Source: Fibrobacter sp. (GTDB lineage: Bacteria; Fibrobacterota; Fibrobacteria; Fibrobacterales; Fibrobacteraceae). Taken from it: a stretch of DNA of 56,325 bases. This document shows, piece after piece, positions 1 through 56,325 of the stretch (positions within the stretch are counted from its first letter, which is position 1; each line of letters begins with the position of its first letter). The stretch lies in assembly GCA_017503015.1 (NCBI GenBank), contig JAFVTX010000016.1:1-56325 (forward strand), given 5' to 3'. The notes beneath the pieces are model-generated. The model was not told the origin of the DNA. It did no database searches and saw only the letters and a program-made list of their open reading frames with translations. Made by a program: the position numbers and the translations under genes.

Positions 1-25
1 CTCTACCAGGCTGAGCTACACCCCG
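1..25 (-). tRNA. tRNA, 5' end only (cut by window edge)
   Basis: Read on the minus strand, the first 25 bases give a tRNA acceptor strand and D-arm start (CGGGGTGTAGCTCAG, then CCTGGTAGAG). The anticodon lies outside the window, so the amino acid cannot be assigned. A CGGGGTGT 5' end is common in tRNA-Pro, but that is only a guess. Confidence 0.75.
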
Positions 26-106
26 TCGGTGCCCAAATATAGTAAAAGACGAAGATATATTTTTGTTTTTTTACCCGTTTTTTCGCTTTTTTAGCCAAAA
101 TTTGCG

Positions 107-114
107 TATATTTC
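107..114 (+). promoter_or_regulatory. -10-like element of a leaderless gene
   Basis: TATATTTC ends five bases before the ATG at 120, so transcription would start about at the ATG. There is no Shine-Dalgarno sequence. The same arrangement recurs at 5398, 10849, 19403, 28475, 33164, 49068 and 49800. Confidence 0.5.
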
Positions 115-119
115 TGCAT

Positions 120-1256
120 ATGCAGAAGCGGGTTACTTTACACGGGATAGGGCCTATCGTTTTGACGGTGCTAGGCCTGTTCGCTGTTCTGTTGATCGGT
201 TGCAGGACCGAAACCCAAAGTCAGCCCGCTCCCGTAGTGAAATCTTCCAGCTCCGTTCTTGTCCAGTCCTCTTCTAGCGAGGCAGAAACGATTGTCGATT
301 CGGCAGTTGTGGATTCCGCGGTTTCGGACACGGCGTCTGCAGATACCGCTGTTGTCGATACGGCTACAAAAGAGATTAAGGCGGTAGTGGACACCCTGAT
401 CCAGTCCAGTTCCTCCGAAAGTTCCAGTTCTTCTGTCGCAGAAAGTTCTTCTGCAGAGGCGGAGTTGTCCAGTTCCTCTGAAACGCCTGTAGATTCAGTT
501 CCGCAGGCAACTGTGGATTCTTCCGTTCAGGAGGTGGCCCTGGAAGAATCCCAGCCTGAAGTAACTCCCGATACCGCTACGGCAGATACGGTTATGCCCG
601 AGGCCCCTAAGGATACATCCCTTTGTGCGGACGCTCCGGCCGCAGTACTTTGCGACAAGAGGGACGGCCAGATGTACAGGACCGTCCGTATCGGCAGCCA
701 GGTCTGGATGGCTCAAAACTTGAATCATGCCGTTGAGAACAGCTGGTGCTATATGAACAGCCTTGAAAACTGCTCCAATTACGGCAGGCTCTACCAGTGG
801 ACTGCCGCCATGGCGTTAGACAAGGCCTATGGTCATTCCCTGGCAGGGGAACATCTTGGTGAAAGACACCAGGGGGTGTGTCCGGATGGCTGGTTTATCC
901 CGAGCGACAAGGATATGGAAATTCTTGTCCACTATGTGGCGGAATCCAACAAGGCTGCAGGTCTTGCCTCCGAAGAGGTGGGGACGAGTATCCGTAAAGA
1001 GAGCGGTTGGGAAGAAAACGACGAGGAAATTCTGGGTACCAACCGCTACGGCTTTGGGGCGGTTCCTGCGGGTTACCGCGATGCCAACGGCTCATTTGCC
1101 TTCCTTGGCGAAGAGGCTGATTTCTGGGTGGCCGAAGAAGACCCCAACGGGACGCAGGCACCCCATTGGAACCTGTATTACGCCAACCAGAACTTTAGCG
1201 GCGAATACAGGAACCTGAAAACATTTGGTTTCTCGGTTCGCTGTATCAAGAAGTAA
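120..1256 (+). CDS. FISUMP-domain lipoprotein at head of cytochrome operon
   Basis: Predicted exported lipoprotein of 378 residues. I chose the ATG at 120 rather than the in-frame one at 63 because it starts a clean signal peptide ending in the lipobox LIGC (Cys28). Residues about 35-170 are a low-complexity Ser/Asp/Thr/Val linker with several SSSS runs, typical of Fibrobacter surface proteins. From about residue 178 comes a FISUMP domain (motifs DGQMYRTVRIGSQVWMAQNL, YGRLYQW, FSVRCIKK at the end), the Fibrobacter major paralogous domain, of unknown biochemical role. The stop codon is immediately followed by the ATG of the monohaem cytochrome, so the two are probably translationally coupled. 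Family assignment is solid; function is unknown. Confidence 0.9.
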   Translation: MQKRVTLHGIGPIVLTVLGLFAVLLIGCRTETQSQPAPVVKSSSSVLVQSSSSEAETIVDSAVVDSAVSDTASADTAVVDTATKEIKAVVDTLIQSSSSESSSSSVAESSSAEAELSSSSETPVDSVPQATVDSSVQEVALEESQPEVTPDTATADTVMPEAPKDTSLCADAPAAVLCDKRDGQMYRTVRIGSQVWMAQNLNHAVENSWCYMNSLENCSNYGRLYQWTAAMALDKAYGHSLAGEHLGERHQGVCPDGWFIPSDKDMEILVHYVAESNKAAGLASEEVGTSIRKESGWEENDEEILGTNRYGFGAVPAGYRDANGSFAFLGEEADFWVAEEDPNGTQAPHWNLYYANQNFSGEYRNLKTFGFSVRCIKK

Positions 1257-1640
1257 ATGGTGTGTATGGGAAAAACTTTTAAGATTACGTTATCTGTTTT
1301 TGTGGTTCTTGCGACAGCATTGTTTGCCGTAGAAGTGTTTTCTTTGCCCAAGGTGACACCGGAACTCAAGGCTGGTGCCCAGGAATATTACAACAACGAA
1401 TGTAAGGCCTGCCACCGCTGGGGCCGCAAGTTTGCCGCCCCTCCCATGAAGGAGAACGTGGCCCAGTACGCCGAAAAGCCCGAAGAAATGGTCAAGTACC
1501 TGATGCACCCCACTCCGAAACACCCGGACATTTGGCCTGCGATGGAAATAACGCCCCTTACCGAAGACCAGGCGAAGATGATGACGGCTTGGCTTTTATA
1601 CATTTTGGACAATCCGGAGGATCCGGGCAGGCCTAAGTAA
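1257..1640 (+). CDS. monohaem c-type cytochrome
   Basis: A 127-residue protein with an N-terminal hydrophobic signal or anchor (about residues 5-28) and one haem-c site, CKACH. PAMEITPLTEDQ near the C-terminus probably supplies the distal Met, as in small cytochromes c of the c5/c551 type. It should act in the periplasm as an electron carrier. It begins directly after the lipoprotein stop codon; an ATG three codons in (1266) is an alternative start. The pentahaem cytochrome follows 12 nt later behind a GGGAGCGGG ribosome-binding site. In alternative complex III the monohaem subunit is ActE; that equivalence is inferred from context. Confidence 0.85.
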   Translation: MVCMGKTFKITLSVFVVLATALFAVEVFSLPKVTPELKAGAQEYYNNECKACHRWGRKFAAPPMKENVAQYAEKPEEMVKYLMHPTPKHPDIWPAMEITPLTEDQAKMMTAWLLYILDNPEDPGRPK

Positions 1641-1652
1641 CTGGGAGCGGGA

Positions 1653-2180
1653 ATGAAATACCTGATGGCGGGATTGTTGGCACTTTTGTGCGGGTTCTTC
1701 CTGGCCGATTTCCTGTTCCGTCAGCAGGCTTCCGAAGTCAAGACTCCGGGAAACGTTCCCTTTGACCACGCCCTTCACGGGGATTCCATCGGGCTGGATT
1801 GTTCCCATTGTCATACGGGAGTGACTTACCAGGCTCACGCCTACCTGCCTTCCAAGACGGACTGCATGGACTGCCATAGGCTGCCCTTGACCGAGAATCC
1901 GGGAATTGAGAAACTGGATTCCGCCTTGAGCCGTGCTGAGGAATTCCCTTGGGTGCACAAGAGGGTCTTGCCCGAACACGTGGTGTTCCACCACGGGCTT
2001 CATTTTGCGGCAGGCGTGCAATGCAGCGACTGTCATGGCTCTACGGAAAAGATTCAAAAGAACCGCTACGGAGGGGAGCGCTTTACCATGCAGAGCTGCC
2101 TGGACTGCCATAGCGGAAAGACCTTCGAAGGCCGGGGTTTCAAGAAGGCTGCCATCCATTGCGGGGCGTGCCATCGTTAG
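1653..2180 (+). CDS. pentahaem c-type cytochrome, ActA/QrcA-like
   Basis: A 175-residue protein with one N-terminal membrane helix (residues 2-22) and five CxxCH haem sites: CSHCH, CMDCH, CSDCH, CLDCH and CGACH. Additional His residues (FDHALH, HVVFHHGLH) look like distal ligands. Small membrane-anchored multihaem cytochromes beside an iron-sulfur and an NrfD-like gene are the hallmark of ActA in alternative complex III and QrcA in the Qrc menaquinone reductase. Its expected role is periplasmic electron transfer to or from the quinone module encoded downstream. Membership in the class III multihaem group is clear; equivalence to ActA is inferred. Confidence 0.85.
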   Translation: MKYLMAGLLALLCGFFLADFLFRQQASEVKTPGNVPFDHALHGDSIGLDCSHCHTGVTYQAHAYLPSKTDCMDCHRLPLTENPGIEKLDSALSRAEEFPWVHKRVLPEHVVFHHGLHFAAGVQCSDCHGSTEKIQKNRYGGERFTMQSCLDCHSGKTFEGRGFKKAAIHCGACHR

Positions 2181-2191
2181 GGTTTTGTTTT

Positions 2192-3058
2192 ATGGATAGG
2201 CGTGAATTTATCAAGGCGTGTTCGGTGGTGGCTTTAATGCAGGTCCTGTGGGGCTGCCGTCGCTTGCCCGACCTTTCCGGGGCGAAAGTTCCAGAAATCG
2301 CCGAGTTCGAACGGGAGGTTCGTTTGGCCCTGTCCCGCGCCAAGGGGGCTTTTGACCTGGTCCAGGTCCCCATGCCAGGCGCTCTTGGTGTCCAGGGGGC
2401 TTCGCCGGTGAACCGTTTCGGCATGGCCATCGATTTGGACGCCTGCGACGGATGCGGCAAGTGCATTCTGGCCTGCATGCAAGAAAACAACATTCCCCTG
2501 AGTTCCAAGGGAGAGCGCGATGCCGGGCGGTTCATGCACTGGATCGAGATGCATGGCGGCGCCCCTGCCATGTGTTTCCACTGCGGTAACGCCCCTTGCG
2601 AAAAGGTCTGCCCTACGGGGGCGGCAAGCCACACTCCCGACGGACTCAGCACCATGATGTACAAGCGCTGCACCGGCTCCAGGTTCTGCGGGGCGAACTG
2701 TCCTGTGGGGGCCCGCAAGTTCAACTACGTGGATAACGTCAAGGAAGGTCTTGCCCGCAAGTTCAATCCCGAAGTTCCCTTGCGCTCCAAGGGCGTCATG
2801 GAAAAATGCTCCCTGTGCCTGCAGCGCCTGCAAGACCACAAGTACGCCCAGATGGCTGCAAGGCCCGGTGTGGAATGGCGGGGGAGTGGTCTCAAGACAG
2901 CCTGTAGCGAGGCCTGCCCCAAGAATGCCATTATCTTCGGGAACTGGCTGGACCAGGAATCCCCCCTGGTTCAAGAGGCCAAACACAGGAATCTTTACGT
3001 GCCTCGGGAAATAGCGAATCTCGATCCTTCCGTGGTGTACATGCGGGGGAGGCGCTAG
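2192..3058 (+). CDS. Tat-type 4x[4Fe-4S] subunit, ActB C-terminal/NrfC/HybA-like
   Basis: A 288-residue iron-sulfur protein. The ATG at 2192 is preferred over an upstream in-frame start at 2159 because it opens a Tat-like signal (DRREFIK) running into a lipobox-like WGC. Four Cys clusters follow: CDGCGKCILAC, CFHCGNAPCEKVCP, a CTGSRFCGANCP segment, and a CSLC...CSEACP pair. This is the four-cubane layout of DMSO-reductase-type electron-transfer subunits and of the C-terminal half of ActB. No molybdopterin-binding (ActB1) partner is encoded here. Its stop overlaps the next start by one base, implying stoichiometric synthesis with the membrane subunit. Confidence 0.85.
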   Translation: MDRREFIKACSVVALMQVLWGCRRLPDLSGAKVPEIAEFEREVRLALSRAKGAFDLVQVPMPGALGVQGASPVNRFGMAIDLDACDGCGKCILACMQENNIPLSSKGERDAGRFMHWIEMHGGAPAMCFHCGNAPCEKVCPTGAASHTPDGLSTMMYKRCTGSRFCGANCPVGARKFNYVDNVKEGLARKFNPEVPLRSKGVMEKCSLCLQRLQDHKYAQMAARPGVEWRGSGLKTACSEACPKNAIIFGNWLDQESPLVQEAKHRNLYVPREIANLDPSVVYMRGRR

Positions 3059-4734
3059 TGTACAGGATTCTCGTGTACATAGGTGTTGCACTCTTGCTTC
3101 TGGGGGCTTTCGCCTTCGGGGTTTCCCTGTGGGAAGGCCCCACCGCATGGCATACCGACGCACGCACCTTCTGGGGCATTCCCATCTCACTATTTGTGCT
3201 GTGGATTGGACTTGCCCATGCGGGAACGCTGATTTCGGCCATATTCCTTGCGCTGGGTTATCCCCTCGGTCGCCGCACGTCTATGGTGGCGGAACTTTCC
3301 ACCCTGTGTTCCCTGGCGGTGGCGGCGCTGTTCCCGTTGGTTCATCTGGGAATTATCGAAAACTTCTACATGGTTGTCCCGTTTCTCGATGCCCGCGGCA
3401 ACTTTTCGAACCTGCGGTCGCCCCTGGTCTGGGATTTCTGCTGTATTTCTGTATATGGGCTTGTGTCTCTGTTGTTTTTTGCAACGCACCTTTTCAGCGA
3501 AAAGTTCCCGGACCTGAAAAAACTGATTCGCCCCATGGCTTGGCTGCTCTTTCCGCTGGTGCTGTGGGTGCACACCATCGTGAGCCTTGACTTTGCGGTG
3601 ACCTTCGTGCCCCAGTGGCGCGGAGCGTTTTTCCCGCTTTACTTTATTGCGGGGGCTATCTATTCCGGCCTTGCCCTGGTCATTATCCTCCTTACGGCGG
3701 AGCACTGCCGCGTGCGTGTGCTGGAAAAATTCATGCTTGGCCTTTCTTGGTTCATGGCGGTTTTCTGGTTGTGGGAATTCCTGCTGAAAGGCACTTTCTC
3801 CTTCGAGGTGGTGTTCCTCGGGGCGGTGGTGCCGCAGCTGATGTGGCTCCGGGTTATCCGGGAAAATGCCTTCGGGCGGCTCCTGGTGGCATTCTCCGTC
3901 TTGGTTTCGCTGGGGCTTGAACGCTACATCCTGGTCACACCGTCGGAATACAATCCTGCGGACTATTTCAGCTGGACAGACCTTGGACTGGTTTCGTTCT
4001 CCTTGGGCCTGTTCACCACCTTGTTCTTTGTTTTCCGCGCCAAGTTCAGCTCCTTGCTGGAGGGCGAAGACGTGGTGATGGGAGAGATTGTCCTGCAGCA
4101 GGACGAGTCGGACAAGGAGTCGGAAAAGGTTTCCCTCCCTGAGAAAAATGACTTTCCCATTTTGCGGCTGCCCCTTTTGCTGGGTGTCCTTGTTACCCTG
4201 CTGTACGTGGTCTGGGCCGTTTCTGTAGAAAATACGAACCTTGCGCCCCTTTCGGTGGTGAACGTGGCTCCCTTGTGCTTGCCCCTGCTTGTGCTGGTGG
4301 CGAGCTTTACTTTGTGTGCAAGGCCCCTGTGGGGTATTTCTGGAAAACGGGTAAAGCTGGTTTGCGCGGTGCTTACTGGAATCCTGGGTTGCCTTGTAGG
4401 GGCATTCTGGGCCGGGGGCAGTTCAGATGTACCTTCTGGAGCCGTATCCGTGCAAGAAGTCGATTCGCCCAAGACGGTAGAATTCATCTGGTCGTCCAGG
4501 TGCGCCGGTTGCCACGGGCAAGACGGCAAGTTCAATGAAAAGTTCGTGCGGGAATTTTACCCGCTGCCCCAGAAGCTTACGCCCGTGCGGCTGGATACCT
4601 TGGGAGAGGACTCTCTCGTGAAGGTCATTCTGGATGGCCGGGTGAACATGAACCCCTATCGGGGCCGGGTCTCCGAAGACGAAGCGCGGGGGCTGGTCCG
4701 CTACAAGCGCCATTTGGCAGGGGAGGGTGAATAA
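3058..4734 (+). CDS. NrfD-like quinone-interacting membrane subunit fused to cytochrome c
   Basis: A 558-residue integral membrane protein starting with GTG overlapping the upstream TAG by one base. About ten hydrophobic helices make up the NrfD/PsrC fold. The segment FVLWIGLAHAGTLISA matches the ActC/ActF version of the family, which binds menaquinol. After a last helix near residue 450 there is a periplasmic cytochrome c domain with one CAGCH site and a probable distal Met in RVNMNPYRG. Fusion of an NrfD-like subunit to a monohaem cytochrome is a rearrangement of separate alternative complex III subunits (ActC plus ActE). Its expected role is quinol oxidation or quinone reduction coupled to the cytochromes and the iron-sulfur protein. 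Confidence 0.85.
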   Translation: MYRILVYIGVALLLLGAFAFGVSLWEGPTAWHTDARTFWGIPISLFVLWIGLAHAGTLISAIFLALGYPLGRRTSMVAELSTLCSLAVAALFPLVHLGIIENFYMVVPFLDARGNFSNLRSPLVWDFCCISVYGLVSLLFFATHLFSEKFPDLKKLIRPMAWLLFPLVLWVHTIVSLDFAVTFVPQWRGAFFPLYFIAGAIYSGLALVIILLTAEHCRVRVLEKFMLGLSWFMAVFWLWEFLLKGTFSFEVVFLGAVVPQLMWLRVIRENAFGRLLVAFSVLVSLGLERYILVTPSEYNPADYFSWTDLGLVSFSLGLFTTLFFVFRAKFSSLLEGEDVVMGEIVLQQDESDKESEKVSLPEKNDFPILRLPLLLGVLVTLLYVVWAVSVENTNLAPLSVVNVAPLCLPLLVLVASFTLCARPLWGISGKRVKLVCAVLTGILGCLVGAFWAGGSSDVPSGAVSVQEVDSPKTVEFIWSSRCAGCHGQDGKFNEKFVREFYPLPQKLTPVRLDTLGEDSLVKVILDGRVNMNPYRGRVSEDEARGLVRYKRHLAGEGE

Positions 4735-5180
4735 TGGATGCTATCCTGAACGCCCTGTGCTGCCTTATGGCTCTTGGAACCTCAATGTTCCTTTGGCGCC
4801 GTCCTGTCAGTATCTTCAAGGAGACGGGTATTCTTGCCCTTTTCTTGGTGGTCTTTGGCCTGTTCTCCTACCTCACGATGGACCTTGCTGAGCCTACCCT
4901 GGAATATATGCCTTTCCGGATGCTCGCCCTGTGTATCTGTTTTTCCACGACGTCCCTGACAAGCCACAAGACCCGCTACCTTGTGCTTTCCCAGGTCCTT
5001 TGGCTGTGGGTGGAATTCTTTGGCGGGCTTACCTTTGTGTATCATGGGCTTGACATGCCCTGGACCCGGATTGTCGCAATCGGTGCGGGCGCTTTTGGCG
5101 GGGCATTCCTTTCCCACATCAGTCGGGAAATGGAATTTTTGCTTATGGTCTATTGGATTGCCGTCTGGATGTTTTTCTAA
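4734..5180 (+). CDS. small integral membrane protein of the cytochrome operon
   Basis: A 148-residue protein with four or five hydrophobic segments and no haem or Cys cluster. It overlaps the NrfD-cytochrome stop by one base (TAATG), so it is almost certainly the last gene of the operon. I do not recognise the family. Alternative complex III contains small membrane subunits (ActD, ActF), but I see no diagnostic motif that would equate it with either. Confidence 0.75.
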   Translation: MDAILNALCCLMALGTSMFLWRRPVSIFKETGILALFLVVFGLFSYLTMDLAEPTLEYMPFRMLALCICFSTTSLTSHKTRYLVLSQVLWLWVEFFGGLTFVYHGLDMPWTRIVAIGAGAFGGAFLSHISREMEFLLMVYWIAVWMFF

Positions 5181-5202
5181 AAAATTACCTGGGAATTGGT
5201 CT

Positions 5203-5236
5203 TTTTTTATAAAAAAGCCGAAATTTTTATAAAAAT
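5203..5236. other. two perfect AT palindromes after the cytochrome operon
   Basis: TTTTTTATAAAAAA (5203-5216) and ATTTTTATAAAAAT (5223-5236) are self-complementary and lie between the operon end and the tRNA-Asn promoter. They could form weak hairpins ending the upstream transcript or be bent upstream DNA for the tRNA promoter. There is no GC stem. Confidence 0.4.
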
Positions 5237-5239
5237 CCC

Positions 5240-5269
5240 TTGACAAGGCATTCGTTTTATCTATATTTG
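5240..5269 (+). promoter_or_regulatory. promoter of tRNA-Asn
   Basis: TTGACA (5240-5245), a 16-base spacer and TATATTTG (5262-5269), 17 bases before the tRNA. It combines a classical -35 box with a TAnnTTTG-type -10 as in the Bacteroidota/FCB group, and is the best promoter in the window. Confidence 0.75.
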
Positions 5270-5286
5270 GGTGCGTCATTCGACGG

Positions 5287-5359
5287 TGCTTCATAGCTCA
5301 GTTGGTAGAGCCCGCGACTGTTAATCGCGTTGTCCTTGGTTCGAGTCCAAGTGAAGCAG
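5287..5359 (+). tRNA. tRNA-Asn (GTT)
   Basis: Complete 73-nt cloverleaf: acceptor TGCTTCA/TGAAGCA with discriminator G, D-arm GCTC/GAGC, anticodon stem CGCGA/TCGCG around loop CTGTTAA (anticodon GTT), T-stem CTTGG/CCAAG. CCA is not encoded. Confidence 0.97.
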
Positions 5360-5363
5360 CTTA

Positions 5364-5398
5364 AACGTCCCGATCTTACGGTCGGGGCGTTTTTTTTT
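5364..5398 (+). terminator. rho-independent terminator of tRNA-Asn
   Basis: A ten-base-pair stem (AACGTCCCGA with TCGGGGCGTT), 8-nt loop and long T tract. The T tract runs directly into the TATATATG -10 element of the next gene. Confidence 0.9.
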
Positions 5399-5405
5399 AT
5401 ATATG
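5398..5405 (+). promoter_or_regulatory. -10-like element fused to terminator T-tract
   Basis: TATATATG, four bases before the ATG at 5410, with no Shine-Dalgarno. It shares its first T with the tRNA-Asn terminator tail. Confidence 0.45.
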
Positions 5406-5409
5406 TAAT

Positions 5410-6522
5410 ATGGTCAGTTTCCTTCGGAAAGCAGATTTATTTCTTTTTGAACTACTGAGACTAGGTTTGTACACCAATAACAAAGGCCTAGATTTTTCAA
5501 CTGCATCTTCTTCCGAAATTTGGCTTGATGTTTATACTCTTGCAAAAAAACAATCAGTATTAGGTATTGCCTTTGCGGGTATCGAGAAACTCCCCAAGGA
5601 AAGCCGGCCGCCCATGCAGTTGCTTATGCGCTGGGCTACCGAGGTAGAGGCCATCCGTGGCATGAACGGCCTTATGAACAAGGAGGCGGCAAGGCTTACC
5701 CGTTTGTTTACGGATACCGGCCGCAAGAACGCCATCTTGAAGGGGCAGGCCAACGCCCGCCTCTATCCGGATCCGACTCTCCGCCAGGCGGGGGATATCG
5801 ACATCTGGGTAGAAGGCGGTCGCGACAGCATCAACCAGTTGTTGGTCGATATGGGGATGATTGAAAAGTCGGCTCTGGAGTACGGCCGTTTGTGGCACCA
5901 TGCCCACCTGGAGCGTACCACGGATGGCATCATGGCGGAGGTGCATTACAGGCCCGCTTCCGGAAACCCTTACAGAAGCCAAGAACTCCAGGATTTCTTG
6001 AACCGGGAAATTTTGAACGCCCAGATGGAGCCCGAAGGTTTTTACTCGCCCAGCATCAAGTTTGCCCTGGTGATGCAGCTTTCTCACCTTCAACAGCATT
6101 TCTACAGCGGCGGCCTGGGACTCCGGCAATATATCGACTATTACATTCTGCTGAAAAATTCTACAGCTGAGGTGCGCCGAGAAGTGTCGAGTGTGATGAA
6201 ACGCTTGGGCATGGTGCACGCTTGCAGCGCGGTGATGTGGGTGTTGCAGCAGGTGCTTGGCCTGGAACGGGATTTGATGCTCTGCGCTCCTTGTGCCTGG
6301 CGGGGGAGGCGGCTGCTTCGCCTGGCCCTGGTGGGTGGAAACTTCGGAAAGTATCGGCAGAAACCCCGCAACGTTTTTGTCCGGTGGTTTAGGGACCGCA
6401 GGCAGGCCCTGAGTTGGCTGCCCTTTGACCCCATGAACGCCTTTTTCAAGGAACTGAAGTATTGGCGACACACCCTTTACCTGATGCCCTTGCGGGTGAA
6501 GCGCCGGAGGATCGGGCTATGA
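5410..6522 (+). CDS. nucleotidyltransferase-fold protein (NTP_transf_5 family)
   Basis: A 370-residue protein of the uncharacterised nucleotidyltransferase family NTP_transf_5. The conserved segment is visible at residues 108-134: ILKGQANARLYPDP, then QAGDIDIWV, with Lys111 and the metal-binding pair Asp129/Asp131. The family presumably transfers a nucleotide or related group, but the substrate is unknown; members occur beside HPr-kinase-like proteins in peptide-modification and exosortase-type clusters. It overlaps the next gene by four bases (ATGA). The first about 170 bases are visibly more AT-rich than the rest, suggesting a mosaic gene. Confidence 0.8.
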   Translation: MVSFLRKADLFLFELLRLGLYTNNKGLDFSTASSSEIWLDVYTLAKKQSVLGIAFAGIEKLPKESRPPMQLLMRWATEVEAIRGMNGLMNKEAARLTRLFTDTGRKNAILKGQANARLYPDPTLRQAGDIDIWVEGGRDSINQLLVDMGMIEKSALEYGRLWHHAHLERTTDGIMAEVHYRPASGNPYRSQELQDFLNREILNAQMEPEGFYSPSIKFALVMQLSHLQQHFYSGGLGLRQYIDYYILLKNSTAEVRREVSSVMKRLGMVHACSAVMWVLQQVLGLERDLMLCAPCAWRGRRLLRLALVGGNFGKYRQKPRNVFVRWFRDRRQALSWLPFDPMNAFFKELKYWRHTLYLMPLRVKRRRIGL

Positions 6523-7595
6523 GCGAGACGCGCTATTACAAGGTGGCCGGTCACCTGTTCTCCGTGACGGTGGACGGGAATATCGCCGGAAATACGGATG
6601 GTTGTTTGTTGAATGGAACTGCCGCCGGTTCGCAGGGCGATTTCTACGCCAAGTGCATGGACAACTACGAACCGTTTGCGGAACCTTCGGAATGTCACCC
6701 CGGCCAGGGTGCCGGGGGCAATGTATTTTCTCTCTCCGTCATGCCGCCCGCCGCCTTCGACTATACCGAAGAAATCCGTCAAGAGGACGAGGGCCAGACC
6801 ATCATCTGCGGGCACAGGTTGGCGGGGGAGTCGGTCTTTGAATTTCTGTTGCGGGATGTTTCTACGGGAACTTTGATTTGTTCCAATGGCTATCGGGAGG
6901 CCCGCCTGCTGATGGGCAGCGCGGCCCAGGACCTGCGACTGCAAAAATTCGCCCTGAACAACTCCTTGATGGTGCTCTACGCCTTGGCTACGGCTGGCCT
7001 GGGTACCGCCCTTTTCCATTCGGCGGTGGTCAGCTACAAGGGCATGGGCTACATGTTTTTGGGCAAGAGCGGCACTGGCAAGAGTACCCATGCAAGGCTC
7101 TGGCTCAAGCACATCGAAGGTTCTGAACTGATGAACGACGACAACCCGGTGGTGCGGTTCTTTGACGACGACGGGCCTGATGGCGCGCCCCGCGCCGTGG
7201 TTTACGGCTCCCCCTGGAGTGGAAAGACCCCTTGCTACAGGAACGTTCAGGCTCCCGTTGGCGGGATCGTGCTGCTTTCCCAGGCGCCTTACAACAAGAT
7301 TGTCCGCCTGAAAGGTGTGCAGGCATACGCGGCCCTGGTCACCAGCATTTCGGGCAAGCGTTGGGATAAGTCCGTTGCCGACGGCCTGCACGCTACGGAA
7401 AACGCCCTGGCGAAAAACGTTCCCGTTTGGCATTTGGAATGCTTGCCCGACGAGGCTGCCGCAAAACTGTGCAACGAGAATGTTTCTGCACAGGATGTCA
7501 TTCCGGGCGGCGACAATAACGTCATTCCGGGCCCCGACCCGGAATCTAGATGGCGGCTCAAGGCCGCCATGACGAAGGACGAACATGCCCACTGA
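6519..7595 (+). CDS. HPr-kinase-related protein (HprK/SerK-like P-loop kinase)
   Basis: A 358-residue protein. The ATG at 6519 overlaps the upstream stop and is preferred to 6462. The N-terminal 150 residues are a divergent strand-rich domain; residues 182-190 are a Walker A loop, GKSGTGKST, followed by a second acidic motif (NDDNPVV) and GSPWSGK, the arrangement of HPr kinase C-terminal domains and SerK-like kinases. A peptide or protein substrate rather than HPr is likely. The last about 32 residues (NVIPGPDPESRW and on) are not part of the family: they are encoded by a palindromic intergenic repeat read in frame. The S26 peptidase start overlaps the end by 11 bases. Confidence 0.8.
   Translation: MSETRYYKVAGHLFSVTVDGNIAGNTDGCLLNGTAAGSQGDFYAKCMDNYEPFAEPSECHPGQGAGGNVFSLSVMPPAAFDYTEEIRQEDEGQTIICGHRLAGESVFEFLLRDVSTGTLICSNGYREARLLMGSAAQDLRLQKFALNNSLMVLYALATAGLGTALFHSAVVSYKGMGYMFLGKSGTGKSTHARLWLKHIEGSELMNDDNPVVRFFDDDGPDGAPRAVVYGSPWSGKTPCYRNVQAPVGGIVLLSQAPYNKIVRLKGVQAYAALVTSISGKRWDKSVADGLHATENALAKNVPVWHLECLPDEAAAKLCNENVSAQDVIPGGDNNVIPGPDPESRWRLKAAMTKDEHAH
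7497..7576. repeat. GTCATTCC-type palindromic repeat inside a gene
   Basis: Two copies of GTCATTCCGGGC, the second followed by a 24-nt palindrome around GACCCGGAATCTAGATGG and then GGCTCAAGGCCGCCATGAC. The same GTCAT-headed palindromes occur between genes at 8984, 10783, 13151, 13902, 21197, 44706, 48645 and 48877. Here it supplies the C-terminus of the kinase-like protein. Confidence 0.75.
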
Positions 7596-8025
7596 CGAAC
7601 AAATCCTTTCCGAAGCCATCCGCCTGGTAGGCGAGGGCGTGCAGGTGACGCTTCCTGTAAACGGCAGGAGCATGTACCCCTTCATTATCGGGGGGCGTGA
7701 AAGCGTTGTGCTGGTGAAACCGCAGAAGCTTAGGGTGGGGCATGTGGTGCTGGCCCAGGTAGAAGGCGGCCGCCATGTGGTCCACCGCATCGTAGGCATT
7801 GACGGCGACCGCATTACCCTGATGGGGGACGGAAACCTCCAAGGTCGAGAACATTGCACTGTCGAGGGTGTGAAGGCCCTTGCCGTCCAGGTGGTGGGAG
7901 AAACTGGTAAAAAACGCCCGCTTTACGGCCCTTGTGGGAATGTGTGCGCTAAAATTTGGTATATGGCCCGCCCCGTTCGGCGATACCTGCTGAAGATTTA
8001 TCGTGTCGCTAAAGGCTTAGATTAG
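7585..8025 (+). CDS. S24/S26-type peptidase, SipW/Sec11-like with Ser-His dyad
   Basis: A 146-residue protein. GRSMYPFI holds the nucleophile Ser29; the second conserved block HVVHRIVGIDGD followed by LMGDGN matches the S26B branch (SipW, archaeal and ER signal peptidases), where His (here His67) replaces the Lys general base of bacterial signal peptidase I. I see no clear N-terminal membrane helix, unlike ordinary signal peptidases, but a basic C-terminal tail. It overlaps the kinase gene by 11 bases. Together with the nucleotidyltransferase and kinase it could mature a modified peptide; this is inference. Its end overlaps the convergent nrnA by 9 bases. Confidence 0.75.
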   Translation: MPTDEQILSEAIRLVGEGVQVTLPVNGRSMYPFIIGGRESVVLVKPQKLRVGHVVLAQVEGGRHVVHRIVGIDGDRITLMGDGNLQGREHCTVEGVKALAVQVVGETGKKRPLYGPCGNVCAKIWYMARPVRRYLLKIYRVAKGLD

Positions 8026-8982
8026 CTGTTTTTCCACCAATTCGAGAATTTTCCGAATCGCGTCGTCCGGCGATAGGTCCGTATCTCCGCCGGCAGCCCG
8101 TGTATGCCCGCCTCCGCCGAATTCCTTGGCGATAGCGTTCACATCTACCACGTAGTTGCTCCTGAGGCTAATCTTGTACTTGCCGTTTACGGGATACAGG
8201 AACACCGCCACTTCGGTGCCGGAGACTTCACGCAGGGTGTCGATGACGTTGCTCAGGTCCACCGGCGTTACGTCGAATTCCTTCATCTTTTCGGGAGTCA
8301 CATAGGCATGTACCACGCGGCCCTCCAGGGCGAGCTTGCAGTTCTGCAGCACGAACCCGGTCACCAGCGTCTGCTTGTAAGTGCGGGTGTAGTAGGTCTC
8401 GTTCACGATGCGGGCGAAATCGATTCCCTTGTCGATAAGGGTACCCACGATTTCCATGGTCCGCTTGCCCGTGTTGCTGAACTTGAATGCTCCCGTGTCG
8501 TGGACGATTCCAAGATAGAGGCATTCTGCGGTGCGCTTGCTGATTTTGCTCGGGTCCAGCTGTTCAAAAAGCACTTGACTGGCGGAACTGGCACTTGGCT
8601 CCACGATGTTCAGGCTGCAGAGATTTTTCGGGTTGCTGATGTGGTGGTCGATGTTGCAGGTTTTCTTGGCGCTTTGTAGGCATGCCACTCCGCCTGCACC
8701 CACACGCTCAAAGGAGGGGGTGTCCATGAGCACGGCCGCGTCAAAGGGTTCGCTTCCGTCGGAGCTTTCGAAAAGCGGGAGCGCCTTGTCGGCACCGTTC
8801 AAAATCCTGTAGCTTTCCGGGAATTTTTCCAGATAGACCTGGACCTTGATATTCGGGAAATTGTCCAGGATGTAGTTGTACAGGGCCAGGGTAGAGCCGA
8901 CGCAGTCACCGTCGGGCCGGACGTGGCCGAAGATGGCCAGGGTGTTTGTGTTTTTCAAAAAATCGTCAAGCATAAAAGTCAT
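8017..8982 (-). CDS. nrnA: DHH-family oligoribonuclease / pAp phosphatase NrnA
   Basis: A 321-residue DHH/DHHA1 phosphoesterase. Visible motifs are GHVRPDGDCVGS (metal site), DTPSFER, the DHH signature NIDHHISN, and the C-terminal DHHA1 glycine motif GGGGHTRAAGG. Proteins of this type degrade nanoRNA 2-5 nt long and dephosphorylate 3'-phosphoadenosine 5'-phosphate, replacing Orn in many phyla. Length matches the family. An in-frame ATG at 8973 (MLDDF) is an alternative start. It is convergent with the S26 peptidase gene, with a 9-base overlap and no terminator between. Confidence 0.88.
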   Translation of the reverse strand: MTFMLDDFLKNTNTLAIFGHVRPDGDCVGSTLALYNYILDNFPNIKVQVYLEKFPESYRILNGADKALPLFESSDGSEPFDAAVLMDTPSFERVGAGGVACLQSAKKTCNIDHHISNPKNLCSLNIVEPSASSASQVLFEQLDPSKISKRTAECLYLGIVHDTGAFKFSNTGKRTMEIVGTLIDKGIDFARIVNETYYTRTYKQTLVTGFVLQNCKLALEGRVVHAYVTPEKMKEFDVTPVDLSNVIDTLREVSGTEVAVFLYPVNGKYKISLRSNYVVDVNAIAKEFGGGGHTRAAGGDTDLSPDDAIRKILELVEKQLI

Positions 8983-8983
8983 A

Positions 8984-9013
8984 GGAGATTCCCGCCCAAG
9001 GCGGGAATGACAG
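8984..9013. repeat. GTCAT-type palindromic repeat
   Basis: GGAGATTCCCGCC, AA, then GGCGGGAATGACAG: near-perfect hairpin at the start of nrnA, same family as 10783 and 44706. Confidence 0.75.
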
Positions 9014-9112
9014 GTTTGTGTTTACCAAATAATAGCATTTGTGGGGTGTCAGGCGTGTCAATTGCCGCGTTGGTTTGTAAATTTTTATAAACTTTTGGGG
9101 CGACGTAGCTGC

Positions 9113-9132
9113 AACTTACTAAAATGTAAGTT
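9113..9132. promoter_or_regulatory. dyad operator 1 upstream of gdhA
   Basis: AACTTAC, six bases, GTAAGTT: a perfect 7-bp inverted repeat. An identical dyad with an almost identical spacer lies exactly 82 bp downstream. The 334-nt gap before gdhA otherwise holds only the 8984 repeat and AT-rich DNA. Confidence 0.6.
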
Positions 9133-9194
9133 TTGCGTTTGTTATGCCGTGAAATTTGACGAAAATTCAAACTTTTTAAAACTGACAAAAAAAT

Positions 9195-9214
9195 AACTTA
9201 CAAAAATGTAAGTT
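9195..9214. promoter_or_regulatory. dyad operator 2 upstream of gdhA
   Basis: Second AACTTAC-N6-GTAAGTT dyad. It lies just upstream of where the -35 region of the gdhA promoter should be, so a repressor or activator bound here would contact polymerase. The binding protein is unknown. Confidence 0.6.
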
Positions 9215-9260
9215 TTTGAAGATTTTTGCCCGTTTTTCACTATTTGTCATGCCCCTTTGC

Positions 9261-9268
9261 TATCTTTA
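9261..9268 (+). promoter_or_regulatory. -10-like element of gdhA
   Basis: TATCTTTA, giving a leader of about 45 nt that includes the Shine-Dalgarno GGAG seven bases before the ATG at 9317. This is a leadered gene, in contrast to the leaderless ones. Confidence 0.45.
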
Positions 9269-9295
9269 AACCCGTTAAAAACTTTAACAATCTAA

Positions 9296-10666
<1,371 letters not shown>

Positions 10667-10726
10667 TATGACCGCTCGAGCTAGAATCTGTACAACAAGT
10701 ACAGGGCTGGCCCTCGCTCTCGCAAA

Positions 10727-10757
10727 GGACGACCAGTTAATACTGGTCGCCCTTTTT
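10727..10757 (+). terminator. terminator after gdhA
   Basis: CGACCAGT, loop TAAT, ACTGGTCG and a run of six Ts. Confidence 0.88.
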
Positions 10758-10782
10758 TGCTCACGGATACGACACGAAGATT

Positions 10783-10810
10783 GTCATCCCCGCGAAGGCG
10801 GGGATCTCCT
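10783..10810. repeat. GTCAT-type palindromic repeat
   Basis: GTCATCCCCGC, GAA, GGCGGGGATCTCC, between gdhA and dut; inverted copy at 44706 and close copy at 48645. Confidence 0.8.
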
Positions 10811-10830
10811 TTTCGAAAGGCCTCCGTTTT

Positions 10831-10856
10831 AAAGCCGGGGGCTTTTTTTATATTTA
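10831..10856 (+). promoter_or_regulatory. mini-terminator merged with the dut -10 element
   Basis: AAAGCC, GGG, GGCTTT followed by Ts (10831-10849) looks like a short terminator; its T tract continues as TATATTTA (10849-10856), four bases before the dut ATG, with no Shine-Dalgarno between. Confidence 0.5.
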
Positions 10857-10860
10857 GCGC

Positions 10861-11295
10861 ATGACCACGAAGACCATCAAGATTCAATATCTCGACGATT
10901 CTATCACGCGCCTCACGTATGTGGGCGGCAAGTCCGACTGGATTGACCTTGCGGCGGCGGAGACCGTGACGCTCAAGGCGGGGGAGTTCCGCTTGATTCA
11001 CCTGGGTGTCGCGATGAAGTTGCCCGAGGGGTTCGAGGCGCATATCGCCCCGCGCAGTTCCACGTTCAAGAACTTCGGCATTCTGCAGGCGAATTCGGTG
11101 GGCGTGGTGGATTCCAGCTACTGCGGTGCGAACGACTGGTGGAAAATGCCCGTCTATGCCACTCGCGACGTGACCATCGAAAAGGGGAGCCGCATCGCGC
11201 AGTTCCGCATCATGGAACAACAGCCCACGCTTACTTTTGAGGAAGGCCCGCTTGACGGCGCCGACCGCGGCGGGTTCGGCAGCACGGGAATTTGA
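10861..11295 (+). CDS. dut: dUTP diphosphatase
   Basis: A 144-residue trimeric-type dUTPase converting dUTP to dUMP and pyrophosphate. Motifs: AHIAPRSSTFKNFGI (motif 2), NSVGVVDSSYCGANDWW (motif 3 with the catalytic Asp), RIAQFRI (motif 4), and the C-terminal RGGFGSTG arm (motif 5). It is apparently translated from a leaderless mRNA. The FISUMP gene starts three bases after its stop. Confidence 0.96.
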   Translation: MTTKTIKIQYLDDSITRLTYVGGKSDWIDLAAAETVTLKAGEFRLIHLGVAMKLPEGFEAHIAPRSSTFKNFGILQANSVGVVDSSYCGANDWWKMPVYATRDVTIEKGSRIAQFRIMEQQPTLTFEEGPLDGADRGGFGSTGI

Positions 11296-11298
11296 TAA

Positions 11299-11973
11299 AT
11301 GAAAATAAACAATTTCTTACTTGTGTTACTTGCAGGCCTAGAATTAATGACCGCTTGCACAGACTCATCCTCCAGTTTCGATGCATCTGAAGTATGTCCA
11401 GAAAGCGGGCGTGGAACATTCCAAGATGTTCGAGATGGTCAAGTGTATAAATACATCACCATTGGCGATAGAGTGTGGATGGACCAAAACCTGAATTACC
11501 CAGCGGAAACTAGCACTTGCTATGATGAACAGCAAAGCAATTGTGATATTTATGGAAGGTTGTATTCCGTACAATACATGAACACCAAACAAAAAAACTA
11601 TGGGACGTTTAATCCAGATATCATTGATTCCATTTGCCCCAATGGATGGCGCGTTCCCACCTTGGCTGAATGGAATGAAATCGTTGATCAAATGGATGGT
11701 CTGAAGCATTTTATGAATAGTGAATGCATGGATGTTTCTTTATATAGCGGAATGGCTTTTGTTAAAGAAAATCCAAGTACAGGCGAGCCCATAGGGTACA
11801 TTTTTTACGATTTGGGAAGATATAGACAATGGATTACTTCAACATACGATTTGTATGGAAGTATGAAGTTGTTTGATGTAGATTTAACCAACAAAGAAGA
11901 AAAAAATACTATATCCACATCCAATGGTTATTATTCTCTTCGCTGTATAAAAAAAGAAGATTGGGAATTGTAA
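11299..11973 (+). CDS. FISUMP-domain lipoprotein (short form)
   Basis: A 224-residue protein with a signal peptide ending in a Cys20 lipobox-like LMTAC, a short Ser-rich stretch, and a FISUMP domain from about residue 45 (DGQVYKYITIGDRVWMDQNL, YGRLYSVQYM, CPNGWRVP, YYSLRCIKK). It lacks the long SSSS linker of the copy at 120. It begins three bases after dut, yet its base composition is visibly AT-richer than dut and ddh on either side, suggesting recent insertion or exchange within this large paralogous family. Function unknown. Confidence 0.88.
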   Translation: MKINNFLLVLLAGLELMTACTDSSSSFDASEVCPESGRGTFQDVRDGQVYKYITIGDRVWMDQNLNYPAETSTCYDEQQSNCDIYGRLYSVQYMNTKQKNYGTFNPDIIDSICPNGWRVPTLAEWNEIVDQMDGLKHFMNSECMDVSLYSGMAFVKENPSTGEPIGYIFYDLGRYRQWITSTYDLYGSMKLFDVDLTNKEEKNTISTSNGYYSLRCIKKEDWEL

Positions 11974-11989
11974 TTTACATGAATTTCTT

Positions 11990-12017
11990 TCGTCTTTCGT
12001 CTATCGTCTTTCGTCTA
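11990..12017. repeat. tandem heptamer array before ddh
   Basis: Four 7-bp units alternating TCGTCTT / TCGTCTA, five bases before the ddh -10 element. Same unit length and position as the MCYARYC arrays elsewhere but a different unit. Confidence 0.8.
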
Positions 12018-12022
12018 ATTCC

Positions 12023-12030
12023 TATATTTT
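12023..12030 (+). promoter_or_regulatory. -10-like element of ddh
   Basis: TATATTTT; the leader of about 25 nt carries an AAGGA Shine-Dalgarno before the ATG at 12062. Confidence 0.5.
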
Positions 12031-12061
12031 CTACGCAAAAATTTTTAACAAGGATATTGTT

Positions 12062-13045
12062 ATGGCAAAGATTGCTATTCTCGGTTACGGTAACCTGGGT
12101 CGCGGTGTGGAATGCGCCGTGAAGCAGGCTCCGGATATGGAACTCGTCGCCGTTTTCACGCGTCGTGACCCCGCTACGGTCAAGATTCAGACGGCTGGCG
12201 TTCCGGTGTTGAACGTTTCTGAAATGGAAGCCTGGAAAGGCAAGGTGGACCTGCTCATCATCTGTGGCGGCTCCGCGACCGACCTGCCGGTGCTCACCCC
12301 GAAGTACGCCTCAATGTTTAACGTGATCGATTCCTTCGACACCCACGCCAAGATTCCGCAGCACTTCGCCGCCGTTGACGCTGCCGCCAAGTCTGCAGGC
12401 AACATCGCGATGATTTCTGTGGGTTGGGACCCGGGCATGTTCAGCCTGAACCGCGTGTATGCCCAGTCCATCCTTCCGGAAGGCAAGGACTACACGTTCT
12501 GGGGCAAGGGCGTTAGCCAGGGTCACAGCGACGCTGTCCGCCGCATCAAGGGCGTGAAGAACGCGAAGCAGTACACCTGCCCGGTGGAAGCGGCTCTCGA
12601 AGCCGTGCGTAGCGGTTCCATGCCGGAACTCACCACCCGCCAGAAGCACACGCGCCTGGTTTACGTGGTGGCCGAAGAAGGTGCCGACAAGGCCTACATC
12701 GAAAACGCCATCAAGACGATGCCGAACTACTTCGACGAATACGACACCACGGTGAACTTCATCAGCGAAGAAGAATTCAACAAGAACCACAGCGGGCTCG
12801 CTCACGGCGGTTTCGTGATTCGTACCGGCAAGACCGGCATGAACTTGGAACACACCCACGTGATCGAATACAGCCTGAAGCTCGATTCCAACCCGGAATT
12901 CACGACGAGCGTTCTCGTGGCCTATGCCCGCGCAGCGCTGCGTATGAAGGCTAACGGCCAGGTCGGTTGCAAGACCGTTCTCGACGTGCCGCCTGCATAC
13001 CTCAGCACGCTGAGTGATGAAGAACTGAGAGCGCATTGCTTGTAA
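12062..13045 (+). CDS. ddh: meso-diaminopimelate dehydrogenase
   Basis: A 327-residue NADPH-dependent enzyme that makes meso-diaminopimelate directly from tetrahydrodipicolinate and ammonia, feeding lysine and peptidoglycan synthesis. The nucleotide-binding loop is GYGNLGRGVE; SVGWDPGMFSLNRV and FWGKGVSQGHSDAVRRI are signature segments of the substrate-binding domain. Length fits the family. The first bases after the promoter hold a good Shine-Dalgarno. A strong terminator follows at 13115. Confidence 0.95.
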   Translation: MAKIAILGYGNLGRGVECAVKQAPDMELVAVFTRRDPATVKIQTAGVPVLNVSEMEAWKGKVDLLIICGGSATDLPVLTPKYASMFNVIDSFDTHAKIPQHFAAVDAAAKSAGNIAMISVGWDPGMFSLNRVYAQSILPEGKDYTFWGKGVSQGHSDAVRRIKGVKNAKQYTCPVEAALEAVRSGSMPELTTRQKHTRLVYVVAEEGADKAYIENAIKTMPNYFDEYDTTVNFISEEEFNKNHSGLAHGGFVIRTGKTGMNLEHTHVIEYSLKLDSNPEFTTSVLVAYARAALRMKANGQVGCKTVLDVPPAYLSTLSDEELRAHCL

Positions 13046-13114
13046 TTTAAGCGTCATTCTGAACGAGGGCGTAGCCCGAAGTGAAGAATCCAGTTCCGCA
13101 TTTAAATGAAAATT

Positions 13115-13143
13115 GCCTCGGATGAAATAATCCGAGGCTTTTT
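13115..13143 (+). terminator. terminator after ddh
   Basis: GCCTCGGAT, loop GAAATA, ATCCGAGGC, then five Ts. Confidence 0.9.
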
Positions 13144-13150
13144 CGTTGGG

Positions 13151-13178
13151 TGTCATGCCCGATTTAGTCGGGCATCGC
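13151..13178. repeat. GTCAT-type palindromic repeat
   Basis: TGTCATGCCCGA, then TCGGGCAT, abutting the stop codon of the amidohydrolase gene. Confidence 0.65.
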
Positions 13179-13823
13179 CTATAGGAAAAATTTCTGATTG
13201 ATCTCAATCTCGATTCCCACGTATCGCGGGCCGAATTTCTTGCGGAGAGTTGTGGTAAGTCCGTCGGTGGTGCCCTTGTACGGGTAATTGAAGCGGACTT
13301 TCATGGCGGGGTAGAGCCGCTTGATTTCTGCCTTGATGACGTTTGCGTAGGCCCGTTCCTGTGGACGTGCGGGGTCGTAGAGAATCCCGATGTCGGTGTT
13401 GCGGACTTTGCCGTTTAGTTCCGGTGTAAAGCTGTGGATGCCTAGGTGGATGATTGTTGGCGCGGATTTTGCGGCTCGCGTTTTTGGCTTAAGCGCGGAA
13501 TCAACGAATTTTTCGATGGCGGCGCGGTATTCGTTCCAGTATTTTGTGGCGGATTCTTTTGCATTTTCGTTGTTGCGCAAGTAATCGCTGAATGCGCTCT
13601 TGTTGGTGATGGTGCGGTTCAGGTCCACGAACAGGCGAGAGAACTTTCCTTCACAAAAGAATTCCGGCTTGGCGAACTTCACCAGCTTGCGGAATACCTG
13701 TACGGCCCCGATGTCGTAGGCGCGGTGGGTCTTTAGAACCTCGGCAGGAACGGCTTTCTTGAACGCGGCGGGCAATTTGTTGCTGGCATGTTCGCAGGTG
13801 AGGATGAGTATTGCTTTAGCCAT
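13179..13823 (-). CDS. N-formylglutamate amidohydrolase-like protein
   Basis: A 214-residue member of the FGase (N-formylglutamate amidohydrolase) superfamily: LTCEHASNKLP near the N-terminus provides metal-binding Glu/His, RAYDIGA follows, and HLGIHSFTP supplies a further His. Classical HutG hydrolyses N-formylglutamate in histidine breakdown, but there are no hut genes here. It is the last of four minus-strand genes (C39-like peptidase, RLAN-ATP-grasp, GCS2, this). In this recurrent cassette it is predicted to hydrolyse an amide in a peptide-like product. The gap to GCS2 is 137 nt and filled with repeats. Confidence 0.82.
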   Translation of the reverse strand: MAKAILILTCEHASNKLPAAFKKAVPAEVLKTHRAYDIGAVQVFRKLVKFAKPEFFCEGKFSRLFVDLNRTITNKSAFSDYLRNNENAKESATKYWNEYRAAIEKFVDSALKPKTRAAKSAPTIIHLGIHSFTPELNGKVRNTDIGILYDPARPQERAYANVIKAEIKRLYPAMKVRFNYPYKGTTDGLTTTLRKKFGPRYVGIEIEINQKFFL

Positions 13824-13859
13824 GTTTTAAATATAAAAGGATTGTTTTGTTGATGTCTT

Positions 13860-13952
13860 CCCCGACTTGGTCGGGGACCTCCTTTTGCTTGATAAATTGA
13901 AAGGAGATGCCCGCCAGTTTATCCCGGACATGTTCCGGGACGGGCATGACAA
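13860..13952. repeat. pair of CCCG palindromes in the ligase operon
   Basis: CCCCGACTTGGTCGGGG (about 13863-13878) and GGAGATGCCCG ... CGGGCATGAC (13902-13952, enclosing ATCCCGGACATGTTCCGGGA, itself an inverted repeat). They lie between the GCS2 and amidohydrolase genes. Confidence 0.7.
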
Positions 13953-13960
13953 GTTTGGAA

Positions 13961-15190
13961 CTATTCCCCTGTTCCGTATAGCTTGTTCTCTGCGAGGCAG
14001 TGGGCGAGGCGGCCGTATTCATACACGAAATCGTCCCGGTCGGGGTCGGCTCCGACGTTCTTCACCAGGGCGCTGGCAAGGGTTCCGCGCTTGAACATCT
14101 TTTGAAGCAGTTCCTGAGAATGCTGGGAAATTTTGTCCTTTACCTTCTCGGTGATTTTAACAATCAAGTCCTGGGCTGCGATTTCGCTGGCATTGATTCC
14201 CCAGATTTTCAGGTAATCTTGATCATTTATCACTGTTTTTTCGGCGGAATGTGTGGTGGCGAGCAGGATTTTTGCGAGGGCGTCGGTGTCAAGTGCTCGA
14301 ATTTGCGACTCATTCGCAAATCTACCTTCCACAAGACCTTTCAACACGGCGACTTCCCATTCGGCAATGGCAATGTCGGCATCGGGGCATTCCTGGATGT
14401 CAACGAGTCGAATTTCAACAGCCCCGCGGTCAAATCGGGCGATGGCCCCGCGGCTATTCAAGAAGAAATGATTCAGCAAATGTTCCGGATCGTAAGGAGC
14501 AATGTCGGTTTTTACGCGGTTGAAAATCTGCTCTTCGTAATCCTTGTAGGTAAAGACCGCTTCGGGAATCACCTTGCCCGTGATGCTCGGGATTTTCTCC
14601 TGGTTGTGGCGGTAAGTTTCGATTCGTCCGTCCAAGAATCCGCAGTACTTGCTGTCCAAAAACGGGCTAGAGGCAGCGATGGCGGGAATCAGCGGCAACA
14701 GCGCACGAATGGCTGCGTGCAACTTTCCGAATTCTTCGTCGCCGTTAAAAGATAAATTGATATGGGTGGATTGCAGGTTTGCCCAGCCGTGCCCCTTGCA
14801 GTTAAAGATGCGGTCGTAGGTCTCGTAAATGTCCAGGCAATCGTAGGGCCAGAGCTTCATCTCGGCGGGGTCCATAAAGGGGTGGGCCGCCGTGGGCAAG
14901 AGCATCGCGTTAATGCTTTTGAGCGATTCGTTCGCTTTCAGAATTTCGTGATGAAAGGTCTTGCCCAAGTGCTTGAGGCTGTCGACAGGCTGTGCGCACT
15001 TGAATTCCAGCACATGGCTCACCAACTCGTTGGAAAGCCCAATCGGTCCGTGCTCCACGTCAGAGAGCTGCTGGCCGTTCTTGTCTTTTCCAAGGGGTAC
15101 ATCGGCGCGGGGGAGAACGTTCAAGGAATCACGATCCACGATCATGTATTCCATCTCGATGCCGTATCGTTGCCACAATTTATAATTCAT
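13961..15190 (-). CDS. GCS2-family carboxylate-amine ligase (gamma-glutamyl ligase-like)
   Basis: A 409-residue protein of the glutamate-cysteine ligase 2 (GCS2/YbdK) family. It begins YGIEMEYMIVD, the ATP-site start of this fold, and has PTAAHPFMDP, QSTHINLSF, the RGAIARFDRGAVEIRLVD catalytic segment, and a central FLDGRIETYR. Such enzymes couple an amino acid to a gamma-carboxylate using ATP. Next to an RLAN/RimK-type ligase rather than gshB, it is more likely to make a special peptide than glutathione. It is 68 nt downstream of the ATP-grasp gene, the gap being a CTCAAAG-type repeat. Confidence 0.85.
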   Translation of the reverse strand: MNYKLWQRYGIEMEYMIVDRDSLNVLPRADVPLGKDKNGQQLSDVEHGPIGLSNELVSHVLEFKCAQPVDSLKHLGKTFHHEILKANESLKSINAMLLPTAAHPFMDPAEMKLWPYDCLDIYETYDRIFNCKGHGWANLQSTHINLSFNGDEEFGKLHAAIRALLPLIPAIAASSPFLDSKYCGFLDGRIETYRHNQEKIPSITGKVIPEAVFTYKDYEEQIFNRVKTDIAPYDPEHLLNHFFLNSRGAIARFDRGAVEIRLVDIQECPDADIAIAEWEVAVLKGLVEGRFANESQIRALDTDALAKILLATTHSAEKTVINDQDYLKIWGINASEIAAQDLIVKITEKVKDKISQHSQELLQKMFKRGTLASALVKNVGADPDRDDFVYEYGRLAHCLAENKLYGTGE

Positions 15191-15197
15191 ATAATAA

Positions 15198-15255
15198 CCT
15201 CAAAGCACCGTAGGTGCGTGCTCATACCTCAAAGGCACGAAGTGCCGACCTCATA
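15198..15255. repeat. CTCAAAG/CTCATACCTC repeat in the ligase operon
   Basis: Two copies of a unit: CCTCAAAGCACCGTAGGTGC...CTCATA and CCTCAAAGGCACGAAGTGCCGACCTCATACCT (each written in part). Related copies at 25031, 25110, 31646 and 44735. Confidence 0.75.
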
Positions 15256-15258
15256 CCT

Positions 15259-16764
15259 CTAAAACCATTCCTTCTCGTGCATTTGCAGTTTGTGTTGTGC
15301 TGCGTTCATGCGTTCTTCGATGCGGTGGCGCAAAGACCTCATGATGGCTAGGTAAACCTTGCTCTTGCCCACGCCATCTTCGATGCCCGCGTCGATACTC
15401 GGGTTGTCGTTCACTTCGATTACAATCGGGTGTCCGTGCCATTCCTTCAAATCTACGCCGTAAAGGCCGTTGCCGATGAGGCTGCAAATCTTGAGGGCGG
15501 TTTTTACGATTCCGTGAGGCACCATCTCGATGGGGATGCTTTCGCACTTGCCCGAGAAGGATTCGCTCTTCTTGTCATCGCTTTCCCAGTTGTAGATTTG
15601 CCAGTGGCCCTTGGCCATGTGGTACTTGCATGCGTAAAGCGGTTTGCCGTCCAGCACGCCAACGCGCCAGTCGAATTCCGTCGGCGTAAATTCCTGGGCA
15701 ATTAGCAGGTCGCTGTGCTCAAACATCTCGTCGAGAATCTGTTCCAGTTCTTCTTTGTTGGTCACTTTCTTCACGCCCATAGAGAAACTGGAATCCGGCG
15801 ATTTGATGACCATGGGGAACCCGATTTCTTTGGCCAGGGTGTGGCGGTTTTCGGCGTGGGCGATAATCGTCTTCGGCGAATGAATCTTGGCCGCCTGCAT
15901 CAGTTCCTGCAGGTACACTTTGTTGGAACAGCGCAGAATGCTGTCGGGGTCGTCAATCACTGCAATGCCTTGCGACTGGGCACGGCGGGCGAAACTGTAG
16001 GTGTAGTGGTTCACGTTGGTGGTTTCGCGGATAAAAATAGCGTCGAATTCGCCTACGCGCGGGTAGTCCTTCTTAGTAATCATCTCCACGCGGAATCCCG
16101 TTTCTTCGGCAGCCTTGATGAAGTTCTGGATCGCCTGCGCATTGCTCGGCGGCTCGACTTCATCTGGGTTCGTGAGAATGCCCAAGTCATAGAGGTAGTC
16201 CTCTTCTTTACTGGTGGCGTAGCGGGTTTTCTCGAAGTATTCCTGTGCGAATTTATCGACAAATTCCATGTGGGATTCGGGAATTTCATCCACGCAAATG
16301 GGGCGGATGCTCTGGATAAACCACTTTTGCTTAAATACGAATTTCGCGCGAAGGAGCGGTGCCTGGAACAGGCGGTAAAGTTCCTGGGAAAGTTCCAGGT
16401 ATTGGGGACTCACGTTCTGCCCGAAGTATATCGAGAGCACGAATTCCGTGCCGGTCAACTTGTGGAAACTCTTTTGAATCAGCTTGTCGATTTCGTCGGA
16501 GATATGCTTGATGACCGCCGGTGCCTTGAAGTCCCGCATGTTCTTGACGCCTGGAATCACCTTGTGCCCGCGGGCTTCGGCCAATAGCGACACGTAATAG
16601 CCCTTGCTTTGGTAGTTGTAATCGCGGCAAAGGTTGAATACGCGCAGGTTGCGCTCGTTGGTGTACTTGCTGGAAATCAGGTAATCCTGTGCCGAAATGA
16701 TGTCTATGCCCGGAACGTGTAATTTCCAATGCTTGGGGTTGTTTACTACTATAAGTTTCTTCAT
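15259..16764 (-). CDS. RimK-type ATP-grasp ligase with N-terminal RLAN domain
   Basis: A 501-residue ATP-grasp ligase. Residues 1 to about 190 form the RimK-like ATP-grasp N-terminal (RLAN) domain (RNLRVFNLCRDYNYQSKGYYVSLLAEARG region); a pre-ATP-grasp segment with FIRETTNVNHYTY follows, then the ATP-grasp core: KVYLQELM, FPMVIKSPDSSFSMGV (phosphate loop), GVDLKEWHGHPIVIEVNDNPSID (metal-binding Glu/Asn). These enzymes form amide bonds through an acyl phosphate. The start is three bases after the C39-like peptidase gene. Substrate unknown; the family is known to sit beside GCS2 ligases and peptidases. Confidence 0.88.
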   Translation of the reverse strand: MKKLIVVNNPKHWKLHVPGIDIISAQDYLISSKYTNERNLRVFNLCRDYNYQSKGYYVSLLAEARGHKVIPGVKNMRDFKAPAVIKHISDEIDKLIQKSFHKLTGTEFVLSIYFGQNVSPQYLELSQELYRLFQAPLLRAKFVFKQKWFIQSIRPICVDEIPESHMEFVDKFAQEYFEKTRYATSKEEDYLYDLGILTNPDEVEPPSNAQAIQNFIKAAEETGFRVEMITKKDYPRVGEFDAIFIRETTNVNHYTYSFARRAQSQGIAVIDDPDSILRCSNKVYLQELMQAAKIHSPKTIIAHAENRHTLAKEIGFPMVIKSPDSSFSMGVKKVTNKEELEQILDEMFEHSDLLIAQEFTPTEFDWRVGVLDGKPLYACKYHMAKGHWQIYNWESDDKKSESFSGKCESIPIEMVPHGIVKTALKICSLIGNGLYGVDLKEWHGHPIVIEVNDNPSIDAGIEDGVGKSKVYLAIMRSLRHRIEERMNAAQHKLQMHEKEWF

Positions 16765-16767
16765 GAT

Positions 16768-17463
16768 TTACTTTTTTTCTATAACCAAAACATTCCCGTC
16801 GTAGGTCATGACGCCCAGCAAAATGCTGTGGAGCAGACGGAACTTGTCCACCTTGTAGTAGGGCGTCTTGTGGAGCGGATTGGTACCGTCGGGGTCGGCC
16901 ACCATGAATTGTTTCTTGTTGTCGATTCCGTAAACTACGACGAAGTGCCCCATGGGCTCGCCGTGGATGTCGTCGAATACGGACTTGTCGTCTTTGCCGG
17001 TGAATTCCCGCATGCTGCGGTACAGGTAGGTGGCCGAAAGCCCACACAGGACGGGAACTCCTTTCTTGAAGTATTTTTCGAACATGGCTGCCCGCAAGTC
17101 CTCGAATGCAACCTTCCCGCCCAGGTCGATAAAGCGGATGTAGGCCTCGATTGCCTTGCGGAGCTTGGGGGCGTGCTTTGCCTTGTGCAAAAGCTCCAGC
17201 TTTGCCTTCAGTTCGGGCATGCTAAGGGTGCTCCAGGTGGGGTCCAGGAGTGTCAGGTTGAAGGAATGTAACGTGACCTTGAACCCGCGCTTCAGGGCGT
17301 CGATGCCGAGGAACACGCCCAGTGTTCCGCCGTCTTCCAAAAATTCAATTTCGGAGATGAGCTGCTTCAGGGAAATCTTGTAGCCTAGGTGGTTATAGAC
17401 CGCTTGTAGGCTGGTGGGCCCGCAGGTAACGTCGTCGGGCTGCTGCAATATTTTTATATCCAT
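16768..17463 (-). CDS. papain-fold C39-like peptidase of the RLAN cassette
   Basis: A 231-residue protein. I chose the ATG at 17463 because it immediately precedes the conserved start DIKILQQPDDVTCGPTSL with AAAGGC upstream; a longer frame to 17562 gives an unrelated N-terminus. The Cys in DDVTCGPTS (with Gln upstream for the oxyanion hole), the His in GHFVVVYGID and the Asp in VADPDGT make the triad of C39-like double-glycine-type peptidases. No transporter is attached. As first gene of the cassette it probably trims or releases the peptide product of the two ligases. Confidence 0.8.
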   Translation of the reverse strand: MDIKILQQPDDVTCGPTSLQAVYNHLGYKISLKQLISEIEFLEDGGTLGVFLGIDALKRGFKVTLHSFNLTLLDPTWSTLSMPELKAKLELLHKAKHAPKLRKAIEAYIRFIDLGGKVAFEDLRAAMFEKYFKKGVPVLCGLSATYLYRSMREFTGKDDKSVFDDIHGEPMGHFVVVYGIDNKKQFMVADPDGTNPLHKTPYYKVDKFRLLHSILLGVMTYDGNVLVIEKK

Positions 17464-17575
17464 CGTTTTGCCTTTATAAAAGCTTGCCGGTTGCCCGGTG
17501 CTCGTCTGGCGGCTGTCGGGAAGTTTTCCCGGGTCGTCGATGGCGTGCTGTAAAGATACCAATTTTTAATCAGTT

Positions 17576-17606
17576 TTGGCATTTTTTTTTCATTTTTCTA
17601 TATTTA
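17576..17606 (+). promoter_or_regulatory. promoter of pgi
   Basis: TTGGCA (17576-17581), 17-base spacer, TATATTTA (17599-17606). The 35-nt leader carries the Shine-Dalgarno GGAAAGGA. A minus-strand TATCTTTA at 17551-17558 may serve the divergent peptidase operon. Confidence 0.65.
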
Positions 17607-17647
17607 CCCCCGCAACAAATAACCGCGCTTGCGGAAAGGATTAATCT

Positions 17648-19312
17648 ATGTCGAAACTGACTGATTCTCAGGAATGGAAGGCCCTCGAGGCCCACGCCGA
17701 AGTCGCAAAGACTTGGCACATGAAGGAACTCTTCGCTAAGGACCCGGCCCGCGCCGAGAAGTTCAGCCTGGAGGCCTGCGGACTTTTCCTGGACTACTCC
17801 AAGAACATCATCACCGACGAGACCATGGCTAAGCTCCAGGACCTGCTCAAGTCTGCCAATTTCGAAGACATGCGTGCGAAGTTCTTCGGTGGCGAAAAGA
17901 TTAACACCACCGAAAAACGCGCCGTGCTCCACACCGCGCTCCGCTACAAGGGCAAAGATCCGATTTGCGTCGACGGCAAGGACGTGATGCCCGAAGTCCG
18001 CGCCGTGCTCAAGCACATGGAAGACTTCACCCACCTCGTCCGCAGCGGCAAGTGGAAAGGCCACACCGGCAAGTCCATCAAGTACGTGGTGAACATCGGT
18101 ATCGGCGGTTCCGACCTCGGTCCGGTGATGGTCACTGAAGCCCTGAAGCCGTATGCCGACAAGCCGATTGCCGGCGAATACTCCCCGGAAGTCTACTTCG
18201 TTTCTAACATCGACGGCACCCACATGGCCGAGACCCTCAAGAAGGTGAACATCGAAGAGACCCTCTTCATTGTCGCTTCCAAGACCTTCACGACTCTTGA
18301 GACCATGACCAACGCCGAAACCGCAAAGGCCGCTGTGCTCAAGGCTTTCAATGGCGACGAGAAGTCTATCGCCAAGCACTTCGTGGCGCTCTCCACCAAC
18401 ACCGAAGCCGTGTCTGCATTCGGTATTGACACCGCCAACATGTTCGAATTCTGGAACTGGGTCGGCGGCCGCTACTCCCTGTGGTCTGCCATCGGCCTCT
18501 CCATCGCGCTCCGTATCGGTTTCGAGAACTACATGAAGCTCCACCAGGGCGCCTACGAGATGGATCAGCACTTCAAGACCGCCCCGGCCGACAAGAACAT
18601 GCCGGTGATCCTCGCCCTCATCGGCGTGTGGTACAACAACTTCTTCGGTGCATCCAGCTATGCCATGCTCCCGTACGACCAGTACCTGCACCGCCTGGCC
18701 GCCTACTTCCAGCAGGCCGACATGGAATCCAACGGCAAGACCGTCGATCGCAACTCTGCCCGTGTCGATTACCAGACTGGTCCGATCCTCTGGGGCGAAC
18801 CGGGCACCAACGGCCAGCACGCCTTCTACCAGCTCATTCACCAGGGCACTAAGATGATTCCGTGCGACTTCATCGCCCCGGCGAACAGCCACAACAAGGT
18901 CGGCGACCATCACCAGAAGCTGCTCAGCAACTTCTTTGCACAGCCCGAAGCCTTGATGAACGGCAAGACCCTCGCCCAGGCTCAGGAAGAACTCCGCAAG
19001 GACGGCAAGAGCGAAGAAGAAATCGCATTCCTCGCTCCACACAAGGTGTTCGAAGGCAACAAGCCCACCAACTCCATCATGATGGACTACGTTTCTCCGG
19101 AAACGCTGGGCGCTCTCATCGCCATGTATGAACACAAAATCTTTGTGCAGGGCGTTATCTGGAACATCAACAGCTACGACCAGTGGGGTGTTGAACTCGG
19201 CAAGCAGCTCGCGAAGAAGATCCTTCCGGAACTTGCCAAGGCCGATGCCGAACTCAACCACGACAGCTCTACCAACGGGCTCATCAAATGGTTCAAGAAG
19301 CACCAGGCTTAA
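17648..19312 (+). CDS. pgi: glucose-6-phosphate isomerase
   Basis: A 554-residue enzyme interconverting glucose-6-P and fructose-6-P in glycolysis. Signature segments: [53 protein letters not shown] (PGI signature 1 region) and [16 protein letters not shown] (signature 2). Length fits the bacterial/eukaryotic PGI family. Strong codon bias suggests high expression. A good promoter lies upstream and a terminator downstream at 19365. Confidence 0.97.
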
Positions 19313-19364
19313 AATTTTTCTGGAGCGGAGCCACAGGCTAAGCGATAGAATCCATACTAGAATA

Positions 19365-19403
19365 AAAACCGCATCCGCAATGGTGCGGTTTTCTTTGTTT
19401 TTT
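19365..19403 (+). terminator. terminator after pgi
   Basis: AAAACCGCA, ten-base loop, TGCGGTTTT, then a T-rich tail that becomes TATATCTT (19403-19410), the -10-like element of the next gene. Confidence 0.85.
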
Positions 19404-19410
19404 ATATCTT
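19403..19410 (+). promoter_or_regulatory. -10-like element of a leaderless gene
   Basis: TATATCTT six bases before the ATG at 19417; no Shine-Dalgarno. Confidence 0.45.
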
Positions 19411-19416
19411 TTGCGT

Positions 19417-20616
19417 ATGCGGTTTATAAAAGCTTTATCGTGCCTTTTGTTCTTTGCAAGCTTTGCCTTGGCCGACGCTATCCCCGCGAGCGCTCTTGCG
19501 ACAGGCGGCGCCGTGACCCGCGACCAGCAGCTGCGCGAAATCCGCGACATCATGCGTGGTGGCCGTGGCGGCTATATCGACCTGGGTTTCAACTATCTGC
19601 CCTTCAGGACCCAGACTCCGCTGGAAAGCCCCTACGGCGAGCACGAGGGCTATGCCTTCAAGCACCATTTTGCTGGCTTTGGCAGTGGCGAAGTGACAAA
19701 GAACAATCACCTGGGTTTCTTGCTCTGGTTCGAACGTTCCGGTTGGGATGGCGAGGACTTTTTCTTCTGGCCCATGTACAATGACTTTTCCATTGCCCGT
19801 TCCGTGACCACCTGGGGCCTTACCTACACCCAGTCGGCCATGAATTTTACCATGGCGGGTGGTATGCAGCATCAGAACGTGGAATATGTGGGGGATGTTT
19901 ATCCTCACGAGAACGATTCCCTGCTTTATTCTTGGGGACTTGTCCGTTGGGGCCGCACAAGCGTTCAGGCGAATTATCACAAGGCACACTGGCAGTCCGT
20001 AAGGATTTCCATGGACCTGGAATCCAGGGCCATTTATGGCGGTAGGGGGCGTGGCCCCCTGACTTACCTGCCCAATATCGACGTGACTATTTATAACGGT
20101 AAGGGCGACGACGATTCCGTCCGTGTTTTCTGGGAGCAGAACCTGTTTGCCCAGGTGCTCTACGGCGAGGTGTCCTTCGATTTCCCCCGCAAGGAATTCC
20201 ATTCGGCGGCCCTGAAGTATTACCCGGATCCCTCCCGCATGGTGGCCATCGAGGCGACCTGCCTGCGCCGTAACGTGCGGCATGGCGCCAAGGACCTGCT
20301 CTGGGGCGGCGGTATCGAACTGCCCTTTGTGCGGTTCGCCTATAACTCCAGCTATGACTACGAGACATTCTTCCATGCCAAGGGAACGTTCCTGGTGGAA
20401 TTCCAGTTCAACTTGGCTACCATTGACGGACTGTTGTTCGCCCGGGGCGGGACACGCTCTGCCCCCATGGAGACCCTGAACATCGAAAGGAAGAAAAATT
20501 TCGAGAGCAAGGACAGCAAGGGCCTCGACCTGATGGGTGGCGCAAAGAGCGAACCCAAGACAATAGAAGCCAAGGGTATCCGTTACGAAAAGTCCGGCAG
20601 CGAAGGAGGCAAGTGA
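19417..20616 (+). CDS. exported protein of unknown function, probable outer-membrane beta-barrel
   Basis: A 399-residue protein. The ATG at 19417 opens a signal peptide cleaved about after ALA (residue 20). The mature protein is rich in short alternating hydrophobic/polar aromatic segments (YIDLGFNYLPF, SWGLVRWGRTSVQANYH), as in outer-membrane barrels, and ends in a charged Lys/Glu-rich tail. I do not recognise the family. The downstream lipoprotein overlaps its stop by one base, so the two form a translationally coupled pair. Confidence 0.75.
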   Translation: MRFIKALSCLLFFASFALADAIPASALATGGAVTRDQQLREIRDIMRGGRGGYIDLGFNYLPFRTQTPLESPYGEHEGYAFKHHFAGFGSGEVTKNNHLGFLLWFERSGWDGEDFFFWPMYNDFSIARSVTTWGLTYTQSAMNFTMAGGMQHQNVEYVGDVYPHENDSLLYSWGLVRWGRTSVQANYHKAHWQSVRISMDLESRAIYGGRGRGPLTYLPNIDVTIYNGKGDDDSVRVFWEQNLFAQVLYGEVSFDFPRKEFHSAALKYYPDPSRMVAIEATCLRRNVRHGAKDLLWGGGIELPFVRFAYNSSYDYETFFHAKGTFLVEFQFNLATIDGLLFARGGTRSAPMETLNIERKKNFESKDSKGLDLMGGAKSEPKTIEAKGIRYEKSGSEGGK

Positions 20617-21119
20617 TGAAGTCTAAAACTTTGCGATTGTCGCTGATGGCCGAAGTCTTGGCCTGCTGCTTTGTTCTGTCCGGCTGTATCAGCCATTGGT
20701 TCGAGGATTCTACTACCCGCCTGCAGATTGAAAATAGGACCGGAGCAGACATAATCGAAATCGATATTGTCTCCGAAGATGAACGGACCGTCCGCCCCTG
20801 GATTCAGGATACCATCAAGGACAGTTCGGTGAGCCGTGTCTATGAAGAGGACTGGGTTGGGGATTTCAAGGGACGGATACTTTATACGAATTTCGTGTAT
20901 CCGTGTTCATGTGGATTGACAAGGGCCGTTGTCTCTAAATCGGGTGAATCGGTCGCCTCCGATTCGTTCACGACTTGGCCTGAGCCCACTGAGAAGAACT
21001 GTACCTGCGCGGATTCCCGTGTCGAAAAGGGATGGTTCGACATAAGCCTTTCCGGTGGCAGCCTGTATCTTGTGTTCACGCGTAACCCCGACGGAACCCT
21101 CCATTTCGAATCGCGGTAG
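20616..21119 (+). CDS. lipoprotein of unknown function, coupled to the upstream exported protein
   Basis: A 167-residue protein with a lipobox LSGC at residues 20-23. The ATG at 20616 (TGATG overlap with the upstream stop) is preceded by AAGGAGG at 20602-20608, an ideal Shine-Dalgarno; a GTG at 20613 is possible but worse placed. The mature part has four Cys (CSC and CTC pairs) that may form disulfides. No family recognised. Confidence 0.75.
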   Translation: MKSKTLRLSLMAEVLACCFVLSGCISHWFEDSTTRLQIENRTGADIIEIDIVSEDERTVRPWIQDTIKDSSVSRVYEEDWVGDFKGRILYTNFVYPCSCGLTRAVVSKSGESVASDSFTTWPEPTEKNCTCADSRVEKGWFDISLSGGSLYLVFTRNPDGTLHFESR

Positions 21120-21133
21120 ATTTCCCGCTGTCA

Positions 21134-21284
21134 CCCCGGGCTTGCCTGCCCTGAGTGCAATCGAAGGGTCCCGGGGTCATCCTCGCTTCCTTTCTCGTCA
21201 TCCTCGCGCAGGCGAGGATCCGCTTGCAGCCACCCCTGCCACCCTGGGCTTGCCTGCCCTGAGTGCAATCGAAGGGTCCCGGGG
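21134..21284. repeat. duplicated repeat with enclosed GTCAT palindrome
   Basis: In the 352-nt gap before smc a unit of about 43 nt (starting CCCCGGGCTTGCCTG, containing CTGAGTGCAATCGAAGG, ending TCCCGGGG) occurs at 21134-21176 and again at 21241-21284. Between them lies a GTCATCCTCGCGC palindrome (21197-21221). A diverged TGAGCTTGTCGAATGG follows at 21329. Confidence 0.8.
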
Positions 21285-21384
21285 CCACACGAACCAACTC
21301 CTTCGTCATGGCGGCCGGAGCCTGCCATGAGCTTGTCGAATGGGTGAACATGACGAGAATATTTTTTAATTCCACATTTCATTT

Positions 21385-21426
21385 CCTAATCCCTAACCAC
21401 CAACCACCAACCACTAACCACTAATC
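21385..21426. repeat. heptamer tandem array before smc
   Basis: Six 7-bp units in order CCTAATC, CCTAACC, ACCAACC, ACCAACC, ACTAACC, ACTAATC. The unit order is nearly identical to the array before gatB at 28944. It ends about 20 bases before a TACATTTT -10-like element (21447). Confidence 0.88.
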
Positions 21427-21471
21427 ATTATCTTCTGCCCACTTCCTACATTTTTACTACATTAATCTATA

Positions 21472-24400
21472 GTGCAGATTACAAAGCTCAAAATATACGG
21501 TTTCAAGTCCTTTGCCCAAAGGACCGAAATCAATTTCCCCACCAAGGGCCTTACGGCGGTGGTGGGTCCTAACGGCTGCGGCAAGTCCAACATTACCGAC
21601 GCCATCCGTTGGGTCTTGGGCGAGCAGCGCGCCGCCACGCTCCGTATGAGCAAGATGCAAGACGTGATTTTCAGCGGTACCGAAGAGCGTGCCGCCATGA
21701 GCCTTGCCGAAGTTTCCATTGTCATCGACAACAGCGATGGTGCCCTGAGTTCCGAATATTCCGAAATTATAGTCACCCGTCGTGTCCATAGGGACGGCAC
21801 CGGCGAATACCTGATTAACAACCAGGAGTGCCGGTTGAGGGACGTCCACGCCCTGCTTTTTGACTCGGGCCTGGGTTCCAGCACCTATTCCCAGATGAAC
21901 GCCGACATGATCAAGGCGGTGCTTTCCGACAAGGCCGACGACCGTCGCGTGCTTTTTGAAGAAGCCGCCGGCGTGAGCAAGTACCGCCAGCAGCGCAAGG
22001 AGGCCACCCGCCAGCTGGAACGTGTCCAGATGGACATGGCCCGCGTAGAGGACAACCTCCGCTCTGTGCGCCGTTCCGTGCGCCTTTACGAGACCCAGGC
22101 CGAAAAGGTCAAGGAGTTCAAGTGGCTGAGCGGCCGCCTCAGGAGCCTGGACCTTTCTGTAAGCCTGGACAAGTACGAAGATTTCAAGGAAAGCCTCACG
22201 ACCCTGGATACCACCAGCCGCCGCATGAACCACGAGGTGGAATCGGCCAAGACCAAGGCCATGGAACTCCAGACCCGCATTGAAGAAAAGAAGCTTGCCA
22301 TCAGCGAGGACGAGAACAACTACCGCGAGCTGGAACAGCAGGTGCAGCAGGCGACTCTAGCCCTGAACGACCTGAACAACCAGATTATACGCCTCCGGGA
22401 TTCCGTTTCTTCGCTAGAAGCAGCGAACCAGAAGGCCGCCTCTGAAATTGAAATCAGCGAAGGCAAGACCCGGGAACTTCAAGAAGAACGCGTCCGTCTT
22501 GAAGAAGAAAACGAGGTCCTGAAAAGCGACAGCGGCATCGAGGAACTGAACGCCCGCTTGGAGCGGGAAAAGGAAATTTTGCAGGTCATGCGGGACAAGC
22601 TGGACGACCTGCGCGGCCAGTCCAGGGAACTGTCCAATGAACGCCTGACCGCCGCCAACCGCGTAGCCTCCCTCCAGGGGCGTTTTGAACGTCTGGACGC
22701 CGAATCCGACATGCTCCGGGGAAGCGTTTCCCGCTGGAACGACGAAGCGGGCGAGCTGCGGAACCGCAAGTCCGAAACGGAATCCGCCATCCGCGACATG
22801 GAAGCGGGCATGGAAGCTACCGCCCGTGAACTGGAAATTTTGAACGAACGCAAGGCTTCCCTGGAATCCACGCTGGATGGCAAGAATGCCGACCTGGCCA
22901 ATGCCCAGCAGGAACTGCAGGCTTTGCAGAACGAGTGTGCCGCCCTGGAATCCCGGATTGAGGTGCTGCAGAGCGTCAACGACGAAGGAACGGATGCCGG
23001 CAAGTGGATTCGCGAAAACAAGGCGGGTCTTGTCCGCGGGTTCCTTTCGGAACATATCAGCGCCGCTCCGGAATACGCCTCCCAGGTAGAGGCAGCCCTG
23101 GGCGATTGTCTGGACAGTGCCGTGGTGGAAAGCCGCGACGGCCTCCGTGAAATTGTAGAAGGGCTCCGTAGCGAGAACGCCGGCAAGGCGGTGCTCGCCC
23201 TGATGGATTCCCTGGAACTTGCACCTGTGCCGGAACTGAACCACCCCGGAATCAGGGGTGCCTTGAGCAGCTTTGTCACTTGCGACGACACCACACGGAC
23301 TTTTGTACAGAATCTTCTGAGCCGCTATTTCTTGGTGGATTCTCTAGATACGGCCCTGGACCTGGCCCGTGAACACAGAAATTCTGATTTCTGCTTCGTG
23401 GCGGACAAGGTTATCGTAAAGACCAACGGTCTGGTGAGCCAGGGAGCAAATACCGCCGGGGCCCTCAGCCGCAAGAACGAGATTGCCCAGGCCACGGAGC
23501 GTCTGGCTGCTGTACAGGGACAGGTCGCCCAGAAGCAGGCCGCTCTGGAATCTCTCCAGGCAGAAATTGATGAAACCAGGCAGATGCTGACTTCTGCCTC
23601 CGACGAGATTCTCGAAAAGAACAATGCGCTCCGGGCAGGGGAGGCTGGCATTTCGATCCAGAAGAACACCCTGGAATCGGTGGCCTCCCGACTTGAAAAA
23701 CTGGAAGCGGACATTGCCGAAAGCGAAGGCCGTATAGCCACCGCCGAATCCCAGAAGTCTAGCGATGCGGACCTGAACGAGGCCAAGGCCGCCATGGAAA
23801 GCGCCGAGGCGGAATATGCCCGGGTGAATGACGAACTTGTAGAACAGGAAACCCTGTTCCGCGAAAAGGACGAAGAAGTCCGCGACTTGGAAAGGACATC
23901 CCAGGACAAGGCCGCGAAGCTCTCCCAGAATACGGACCGCCTGAGAAACATCGCCGACCAGGTCCAGTTCCTCGGGGATTCCATCGAGTCCCGCAAGCGG
24001 GATATGGAGACCAACAAGATTTCTATGGAAAAGGCCGCCCGGGATATCGATGACCTGGGAGCCTCCGTCCAGGAGAAGGATTCCGCCCTTCGCGAGTTGG
24101 AAGGTCGGCGCGACGCCGCCCGTGAACGCTACGAAGTGGTCAGCGGCGACCTGGACAGCTGGCGGAGCGAGCTGGACACCATCCGCGACGACATGATCGA
24201 CAAGATGAAGGAGCTGAACGAGGTGGGCCGCAAGCAAGAAGCCCTGCAGTCCAACCTGGATCGCCTCCAGGAACGCCTCCAGAATGAATGGTCCTTCGAC
24301 CTGCAGGCTCCCGAAGAATTTGAGCGTGTGGAATACAGCCAGCCCGAGGCGGACAAGGAAATTCGCGAACTCCGCGGGAAAATCAAGGAATTGGGCCCCA

Positions 24401-25026
24401 TCAACGTGAACGTGATGGAGGACTACGAAGACGAAAAGAAGCGTTTGGAAGAAGTGGAAATCCAGTTCAACGATCTGGACCGTGCCCGCGCCTCGCTGGA
24501 TCGCACCATCACCAAGCTGGACGATATCGCCCGCAACCGCTACCTGGAAACCTTCGAACGGATCCAGAAGAACTTCCAGTTCGTGTTCAGCAAGCTGTTC
24601 CTGAACGGCGAAACCAAGATGAGCCTGGTGGAAAAGCTGGACGAAAACGGCAAGCCCGGCGATATCCTGGATGCGGACATCGAAATCAACGTTCGACCCA
24701 CCGGCAAGAAGATGCGCGGCATCAAGGCCCTTTCCGGCGGTGAACACGCCCTGACCGCAACGGCCCTGCTCTTTGCCATCTACATGGAAAAGCCCTCGCC
24801 TTACTGCGTGCTGGACGAAGTGGACGGCCCGCTTGACGATGCCAACGTGGGCCGCTTCATGGCGCTGCTCCGTGAATTCAGCAAGCAGACCCTGTTCATC
24901 GTGGTGACCCATAACAAGCGCACCATGGCCGAAGCCGACATGCTCTACGGTGTGACCCAGGAAATCAAGGGCATTTCCCGCATCGCCAGCGTGCAACTGG
25001 CCGACGCCACCAAGTTCGCGATATGA
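21472..25026 (+). CDS. smc: chromosome segregation ATPase SMC
   Basis: An 1184-residue SMC protein starting with GTG. Residues 1-160: head with Walker A GPNGCGKSN and the FKSF motif. About 165-500 and 660-1010: long heptad-rich coiled coils. About 515-650: globular hinge. C-terminal head: signature LSGGEHALTA and Walker B with D-loop VLDEVDGPLDDANV (the usual VDAALDDAN is slightly altered). It works with ScpA and ScpB in chromosome condensation and segregation. Length matches bacterial SMC. The repeat-filled gap upstream includes the heptamer array. Confidence 0.97.
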   Translation: MQITKLKIYGFKSFAQRTEINFPTKGLTAVVGPNGCGKSNITDAIRWVLGEQRAATLRMSKMQDVIFSGTEERAAMSLAEVSIVIDNSDGALSSEYSEIIVTRRVHRDGTGEYLINNQECRLRDVHALLFDSGLGSSTYSQMNADMIKAVLSDKADDRRVLFEEAAGVSKYRQQRKEATRQLERVQMDMARVEDNLRSVRRSVRLYETQAEKVKEFKWLSGRLRSLDLSVSLDKYEDFKESLTTLDTTSRRMNHEVESAKTKAMELQTRIEEKKLAISEDENNYRELEQQVQQATLALNDLNNQIIRLRDSVSSLEAANQKAASEIEISEGKTRELQEERVRLEEENEVLKSDSGIEELNARLEREKEILQVMRDKLDDLRGQSRELSNERLTAANRVASLQGRFERLDAESDMLRGSVSRWNDEAGELRNRKSETESAIRDMEAGMEATARELEILNERKASLESTLDGKNADLANAQQELQALQNECAALESRIEVLQSVNDEGTDAGKWIRENKAGLVRGFLSEHISAAPEYASQVEAALGDCLDSAVVESRDGLREIVEGLRSENAGKAVLALMDSLELAPVPELNHPGIRGALSSFVTCDDTTRTFVQNLLSRYFLVDSLDTALDLAREHRNSDFCFVADKVIVKTNGLVSQGANTAGALSRKNEIAQATERLAAVQGQVAQKQAALESLQAEIDETRQMLTSASDEILEKNNALRAGEAGISIQKNTLESVASRLEKLEADIAESEGRIATAESQKSSDADLNEAKAAMESAEAEYARVNDELVEQETLFREKDEEVRDLERTSQDKAAKLSQNTDRLRNIADQVQFLGDSIESRKRDMETNKISMEKAARDIDDLGASVQEKDSALRELEGRRDAARERYEVVSGDLDSWRSELDTIRDDMIDKMKELNEVGRKQEALQSNLDRLQERLQNEWSFDLQAPEEFERVEYSQPEADKEIRELRGKIKELGPINVNVMEDYEDEKKRLEEVEIQFNDLDRARASLDRTITKLDDIARNRYLETFERIQKNFQFVFSKLFLNGETKMSLVEKLDENGKPGDILDADIEINVRPTGKKMRGIKALSGGEHALTATALLFAIYMEKPSPYCVLDEVDGPLDDANVGRFMALLREFSKQTLFIVVTHNKRTMAEADMLYGVTQEIKGISRIASVQLADATKFAI

Positions 25027-25030
25027 TAGC

Positions 25031-25087
25031 TATGAGGTCGTGCATGGGGCACTTTGAGGTATGAGGTCGGGCTTTGCCCTTTGAGGC
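25031..25087. repeat. CTCAAAG/GAGGTCG-family repeat after smc
   Basis: TATGAGGTCGTGCATGGGGC, ACTTTGAGG, then TATGAGGTCGGGCTTTGCCC and TTTGAGG: two tandem reverse-orientation units, opposite to the 25110 copies. Confidence 0.7.
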
Positions 25088-25090
25088 AAT

Positions 25091-26026
25091 ATGTTTTTAA
25101 TTAAAAAAACTCAAAGCGAGCAATGCGAGCGAACTCAAATCTCAAAGCGAAGCGACCTCACTGCTATAAAAGGCTTCGTCTTTGCGGCCCTTTCCGCCAT
25201 CTGCTACGGCACGAACCCCCTTGGGGCCCTGCATCTATACGCCCAGGGGTATTCTCCGGAAACGGTCCTCTTTTACCGATTCTTTACGGCGGCGCTGCTC
25301 CTTTTGGTAGTGATTCTTGCGAAAGGTTCCCACTTCAAGATTTCATTCCGCGAATTTGGAGCGCTTGTCGCGTTTGGATTCCTCTTTGCGGTGAGTTCCC
25401 TGACCTATTACGCCTCCTTCAAGTTCATGGACGCGGGACTGGCTTCTACGCTCTTGTTCCTTTACCCGCTGGAAGTTTCTGTGCTGATGGCCGTTTTCTT
25501 CAAGGAAAAAATCAAGGTCTGGACCATTGTTTCCATCGCCGTTTCCATGGCGGGAATTGCCCTATTGTACCGCGGTGGAGATGGAGCGCCCCTAAGCACG
25601 GTAGGGCTTGTGCTAGTGTTTATCTCTTCTATATCCTATGCCATCTACATGGTGATGGCGAACCGCATCAAGCTGCAGATGGGCTCCGTGAAGATGACCT
25701 TTTACGCCATCAGTTTCTGCATGTTTTTTTTGCTGCTCTATTCGGTGACGTTTGCCTCTGGGCTTCCGCCGGTGTTCATGCAGGCCAGTTCCTGGGGCTG
25801 GGGCTTTATGCTGGGTGCCGTACCCACGGTTCTTTCGCTGATATTCATGGTGAAGGCGGTAAAGATTATAGGTTCTACGCCTACGGCAATCCTCGGGGCT
25901 CTCGAACCCGTGACCGCCGTATCCATCGGTGTACTTGTCTTTGGAGAAATCCTCACAGTCCGCCTTGGAATCGGAATTGCCCTGATTCTTGGGTCCGTAG
26001 TGCTCATTGCCGCAAAGCGGAAATGA
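25091..26026 (+). CDS. EamA/DMT-family membrane transporter
   Basis: A 311-residue inner-membrane protein with ten hydrophobic segments in two EamA repeats (LSAICYGTNPLGA, VLFYRFFTAALL, then GALEPVTAVSIGVLVFGE in the second), typical of drug/metabolite exporters. Substrate cannot be predicted. The first about 24 residues (QSEQCERTQISKRSD) are hydrophilic and are encoded by a CTCAAAG-type repeat, not by the ancestral gene; no alternative ATG, GTG or TTG exists between the repeat and helix 1, so the repeat seems to have provided the start. Confidence 0.85.
   Translation: MFLIKKTQSEQCERTQISKRSDLTAIKGFVFAALSAICYGTNPLGALHLYAQGYSPETVLFYRFFTAALLLLVVILAKGSHFKISFREFGALVAFGFLFAVSSLTYYASFKFMDAGLASTLLFLYPLEVSVLMAVFFKEKIKVWTIVSIAVSMAGIALLYRGGDGAPLSTVGLVLVFISSISYAIYMVMANRIKLQMGSVKMTFYAISFCMFFLLLYSVTFASGLPPVFMQASSWGWGFMLGAVPTVLSLIFMVKAVKIIGSTPTAILGALEPVTAVSIGVLVFGEILTVRLGIGIALILGSVVLIAAKRK
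25110..25162. repeat. CTCAAAG-family repeat inside the EamA gene
   Basis: CTCAAAGCGAGCAATGCGAGCGAACTCA and CTCAAAGCGAAGCGACCTCA units in tandem (written in part), read in frame as residues about 7-24. Confidence 0.75.
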
Positions 26027-26045
26027 TTTTTTTTAATTTGGAATT

Positions 26046-26312
26046 ATGCAGTGCAAATGTTCAAAATGCGGTAAGGATTTCAACGACAAGGTGGGTATGT
26101 CCCCTCTACAAAGCAACCTTGCCATCCGCGTGAGGAACAGGGTGGGGAATATTTGCCCCGATTGCCGCCAGGATACCTGCAAGACCAAGCGGGGTAGGTG
26201 GAAAATGTGGTTCTACGACCTGAAAGTCGGGACCATCTGCCTGCTGTTGCTTTTGCCGGTTTTCCTGATCTTTGCGGGACTTGTGGTTTTCATGGCACTC
26301 TACGTGCTGTAA
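26046..26312 (+). CDS. small zinc-ribbon membrane protein
   Basis: An 88-residue protein with two Cys pairs, CKCSKC and CPDC (zinc ribbon), a basic middle and one or two membrane helices (about residues 60-86). No family recognised. It begins 19 nt after the EamA stop with AATTTG just upstream rather than a Shine-Dalgarno. The analogous small protein at 54853 has the same ribbon-plus-helix layout. Confidence 0.6.
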   Translation: MQCKCSKCGKDFNDKVGMSPLQSNLAIRVRNRVGNICPDCRQDTCKTKRGRWKMWFYDLKVGTICLLLLLPVFLIFAGLVVFMALYVL

Positions 26313-26431
26313 GTCTTTTTGACAAGGCATAGATAAATTGTCCATGCCGTTTGGATTCCAAATTCTCTTATACTTTCAAAAAAAAATTAATTTTTCGTAC
26401 AAACTGTAGTATTTACAATAGGGATTTTGGG

Positions 26432-28207
26432 ATGATTGGTTTTCCTACTAGAATTTTAGCAGTTTTGTGCCTCTTGGCGGTTTATGTTTCCGCTGGCGTA
26501 GACCAGTGCAAGCCTATTGGCTGGGCGACACGTTCGGGGCGGACTTCTATGGCATTCGAAGTGACCGGCGGTGGTAACGCAACCCCCATTACAGTTACGA
26601 CTTTTTCTGACTTGCAAAAGTACGCCAAGGATTCCTCTCCGCGGGTCATCTACGTTGACGGTACACTGGGTAGCGGCTGGAGTGGCACGACCGGCGACCG
26701 CCTGAACATTACCGCATCAAACAAGACGATTATCGGACTTAGGCCGGGAACGCTCCTGAAGGCTCCTATCCACATCACGAGCAAGGCTTCCAATATCATC
26801 ATCCGCAATATTGTCATTAGGGGGCCGGGCAGCAATGCTGACCAGGCTTGGGATAACCTCACCATCGAAGGAGAATCAAAAAACATCTGGATAGACCACT
26901 GCGAATTCTGGGACGGCCAGGATGGCAACGCCGATGTGGTAAAGGGTTCGGACAATGTGACATTTACTTGGTGTATTTTCGGCTACGAAAAAAAGAGCAC
27001 CCACAATCTTTCAAACCTTATCGGCAGTTCCGATGACGAGACCATAAGCGAAGGCAAGCTGAATGTAACTTACATGTTCAACTGGTGGAAAGCCGCAAAT
27101 CAGCGTAAGCCCCGCTGCCGTTACGGAAACGTGCACGTGGTGAACAACCTCCTCACCGGCGATGCAAGCGTCACAAGCGGTACGGACGTGCTTGGGGTCT
27201 CGGCGGGCCACATGTGTACGGTCCGCACTGAAAGGAATGTGTTCATCAACGAAGCGAATCCGATTTACACAGGCAATGCAAACGGCACGGGCGTAAACGA
27301 AACCATCGACAACATTTTCACGAACTGCTCGGGCAACACGAAGGGTACGGGCACCTCGTTTACGCCGCCTTACGACTACACGGACTTCATGCTGTTGGCA
27401 AGCGAGGTGGAAGCCGTTGTGAAATCGAATGCGGGTGCGACACTTGCAAGTCCAACCGCCTGCGGCGAATCGACCCCTGCATCCAGTTCTTCCGTGACCC
27501 CGGCGAGCTCCAGCAGCGTAGAGCGTATAGCCGAGAAGGCCTACCAGGCCGAAAAAGGAAATATCAGTGGAGGTGTTGTAGAAAGCAGCAACGTGGGATT
27601 TTGGGGCGATGGCTATGTGAATTTTGATAAAGGCGGCGATTTTGAGTTCCCAATGACGGTAAATGTGGCTGGGGAATATAGGTTTGAAATTGATTTTGCC
27701 AATGGATCTTCTGAAGATCGGAGTTTAGTCATTTCTGTCGGTGCTAGCGATACAACTGTTGTGTTTGAAAAGACGGGAGCCTGGACCATTTGGTCCACCA
27801 AGGAAATTACTCTAAAGTTGTCTGCGGGCGAAAACTCCATCAGGTTTGCAACGGTCGACGGTAACGATGGCCCGAACATTGATCAGTTCGACGCTTTTCT
27901 TGTCAAAAAAACGGAGGTTAAACCGGAGGAGAAGCCGGAAGAAAAACTGGAGGAAAAAACTGAGGAAAAGTCGGCAGAGAAACCGGATGCCTTTTTACCT
28001 CCTGAAAATCAAAATTATGTAACAAGAAACGGTTTATGTCGGGTGACCTTGTTCAATACGAAGGGTGTCAAAATGCGCTATCTGGAAGTTGAAAATGAAA
28101 AGATTGGTGATACTGCATGGATAACACGCGGCCTTCCGTCTGGGATCTATATGTTGCGCATAAGAATTGCGGATAGGACTTTACAGCGCTTTATTACGGT
28201 CAAGTGA
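26432..28207 (+). CDS. secreted pectate lyase, family PL1, with CBM35-like module and C-terminal sorting-like domain
   Basis: A 591-residue protein. The ATG at 26432 (GGGATTTTGGG upstream) opens a signal peptide ending near VSAG. Residues about 25-320: PL1 pectate lyase, with WIDHCEFWDGQDGNADV (calcium Asp residues) and QRKPRCRYG (catalytic Arg region). About 349-363: two SSSS linkers. About 365-490: carbohydrate-binding module of the CBM35/CBM6 type (GDGYVNFDKGG, GEYRFEIDFANG, GPNIDQFDAF). About 493-520: Glu/Lys repeat linker. About 530-591: a strand-rich tail (RVTLFNTKGV, LPSGIYMLRI) resembling type IX secretion sorting domains. It cleaves polygalacturonate outside the cell. The second half is more AT-rich than the catalytic part, consistent with modular assembly. 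Confidence 0.9.
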   Translation: MIGFPTRILAVLCLLAVYVSAGVDQCKPIGWATRSGRTSMAFEVTGGGNATPITVTTFSDLQKYAKDSSPRVIYVDGTLGSGWSGTTGDRLNITASNKTIIGLRPGTLLKAPIHITSKASNIIIRNIVIRGPGSNADQAWDNLTIEGESKNIWIDHCEFWDGQDGNADVVKGSDNVTFTWCIFGYEKKSTHNLSNLIGSSDDETISEGKLNVTYMFNWWKAANQRKPRCRYGNVHVVNNLLTGDASVTSGTDVLGVSAGHMCTVRTERNVFINEANPIYTGNANGTGVNETIDNIFTNCSGNTKGTGTSFTPPYDYTDFMLLASEVEAVVKSNAGATLASPTACGESTPASSSSVTPASSSSVERIAEKAYQAEKGNISGGVVESSNVGFWGDGYVNFDKGGDFEFPMTVNVAGEYRFEIDFANGSSEDRSLVISVGASDTTVVFEKTGAWTIWSTKEITLKLSAGENSIRFATVDGNDGPNIDQFDAFLVKKTEVKPEEKPEEKLEEKTEEKSAEKPDAFLPPENQNYVTRNGLCRVTLFNTKGVKMRYLEVENEKIGDTAWITRGLPSGIYMLRIRIADRTLQRFITVK

Positions 28208-28240
28208 TATATTTCTCTCATTAGAGTCAAAATTCTAACA

Positions 28241-28273
28241 AAAAAAGACCCGGCACAAACCGAGTCTTTTTTT
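28241..28273. terminator. bidirectional terminator between pectate lyase and tRNA-fMet
   Basis: A-run, GACCCGG, CACAAA loop, CCGAGTC, T-run, with one mismatch. It can serve both the plus-strand lyase gene and the minus-strand tRNA. Confidence 0.8.
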
Positions 28274-28275
28274 AG

Positions 28276-28349
<74 letters not shown>

Positions 28350-28450
28350 TCGAGGTATGCCCATATATAGTAAAATTCTATGTCCTTGTCAAGTTGAATT
28401 GGCGAAAACAGCAAGAAAAGGGCATTTTTTAATAAAAAAACAAGGTTTCG

Positions 28451-28482
28451 TTGACGGCCCTTCGCTGGAATGTTTATCTTTG
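28451..28482 (+). promoter_or_regulatory. promoter of the PIN-domain gene
   Basis: TTGACG (28451-28456), 18-base spacer, TATCTTTG (28475-28482); predicted start falls at the ATG at 28488, so a leaderless mRNA. Confidence 0.55.
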
Positions 28483-28487
28483 GGCTA

Positions 28488-28937
28488 ATGGAAAGGACGA
28501 TACAACAGTCGCGGATACTGTTTCTCGATACTGGCCCGCTGGTGCGGCTTTTGCAGATGCACCCGGATTTTTATCCGACGGTGTCGGACATTTTGGACAT
28601 GGTGTACGAAAAGAACATCCAGGTCCTGGTCTCGCCGGTTACCTTGTTTGAGTTAAGCAACAAGGCGTTTGCCAGTGGGGAAGGCGTGCTTGCCCGCCAG
28701 TATCGCGAGTTCTTTGAAAATTCTGCAAATGTTAAAGTTTGCCCGGTCAATGCGGAAATTTCTGTAAAGGCGGCGGAACTCTATGCCGCCTCCCAAAAGA
28801 CTAACCACAAGATTACCGAAGGGGAGTCCCTGCGTCTTGCGACGGCATTCGTGAACGGCGCTGACTGCATCTTGACCGAATGCGCGAACTTCCGCACCCT
28901 TACCGACGCCCTTGTCGTGACTTTGGACGAACTTTAG
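28488..28937 (+). CDS. PIN-domain protein (VapC-like ribonuclease fold), no antitoxin partner
   Basis: A 149-residue PIN-fold protein. LFLDTGPLVRLL carries the first acidic residue, SPVTLFELS the second, and GESLRLATAFVNGADCILTECANFRTL the third block, where the usual D..IAATA reads E..RLATA and the final TxN/D motif is TECANF. I prefer ATG 28488 over 28470 because the -10 element lies between them. PIN proteins are metal-dependent RNases, often toxins, but there is no small antitoxin gene on either side. Confidence 0.7.
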   Translation: MERTIQQSRILFLDTGPLVRLLQMHPDFYPTVSDILDMVYEKNIQVLVSPVTLFELSNKAFASGEGVLARQYREFFENSANVKVCPVNAEISVKAAELYAASQKTNHKITEGESLRLATAFVNGADCILTECANFRTLTDALVVTLDEL

Positions 28938-28943
28938 CATTTT

Positions 28944-28978
28944 CCTAATCACCAACCACCAACCACTAACCACTATTT
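28944..28978. repeat. heptamer tandem array before gatB
   Basis: CCTAATC, ACCAACC, ACCAACC, ACTAACC, ACTATTT: five units, same order as at 21385. The TATCTTTT -10-like element (28982-28989) starts four bases later. Confidence 0.88.
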
Positions 28979-28981
28979 TTC

Positions 28982-28989
28982 TATCTTTT
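28982..28989 (+). promoter_or_regulatory. -10-like element of gatB
   Basis: TATCTTTT; the short leader holds the Shine-Dalgarno CGGAGAA before the ATG at 29013. Confidence 0.45.
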
Positions 28990-29012
28990 CCCCGTAAAAT
29001 TTCGGAGAAATC

Positions 29013-30467
29013 ATGCCAAACTATTGTCCTGTTATCGGTCTTGAAATCCATTGCCAGCTCGCGACGAAGACGAAGATGTTCTGCGGCTGCGAAATCGAAG
29101 TGAATACGACCCCGAACAAGCACGTGTGCCCTGTTTGCCTCGGTATGCCGGGTGCCATGCCCGTGCCGAACAAGAAGGCTGTCGAGTACGCCATTCGCCT
29201 GGGCCTTGCGCTCAACTGTGAAATCGACTTGAACGCGATGTGGACCCGCAAGAACTACTTCTACCCGGACCTGCCGAAGGGCTACCAGATTACCCAGACG
29301 GGCGGACTTCCGGTGTACGACCACCCGATTTGCAAGAACGGCTGGCTCGAAATCGTCAAGGAAGACGGCACCAAGAAGCGCGTGGGCATTACCCGTATCC
29401 ACATGGAAGAAGACGCCGGTAAGCTCATCCACGACATGAGCCCCACCGATTCCCACTTTGACGCGAACCGCTGTGGCACTCCGCTTTGCGAAATCGTGAC
29501 CGAACCGGATATCCGTAGCCCCGAAGAAGCCGTGCTCGTTCTCAAGAAGATCAAGCAAACTCTTGAATACACCCGCGTTTCCAATGCCAACATGGAAAAC
29601 GGCAACATGCGCTGCGACGGCAACATTTCTCTGCGCAAGAGCGAAGACGCTCCGTTCGGTATCCGCGCCGAAATCAAGAACCTGAACAGCTTTACGAACC
29701 TCGAGAAGGCTCTCTATTGCGAAATGAACCTGCAGGCCTCGACCCTCGATGCCGGCAAGGAAGTGGAACAGTGCACCAAGCGCTACGACCCCAATGCGGA
29801 CAAGACCATCGTCATCCGCTCTAAGGAAGACGCCCACGACTACAAGTACTTCCCGGAACCGGACATGGTCCGCCTCGTGACTGACCCGGCCTTTGTGGAA
29901 GAAATCCGCCGCACGCTTCCGGAACTGCCGGATGCCCGCCGCAAGCGCTTCATGGACGACTTCGGTGTTTCCGAATACGACGCCATGGTGCTGACCGAAG
30001 ACCGCGACGTGAGCGAATGGTATGACACCGCCGCGAAGAACTGCAAGAACGGCAAGGTCTTGGCCAACTGGGTGATTACCGAACTCCTCGCCAAGGTGAA
30101 GGAACTGGAAGGCGGCCTCAGCGCCCTCAAGATCAAGCCCGAAGACCTGTGCAAGCTCGTGAACCTCATTGCCGATAACACCATCAACGGAAAGATTGCA
30201 AAGACGGTCTTTGCCGAGATGTTCGAAACCGGCAAGGATCCCGAAGCCATCGTGAAGGAAAAGGGCTTGGTGCAGGTGACCGACACCGGAGCCATCGAAG
30301 AAGTGGTCCGCGCGGTGTGTGCCGAAAACGCCGCCCAGTTCGCCGAATTCAAGGCAGGCAAGGTGGCACTCAAGGGCTTCCTTGTGGGCATGACCATGCG
30401 TAAGTCCGGCGGCAAGGCCAACCCGGGCCTCGTGAACCAGATCCTCGACAAGCTCGCGAAGGAGTAG
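29013..30467 (+). CDS. gatB: Asp-tRNA(Asn)/Glu-tRNA(Gln) amidotransferase subunit B
   Basis: A 484-residue GatB, which with GatA and GatC converts mischarged Glu-tRNA(Gln) or Asp-tRNA(Asn) to the cognate aminoacyl-tRNA. Motifs: VIGLEIHCQL at the start, CPVCLGMPGAMP with the zinc Cys residues, RKNYFYPDLPKGYQITQ, and the C-terminal YqeY-like tail ending RKSGGKANPGLVNQIL. Length is typical. gatA and gatC are not nearby. Confidence 0.97.
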   Translation: MPNYCPVIGLEIHCQLATKTKMFCGCEIEVNTTPNKHVCPVCLGMPGAMPVPNKKAVEYAIRLGLALNCEIDLNAMWTRKNYFYPDLPKGYQITQTGGLPVYDHPICKNGWLEIVKEDGTKKRVGITRIHMEEDAGKLIHDMSPTDSHFDANRCGTPLCEIVTEPDIRSPEEAVLVLKKIKQTLEYTRVSNANMENGNMRCDGNISLRKSEDAPFGIRAEIKNLNSFTNLEKALYCEMNLQASTLDAGKEVEQCTKRYDPNADKTIVIRSKEDAHDYKYFPEPDMVRLVTDPAFVEEIRRTLPELPDARRKRFMDDFGVSEYDAMVLTEDRDVSEWYDTAAKNCKNGKVLANWVITELLAKVKELEGGLSALKIKPEDLCKLVNLIADNTINGKIAKTVFAEMFETGKDPEAIVKEKGLVQVTDTGAIEEVVRAVCAENAAQFAEFKAGKVALKGFLVGMTMRKSGGKANPGLVNQILDKLAKE

Positions 30468-30474
30468 CTTTAGA

Positions 30475-30502
30475 GATTAGGATCTAGGGGCTAGAGGCTA
30501 GT
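30475..30502. repeat. heptamer tandem array (reverse orientation) abutting a GTG start
   Basis: GATTAGG, ATCTAGG, GGCTAGA, GGCTAGT; read on the other strand these are ACTAGCC, TCTAGCC, CCTAGAT, CCTAATC. The array ends at the base before the GTG at 30503. Confidence 0.85.
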
Positions 30503-30874
30503 GTGAATAACGACGTTAAAAAGGAACGTCATTGCGAGCCCCGTAGGGGCGCGGCAATCCAGGGCAGTTTGTTGCTCGCGGTGTTGCTTGCCCTATTCCT
30601 TGCACTCCCGGCCGCTGCAGCTGATATGCCCAACAAGTGCGATAGCCTGCGGGTGAACACACTGAACATGACCCAAGAAGAAATCGAGCAGATTTGCGGC
30701 ATCGATTCTACAAAACTGGCCGAAGGTCCGACTCTCCAAGAACTCAATGAAGAGAATCCGACCTACGTCAAGCGCGACTACAACCATAGGCAACAGGTCA
30801 TTGTCGGGAGCGTTATCATGCTCTGCGTCGCCGTCGCCATGGTGCTCATGAACAATTACAACCCGAAACGATAA
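30503..30874 (+). CDS. small exported/membrane protein of unknown function with repeat-derived N-terminus
   Basis: A 123-residue frame from GTG at 30503. Residues 9-20 (RHCEPRRGAAIQ) come from an intergenic repeat read in frame; then a hydrophobic segment LLLAVLLALFLALPAAAA looks like a signal peptide, a soluble part of about 60 residues with two Cys, and a C-terminal helix (VGSVIMLCVAVAMVLM). TTG codons at 30570 and 30573 could instead start the signal peptide without the repeat. No family recognised. Confidence 0.6.
   Translation: MNNDVKKERHCEPRRGAAIQGSLLLAVLLALFLALPAAAADMPNKCDSLRVNTLNMTQEEIEQICGIDSTKLAEGPTLQELNEENPTYVKRDYNHRQQVIVGSVIMLCVAVAMVLMNNYNPKR
30527..30561. repeat. CATTGCGAG-type palindromic repeat in coding frame
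   Basis: CGTCATTGCGAGCC, CCGTAGGGG, CGCGGCAATCCAG: near palindrome typical of dispersed bacterial intergenic repeats. Confidence 0.7.
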
Positions 30875-30879
30875 AATTT

Positions 30880-30907
30880 CCCAACCACCAACCACTATTT
30901 ACTAATC
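30880..30907. repeat. heptamer tandem array before the purO-like gene
   Basis: CCCAACC, ACCAACC, ACTATTT, ACTAATC, then ACT and the ATG at 30911. The unit ACTATTT contains the probable -10 element (TATTTA). Confidence 0.85.
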
Positions 30908-30910
30908 ACT

Positions 30911-31645
30911 ATGTCCTACACAGACGAAGCAAAACAAAATTTCAAGGCCCTCTCCAATAACCCTTACCCTGGCCGTGGCATTATCCTCGGCGAAAGCGCC
31001 GACGGCAAGTCCTACGTGCAGGTCTACTGGATTATGGGCCGCAGCGTCAATAGCCGTAACCGTGTGTTCGAAATTGAACGGTCGACCGGCTTCATGAAGA
31101 CCAAGGCCTTCGACGAATCGAAGCTCACGGACCCGCACCTGATTATCTACTACCCGGCACGTCACACCGCCGACGTCCAGATTATCACCAACGGCGACCA
31201 GACCGACACGATTTACGACGCCATCAAGCTGGGCGGCACCTTCGAAAGCGCCCTCCGCACGCGCCAGTACGAAGACGACGCCCCGAACTTCACGCCGCGT
31301 ATTTCCGGCATCCACTACAAGAACGCAAGCCCCGCTGTGTACAAGCTCTCCATCCTCAAGAGCCGTAACAATAGCGAAGAAGCCGGTTGCGAACGCATGA
31401 CGTTTGAATACGAGAAGGCTTTGCCCGGTCTCGGCCACTTCATCAGCACCTACGAAACCGACGGAAGCCCGATTCCTAGCTTCAACGGTTTCCCGAAACT
31501 GATGCCGATTTTTGCCAACGCCGAAGACACGCTCAAGAAGTACTGGGCCGCTCTCGACAAGGATAACAAGGTGTCGCTCATGGTCAAGTGGATTGACAAG
31601 AAGACCTTCAAAACCAAGACCCTGATTGTCAATAAGAACAAATAG
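30911..31645 (+). CDS. IMP cyclohydrolase-like protein (PurO family)
   Basis: A 244-residue protein with the PurO-family signature at its N-terminus: NPYPGRGIILGES, then YWIMGRSVNSRNRVFEIE. PurO closes FAICAR to IMP in many archaea; bacteria normally use the unrelated PurH. Length (244) is somewhat above archaeal PurO (about 200). No other purine gene is nearby. Assignment to the family is good, to the reaction less sure, since bacterial members may have another role. No Shine-Dalgarno; the start codon follows the heptamer array directly. Confidence 0.75.
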   Translation: MSYTDEAKQNFKALSNNPYPGRGIILGESADGKSYVQVYWIMGRSVNSRNRVFEIERSTGFMKTKAFDESKLTDPHLIIYYPARHTADVQIITNGDQTDTIYDAIKLGGTFESALRTRQYEDDAPNFTPRISGIHYKNASPAVYKLSILKSRNNSEEAGCERMTFEYEKALPGLGHFISTYETDGSPIPSFNGFPKLMPIFANAEDTLKKYWAALDKDNKVSLMVKWIDKKTFKTKTLIVNKNK

Positions 31646-31740
31646 CAAGGCGAGTGCTGCAGCCATGCTCGCATGGCTATAGCCGAGCCGCAGCATTGTG
31701 GCTCACGAAGTGAGCCAACAAATAGTAGGGCGAAAGTCGC
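31646..31740. repeat. hairpin-rich repeat after the purO-like gene
   Basis: Contains GCAGCCATGCTCGCATGGCT and GTGGCTCACGAAGTGAGCC hairpins and GGCGAAAGTCGCGG; related in style to the CTCAAAG...CGAAG family. Confidence 0.55.
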
Positions 31741-31764
31741 GGCAAAATGCTCGCGATTGTAGAC

Positions 31765-33156
31765 TTATTTCTCCACCACGTTCCCGAGGATGTGGTGGAT
31801 TTTTTTGATACCGTCGAAGGCCGACGGATTGCTGATGTAGTAGAAGATTTGTTCTACCAGCGCATCGGTGTTGAAGTCGTAAGACGGAATGCGCAGCAAA
31901 TAGCTTTCCATGGAGTTGTCGAAGGCGATGTAGGTGGGCCCGATGTTTGGCTGCGGGATTTCCATGTTGTTTTCTTCGGCCATTTCCATGAAGATTCCCG
32001 CGACTTCGTCGTTTACGCAAATCCAGGGCATGTTGTTGCTATTTGCCCTCTGGAATTCGAGGGCGCGCTCGGCGAGCGTCTTGAGCTTGTCCTTTTCCAA
32101 GCTGCGCGCCATGATTTCTACGGAGAGTTTCTCGACTTTCTTACGAGCAATTTGTTTGTAATCCCAGGGACTTGCAAATTCGGCATCTACGTAGGGGTGT
32201 ACCACGAGCCCCGATTCTTCGAGGCCGGTCAAGCGGTCCTTGGACCAGGAGCTATTGTGGTACGGCGAAAAATAGCCCACTTCGGTCACGCCGAGGCCCA
32301 GCAGATAGCGGCCAATTTCTTTGCCAGGAGTTTTGCCGAAGGTGGAGTTGAAGAATATCCAGTTGTCCTTGCGCAAAAAGCTCTTGGGCACAGCGTCAAT
32401 GGGATGTTCCCACCATACGGCCACGGGGAACTTGGCGTCGGCAAAAAATGTCAGGAGCGGCCTGTAGTTCTGCACCAAGAGCGTCGAAAGCACGGCCCCG
32501 ACGGCGTTGGGGTGTTCTTTAAGTTTGCAGGGCTTGCCGCTACGGTCAATGAGCTTGCCCGTGGCGTCATTGATGCCGAACAGGGTGAGCTTGTAATGGT
32601 TCTTACCGGCGGTCTTGTAAATAAGGCGCAAAAAATCCAGTTCCCGTTCACTTTCGGCGCTGAATCCTCCCCAACTGTTGCAGCGCGTAACGAAGATGAG
32701 TTCGCTGAGGGGAGCCTCGTCTCTTTGCTGTTGTTTGCGGTAAAAGACGTACTGGCGGCCTTCTTTTTTCAGGATTCCGCGAGCAACTTTTTCTTCTAGG
32801 AACTTGCGGAGCGTGCCCTGCGACACGTTGTAGCGGGCAGAAAGTTCTTTTGAAAGCGGTAGCGGCTGCGAAGGTTTCAGGTAGCCTTGCGCAAAGTCGC
32901 GCTCGAATGCCTTGGCGAGTTTTTCGGTGACCGTTTCGTGCACGAAGGGAACTGAGTTCTTAAGCGGGGTGTTTCCCCAGAAACAGCCTTTTCCCTGAAT
33001 CTTGCATATTTTTCCTGCGGATTCTAGCTCGGCAAGGGCCGCCTGCACCGTGCCCGATGATGCGCCGAAGCTCTTGATCATAGAACGCACTGACGGGAGC
33101 CTGTCGCCCTCGGCGAGGTTCATGTCAAGCAAAGCCTTGATAATCCGCTGTTTCAT
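31765..33156 (-). CDS. GntR-family regulator with two tandem winged-helix domains and a LacI-type sensor domain
   Basis: A 463-residue regulator. Residues 1-62: GntR winged helix (LPSVRSMIKSFGASSGTVQAAL). Residues about 72-145: a second winged helix of the same family (LPLSKELSARYNVSQGTLRKFL). From about 155: a periplasmic-binding-protein/LacI-type ligand domain (ELIFVTR start; FFNSTFGKTPGKEIGRYL, GVTEVGYFSP, MPWICVNDEVA). The likely ligand is a sugar. It follows the lichenase gene on the same strand after a terminator whose T tract doubles as its -10 element. Two DNA-binding domains in one chain are unusual for this family. Confidence 0.85.
   Translation of the reverse strand: MKQRIIKALLDMNLAEGDRLPSVRSMIKSFGASSGTVQAALAELESAGKICKIQGKGCFWGNTPLKNSVPFVHETVTEKLAKAFERDFAQGYLKPSQPLPLSKELSARYNVSQGTLRKFLEEKVARGILKKEGRQYVFYRKQQQRDEAPLSELIFVTRCNSWGGFSAESERELDFLRLIYKTAGKNHYKLTLFGINDATGKLIDRSGKPCKLKEHPNAVGAVLSTLLVQNYRPLLTFFADAKFPVAVWWEHPIDAVPKSFLRKDNWIFFNSTFGKTPGKEIGRYLLGLGVTEVGYFSPYHNSSWSKDRLTGLEESGLVVHPYVDAEFASPWDYKQIARKKVEKLSVEIMARSLEKDKLKTLAERALEFQRANSNNMPWICVNDEVAGIFMEMAEENNMEIPQPNIGPTYIAFDNSMESYLLRIPSYDFNTDALVEQIFYYISNPSAFDGIKKIHHILGNVVEK
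31773..31806 (+). terminator. plus-strand terminator inside the end of the convergent GntR gene
   Basis: CCACCAC, 12-nt loop, GTGGTGG, then ATTTTTTT. It is oriented to stop transcription from the purO-like gene and lies within the last codons of the minus-strand regulator. Confidence 0.75.
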
Positions 33157-33163
33157 TCCTTTT

Positions 33164-33203
33164 AATATAAAAAATGCCCGGGCAAGGGGGAACTTGCACG
33201 GGC
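33164..33203 (-). terminator. terminator after lichenase, merged with the -10 of the GntR gene
   Basis: On the minus strand: GCCCGTGCAAG (33203-33193), loop, CTTGCCCGGGC (33186-33176), then TTTTTT continuing as TATATT (33169-33164). The GntR ATG is at 33156 with AAAAGGA in between. Confidence 0.8.
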
Positions 33204-33225
33204 GTGTGGGTGTATGGAGTATCGT

Positions 33226-34239
33226 TTAGTAGTTGAAATCGACCTGATAGTGAGCCCTATTAGTCTCGCTGACTCGGGCACCCTTGGCGTTGACAGTGCC
33301 GCGAACTTCCCGGTTCTGCACTTTGATGCGGTTCTGCAAAATGCCGGTTTCCTGTTCACTACTGGAGCTTGGCGGAGTAAACTGTTCGCTGCTAGAAGAC
33401 TGCGGCAAGGAGTTGTTAAGCATGGCGTCACCTTCAGGATCCTGAGGGACCTGGCCATTGAAACTTTCTTGACCTTTTTTGGTTAAGGCAATGATGACCA
33501 TGCCGTCTTTTGCATAGATGTTGCTCGGGCTAATGTCGACACGATTGCCGTCAAAAGTCCAATCTCCCTTACTCCAACGGCTTGTGTCGAATGTCTTGAA
33601 ATCGTCAGTCCATTGAAGCTTGAAGTCACTCCCGTCGTCGCCCTGTCCTGGCGTGTATTCGTAAACCTTGACCCAGTTGATGAATTGGTAAACGGGGAGA
33701 ATGTTGTCGTTCCATGCGCCTACCCAGCCTGCATCTTCATGAGACCAGAGGTTGAAACGGAGACCCTGAGGTTTCTTGCCCAGGTCTTGAACCTGGTTGT
33801 TGTCCCCCTGGCCTTTGATTGTCTTGCGGACAACTTGACCATCAAGAGTCCATGCAACATAATCGGGAGTCCATTCTATTCCGTATGTATGGAAAGACTC
33901 GTTTGAAGCCGGGTTTATACTGTGGTGTTTTTCACTTTTAATTTTGGTATTCTCGCCGGGGCCGTAGCCGGTAATGATATTAGACTGAAAACTATTCGGA
34001 TTTTTGCCCAAAATTTCAATGTCAATTTCAACCCATGGTTCCGGAGCTCCCAGGTAGGAATCATTATGGTAAAGGAACATGGAACTTACCGTACCAGAGC
34101 CAGCGGCCATCTGCATACGGGCTTCAAACTTACCATACATCCAAGTTTCTTTGCTATAGAGTTCTGCACCAGAATAGTCCTTAGCCATAAGTGCCCCAGC
34201 TGCAAGAGCTATGGTTGCAATGAAAAACCTCGCTTTCAT
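33226..34239 (-). CDS. 1,3-1,4-beta-glucanase (lichenase), GH16, circularly permuted Fibrobacter type
   Basis: A 337-residue secreted enzyme that cleaves mixed-linkage beta-glucan. The ATG at 34239 has AGGGAGA upstream; an earlier in-frame codon is rejected. Signal peptide to about residue 19. Catalytic motif WVEIDIEILG with Glu71, Asp73 and Glu75 lies near the N-terminus, and the strands that come first in other bacterial lichenases (WSKGDWTFDGNRV, GQESFNGQVP) come last: this is the known natural circular permutation of the F. succinogenes enzyme. Two SSSS linkers and a Fibrobacter C-terminal domain (VNAKGARVSETN) follow. From memory it clearly differs in sequence from the S85 enzyme. Confidence 0.95.
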   Translation of the reverse strand: MKARFFIATIALAAGALMAKDYSGAELYSKETWMYGKFEARMQMAAGSGTVSSMFLYHNDSYLGAPEPWVEIDIEILGKNPNSFQSNIITGYGPGENTKIKSEKHHSINPASNESFHTYGIEWTPDYVAWTLDGQVVRKTIKGQGDNNQVQDLGKKPQGLRFNLWSHEDAGWVGAWNDNILPVYQFINWVKVYEYTPGQGDDGSDFKLQWTDDFKTFDTSRWSKGDWTFDGNRVDISPSNIYAKDGMVIIALTKKGQESFNGQVPQDPEGDAMLNNSLPQSSSSEQFTPPSSSSEQETGILQNRIKVQNREVRGTVNAKGARVSETNRAHYQVDFNY

Positions 34240-34280
34240 GATTGTCTCCCTCGAATCATATAGAAAATACATTTTTTAAC

Positions 34281-34297
34281 GAGAAATTGAATTTCTC
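34281..34297. promoter_or_regulatory. palindromic operator candidate in the lichenase promoter
   Basis: GAGAAAT, TGA, ATTTCTC: perfect 7-bp arms, 42-58 nt upstream of the lichenase ATG. TATATG at about 34263-34258 on the minus strand could be the -10, placing the palindrome at the -35 region. The neighbouring GntR/LacI-type regulator is the obvious candidate to bind it. Confidence 0.5.
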
Positions 34298-34356
34298 TAA
34301 ATATTAAAATACCTTAACTGTATCAATTGTATTAAATCACAAATTCTAAACTAGAT

Positions 34357-35352
34357 TTATTTTTCCAGTTTTTTCAAAACGTCCTGCAGTTCCTTGGGCA
34401 GGGGGCATTCCTGGACCGTATTCTTGCCTTGCCAAGGGTATTCCAGGCGGCTGCTATGCAAAAACAGCCGGTTCAGTCCGTATTGTTTCTTGAATTCCCG
34501 GTTCAGGGCGAAATCCCCGTAACGGGTATCTCCCAAGAGTGGGTGCCCGATGCTTGCGAAATGCGCCCTGATTTGATGCATACGGCCCGTTTCCAAGTTG
34601 ATTTTTACCAGGTCGTAGCCGGAGTAGTGTTTTTTGACGCTGTAGTGGGTAATAGATTTTTTCCCTTTTTCGTCTATCTGCATCTTGGAGCCCTTGGCAT
34701 TGTCCGTGCGGGCGAGGGAGGCTTCGATGGTTCCTTTTTCTTTTTCGAGGTTTCCTTTGACTAGGGCCAGGTAGTATTTCTTGACTTCGTGTTCACGAAT
34801 CAGGCGGGTTAGGTCCCGCAGGGTGTCACCGTGGAGGGCCACCAGTAAAAGTCCTGAGGTCTCCTGGTCCAGACGGTGGGCGAGGGTAGGCTTGAAGTCG
34901 AGATGTTCCCGCTTGCCCCATTCCCAGAGGTGCTCCACCAGGCTTTCGCCGGGGCGGGTCCCGCTTCCCGGCTGGCTAGGCATGCCCGAAGGCTTGTTGA
35001 CCACCAGGTAGTCTTCGGTTTCCAAGATGATGTCCAGTTCCTGAGTACCCCAGCCTTTTTTTCGGTCGGCGGCTGTGCTGGCCTTAGTCCAACCCTTGTT
35101 TTCGGCGTTTTTCAAATCCGTTTTCTGAGCTCCGGATTCCGAATTTACAACGCTTTTCAAATTCTCGTAAATGCAGACGGTGTCCCCTTCCTGGAGCATC
35201 TGGTTAGCCTTGCCGATAACCCCGTTTACCCTGACCTTCTTTTTACGCAGGATAGCAAAGAAAACGGACAATGATTCGTCGGGAAAAGCCTTCCGTAGAA
35301 AACGGTCCAGACGCATGTTGGCAAAGTTACGGTCGATAGTGCGGGTAATCAT
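34357..35352 (-). CDS. RluA-family pseudouridine synthase
   Basis: A 331-residue enzyme with an N-terminal S4 RNA-binding domain (MRLDRFLRKAF, KKKVRVNGVIG, about residues 12-65) and the RluA catalytic domain with HRLDQETSGLLL (catalytic Asp) and METGRMHQIRAH-like ETGRMHQIRAHFASIGHPLLGDTRYG. It isomerises specific uridines in rRNA, probably 23S (RluC/RluD type); which sites cannot be told. A 40-residue insert between S4 and catalytic domain is Lys/Ala/Asp-rich. Starts 8 nt after the FAD oxidoreductase gene. Confidence 0.9.
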   Translation of the reverse strand: MITRTIDRNFANMRLDRFLRKAFPDESLSVFFAILRKKKVRVNGVIGKANQMLQEGDTVCIYENLKSVVNSESGAQKTDLKNAENKGWTKASTAADRKKGWGTQELDIILETEDYLVVNKPSGMPSQPGSGTRPGESLVEHLWEWGKREHLDFKPTLAHRLDQETSGLLLVALHGDTLRDLTRLIREHEVKKYYLALVKGNLEKEKGTIEASLARTDNAKGSKMQIDEKGKKSITHYSVKKHYSGYDLVKINLETGRMHQIRAHFASIGHPLLGDTRYGDFALNREFKKQYGLNRLFLHSSRLEYPWQGKNTVQECPLPKELQDVLKKLEK

Positions 35353-35360
35353 TGGACTCC

Positions 35361-36953
35361 TTACCTCTTTTTCGCGTAGTAGGCCAGTCTCACTCCGTCG
35401 GCGGCGCTTGTGACAATCCCGCCTGCATATCCGGCCCCTTCGCCCAGCACGAACAAACCCTTGGTATTCACGCTTTCTAGGGTGGCGCTGTCTCGGGTGA
35501 TTCGCAGGGGAGAACTGGTCCTGGTTTCGGGAGCCACAATGAGGCCTTCGGCGATGAATCCGGGAATTTTCCGGTCAAAGTTCAAAAAACCTTCGTAAAG
35601 GCTCTGGCAAATCCGCTTGTCCAGCCAGTCCCAGGTGTTGACGGGTACAATCCCGCAGGGATAGGTGGATTTCGGCAGTTTCTTGTCCAGCCGGTGTTCC
35701 ATGAAGGCCTTGATGGTCTGTGCCGGAGCACTGTAGTTCTTTCCGCCTACATTGAAGGCATCCTCTTCCGTTTTCCGCTGGAATTCCAGTCCATCGAAGA
35801 GCTTTTCGCTGGCTTCTACGGGAACCACAATAGCCCCGTTGGCAAGAGGTCCGTTTCGACGGCTATAGCTCATGCCGTTGGTGGCAAGTGTCCCTGGTTC
35901 AGAAGCGCAGGGCACCAGCACGCCGCCGGGGCACATGCAAAAACTGTAGGCGCTGCATGTTTTGTCCAGTGTCGGTGTGGCGAGAAAATATTCCGCAGCT
36001 CCGGTGAGGCGTGTATCGACACCTCGACCCAGCTGCCGCAGGTTTATCAACTCCTGGGAATGTTCCACACGTACGCCCATGGCGAATGCCTTGCTTTCAA
36101 GGGCTACGCCGCGGGCTTGCAGCATCTGGTAAATATCCCGACAGGAATGCCCCGTGGCAAGGACCAGCGCTTCGCAGCGCTTCCACGCACCCTGCGGAGT
36201 GGTTTCGTCTTCTATCTTGATGGCAGAAATATGGCCGTTCTGGATTTCTACATCTGTCAGGGCCGAATAGAAATGGATGTGCCCACTCAGGCGGATAATT
36301 TCTGCGCGGATTTTTCGGAGCATCAGCACAAGTCTGTCTGTTCCGATGTGGGGCTTCGCGAAGGTGATAATATCCTGGTCTACCCCGAAATCCACCATGT
36401 CGTGCAGGACCTGTTCCGAGAAGGCGTTTCTGCTCCTGGTGTTGAGCTTGCCGTCACTGAAGGCTCCTGCACCGCCCTCGCCAAAGAGGACATTGCTGCG
36501 TGCGTTGAATTTTCGGTCCACAAAGAACCGGCGTATGTCGCGGAAACGTTCCTCTACGGGTTTTCCTTGCTCGTAAAGATCTACGGAATAGCCCTTGCGT
36601 AAAAGGTGCAGGGCCGCCCAGAGTCCCGAAGGTCCTGCACCGATAATGTCCACATGTCCGGGCATTTGCACGGTGCCTGCCAGGGCTGCTTCTTTCGGGT
36701 CTTGCTTTGCAGGAACCGCTTCTACAAGCCCCTTGGCGTTGTTGCCGAAGGTTCTCAGTTTTTGCTGAACGTCAAAACGGACATTATAGGACCAGCGGGG
36801 GGAACCCTTCCGGCGTGAGTCCAGCGAAAAACGTTCCACCTCCAGATTGAAAATCTGTTCCTGCTGGAGTTTCAGCTCTTTGGCAAGAGCCTCCCGAAAC
36901 TTGCCCTTTTTCTCTAGGGAAACGGGAAGCTCGTGAAAACAGTAAGAAAACAT
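35361..36953 (-). CDS. FAD-dependent oxidoreductase of the COG2509 type
   Basis: A 530-residue flavoprotein. After an N-terminal domain of about 95 residues comes the dinucleotide-binding DIIGAGPSGLWAA, then LFGEGGAGAFSDGKLNTR, typical of the uncharacterised COG2509 dehydrogenases, and the C-terminal FAD contact GLFVLGEGAGYAGGIVTSAADG. The cluster CPGG with neighbouring Cys is also conserved in this group. Substrate unknown. It lies 23 nt downstream of the large outer-membrane protein gene and 8 nt upstream of the pseudouridine synthase gene, so a common transcript is likely. Confidence 0.87.
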   Translation of the reverse strand: MFSYCFHELPVSLEKKGKFREALAKELKLQQEQIFNLEVERFSLDSRRKGSPRWSYNVRFDVQQKLRTFGNNAKGLVEAVPAKQDPKEAALAGTVQMPGHVDIIGAGPSGLWAALHLLRKGYSVDLYEQGKPVEERFRDIRRFFVDRKFNARSNVLFGEGGAGAFSDGKLNTRSRNAFSEQVLHDMVDFGVDQDIITFAKPHIGTDRLVLMLRKIRAEIIRLSGHIHFYSALTDVEIQNGHISAIKIEDETTPQGAWKRCEALVLATGHSCRDIYQMLQARGVALESKAFAMGVRVEHSQELINLRQLGRGVDTRLTGAAEYFLATPTLDKTCSAYSFCMCPGGVLVPCASEPGTLATNGMSYSRRNGPLANGAIVVPVEASEKLFDGLEFQRKTEEDAFNVGGKNYSAPAQTIKAFMEHRLDKKLPKSTYPCGIVPVNTWDWLDKRICQSLYEGFLNFDRKIPGFIAEGLIVAPETRTSSPLRITRDSATLESVNTKGLFVLGEGAGYAGGIVTSAADGVRLAYYAKKR

Positions 36954-36976
36954 GGCCCCTACGCCGACGGAAAACC

Positions 36977-39900
36977 TTAGAACACGTAGTTCAGATTGAT
37001 ACCGCCGTAGATATCCTTGTATTCGTTAGACAGGTAGTCCGGACGGTAATAGATGGCAGAACCTACGTACCAGTCACTATAGAAGTGCTTGTTGTGGTTG
37101 AACCGCAGGTTGAGTTTTCCCAGCACGTCCATTTCTTCTTCGTCGAAATCTTTGTCAGATTCGGTCCATTCTGTAAGCATGTAGCGGAACTGTCCGTTCA
37201 AGGAGACGATCATGAAACGGTTCATGAAGGGAATTTCGTATTCGTCTTCTACGGTAATTTCATCTTCGGTCATTTCATTGCGGACGTATGACTTGAGGCG
37301 GTAAGTTATCTGGAAATGGTTCTGCATACTCTTGAGGGTAGTGGTGATGCTCAAGGGGTAGCTCTGCTCAAAGTAATCGCCACCGCCGTAGTAATAACCA
37401 AGCTTTGCCCATGTCGTATCTTCAAGGTCCATGTCCAGCTCGTCAATCAAGCTGTCCTTGTGGAACAGGGATGCATCTGTACGAAGAGTCCATCGGCCAT
37501 TGAACTTGAACACGGACTGTGCCGCCTTGAAGGAGATGCCGGCATTGATGGTTTGCTTGTAAAGCCTCTCTTCGAACTTGGACGCGAGATAAGGCGCATC
37601 GACCGTAGACATGTAATCAGCCCAACGTGCAGAATCCACCATGACGGTATCCCCGTTCACGATGGCCATCTTGGGGCCCTTGCCTTCGGTGAAATATTCA
37701 TCCCTGTAGATTCCGTCTTCTAGCATATAGCTTCCGCGCAAGCGAATCGGACGGTACTGGTCCCTGAATTCCATATTGTAGTTGGCGGTAATCTGCACCC
37801 TGGGATTGATGGTAAAGGTGTTGCTGAGTCCGAAATTGTGGATGTACTTTGTGCGGTCGTTGTCCATCTCGTGCTGTTCGAACCAGTCGCTTTCCTCGTC
37901 AGAGACAAGCCCGAAATGGGTTCCTTCGGCCAGGCCCGCCAGGTTTTTCTTTCTGCCGTGGGCCGCGTTTTCTACGTTAATCTGGTAGTCCAGTCCAAGG
38001 GTCCAGAACTTTTTGATGTCTTGTTCCAGGCTGGCTCCGAATTCGCGGGTGTTGGAAAGCTGGTCAGGGGAGCCTGCGCTATAGAAGTCCTCGCCGATGT
38101 ATTTCACATGGCCAGCGATTCTTGTTCTGTTGATGTTCCAGTTCAAGGAAGCGCCCAAGGCAAAATTCTGACTTCCCCAGTGTTGCCCTAGCACGCGGTC
38201 GTCATCGCGGTCGCTTTCTTCTTCTTTTTGTGCCTGCTTAGCCTTGTCGATTAGGTAATGGAGGGTAGAAATCATTTCGGATTTGCTCATGGTGGTATTG
38301 TCCCCGAAGATTTCTTCCAGTTCTTCGTTAGAAAGCCTGTCAATCTGGCTTTCGTTCTGCATCAGCTTACGAAGCTGCGTGTAGCTTGCGGTATTCAATC
38401 CGGCGCTGGAGAACAACCGGTTGATGGCACGCTGCCTTGCGGCATCGGTGGTGTCTGCACGACCGACGGCGATTTGTCCGTTCAGCTCGATATCACCCGG
38501 GAAGAACAGCCAGTTGCCTTCGGCATACATGGTGAATGCTTCCAGAAGAGGATCGGTGGTAAGGGTACTAGCCTTGGCTCCGTCGCGGAGAAGCGGGTCT
38601 TCAAGTTCGTCGTTTGCGTAAATAGCGCCCACCTTGGCGTCGAACCTGCGGACCGGAGCCCATTTCAGGAATCCGCCGTAGGCAAGGCGCTGGGCCTGAG
38701 CTTCACCATCATCGATGTAATCGTTATAGAGATAGGGGTGACGGTTGTGGGGAACCAGGGAACGCTTGGCCTCGCCAAAGAAACCTTCCAACTGGACCAG
38801 GGGCTGATCCGCATTGTTCTTGAGCAAGGACAGGGTATACTCGGCACCGAACAGGGGCATGCCCGACATGTAGATATCTCCGCCCATCATCTGGAAATCA
38901 CCCAGGTTGACACTGTTGTAGCTATCATTGTAGCGCAGTGTCACGGGGTTCGGGTAGAATCGGTTCCAGGAATCCGATGTGGCATCCATGGTAAATTCGA
39001 TGGTCTTGCCTTCGGGTGACATCATCAGCACGTAAGCCGAGGCATTTGCGCCAAAACCCGGCACCTGGAAATAATTCTTGTAGCGGTCGCCCTTGAGAAT
39101 GGTATCCGTTCCAAAGATTTCAGGAGTATTACCGTGGTGAGTGCGGGTACGCACATAGTGGTAGTTTCCGCCCAGCATCACGTTTCCAAGGACAGTCCAG
39201 CTCTTTTGCGTAGAATCCGCAGGGGCTTCAGATTCAAATACCACGTTGGCTTCGTCGGCAGGATTCAGGTTCTTCCGATCCACACCGGGAACTTCCGGTT
39301 CGGGGGGAAGCGTTGCTATGGCTTCTGCAGCCTTGTTGCTGAAATTGGTCTTGTTGTTCTTGGCGGTCTCCATGAGTTCGGGAGCAAGAATTTCCGAAGA
39401 GGAAATACCCACCGTGTTTTGTTCAATGGCGGTATTGTTCAAGTCAATGACGGTGTTCCCCATATTCACCACAGCCGTACCGTTGTCCTTGAAATTTGAA
39501 GAGGACACGGTACTCTTCGAAAGCTTGGAATTCAACAGGGCGACATTGTTGTTTTCAAAAGTAGACCGTTCGATATCGCCCTGGGCGTAGTGGGAGAGGT
39601 TCAGGGCAACCTGGTTGTTCTTGAACTGGCAGTCGTTTGCATTGACGGTGGCGTTACGAGCATAAATGCCATATCCGGCGGCACCTTCCACAAGGGAATT
39701 CTGGATTTTCAGATTGCCGTTTTCCACTACGATTCCGTTGGTGGCGTTCAAGATCTGGGCGTTGCGGATTTCGGAGTTGTTTTCTCCGGTAATCACGATT
39801 CCGGCCCAATCACCAGCAGCGGGAGTACTCATGGCGGAGCGGAACACCACAGGAGATGTTGCAGTTCCGGCCACCACCAGCTGGCCCTGGTTTACCGTGA

Positions 39901-40576
39901 GGGAGCTACCCTTGGTGAACAAGATTGTGGTTCCCGGTTCAATGACCAATACCGTATTGGCGGCAACAGATACTGTTCCGTTTACGAGATAGGGAGACTT
40001 GTCCGCTTTTAAGAAACCGCGGAGTTCACCCTGGAGTTCTGTGCCGGTCAGCTGAACGTTTTGCGGTTCTGGTGCGGGAGCGGCCTCTACGACCGGAGCG
40101 GGAGTGGCCACGGGGGCAGCTTCAACCGGAGCTGGAGCGACAGCCTGTTCAGCTGGGGTTTCGGCAACAGGTGCAGCGTTGGGTGCAGGTTCTGCTGCAG
40201 GCACGGGTTCAGCAACGGTCTGTTCGGCAGGAGCCGTTTCTGCGGCTGCAGGTTCGGCTGTTTCAGGAGCAGGGGCTTGTGCAGAAGCATCAGCCGGAGC
40301 AGCCTGTTCGGCAGGTTGTGCTACCGGCGTTGGCGCAGGGCTTGCAGCTTCTTGGACCGGGGCAGCTGCTTCGGCAGCAGGTGCCGGAGTTGTTGCTACG
40401 GGTGCCGGTGTCGCAGCGGCAGGAGCAGCAACTGGAGCAGGCGCTGGGGCTTGTTCAGGAGCTGCCGTTGGAGCGGGCGCTGGAGCTGCCTGTGTGGCAG
40501 GGGCGGCCTCTTGGGCAAATGCAAAGAATGTTCCCAGAAGGACTGTAGCGACGGTACCCTTAAAAAACTGTTTCAT
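36977..40576 (-). CDS. giant outer-membrane protein: Ala/Pro-rich stalk, beta-helix, beta-barrel
   Basis: An 1199-residue protein. Signal peptide to about residue 22. Residues about 23-170: Ala/Pro/Glu repeat (APAPTAAPE style), a likely periplasm- or wall-spanning stalk. About 175-400: right-handed parallel beta-helix with repeating NATNGIVVENGNLKIQNS-like rungs. About 450-1199: long strand-rich region with aromatic girdles, interrupted near residue 760-800 by a charged helical segment, and ending in a C-terminal Phe (INLNYVF), the mark of Bam-inserted barrels. The start directly abuts the stop of the FecR-domain gene. I know no named family with this order. Possibly a surface attachment or export protein. 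Confidence 0.8.
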   Translation of the reverse strand: MKQFFKGTVATVLLGTFFAFAQEAAPATQAAPAPAPTAAPEQAPAPAPVAAPAAATPAPVATTPAPAAEAAAPVQEAASPAPTPVAQPAEQAAPADASAQAPAPETAEPAAAETAPAEQTVAEPVPAAEPAPNAAPVAETPAEQAVAPAPVEAAPVATPAPVVEAAPAPEPQNVQLTGTELQGELRGFLKADKSPYLVNGTVSVAANTVLVIEPGTTILFTKGSSLTVNQGQLVVAGTATSPVVFRSAMSTPAAGDWAGIVITGENNSEIRNAQILNATNGIVVENGNLKIQNSLVEGAAGYGIYARNATVNANDCQFKNNQVALNLSHYAQGDIERSTFENNNVALLNSKLSKSTVSSSNFKDNGTAVVNMGNTVIDLNNTAIEQNTVGISSSEILAPELMETAKNNKTNFSNKAAEAIATLPPEPEVPGVDRKNLNPADEANVVFESEAPADSTQKSWTVLGNVMLGGNYHYVRTRTHHGNTPEIFGTDTILKGDRYKNYFQVPGFGANASAYVLMMSPEGKTIEFTMDATSDSWNRFYPNPVTLRYNDSYNSVNLGDFQMMGGDIYMSGMPLFGAEYTLSLLKNNADQPLVQLEGFFGEAKRSLVPHNRHPYLYNDYIDDGEAQAQRLAYGGFLKWAPVRRFDAKVGAIYANDELEDPLLRDGAKASTLTTDPLLEAFTMYAEGNWLFFPGDIELNGQIAVGRADTTDAARQRAINRLFSSAGLNTASYTQLRKLMQNESQIDRLSNEELEEIFGDNTTMSKSEMISTLHYLIDKAKQAQKEEESDRDDDRVLGQHWGSQNFALGASLNWNINRTRIAGHVKYIGEDFYSAGSPDQLSNTREFGASLEQDIKKFWTLGLDYQINVENAAHGRKKNLAGLAEGTHFGLVSDEESDWFEQHEMDNDRTKYIHNFGLSNTFTINPRVQITANYNMEFRDQYRPIRLRGSYMLEDGIYRDEYFTEGKGPKMAIVNGDTVMVDSARWADYMSTVDAPYLASKFEERLYKQTINAGISFKAAQSVFKFNGRWTLRTDASLFHKDSLIDELDMDLEDTTWAKLGYYYGGGDYFEQSYPLSITTTLKSMQNHFQITYRLKSYVRNEMTEDEITVEDEYEIPFMNRFMIVSLNGQFRYMLTEWTESDKDFDEEEMDVLGKLNLRFNHNKHFYSDWYVGSAIYYRPDYLSNEYKDIYGGINLNYVF

Positions 40577-42457
40577 TTAGCGTACCTCGTAAGTCTTGGT
40601 GGCTTTGAGAACCTTGCCGTTCTTCAAGACAACCTGGATGTTGATTTCTGTTTTTTTGCCGTATTCCAGTTCCACAGGGACGCTGAAGTTGAAATCTTGA
40701 ATGGACGGGGAATATTGTTCCAAAAGATTTTTGTTTCCGCTTGTGACAAGAACGCTCTTTATGTGGCTGATGTCATTTTCGGGAATTCCCTTGATAGAGA
40801 AAACTATTTCACGTTCAAATCTTCTGGACACTCCGTTGGGTGGAGGAGGTACGCGTAAGCGTTCCACGTTGCCCTTTCGAACATCTATATAGGCTGAGAT
40901 ATTCGGGTAACACCCTAGTTTCTTTCGAATTTCAGCCTTGTTTCCAGCCTGGTCACGGGCAATCCAGGCGTAATCGTGGAGTCCGGATTTGAGTTTGATA
41001 GTGGAGTAGGAATTCTTGTCGAAATAAGTCTCTTTAAGAGGAGTCCGGTCCATTTCGGTTGAGAGGATGACAATGTCGTCCTTGATGTTTGAAACAGAAA
41101 CGCTGGCTTCACAACGGATGGAATCGCTACGCTGGAAAATCAGTGCGGGCTTGTCTAAGTTTATAGCCTCGCAGCTCTTGTCAATCTCCAAATCCACTTT
41201 GACGGTCGCCTTGCCGGTTGCCCCGTTGAATTCAACAGTTGCGAACTTCTCGTTCCAGTTGCCCTTCTGGTCGCTGATGGTAATGGTATAGGTCCATTTT
41301 CCGTTTGCACTTAGGGGTACCAGGTTGGGGGAGGTGTGCTTGCCCAATTTTACAAACAGGGTTGCCGTAGAATCATCTGGGTTGAATTCGCCCTCGATGG
41401 TTGCCGCTCCCGTTTCGCAAATCTTGAGTGGCGAAGGCGTGGTTACCTGGAACGAAATCGCTGTCGTCTGACTTGCAGAATCCTTTACCGTTGTATCGGG
41501 CTGTTGCATATAGTAGGTCTTCAGGTCGGCACAGCCGAAGCTCACCTTTCCGCTGTAGCAGATAACGGGGAATTTCTTGTCACCAACGGCGCTGGGAGCC
41601 CAGTTGGGAGTGAACTGGACCATTTCTCCGGTAGATTCGATTCTCTCTCCGCCAAGTTCCACGCCTACACCGGCAGGGCAGGTTCCCTTGATGGCTACAC
41701 TCGGGGTATAGATGGTGTCGGGGAGGGCTTCGAAGGTGCACTTGAGGGAGTCTTTGGCGGCGGTCTGCTTGGCCTTGTACTCGTTATCCTTTGCCTGAAT
41801 CGCCTCTTTCAGTTTGTCTAGGGTCATGGTGGTATCGCTGAGCATGGCGTCGATTTCGTTCAAGAAATCCAGGTCACCCGAGGAGGATAGTTCCAAAACC
41901 AGAAAGTCGTCGCCGTTGGGGACGGCCGTTTGGCCTCCATTGATGCCTACCACCTTGCCGGACAAGTCGATTTCCAGGCGTCCGTTGCGGAGGGATGCGA
42001 TGGGAGTGCCCTTGGAGCTCATGCCGATGACACCGTCAGTTCCGCGGATGGCGGCCGTGGCGGTTCCGGTCTTGAATTTGAAGGAGCTCTCCTTGCTGGA
42101 CTGTTTCTGTACGTCAAAGCGGACCTTGCCGCTCTTGATGTCGGTCATGGCCGTCTGGACTCCGTCCTCGGACAGCAGTTGGGAGAATTCCACCAGGGAG
42201 TTCTCTTCTACCGAGATGGTACTGCCGTCGGGCAGGGCCACAATGGCCTGGGATTCTACCAGGGTCCTGATAACGTCTTTTTCTTTGACCTTCGCCCCTA
42301 CACGGAGAGGCACCCAGTTGCCTTCGGATTTCTTTTGGGTGGTCACGTCACCGATGACGGAACGGACCTTGCCCGAGGTGTTTTTGGCTGCATAGGAGAA
42401 CGGAACCGCCAACATGAGTGCGACGGCCACAAACTTAAAACGGCTTGAAAATGACAT
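40577..42457 (-). CDS. exported FecR-domain protein with Ig-like repeats
   Basis: A 626-residue protein with a signal peptide (to SYAA, about residue 23). Residues about 30-150 form a FecR domain (GKVRSVIGDVT, VIRTLVESQAIVALPDGSTISV, FKFKTGTATAAIRGTDGVIG). The remainder looks like three or more Ig-like beta-sandwich repeats with paired Cys and short Pro-rich linkers (RVPPPPNG). No TonB-receptor sigma factor genes are near, so it is not a classical FecR regulator; FecR domains also occur in secreted structural proteins. It is followed without any gap by the beta-helix/barrel protein, suggesting that the two work together at the surface. AGAGGGG precedes the ATG. Confidence 0.82.
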   Translation of the reverse strand: MSFSSRFKFVAVALMLAVPFSYAAKNTSGKVRSVIGDVTTQKKSEGNWVPLRVGAKVKEKDVIRTLVESQAIVALPDGSTISVEENSLVEFSQLLSEDGVQTAMTDIKSGKVRFDVQKQSSKESSFKFKTGTATAAIRGTDGVIGMSSKGTPIASLRNGRLEIDLSGKVVGINGGQTAVPNGDDFLVLELSSSGDLDFLNEIDAMLSDTTMTLDKLKEAIQAKDNEYKAKQTAAKDSLKCTFEALPDTIYTPSVAIKGTCPAGVGVELGGERIESTGEMVQFTPNWAPSAVGDKKFPVICYSGKVSFGCADLKTYYMQQPDTTVKDSASQTTAISFQVTTPSPLKICETGAATIEGEFNPDDSTATLFVKLGKHTSPNLVPLSANGKWTYTITISDQKGNWNEKFATVEFNGATGKATVKVDLEIDKSCEAINLDKPALIFQRSDSIRCEASVSVSNIKDDIVILSTEMDRTPLKETYFDKNSYSTIKLKSGLHDYAWIARDQAGNKAEIRKKLGCYPNISAYIDVRKGNVERLRVPPPPNGVSRRFEREIVFSIKGIPENDISHIKSVLVTSGNKNLLEQYSPSIQDFNFSVPVELEYGKKTEINIQVVLKNGKVLKATKTYEVR

Positions 42458-42508
42458 ATAGCCCCTCTTTCAAGATGTATTTTACATAATAAATATATTA
42501 TTTTTGGC

Positions 42509-42516
42509 TATATTGA
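42509..42516 (+). promoter_or_regulatory. -10-like element before the ybeY operon
   Basis: TATATTGA in the divergent region between the FecR gene and the 42572 gene; leader of about 50 nt with GAGGAACC as Shine-Dalgarno. Confidence 0.4.
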
Positions 42517-42571
42517 GAGAAAATTGTATTTTTTAGGGGCGAAAAATTGACCCTAATCACACGAGGAACCT

Positions 42572-42862
42572 ATGAGCGCAGAATTTGAAGAGCCTACCGT
42601 AGAAATGACCGATCCGGACACCGGCGAGCAGGTCATCAAGGAACTGGACAAGGCCATCCTTTCTAAGGGAGCCTGGCAGACCATGATGTTCCTTTGCCAG
42701 GAACGCAACGCCAAGACCGGCGAATTCGGCGAGCCCAAGGTCTACATCCGCCGTTACCAGAAGGTAGCAGGTGCTTTCAAGGCCCGCAGCAAGTTCAATA
42801 TCAGCGGAAAGGCTCAGGCCGAAGCCATTATTGAAAATCTTAAGAAGTGGTATAACATTTAA
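42572..42862 (+). CDS. small conserved-looking cytoplasmic protein upstream of ybeY
   Basis: A 96-residue acidic protein without signal or membrane segments: SKGAWQTMMFLCQERNAKTGEF then PKVYIRRYQK and SKFNISGKAQAEAIIENLKKW. I do not recognise a named family. It overlaps ybeY by one base (TAATG), which overlaps nothing else; the three genes 42572-44645 appear to be one operon, so a role in ribosome maturation or envelope ion balance is possible but unproven. Confidence 0.75.
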   Translation: MSAEFEEPTVEMTDPDTGEQVIKELDKAILSKGAWQTMMFLCQERNAKTGEFGEPKVYIRRYQKVAGAFKARSKFNISGKAQAEAIIENLKKWYNI

Positions 42863-43320
42863 TGCCTGACCCTGCCAGTAGTAAAAAGAGAAAATACAAG
42901 ATAGATTTCCTTTGTCAGGGGAGCATCAAGGCTTTCCCCTGGAAAGACAAGTTCGACAAGATGGCCCACCAGCTCCTGGACCAGGAGGGAACGGGGAACA
43001 ATGTAAACGTTGTCCTCTGCGACGACGATTTTGTCCGTGAAATGAACAAGTCCTACCGCGGGCTAGACAAGGTGACCGATGTGCTTTCCTATGAATGGCA
43101 CGAACCGGACCTTTTGGGCGAAATCTACATCGCCAAAGAACAGGTCAAGCGTCAAGCCCCCGAATACGGCAACAGCTTTTTCGCAGAACTCAAGCGGGTC
43201 ATTGTCCACGGACTTCTGCACCTGTCGGGCTATGACCACATCAAGGCGGCCGACCGCAAGGTCATGCGCAAGCGGGAATGCGAATTTCTGGGGCTGGACC
43301 CCTACAAGGAGAAATGCTGA
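42862..43320 (+). CDS. ybeY: rRNA maturation endoribonuclease YbeY
   Basis: A 152-residue UPF0054 protein. The zinc motif VHGLLHLSGYDH (three His) near the C-terminus is diagnostic; NKSYRGLDKVTDVLSYEW is the other conserved block. YbeY is needed for 16S rRNA 3' end maturation and ribosome quality control. It sits between the small gene upstream and corC, overlapping both by one base; the ybeY-corC neighbourhood is common in bacteria. Confidence 0.94.
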   Translation: MPDPASSKKRKYKIDFLCQGSIKAFPWKDKFDKMAHQLLDQEGTGNNVNVVLCDDDFVREMNKSYRGLDKVTDVLSYEWHEPDLLGEIYIAKEQVKRQAPEYGNSFFAELKRVIVHGLLHLSGYDHIKAADRKVMRKRECEFLGLDPYKEKC

Positions 43321-44645
43321 TGGATTCATCGGTACAGTGGGCAATTGCTTTTCTGGTAATTTTCCTGTTTGTTTCCTTTTCTTTTTCTTTAATCAAAACC
43401 GCGTTCAGCGGCATTTACGCCAAACGAGAGGCCAAGGATAGGGAAGGCCGCGAAGAGAAAGTGGCCGCCATCGTGGAGCATGACGGCTTCAACGAGACCA
43501 TCTCCATCGGCCGCATCTTCTGCAATGTGGGGAGTGGCGTTTTGGGCATTTACCTGTTCCAGATGGTTCCGTGGAACTGGGTGCACGAATTCAAGATGCT
43601 CGCTTTCTTGGCTTACCTTGTTGTGGCCTGCATCTGCATTTACACCATAACCGTCTTTTGCGCGAACCTTCTCGGCACCCTCAAGCCCGATACCTTGGCG
43701 GTGGTGCTGATTCCGCTCTTCAAGCTCATTCGCGTTCCTTTTGCGATTCCTGCCAAAGTCTGTCACGTTCTTTTTGTGGCGATTCTGAAGGGCCTGGGTT
43801 ACGATTCCAAGCTTAGCTTCCTCTCCGAAGAGCGGCGCGATGCCGTGCAGGCGGACCTTTCCGACAGCGAGGAAACCGATGCTGAAGGCCTCGAAAAAGA
43901 AGAACAGCAGATGATTCTCAACATCTTCGACTTCGTGGAGACTCCGGTCCGTGAAATCATGACTCCCCGTGTGGACATGTGCGCTATCGACGTGGAAACG
44001 CCCCTGGACGAACTTGTCAAGGTGTTGAACAGCGAACGCCATTCCCGCTTGCCGGTGTACAAGGATACCATCGACAATATAGTGGGAATCCTTTCCAACA
44101 GGGACTTTTTGGAATGGTACACCGAACACCGGGATGAGCCCTTCGATATCATGAAAATCGTGATGCCCCCCGTGTTCGTGCCTTACCACAAGAAGATAGA
44201 CGACCTGCTTACAGAACTCCGCAAGACCGGAAACCAGCTGGCCATCGTTGTGGACGAATACGGCGGCACGGCGGGCCTTGTGACCCTGGAAGACATCCTA
44301 GAAGAAATCGTGGGCGAAATCCGCGACGAAGACGACATGGACGAAGACGAAGATGTGCAACGCCTAAAAGACGGTCGCTACATCGTGGACCCACTCATGA
44401 CCCTTTCGGACTTGAGCGATGAACTGGGAATCGAGTTGGAACCGCCCGAGAATTCCCATGTGGAAACCCTTTCGGGCCTCATTCAGGCCACACTTGGCAT
44501 TATTCCGTCTCCGGGTGCCGAAGTCAAGATTCAGGGCTATACCTTCAGGGTGCTCAAGATGGATGGCACCCGCATGGAAAAGGTGATGCTGATTCTCCCT
44601 CCCGGTAAGGCCGGCCCAAAGACCCAGGCGCTGAAGAAGATTTAA
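43320..44645 (+). CDS. CorC/HlyC-family CBS-domain membrane protein
   Basis: A 441-residue protein starting at the TGATG overlap with ybeY. Residues 1-150: CNNM-type membrane domain with four hydrophobic segments. About 205-325: paired CBS domains, beginning [15 protein letters not shown], with [17 protein letters not shown] and [23 protein letters not shown]. About 350-440: CorC/HlyC C-terminal domain. Such proteins are linked to magnesium/cobalt efflux or tolerance; many are misnamed haemolysin. A terminator follows at 44667. Confidence 0.92.
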
Positions 44646-44666
44646 TTCGATATTTTGCAAACAAAA

Positions 44667-44699
44667 CACCCCGCCACATTTGAGTGACGGGGCGTTTTT
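44667..44699 (+). terminator. terminator after corC-like gene
   Basis: CACCCCGCCAC, loop ATTTGA, GTGACGGGGCG, five Ts; two mismatches in an 11-bp stem. Confidence 0.82.
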
Positions 44700-44705
44700 G
44701 TAAAG

Positions 44706-44733
44706 GGAGATCCCCGCCTTCGCGGGGATGACA
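44706..44733. repeat. GTCAT-type palindromic repeat
   Basis: GGAGATCCCCGCC, TTC, GCGGGGATGAC: inverted copy of the 10783 element. Confidence 0.8.
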
Positions 44734-44734
44734 T

Positions 44735-44795
44735 CCTCAAAGGCCGTAAGGCCGCGCTCATCGCTCAAAGCGACGAAGTCGCGACCTCATACCTC
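44735..44795. repeat. CTCAAAG...CGACCTCATACCTC repeat at the end of the PFOR gene
   Basis: CCTCAAAGGCCGTAAGGCCG and GCTCAAAGCGACGAAGTCGC, each with an internal small hairpin, then GACCTCATACCTC. Same unit as 15198. Confidence 0.78.
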
Positions 44796-44796
44796 T

Positions 44797-47700
44797 TTAC
44801 AGGCTAATCAACCCTTCGGTATCCTTGCTCATGGCGTCATAGAATGCGTAGCGGGCGTCAACTTCCTTCTGGAGGTCGTCGGCGAGCTTCTTGGCCACTT
44901 CCGGATTGCTACGGGTGAGCTGCTTGTAGCGGTTTTCGGTGTAGATGTATTCTGCAACCGGGATCGTCGGCTTCTTGGAGTCGAGGATAAGCGGGGCCTT
45001 TCCTTCGGCGGCGAGAGCCGGGTTGTAACGGAGCAGAGTCCAGTAACCGGAATCCACGGCCATCTTCTGGTGCTGAAGCTGGCTGTTGAGATCGAAACCG
45101 TGGTTGATGCAGGGGCAGTAGCAGATGATCAGCGACGGACCATTGTGTGCTTCTGCTTCCTGGAGAACCTTCAGGGCCTGAGCGTCGTTTGCGCCGAGGG
45201 CGATACGGCCCACGTAAACGTTCTTGTAGCTCATGGCGATAAGGCCGAGGTCCTTCTTGCCGGCGCGCTTACCAGCGGCAGCGAAGAGGGCGACGGCGCC
45301 ACGGTTCGTGGCCTTGGAAGCCTGTCCACCGGTGTTGGAGTACACTTCGGTATCGAGGACGCAGATGTTCACGTTTTCGCCGGTTGCCATCACGTGGTCG
45401 AGACCACCGTAACCGATGTCGTATGCCCAACCGTCACCACCGAAGATCCACACGGACTTCTTCACGAGGTAGTCGGCGAATTCGTCGCGGAGGCTGACGG
45501 ATGCTTCGTCGGTTGCACCGGCGAGAGCTGCCTTCAGGGCGGCGACGTTTTCACGCTGGGCCTTGATGCCGGCTTCGTCGTCCTGCTTCTGGGTCGTGAG
45601 CTTTTCCTTGAGTTCGGCAGGAACGTTCACGGCTTCGAGGAGGCTGAGAGCCTGCTTGGCATGCTTCGTGATAGCGAGACGCATACCGAGACCGAATTCA
45701 GCGTTGTCTTCGAAGAGGCTGTTGGCCCAAGCGGGACCGCGGCCTTCCTTGTTCTTTGCCCACGGAGTGGTCGGGAGGTTACCGCCGTAAATGGAGGAGC
45801 AACCCGTAGCGTTGGCAACGACCATGCGATCACCGAACAGCTGAGAAACGAGACGCACGTAAGCGGTTTCGCCGCAGCCTGCGCAGCTTCCGGAGAATTC
45901 GAACAGCGGTTCCAGGAGCATGGCCTGCTTGACGAGGCTCTTGTTGACCTTGGTGCGGTCGAATTCCGGGAGGTCGACGAAGAAGTCCCAGCACTTGCCT
46001 TCCTGAACCTTGATGGGTTCCTGCGGCACCATGTTGATGGCCTTCTTGGTTTCGTCGGTCTTGTCCTTACCGATACAGGCCTGCGTACAGACGCCGCAAC
46101 CCGTACAGTCGTAGCTGGACACGGAAATGGCGAACACCGGCTTTTCGGAACCTTCGAGCTTGAAGCCCTTGGCCGGAGTGTACTTGAAGCCTTCCGGAGC
46201 GTTCTTCACTGCGGATTCGTCAACGACCTTCACGCGGATGGCTGCATGCGGGCAGACCATAGCGCACTTGCCGCACTGCACGCAAGCGTCCGGATTCCAG
46301 GACGGGATGTTGAGGGCGAGGTCGCGCTTTTCGTATTTGGTGGTACCGGTCGGGAACACACCGTCGCAAGGCATCTTGGAGACCGGGAGCTGTTCGCCGT
46401 TGCCCTTGATGATTTCTGCGGTGACTTCGTTCACGAACTTCGGAGCGTTGCCGTGGATCGGAGCGCGGAATTCCTTGGTGCTGGTGACAGTAGCAGGAAC
46501 CTTGACTTCGAACAGGTTAGCAAGAGAGGCGTCGATAGCGTCCCAGTTCTTCTGGACCACTTCCTGACCCTTCTTGGCGTAGGTCTTTTCGGCGTACTTC
46601 TTGATGTACTTGATGGCGGTTTCGGCATCGAGCACGTTACCGAGCTTAGAGAAGAAGCAGGTCTGCATTACGGTGTTGATGCGGCGGCCCATGCCGGTCT
46701 TCGCGGCAACGGCGTAGGCGTCGATCACATACACCTTGAGGTGCTTCTTGATGATTTCTTCCTGCACCGGACGCGGGAAGGTATCCCACACGGTGTCGGC
46801 AGAATGCGGAGTATTCACGAGGAAGGTCGCGCCATCCTTCGCGTACTTCAGCATGTTCACGGATTCCAGGTGCGGAGTGTGGTGGCATGCCACGAAGTCG
46901 GCTTCGTTTTCGCCAATCAGGTACGGGGCGTCGATGATGCTCTTACCAAAGCGGAGGTGAGAGGTGGTCATGGAGCCGGACTTCTTGGAGTCGTAAACGA
47001 AGTAGCCCTGGGCGTAGTTGTCGGTTTCGTTACCGATAATCTTGATGGAGTTCTTGTTGGCACCCACTGTACCGTCGGAACCCAGACCGAAGAACATGGC
47101 CTGGAAGAAGTCGCTTTCCAGCTTGAAGTTCGGGTCGATGGTGAGGCTCGTGTGGCAAACGTCGTCGTTGATACCGACAGTGAAGCGAGCCTTCGGGTCG
47201 GCCTTGGCGAGTTCGTCGTAGATGGCCTTGACCATGGCCGGGGTGAATTCCTTGGAAGAGAGACCGTAGCGGCCGCCGATCATCTTCGGCATGGCCATCT
47301 TGCCTGCCATCACGGCTTCGCTGATTGCGGTCAGGGCGTCCTGGAAGAGCGGTTCGCCAGCGGAACCCGGTTCCTTGCAGCGGTCGAGGACGGCAATCTT
47401 CTTGACAGTCTTCGGGAGGGCTGCAACGACGGCTTCCATCGGGAACGGGCGGTACAGGCGAATGTTCACGAGACCGACCTTTTCGCCCTTGGAATTGAGG
47501 TACTTGACGGTGTCACCGATGGTGCAGGTCGAAGAACCCATGGAAATAATCACGCGGTCAGCGTCGGGTGCACCGACGTAATCCACGATGTGGTACTGAC
47601 GGCCAGTGTAGCTTGCGACCTTGTCCATGTACTTCTGGACAATTTCCGGAACCTTGGCGTAGAACGGGTTTACCGTTTCGCGGCCCTGGAAGTAAACGTC

Positions 47701-48366
47701 CGGGTTCTGTGCGGTACCGCGCATGGTCGGGCGGTCCGGGGTGAGGCAGCGCTGCCGGCATGCCTTCACGTACTTTTCGTCGATGACGTTACGGATAACG
47801 CCGTCTTCGAGAGCTTCGATCTTCATCACTTCGTGGGAGGTACGGAAACCGTCGAAGAAGTGCATAAACGGAACGCGGCTTTCGAGAGTGGAAGCGTGGG
47901 CCACGAGAGCGAGGTCCTGGCATTCCTGCACGCAGCTGGAGGCGAGCATGGCAAAGCCGGTCTGGCGGCAAGCCATCACGTCGGAGTGGTCACCGAAAAT
48001 AGAAAGGCCCTGCATGGCAAGGGCACGGGCAGTCACATGGAAGACCGTGGGGGTCAGTTCGCCCGCAATCTTGTACATGTTCGGGATCATCAAGAGAAGA
48101 CCCTGGGAAGCGGTGAAGGTCGTGGTCAAAGCACCGGCCTGGAGCGCTCCGTGAACGGTACCGGCAGCGCCACCTTCGGACTGCATTTCAAACACGCGGG
48201 GAACCTGTCCCCAAATATTCTTCTTGCCTGCAGCACTCCAGTTGTCGGCGTGCTCAGCCATAGGACTAGACGGTGTAATCGGGTAGATAGCCGCAACTTC
48301 GCTAACAGCAAATGCTACGCTAGCGGTGGCCTCGTTACCATCACACGCAATCATCTTTTTTGCCAT
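44797..48366 (-). CDS. nifJ: pyruvate:ferredoxin (flavodoxin) oxidoreductase
   Basis: An 1189-residue homodimer-type PFOR that oxidises pyruvate to acetyl-CoA and CO2 with reduction of ferredoxin. ATG 48366 (GGAGA eight bases upstream) is preferred to a TTG at 48378. Domain I: AIYPITPSSPMAEHAD; the central 2x[4Fe-4S] ferredoxin domain shows CVQCGKCAMVCPHAA and CTGCGVCTQACIG; the C-terminal TPP domain has GSCAGCGETAYV, FGGDGWAYDIGYGGLDH and NICVLDTEVYSNTGGQ. Length is typical. It is a central enzyme of fermentation in Fibrobacter. Strong codon bias explains the long open antisense frame opposite it. Confidence 0.97.
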   Translation of the reverse strand: MAKKMIACDGNEATASVAFAVSEVAAIYPITPSSPMAEHADNWSAAGKKNIWGQVPRVFEMQSEGGAAGTVHGALQAGALTTTFTASQGLLLMIPNMYKIAGELTPTVFHVTARALAMQGLSIFGDHSDVMACRQTGFAMLASSCVQECQDLALVAHASTLESRVPFMHFFDGFRTSHEVMKIEALEDGVIRNVIDEKYVKACRQRCLTPDRPTMRGTAQNPDVYFQGRETVNPFYAKVPEIVQKYMDKVASYTGRQYHIVDYVGAPDADRVIISMGSSTCTIGDTVKYLNSKGEKVGLVNIRLYRPFPMEAVVAALPKTVKKIAVLDRCKEPGSAGEPLFQDALTAISEAVMAGKMAMPKMIGGRYGLSSKEFTPAMVKAIYDELAKADPKARFTVGINDDVCHTSLTIDPNFKLESDFFQAMFFGLGSDGTVGANKNSIKIIGNETDNYAQGYFVYDSKKSGSMTTSHLRFGKSIIDAPYLIGENEADFVACHHTPHLESVNMLKYAKDGATFLVNTPHSADTVWDTFPRPVQEEIIKKHLKVYVIDAYAVAAKTGMGRRINTVMQTCFFSKLGNVLDAETAIKYIKKYAEKTYAKKGQEVVQKNWDAIDASLANLFEVKVPATVTSTKEFRAPIHGNAPKFVNEVTAEIIKGNGEQLPVSKMPCDGVFPTGTTKYEKRDLALNIPSWNPDACVQCGKCAMVCPHAAIRVKVVDESAVKNAPEGFKYTPAKGFKLEGSEKPVFAISVSSYDCTGCGVCTQACIGKDKTDETKKAINMVPQEPIKVQEGKCWDFFVDLPEFDRTKVNKSLVKQAMLLEPLFEFSGSCAGCGETAYVRLVSQLFGDRMVVANATGCSSIYGGNLPTTPWAKNKEGRGPAWANSLFEDNAEFGLGMRLAITKHAKQALSLLEAVNVPAELKEKLTTQKQDDEAGIKAQRENVAALKAALAGATDEASVSLRDEFADYLVKKSVWIFGGDGWAYDIGYGGLDHVMATGENVNICVLDTEVYSNTGGQASKATNRGAVALFAAAGKRAGKKDLGLIAMSYKNVYVGRIALGANDAQALKVLQEAEAHNGPSLIICYCPCINHGFDLNSQLQHQKMAVDSGYWTLLRYNPALAAEGKAPLILDSKKPTIPVAEYIYTENRYKQLTRSNPEVAKKLADDLQKEVDARYAFYDAMSKDTEGLISL

Positions 48367-48456
48367 GTGTGTCTCCAATTTTTAGGTTTTTTCGAAAAAA
48401 TCTGATTTAAGTGCACTTTCGGCCCATTTGGAGCCAAAAGCGAAAAATCCAAGATG

Positions 48457-48464
48457 AAAAATAT
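48457..48464 (-). promoter_or_regulatory. -10-like element of PFOR
   Basis: Minus-strand TATATTTT, giving a leader of about 84 nt that includes a TTTTGGCTCCAAA/GGGCC stem-like segment before the ATG at 48366. Confidence 0.45.
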
Positions 48465-48920
48465 AAAGATTGAGGGGACGGGGGGAAAAAAATTTGAAAA
48501 TTGACATTAATATAAGGTTTTTTTTAGATTGGGAAAAATGGTCTTTCGCTACGCTCAAGCCCCAACAGACCGGCTCGGTTATGCCAAACTTCGTTTGCCA
48601 GAACTCTCGCCTTGGGACTGTTGTCCCCCTCGCTCCTGCCCAATGTCATCCCCGCGCAGGCGGGGATCTCCCTTCGGCATCCGCTACCCCCTTTCCTAGG
48701 GCGGACAGCACTTAGGGGCTTTGCCCCTTAGTGCGCATGGCCACCAAGGTGGGGCCCGCCCCTAAAACCCCGTACGCAAGGTTTTTCTGAAAAAATACCC
48801 GCCGACCGTGTAAATTCTGCTTTACATTTTCCGTTCTACATCTTACACCTCACACCTCATACGTTCCTACTCAAGCGGATCCTCGCCTTCGCGAGGATGA
48901 CACCTCTTGAGACCAGCCTT

Positions 48921-48962
48921 ACTAAATCCTAGATCCTAATCCCTAGATCCTAATCCCTAGCT
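48921..48962. repeat. heptamer tandem array in the repeat-dense gap
   Basis: ACTAAAT, CCTAGAT, CCTAATC, CCTAGAT, CCTAATC, CCTAGCT: six units. Confidence 0.85.
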
Positions 48963-49030
48963 ACCTATCCCTTTGAACTGGATCCTTCGCGACTTCGTCG
49001 CTCTGGATGACACTTCTTGTCCCCTGCGGC

Positions 49031-49072
49031 CCTAATACCTAACCCCTAGCCCCTAGCCCCTAATTACTATAT
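49031..49072. repeat. heptamer tandem array containing the -10 of the ThiE-like gene
   Basis: CCTAATA, CCTAACC, CCTAGCC, CCTAGCC, CCTAATT, ACTATAT. The last unit overlaps TATATT (49068-49073), seven bases before the ATG at 49080. Confidence 0.88.
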
Positions 49073-49079
49073 TCTCCCC

Positions 49080-49712
49080 ATGCTCCACCTGTGGCTCATC
49101 ACCGCTCCCGACGACTTTTCCGCCGAATTCGACGACATCGAGCAGATGTTTTCCCGGGGCCTTTCCCGCCTGATCCTCCAGAAGCGGGGGAGGAACGGCG
49201 CTCCCTACGCCTCCGAAAGCGAATATGAACGCTGGCTTCTAGGGCTCCCCATGGAATGCCGGGACCGCATCTGGGTCCGGGGCACGCCGGATATGGCGGA
49301 GCGGCTGGAAGTCCGGGGCTGCCTCTGCGACAGCTCCCGCCTCGCCGGCGATATTCCGCCCTCCTGGTACAGGATAAATACCGTCGCCGCCTGCAATAGC
49401 GTAGAAGAAATCACGAAACTGCCTCCCTGGGTAGCCGGAACCCTTCTCGGGCCGGTTTTTCAGCCTGCCTTTGCGGTAGAGCCTGTCTCTTGTGTGGACC
49501 TGTCACGGCTGGAAACCGATAGAGAAGGCTTTAATCCCTCGAATATCCCGCTTATTCTTTCGGGTGGCCTGGACGAAGAAACCTTACCGTCAGTCCGCCC
49601 CTTCGACCCGTCAGGAATCGCCGTCCTGGGCGGCGTCTGGAACTACGCCGACCCCGTTAACGCCTTCATCAAGCTGAACCGGGCTCTCGGTAACGCCCAA
49701 TTGCGTCCATAA
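49080..49712 (+). CDS. ThiE/TenI-like TIM-barrel protein, degenerate active site
   Basis: A 210-residue protein with the overall plan of thiamine-phosphate synthase/TenI: LWLITAPDDF at strand 1, LILQKRG at strand 2, RIWVRGTPDMAERLEVRG, TVAACNSVEEI, LLGPVFQPAFA, PLILSGGLDEET, and GIAVLGGVW at the last strands. The phosphate/pyrimidine-binding motif that in ThiE reads GPxFxTxTK is here GPVFQPAFA, lacking the Thr and Lys residues, so catalysis of thiamine-phosphate synthesis is doubtful. No other thi gene is nearby. Apparently leaderless. Confidence 0.7.
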   Translation: MLHLWLITAPDDFSAEFDDIEQMFSRGLSRLILQKRGRNGAPYASESEYERWLLGLPMECRDRIWVRGTPDMAERLEVRGCLCDSSRLAGDIPPSWYRINTVAACNSVEEITKLPPWVAGTLLGPVFQPAFAVEPVSCVDLSRLETDREGFNPSNIPLILSGGLDEETLPSVRPFDPSGIAVLGGVWNYADPVNAFIKLNRALGNAQLRP

Positions 49713-49799
49713 AAGTTTTTTGTAAGTTTTTGCGTAATAACGCGTTAACATAGTCCAATTTGGAATAAGACAATCTGTGTTATTTCAATTTTTTATACA

Positions 49800-49807
49800 T
49801 ATATTTG
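49800..49807 (+). promoter_or_regulatory. -10-like element of the HD-GYP operon
   Basis: TATATTTG four bases before the ATG at 49812; no Shine-Dalgarno. A palindrome TAACGCGTTA lies upstream at 49738-49747. Confidence 0.5.
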
Positions 49808-49811
49808 GAAT

Positions 49812-50882
49812 ATGGAAGCAACGCGCGCGAAAATTTTGGTGGTAGATGACACCAAAACCAATATCGAAGTTCTCGAAGGAATTCTTTCAAACGATTACGA
49901 TGTTTTTGTAGCCCTTGACGGTCACAAGGCCCTTATGCTCACCGAGAGGGTCAAGCCCGACCTGATTCTTTTGGATGTAATGATGCCCGAGATGGACGGA
50001 TACGAAACTCTCCGCCAGATGAAGGCCCGGAATATCTTGGGCGGCACGCCTGTCATCTTTTTAACGGCAAAGTCCGATTCCAAGAGTGAACAGACGGGCC
50101 TGAACCTGGGTGCCGTTGACTATATCGGCAAGCCATTCTCTCCCGACCTGGTGCTGCTCCGCATCAAGAACCAGCTGGAATACAAGCGCCAGCGTGATCA
50201 CCTCAACGAGCTGGTCATCGAAAAGACCCAGGACCTGAGAAACACCCTGAAGGTAATGCTCACCAGCCTCGGCGCTCTGGCCGAATACCGTGACCCGGAA
50301 ACCGGCGGTCACATCAAGAGGACCCAGTTCGTAGTGCAGAAACTGGCCGAAATCCTGATGAAAAACCCGAAATTCGCAAAGGACATTCCCAATAGAGAAT
50401 ATGTGGACTATTTCGCGACGGCGGCCCCCCTGCACGACATCGGCAAGGTGGGCATCCAGGACGAGATTCTCCGCAAGCCGGGCAAGCTTAACGAAGAAGA
50501 GCGTGCCATTATGAGGGAACACGCCGCGATGGGTTACAACGTGTTGGTGGATGCCGCCAAGGGTCTCGAAGACAAGACCATGATCTTGATTGCCGCCGAT
50601 ATCGCCTGGTGCCATCACGAATATTACGACGGCAACGGTTACCCCCGCAAGCTCAAGGGCGACGAAATTCCCCTTTGTGCAAGGATTATGGCTGTAGCCG
50701 ATGTCTATGACGCCCTCGTTTCCAAGCGCCCCTACAAAGAACCTCTGCCTCACGAAGTTGCGGTTGCAGAAGTTCTCAAGGGCAAGGGAAAGCAGTTTGA
50801 CCCCGATGTGGTGGAGGCTTTTGTCGGGATTGCCGACAGCCTGCCGGACCTGTACCAGAAATTCAAGGATGAAGGAATTTGA
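49812..50882 (+). CDS. response regulator with HD-GYP c-di-GMP phosphodiesterase domain
   Basis: A 356-residue protein. Residues 5-125: receiver domain with acidic pair Asp12/Asp13, phosphoacceptor Asp55 (LLDVMMPEMDGYE), Thr and Lys (FLTAKS, IGKPFSPD). A short coiled coil (about 130-150) leads to an HD-GYP domain: HDIGKVGI and HHEYYDGNGYPRKL, with the full HD and GYP motifs intact. It should hydrolyse c-di-GMP when phosphorylated. The hybrid kinase starts at a TTG overlapping its stop by four bases, so this kinase is its probable partner. Confidence 0.93.
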   Translation: MEATRAKILVVDDTKTNIEVLEGILSNDYDVFVALDGHKALMLTERVKPDLILLDVMMPEMDGYETLRQMKARNILGGTPVIFLTAKSDSKSEQTGLNLGAVDYIGKPFSPDLVLLRIKNQLEYKRQRDHLNELVIEKTQDLRNTLKVMLTSLGALAEYRDPETGGHIKRTQFVVQKLAEILMKNPKFAKDIPNREYVDYFATAAPLHDIGKVGIQDEILRKPGKLNEEERAIMREHAAMGYNVLVDAAKGLEDKTMILIAADIAWCHHEYYDGNGYPRKLKGDEIPLCARIMAVADVYDALVSKRPYKEPLPHEVAVAEVLKGKGKQFDPDVVEAFVGIADSLPDLYQKFKDEGI

Positions 50883-53800
50883 GCGATAGTTCTTTAAATG
50901 ATAAACGCCGTCAACTGAACTGGCGAATTTCCCTTGTCTATATGGTTCCCGTGCTCATTGCCACGGTGGCCCTTATCCTCATATTCTTTTTCTATATCAA
51001 GTCCACCCTGATTTCTTCGGCCTACAGCAGCACCGAAAACAGCTTCAAGAAAAACATTAGGCAATGCGAACTGTACCTGCAAGAAAAACAGGAGGACTTC
51101 AGCAAGTTCCAGAAGAAGGTTCAACAGACGGGAAAGGCCTCCCTACGTTCTGTCTTGGCAAAGCAACAGCAAGAAGACGAAGACATTTCCGACGTCTATT
51201 ACGGATTCTCCAACGGCGAATACATGAGCGCCCTTGGGGATAAACTGGAAAGAACGGTTTCCGAAGTCCGAACCAAGTCCTGGTACCTGGAGGCCTCCCG
51301 TAACAAGGGCGTAGCCTTGACAGGGCCATATATCAAGCCGGCTCTCAAAAAGAATGTCTTGTCCATTTCCGCCCCGCTTTGGGACAAGGACAAGCAGATT
51401 CGCGGAGTCGTGGCCGAAGATATCGACCTGCAAAAGATTCGTTCCCTGATTTCCAGCATTGCAAGGGAAGAGGGCGGTGTCACAATCCTTATGGGAAACG
51501 ACAACGAAACGGTATATACCTATTTCCCCTACGAGACCAATGTCAAAAAAATCGAGCTGGACACAATCCAGGAACTTCGTGACCTTGCTTTAGAAGGTTT
51601 TAATACCGACTCTTTGAACTACGGAAAGGTGTTCCGCTTTGAACGGGCCAATTCTCGTCACCAAAACTACGTGTTCATGGTGACCCCTATGACCAAGGCT
51701 CCCATGTATGCCATCCATGTTATCCAGCAGAACAAGGTGGTGTCCAAGCTCCGTGAAGACCTAAATGCCATCATGCTCCTTGTGACATTGGCCGTTCTTT
51801 TCATGATGATTATTGCCTCCGTTGCCGGGCATCTTCTTTTCAAGTGGCTTATCGAAAAGGACCTGAACGAGAGCGTCAGTTCCAGTACCTTGTTCGATAC
51901 ACTGCTTGCTACACCTAATTTCAGTTTGATTTTGACCAACGATTCCTTCGATATCCTCCATGCTAGTGCCAACATTATTGATTTCTTGAACAATGGTGAA
52001 GATATCAAGGGTGAAATCCTGTGGAAATTTTTTCCGGGCGAGGAATTCGAAAAGTTTGCCCGCAAGGTGGCCATGGGCGGAGAACTCCATCCCAGCGAAC
52101 GCAAGACCATTGTGAAGGTTACCAGCCCAAACGGGGAAGAATCCTGGTGGAACGTATTCTTCCAGTTGCTGGTGGAAGATGACGGAAGTATCCGCTACCT
52201 GTTCATGATTACCGATGAGACCAGCGGCATCCAGAAAGATACTATCTTGGATACCATCATGCTGTCGGCGGACCGTTCCCTGCTGATTATCTTCGACAGG
52301 ACTCGCCACATCAAGTATATGTCCAAGCAGCTGGCCGATGTCTTTGATCAGGAATGGCGTAAACTTATTGGATATTCCCTTGATGATTTGATTTCGTGTG
52401 GTTTGCCTGAAGATATCGTAAAATCGATCGGTAATTCGTTTACCAAGCAAGAAATCTGGAAAGATTCCTTCTCCTTGAATTCACAGGACGGCAAGGGCGA
52501 AATCTGGTTCCGTGGCGAGGCGGTGACCTTGAAGGTCCAGGAATCTGTGGTGGGCTATATGCTTTCCATGGTGGACATTTCCGAAGTGGTGGAGGCCCGC
52601 GAGATTGCAGAGCAGGCCACACAGGCCAAGAGCGAGTTCTTGGCCAATATGAGCCACGAAATCCGTACGCCCATGAATGCCATCATCGGTATGGCACACC
52701 TGATTTCAGAAACGGAACTTTCCGAGCGGCAGCACAGCTTTGTGGACCGTATCAGCAGTGCCGCAAAGTCTCTGCTGGGTATCATCAACAACATTCTGGA
52801 CTTCTCGAAAATCGAGGCCAAGAAACAGGAACTGGAAGTCATTCAGTTCGTGCTGCAAGATACCATCAGCGAGGTGGCCGCCTTGGCCGAAGTCCGTATT
52901 ACAGGGCGTCCTATCGAGCTGATTGTAGATGTGGACCCTGAAATTCCGGAAACCTTGATGGGCGACCCGCTACGCCTTTCCCAGATTTTCACCAATCTGG
53001 TGAACAATGCGACGAAGTTTACGGAAAAAGGCGATATTACCCTTCAAGTGCAGATGGAAAAGAAGACAGATACCCATGTCCAACTGGCCTTCAGCGTCAA
53101 GGATACGGGTATCGGCATGACTCCGGAACAGCTAAAGCGCCTGTTCAACGCCTTCACTCAGGCAGATGGTTCAACCACGCGTAAATATGGCGGTACAGGC
53201 CTTGGCCTTGTGATTTCCAAGTCCCTGGTAGAACTGATGGGCGGGCAGCTCAAGGTGGAAAGCACCTCTGGCGTTGGGTCCCGATTCTACTTTACCATAA
53301 CGCTTCCTATTGCGCCCAAGGTAGGAGCTCCCAAGTGGAAATCGGTTCACTCCTTCCAGAACAAGAACATTCTACTTGTAGATGACTGCGCGAACCTTCG
53401 TTCCGTGTTGCGTCACACTCTTGAAAAGTTCCGTTGCGTTGTAGAAGAGGCCTGCTCTGTTGACGAGGCCATCGACCTGATTCAGGCTCATGAATCGGCA
53501 GGGGAGGCTCCCTACGATATCTTTATCGTGGATTACCAGATGCCTATTTCGGATGGCTTCAACTTTGTGAAGGGTCTGCCAGCAAATATGCTGACAATTC
53601 CCAAGATTCTGATGCACCCCTTGCATTTCGAAGAAAGCAACCGTATCCATGCCGAAGAAATCGGGTTCAACAGTTGTCTTGCCAAGCCTATCCAGATCAG
53701 TTCGTTGTTGACTGCAATGCAGGAGGCCGTCGGAGAAAAACCGGTTTACCAGAAGGCCGTCAAGAAAGAAAAACGCAAGATTTACTTCAAGGATGCCAAG

Positions 53801-54856
53801 GTCTTGCTTGTTGAAGACAACAAGATGAACCAGGAACTGGCTGTTTCTTTGCTAAGCAGCGTGGGTCTTACCGCCATGATTGCCAACAACGGTAAAGAAG
53901 CGATTGAGCTCTTGAAGCCCAATTCCTTTGACCTGGTGCTGATGGATATCCAGATGCCCATTATGGACGGTTTGACGGCCACCAAGAAGATCCGTGAAAA
54001 GCAGGAAGAGTATTTCCAGAAAGTCCCGATTCTTGCCATGAGTGCCCGAGCCTTCCAGAAAGACAAGGAAGAGTGTTTCGAAGCGGGCATGAATGCCCAT
54101 ATCGTAAAGCCCATTGACCCCACTGTTCTTTACGAAGAGATGGCGAAGTTCTTGCCGATTGCTTCCGAAACGGCTGAAACCCAGACGACCACTACGGTGG
54201 TGTCGTCTGATTCTGTACAGCTTTCTTCTGACGACAAGGACTTTGCCGCCAGGTTCCAGAAGATTCCGGACTTTGATATTTCTGCAGGTCTCTATCACGC
54301 CAATAACAACCGTACACTGTATCTCAGGATTGTACAGGGCTTTGTCAACGATTACGGAAGCAAGGCCCAGGATTTACGAAGGTTCGTAGAAGCCTCCAAG
54401 TACGAAGACGCCGCAAGAATCGCTCACACCATCAAAGGCTTGTCCGGTACTATCGGAGCCGCCAATGTCCAGAAACTGGGGCTTGCGTTAGAAAATTCGT
54501 TACTGAATAAGCAGAAGAACTTTAACGAGCTTATCGCCTTTGAAGACGCCCTTAAAAAGTTGGTAGAGGCTCTGTCTAAAGTTCTTGCCGATATGAATTC
54601 CGAAAAGGAAGACACGAGTTCCAAGAAGACTGACCCCCAGGCTGCAGAAAAACTGAAGGGCGTCCTAGAAAATCTCAAGCTGCATGTGGATGCCTGCTCT
54701 GCTACCATGTGCAAGCGGGACTTTGAACCCATCAAGGATATTGCGTTCAGCTCCGCTCAAGAGGCTCTGCTCAAGAAGTTGAAAGACCAGATTGGGGACT
54801 ATGACTTCACGGAAGCGGGGGAGACCATCAAGGAGCTTGAAAAGACCCTTGCCTAG
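50879..54856 (+). CDS. hybrid sensor histidine kinase with two receivers and an HPt domain
   Basis: A 1325-residue inner-membrane kinase, TTG start in TTGA overlap, GAAGGA upstream. TM1 about 15-42; periplasmic Cache-like sensor about 45-290; TM2 about 296-322; two PAS-like domains about 340-580; HisKA with NMSHEIRTPMN (His593); HATPase_c about 700-815 (NLVNNATKF, GTGLGLVISK); receiver 1 about 833-950 with Asp885 but a MHPLH sequence where the conserved Thr/Ser usually sits; receiver 2 about 975-1095 with Asp1023 and MSAR; HPt with AHTIKGLSG (His1183). It is a BarA-like phosphorelay kinase. Its end overlaps the convergent zinc-ribbon gene by four bases. Confidence 0.93.
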   Translation: MSDSSLNDKRRQLNWRISLVYMVPVLIATVALILIFFFYIKSTLISSAYSSTENSFKKNIRQCELYLQEKQEDFSKFQKKVQQTGKASLRSVLAKQQQEDEDISDVYYGFSNGEYMSALGDKLERTVSEVRTKSWYLEASRNKGVALTGPYIKPALKKNVLSISAPLWDKDKQIRGVVAEDIDLQKIRSLISSIAREEGGVTILMGNDNETVYTYFPYETNVKKIELDTIQELRDLALEGFNTDSLNYGKVFRFERANSRHQNYVFMVTPMTKAPMYAIHVIQQNKVVSKLREDLNAIMLLVTLAVLFMMIIASVAGHLLFKWLIEKDLNESVSSSTLFDTLLATPNFSLILTNDSFDILHASANIIDFLNNGEDIKGEILWKFFPGEEFEKFARKVAMGGELHPSERKTIVKVTSPNGEESWWNVFFQLLVEDDGSIRYLFMITDETSGIQKDTILDTIMLSADRSLLIIFDRTRHIKYMSKQLADVFDQEWRKLIGYSLDDLISCGLPEDIVKSIGNSFTKQEIWKDSFSLNSQDGKGEIWFRGEAVTLKVQESVVGYMLSMVDISEVVEAREIAEQATQAKSEFLANMSHEIRTPMNAIIGMAHLISETELSERQHSFVDRISSAAKSLLGIINNILDFSKIEAKKQELEVIQFVLQDTISEVAALAEVRITGRPIELIVDVDPEIPETLMGDPLRLSQIFTNLVNNATKFTEKGDITLQVQMEKKTDTHVQLAFSVKDTGIGMTPEQLKRLFNAFTQADGSTTRKYGGTGLGLVISKSLVELMGGQLKVESTSGVGSRFYFTITLPIAPKVGAPKWKSVHSFQNKNILLVDDCANLRSVLRHTLEKFRCVVEEACSVDEAIDLIQAHESAGEAPYDIFIVDYQMPISDGFNFVKGLPANMLTIPKILMHPLHFEESNRIHAEEIGFNSCLAKPIQISSLLTAMQEAVGEKPVYQKAVKKEKRKIYFKDAKVLLVEDNKMNQELAVSLLSSVGLTAMIANNGKEAIELLKPNSFDLVLMDIQMPIMDGLTATKKIREKQEEYFQKVPILAMSARAFQKDKEECFEAGMNAHIVKPIDPTVLYEEMAKFLPIASETAETQTTTTVVSSDSVQLSSDDKDFAARFQKIPDFDISAGLYHANNNRTLYLRIVQGFVNDYGSKAQDLRRFVEASKYEDAARIAHTIKGLSGTIGAANVQKLGLALENSLLNKQKNFNELIAFEDALKKLVEALSKVLADMNSEKEDTSSKKTDPQAAEKLKGVLENLKLHVDACSATMCKRDFEPIKDIAFSSAQEALLKKLKDQIGDYDFTEAGETIKELEKTLA

Positions 54857-55107
54857 TGCAGGATAAATGCCGCGATAAAGGCGAGGGCTACAATCACCGC
54901 AGCTGCAATGGCGAGCGGGTTCGCCTTTTTCTTCTTGTTGCCGTATTCGTCCGTGCCGAACTCGTTTTCCACAATTTCGTCGTAATCTGGCGTTTCCAGG
55001 TCGGTAAATTCCGCGCCCTCTTTCCAGCCGGTGTCGGCGTCGCTCCCGCAATGCGGGCAGAACGTGGCGTCGTCTTTCAATTCGGAGTGGCAGTGAGGGC
55101 AGAGCAT
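54853..55107 (-). CDS. small zinc-ribbon protein with C-terminal membrane helix
   Basis: An 84-residue protein: N-terminal zinc ribbon (CPHCHSEL, then CPHCGSDA), an acidic middle and one C-terminal helix (LAIAAAVIVALAFIAAFIL) followed by only two residues, i.e. a tail anchor. A family of bacterial zinc-ribbon anchored proteins of unknown function has this plan. Convergent with the hybrid kinase, four-base overlap. Confidence 0.75.
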   Translation of the reverse strand: MLCPHCHSELKDDATFCPHCGSDADTGWKEGAEFTDLETPDYDEIVENEFGTDEYGNKKKKANPLAIAAAVIVALAFIAAFILH

Positions 55108-55145
55108 AGTAATTCGGATTTCGGAATTAGATTAAATATAAAAAG

Positions 55146-55177
55146 AAAAACCGCGCGGTTTTATCCGTGCGGTTTTT
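55146..55177. terminator. bidirectional terminator after fba
   Basis: AAAAACCGC, 14-nt loop, GCGGTTTTT, T-rich on both strands. It terminates fba on the minus strand. Confidence 0.8.
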
Positions 55178-55212
55178 CAGCATGTCATTTGTGCGGCTTA
55201 CGCCGCTATAGA

Positions 55213-56214
55213 TTACAGCTTGTTGTTGGAACCAAGAACGTCGACGATCTTGTGTTCGTACATCTTCTGCATGTTTTCGCGAGCCGGCTTGAGGTACTGG
55301 CGCGGGTCGAAGTGTTCCGGATGTTCGTCGAAATACTTACGGATAGCGGCAGTCATGGCCAAGCGGCTGTCAGAGTCGATGTTGATCTTGCAAACAGCGG
55401 ACTTGGCAGCTTCGCGGAGCTGTTCTTCCGGAATACCAACGGCATCCGGGAGCTTGCCACCGTGGGCGTTGATGGTGTCCACTTCGTCCTGCGGCACGGA
55501 AGAAGAACCGTGGAGCACGATCGGGAAGCCCGGGAGCTTCTTTTCGATGGCGTGGAGCACGTCGAATGCCAGGGGAGGCGGAACGAGCCTGCCAGTCTTC
55601 GGGTCGCGAGTGCACTGTTCCGGCTTGAACTTGTAAGCACCGTGGCTGGTACCGATGGAGATAGCGAGGGAGTCGCAGCCCGTACGGGTAGCGAAGTCGA
55701 TCACTTCTTCCGGCTTGGTGTAGTGGGATTCTTCAGCCTGGACTTCGTCTTCCACACCGGCGAGCACGCCGAGTTCAGCTTCGACGGTCACGTCGTGCTG
55801 GTGAGCGTATTCAACAACCTTCTTGGTGAGGGCGATGTTGTCTTCGTACGGAAGAGCGGAACCGTCGATCATCACGGAAGAGAAACCGTTGTCGATGCAG
55901 TCCTTGCAGAGTTCGAAAGAGTCACCGTGGTCGAGGTGGAGCACGATCTGCGGATTGGCGCAGCCGAGTTCCTTGGCGTATTCAACAGCACCCTGGGCCA
56001 TGTAGCGGAGGATGGTGCCGTTGGCGTAGTTGCGGGCACCCTTAGAGACCTGCATGATCACCGGAGACTTCTGCTTGACAGCAGCCTGCACGATGGCCTG
56101 CATCTGTTCCATGGTGTTGAAGTTGAAAGCCGGGATAGCGTAGCCACCCTTAACAGCCTTTGCAAACATTTCCCTGGTGTTCACCAGGCCGAGTTCCTTG
56201 TAAGAAACTGCCAT
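55213..56214 (-). CDS. fba: class II fructose-1,6-bisphosphate aldolase
   Basis: A 333-residue zinc-dependent aldolase splitting fructose-1,6-bisphosphate into two triose phosphates. Motifs: YAIPAFNFNTMEQMQA, the zinc His pair HLDHGDSFELC, VTVEAELGVLAGVEDEV, SIGTSHGAYKF and VLHGSSSVPQDEV. Length fits the class IIB/longer form. Shine-Dalgarno AGAGGT precedes the ATG; a terminator follows. Strong codon bias indicates high expression, as for pgi, gdhA and nifJ. Confidence 0.96.
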   Translation of the reverse strand: MAVSYKELGLVNTREMFAKAVKGGYAIPAFNFNTMEQMQAIVQAAVKQKSPVIMQVSKGARNYANGTILRYMAQGAVEYAKELGCANPQIVLHLDHGDSFELCKDCIDNGFSSVMIDGSALPYEDNIALTKKVVEYAHQHDVTVEAELGVLAGVEDEVQAEESHYTKPEEVIDFATRTGCDSLAISIGTSHGAYKFKPEQCTRDPKTGRLVPPPLAFDVLHAIEKKLPGFPIVLHGSSSVPQDEVDTINAHGGKLPDAVGIPEEQLREAAKSAVCKINIDSDSRLAMTAAIRKYFDEHPEHFDPRQYLKPARENMQKMYEHKIVDVLGSNNKL

Positions 56215-56270
56215 TTGATTTACCTCTTGATTGTGTGGCGACCTGGGTCGCCGGTTTAAAAGTTACGGGG

Positions 56271-56279
56271 CAAAAGATA
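56271..56279 (-). promoter_or_regulatory. -10-like element of fba
   Basis: Minus-strand TATCTTTTG; leader of about 50 nt to the ATG at 56214. The remaining 46 bases to the window end show nothing else. Confidence 0.45.
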
Positions 56280-56325
56280 GCAAAAAAAGATATTACCGAA
56301 GAAATAAGCGAATACGCAAGACACA

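Follow-up and report, generated by a model that had tools for sequence, protein, structure and literature searches.

The first-pass annotation had placed four minus-strand genes at 13179-17463, and all four are present there, each above its Pfam cut-off. They lie within a window of 56,325 nucleotides, the whole stretch of Fibrobacter sp. DNA that was analysed, and are listed here in the order of transcription, together with the parts of the ligase and the one long intergenic stretch.

16768..17463, minus strand: C39-like papain-fold cysteine peptidase or acyltransferase, 231 aa, first in transcription order
15259..16764, minus strand: RLAN plus RimK-type ATP-grasp ligase, 501 aa (Pfam RLAN and RimK)
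16255..16692, minus strand: RLAN domain of the ligase (PF14401 match)
15313..16191, minus strand: RimK/LysX/ArgX-like ATP-grasp half of the ligase, residues 192-484 (VIA-align Z 27.1-25.6)
13961..15190, minus strand: GCS2 carboxylate-amine ligase, 409 aa (PF04107)
13824..13960, no strand: stretch between GCS2 and FGase, holding small palindromes and longer than is usual in this operon (from the sequence)
13179..13823, minus strand: FGase, an N-formylglutamate-amidohydrolase-like hydrolase, 214 aa (PF05013)

The C39-like gene starts at the ATG at 17463, and an extension to a TTG at 17562 is unneeded. Counted from the ORF coordinates, the junctions from C39 through RLAN and GCS2 to FGase measure 3, 68, and 137 nt, looser than at other loci. 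A sequence scan found a hairpin with an 8-bp stem in the last of these gaps (13859-13877), and promoter and terminator scans of the window gave a signal no higher than that of shuffles. In the host genome, RLAN, GCS2, and FGase each have a single match, and all three lie at this locus; the nearest loci returned by the relative search encode ligases that are 96-99% identical. PADLOC gave zero matches across the C39-like, ligase, GCS2, and FGase proteins, leaving a defence role without support.

Several other features of the window were recorded. A gene with a Fib_succ_major domain (Pfam) lies close to the four genes, and short GC-rich palindromes and an inverted pair lie between genes at 13859-13877, 13115-13138, and 10797-10812/13900-13915, possibly forming a dispersed Fibrobacter repeat element. 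About 3.6 kb is open on both strands (44728-48405 and 44797-48378, 1225 and 1193 aa); the translation of the plus strand looks antisense-like and lacks any Pfam match, and the minus strand may carry the real gene. A 1199-aa ORF with no Pfam match (36977-40576) is found directly downstream of a FecR-domain protein (40577-42457).

At the level of protein families, the ligase matches RLAN (1.2e-47) and RimK (5.6e-11), the GCS2 protein PF04107 (2.1e-17), the FGase protein PF05013 (6.5e-21), and the C39-like protein both Peptidase_C39_2 (5.6e-10) and Peptidase_C39 (2.1e-08), all above cut-off. Residues unchanged among aligned homologues include Gln, Cys, His, and Asp of the C39-like protein (15 homologues), K282, K321, D438, E450, and N454 of the ATP-grasp half (24 ligases, with N452 in 23), E12, E14, E62, H143, N245, R247, and R261 of GCS2 (17 sequences), and E11-H12, D37, R63, N69-R70, and H130-S131 of FGase (13 sequences). 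By this measure, the active sites of all four enzymes are intact.

Residues 190-490 of the ligase model (pLDDT 82) match LysX, ArgX, and RimK with Z 27.1-25.6, with Ddl at about 22 and GshB at 21.4 behind them; this search list was occupied by the ATP-grasp half, and the RLAN fold lies outside its coverage. The AlphaFold model of the C39-like protein (pLDDT 88) matches the ComA peptidase with Z 15.1 over 135 residues, phytochelatin synthase Alr0975 with Z 14.4 over 157 residues (14.0-14.4 across Alr0975 structures, including the glutathione acyl-enzyme), and PeiR with Z 14.3, and PCAT1 is also among the top matches. Because these proteins are near-tied, the C39-like protein is papain-like without assignment to a specific substrate, and the analogy to Alr0975 is not specific, the model fitting the ComA and PCAT1 leader peptidases and PeiR equally well. 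A Pfam scan found no transporter domain in this protein, and the Phytochelatin family (C83) is absent from its matches at E 0.1, though the fold is close nonetheless. For GCS2, the nearest PDB relative is YbdK (1r8g), a weak profile-search match (E 3e-4), and a single-sequence phmmer search of the PDB gave zero matches. The FGase protein has a PDB relative in 2odf and zero NCBIfam matches at E 0.1, HutG included.

Gene order across phyla and the divided operon of a Fibrobacter sublineage

A search for relatives with the ligase returned 79 loci, to which more were added from Bacteroidota and Spirochaetota genomes; Pseudomonadota were sampled through plasmid matches only. RLAN is sporadic, being found in 23 of 198 Bacteroidota and 14 of 100 Spirochaetota genomes (counts that include the search-centre genomes) and, within the phylum of the Desulfobulbaceae, in 1 of 118 sampled genomes, namely the search-centre genome. 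The order C39-RLAN-GCS2-FGase recurs in Fibrobacter, Pontibacter, Rufibacter, Cesiribacter, Alkaliflexus, a Spirochaetes bacterium, and Desulfobulbaceae. Counting the 109 RLAN loci with adequate flanking DNA, many of which are close Fibrobacter relatives, all four genes are present at 49, FGase alone is missing at 17, RLAN and GCS2 stand by themselves at 17, RLAN, GCS2, and FGase occur together at 6, the ligase has the size of a GNAT fusion at 11, and none of C39, GCS2, or FGase is found at 9. Same-strand gaps at 40 representative loci have medians of 0 nt (C39 to RLAN), -4 nt (RLAN to GCS2), and -4 nt (GCS2 to FGase), with the GCS2 and FGase genes overlapping in most. The surrounding neighbourhoods differ between genomes: no small ORF suggestive of a precursor or carrier recurs in the 40 loci beyond triplets of near relatives, and no further gene family was found to be widely common to the RLAN loci, in a survey whose transporter search was non-exhaustive. 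The four-gene arrangement is therefore not a product of chance but a genuine and widely distributed operon. Neither hydrolase is indispensable everywhere: Flavobacteria keep RLAN-GCS2-FGase, with no C39 of the window's family found in the genome, and other lineages have no linked FGase.

Individual loci show further variation. Legionella adelaidensis also carries RLAN-GCS2-FGase without C39 (NZ_LR134436.1, 2-3229), on a 9-kb circular record annotated as a plasmid, where the ligase is interrupted by the record start in the coordinates used. In Cesiribacter andamanensis, FGase is spread over two ORFs (8610-9359 of locus L083), possibly through a frameshift or sequencing error. Four Spirochaetota loci (L136, L137, L138, and L139) have an RLAN-RimK gene with no recognised adjoining GCS2 or C39 and no GNAT among the neighbours scanned. 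On the Pseudomonas aeruginosa plasmid pZYPA1927 (locus L110, 4908-6494), a stand-alone RLAN-RimK gene has a PLP aminotransferase and a LuxR regulator as neighbours and glutamate/aspartate ABC transporter genes no more than 5 kb away.

In one Fibrobacter sublineage, RLAN-GCS2 is found without neighbouring C39 and FGase. In seven of these split genomes (G001, G004, G006, G013, G014, G019, and G031), C39 and FGase adjoin each other at a second locus, ordered as in the operon and overlapping or a few bases apart, and in G008 the two are also separated from each other, with all families retained. The split is probably derived, since the linked arrangement is the widespread one. Across 61 genomes, RLAN and C39 are both present in 33, discordant in 3 and 1, and both absent in 24 (Fisher 1e-12), and the value for RLAN and FGase is 1.5e-8 (within the genus, 2e-4 and 5e-3, respectively); these statistics ignore shared ancestry, in genomes that are phylogenetically non-independent and in some cases incomplete. 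FGase occurs alone in G043 and G055. The split operon together with this co-retention is the best evidence in our analysis that the four genes share one pathway. Conserved order, near-overlapping junctions, and co-retention after the split bear out the earlier proposal that two unrelated ligases act as one functional unit with a papain-fold hydrolase and an amidohydrolase, and the separate RLAN-GCS2 and C39-FGase loci point to a separable ligase module and hydrolase module. The peptidase and amidohydrolase, which the first-pass annotation had cast as trimming or recycling enzymes, do pair as a module of their own, but trimming by the C39-like protein is less sure, as it could instead be a transpeptidase.

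A likely exchange of GCS2 and GNAT

The ligase of Bacteroidales and some Spirochaetota carries an N-terminal GNAT domain (checked by Pfam in 2 proteins and inferred in the others by length and alignment). These fused ligases have no nearby GCS2, C39, or FGase of the window's families, and within 12 GNAT-fusion genomes the window's C39 family is absent save for one marginal fragment match. In Azospirillum and at two Spirochaetota loci, RLAN-RimK is instead adjoined by a fusion of GNAT with DUF3335, a C39-like domain related to the window's C39 family (96.7%), and the GNAT domains of the two kinds of fusion are alike (99.7% probability). GCS2 and GNAT never occur together in any context examined, as expected for alternative N-acylating steps, and the opening step of the pathway looks like an N-acylation whose enzyme can be exchanged.

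In an unrooted tree of 62 ligases, most GNAT fusions fall inside the GCS2-type sequences, at forks with support of 92/81 and 92/84 (not starred), and one long-branched fusion falls outside them. On these sequences, the acylating partner has likely been exchanged at least once; the direction of the exchange is less certain, the root not being placed. Fibrobacter and Desulfobulbaceae fall among the Bacteroidota on the tree, which suggests horizontal transfer. It is possible, and we put it forward tentatively, that these loci represent a cycle, not characterised before, for a peptide-type metabolite or cofactor, with ligase and hydrolase modules of its own and horizontally shared among several phyla, in which the N-cap may interchangeably be a gamma-glutamyl group from GCS2 or an acyl group from GNAT.

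A proposed make-and-recycle cycle and its alternatives

The reading we favour, at a probability of about 0.48, is that the operon makes and recycles a small glutamate-containing peptide as a free metabolite, with two bonds made and two broken. Such a two-bond cycle is in keeping with an operon of two amide-forming enzymes, which differ in fold, and two amide-cleaving ones. The substrate assignments come from the families: the glutamate gamma-carboxyl group for GCS2, glutamate as amine donor for RimK-type ligases, and an acyl-glutamate amide for FGase. First, GCS2 would activate a carboxylate (the gamma-carboxylate of glutamate is the likeliest) and join it to an amine, creating a gamma-glutamyl-capped acceptor. 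Then, with ATP, the RLAN-RimK ligase would activate the carboxylate of the capped acceptor and attach a second amino acid by its alpha-amine; as with RimK, LysX, and ArgX, this amino acid is most likely glutamate. The product is probably a small gamma-glutamyl peptide extended with glutamate. The C39-like enzyme would cleave the resulting gamma-glutamyl peptide at its peptide bond, or catalyse a transfer there, in the manner of Alr0975 (NsPCS), by which glutathione is hydrolysed to gamma-Glu-Cys (gamma-EC) and Gly (PMC12065762). Finally, FGase would hydrolyse the remaining acyl-glutamate-type amide, releasing free glutamate. We infer the substrates, the order of the steps, and the free-metabolite nature of the product; a protein or carrier acceptor encoded elsewhere may be a further possibility against the latter.

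An acceptor of that kind is central to an alternative that we consider unlikely, in which amino acids are added by RLAN-RimK to a protein or carrier, at its C terminus or on a side chain; GCS2 would cap or branch this tag, and C39 and FGase would take it off. Protein acceptors are indeed used by the enzymes structurally nearest to the ATP-grasp half (RimK with RpsF, LysX and ArgX with LysW), a macromolecule could be bound by the extra RLAN domain, papain-fold proteins often serve as deconjugases, and RimB and RimK of Pseudomonas provide a ligase-protease pair acting on RpsF (PMC12239564). However, no conserved small ORF or carrier lies beside the cassette in the 40 loci, and sporadic RLAN loci in differing neighbourhoods would be odd for a ribosomal target. 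To our knowledge, a GCS2 step is also uncommon in known tagging systems.

A pathway to glutathione, gamma-glutamylcysteine, or ophthalmate, with GCS2 acting like GshA, RLAN-RimK like GshB, and C39 as a PCS-like enzyme degrading glutathione, is improbable, although the enzyme classes and their order match, the C39-like model is close to Alr0975, and the genome holds nothing to make such a pathway redundant: GCS1 has zero matches, and the sole GSH-S_ATP match, on another contig, is below the GshB cut-off. Against it, GCS2 scores 28.6 bits for gshA_cyano (NCBIfam), where the cut-off is 249.05, and the ligase 32.2 for the GshB family glut_syn (NCBIfam), where it is 299.05; the ATP-grasp half is nearer to LysX, ArgX, and RimK (Z 25.6-27.1) than to GshB (21.4); and the apparent exchange of GCS2 and GNAT is unexpected for gamma-Glu-Cys synthesis. 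We know of no role for FGase in glutathione metabolism. Plain glutathione synthesis, the outcome that the first-pass annotation had set against its own proposal, is thus disfavoured by the equivalog scores, by the lack of GCS1 or a cut-off-level GshB in the host genome, and by the RimK/LysX/ArgX-like ATP-grasp half.

Maturation of a graspetide-like ribosomal peptide, with C39 as leader peptidase, has very little probability: C39 peptidases do process leader peptides and graspetides are made by ATP-grasp ligases (PMC8939145), but the ATP-grasp half is RimK-like, no precursor-like small ORF recurs in the 40 loci beyond the near-relative triplets, and no additional gene family is widely common to the loci (with a non-exhaustive transporter search). 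That the genes are unrelated neighbours, with FGase drawn from histidine degradation, deserves almost no weight, since single genes of these families do stand alone elsewhere (as FGase does in G043 and G055) but cross-phylum order, near-overlapping genes, and co-retention after the split contradict it, and FGase has no NCBIfam match, HutG included. For the make-and-recycle cycle, the split operon, the pairing of two ligases with two hydrolases, and the alternation of GCS2 and GNAT render a vague prediction testable, and the carriers include non-model but cultivated bacteria (Fibrobacter, Rufibacter, Pontibacter, and Salegentibacter).

Comparison with known systems

The glutathione pathway, taken together with Alr0975/NsPCS (PMC12065762), resembles the operon in its succession of a GCS-type ligase, an ATP-grasp ligase, and a papain-fold enzyme. 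The operon differs in its extra RLAN domain and its FGase, in ligases that fall far below the GshA and GshB cut-offs, and in having no Phytochelatin Pfam match. The RimK/RimB and Rlo systems of Pseudomonas also pair a RimK-type ligase with a protease that undoes its product, but the protease is retropepsin-like, there is no GCS2 or FGase, and RimK is without RLAN (PMC12239564). The nearest fold to the ATP-grasp half is that of the LysX/ArgX-LysW system (Z up to 27.1), in which an amino acid is joined through its alpha-amine to a gamma-carboxyl group; LysX and ArgX use the LysW carrier, whereas the 40 operon loci are without a LysW-like small ORF. HutG, an N-formylglutamate amidohydrolase, shares the Pfam FGase family with the operon's enzyme, but the window's FGase adjoins GCS2, outside a histidine-degradation operon, and has no NCBIfam match at E 0.1.

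The four-gene operon is an instance of a predicted, uncharacterised class of system. In 2009, Iyer et al. reportedly predicted that neighbourhoods of RLAN-RimK, GCS2, GNAT, and papain-like peptidase genes yield unknown peptide-like products or tags. The first-pass annotation's statement that no RLAN-RimK product is established holds for the literature searched, which took in few subscription journals and reports none experimentally. Compared with the neighbourhoods reportedly described by Iyer et al. (2009), the domain classes are identical, and what the present analysis appears to add is the module split with co-retention, the placement of GNAT and GCS2 on the ligase tree, and the comparison of the C39 fold.
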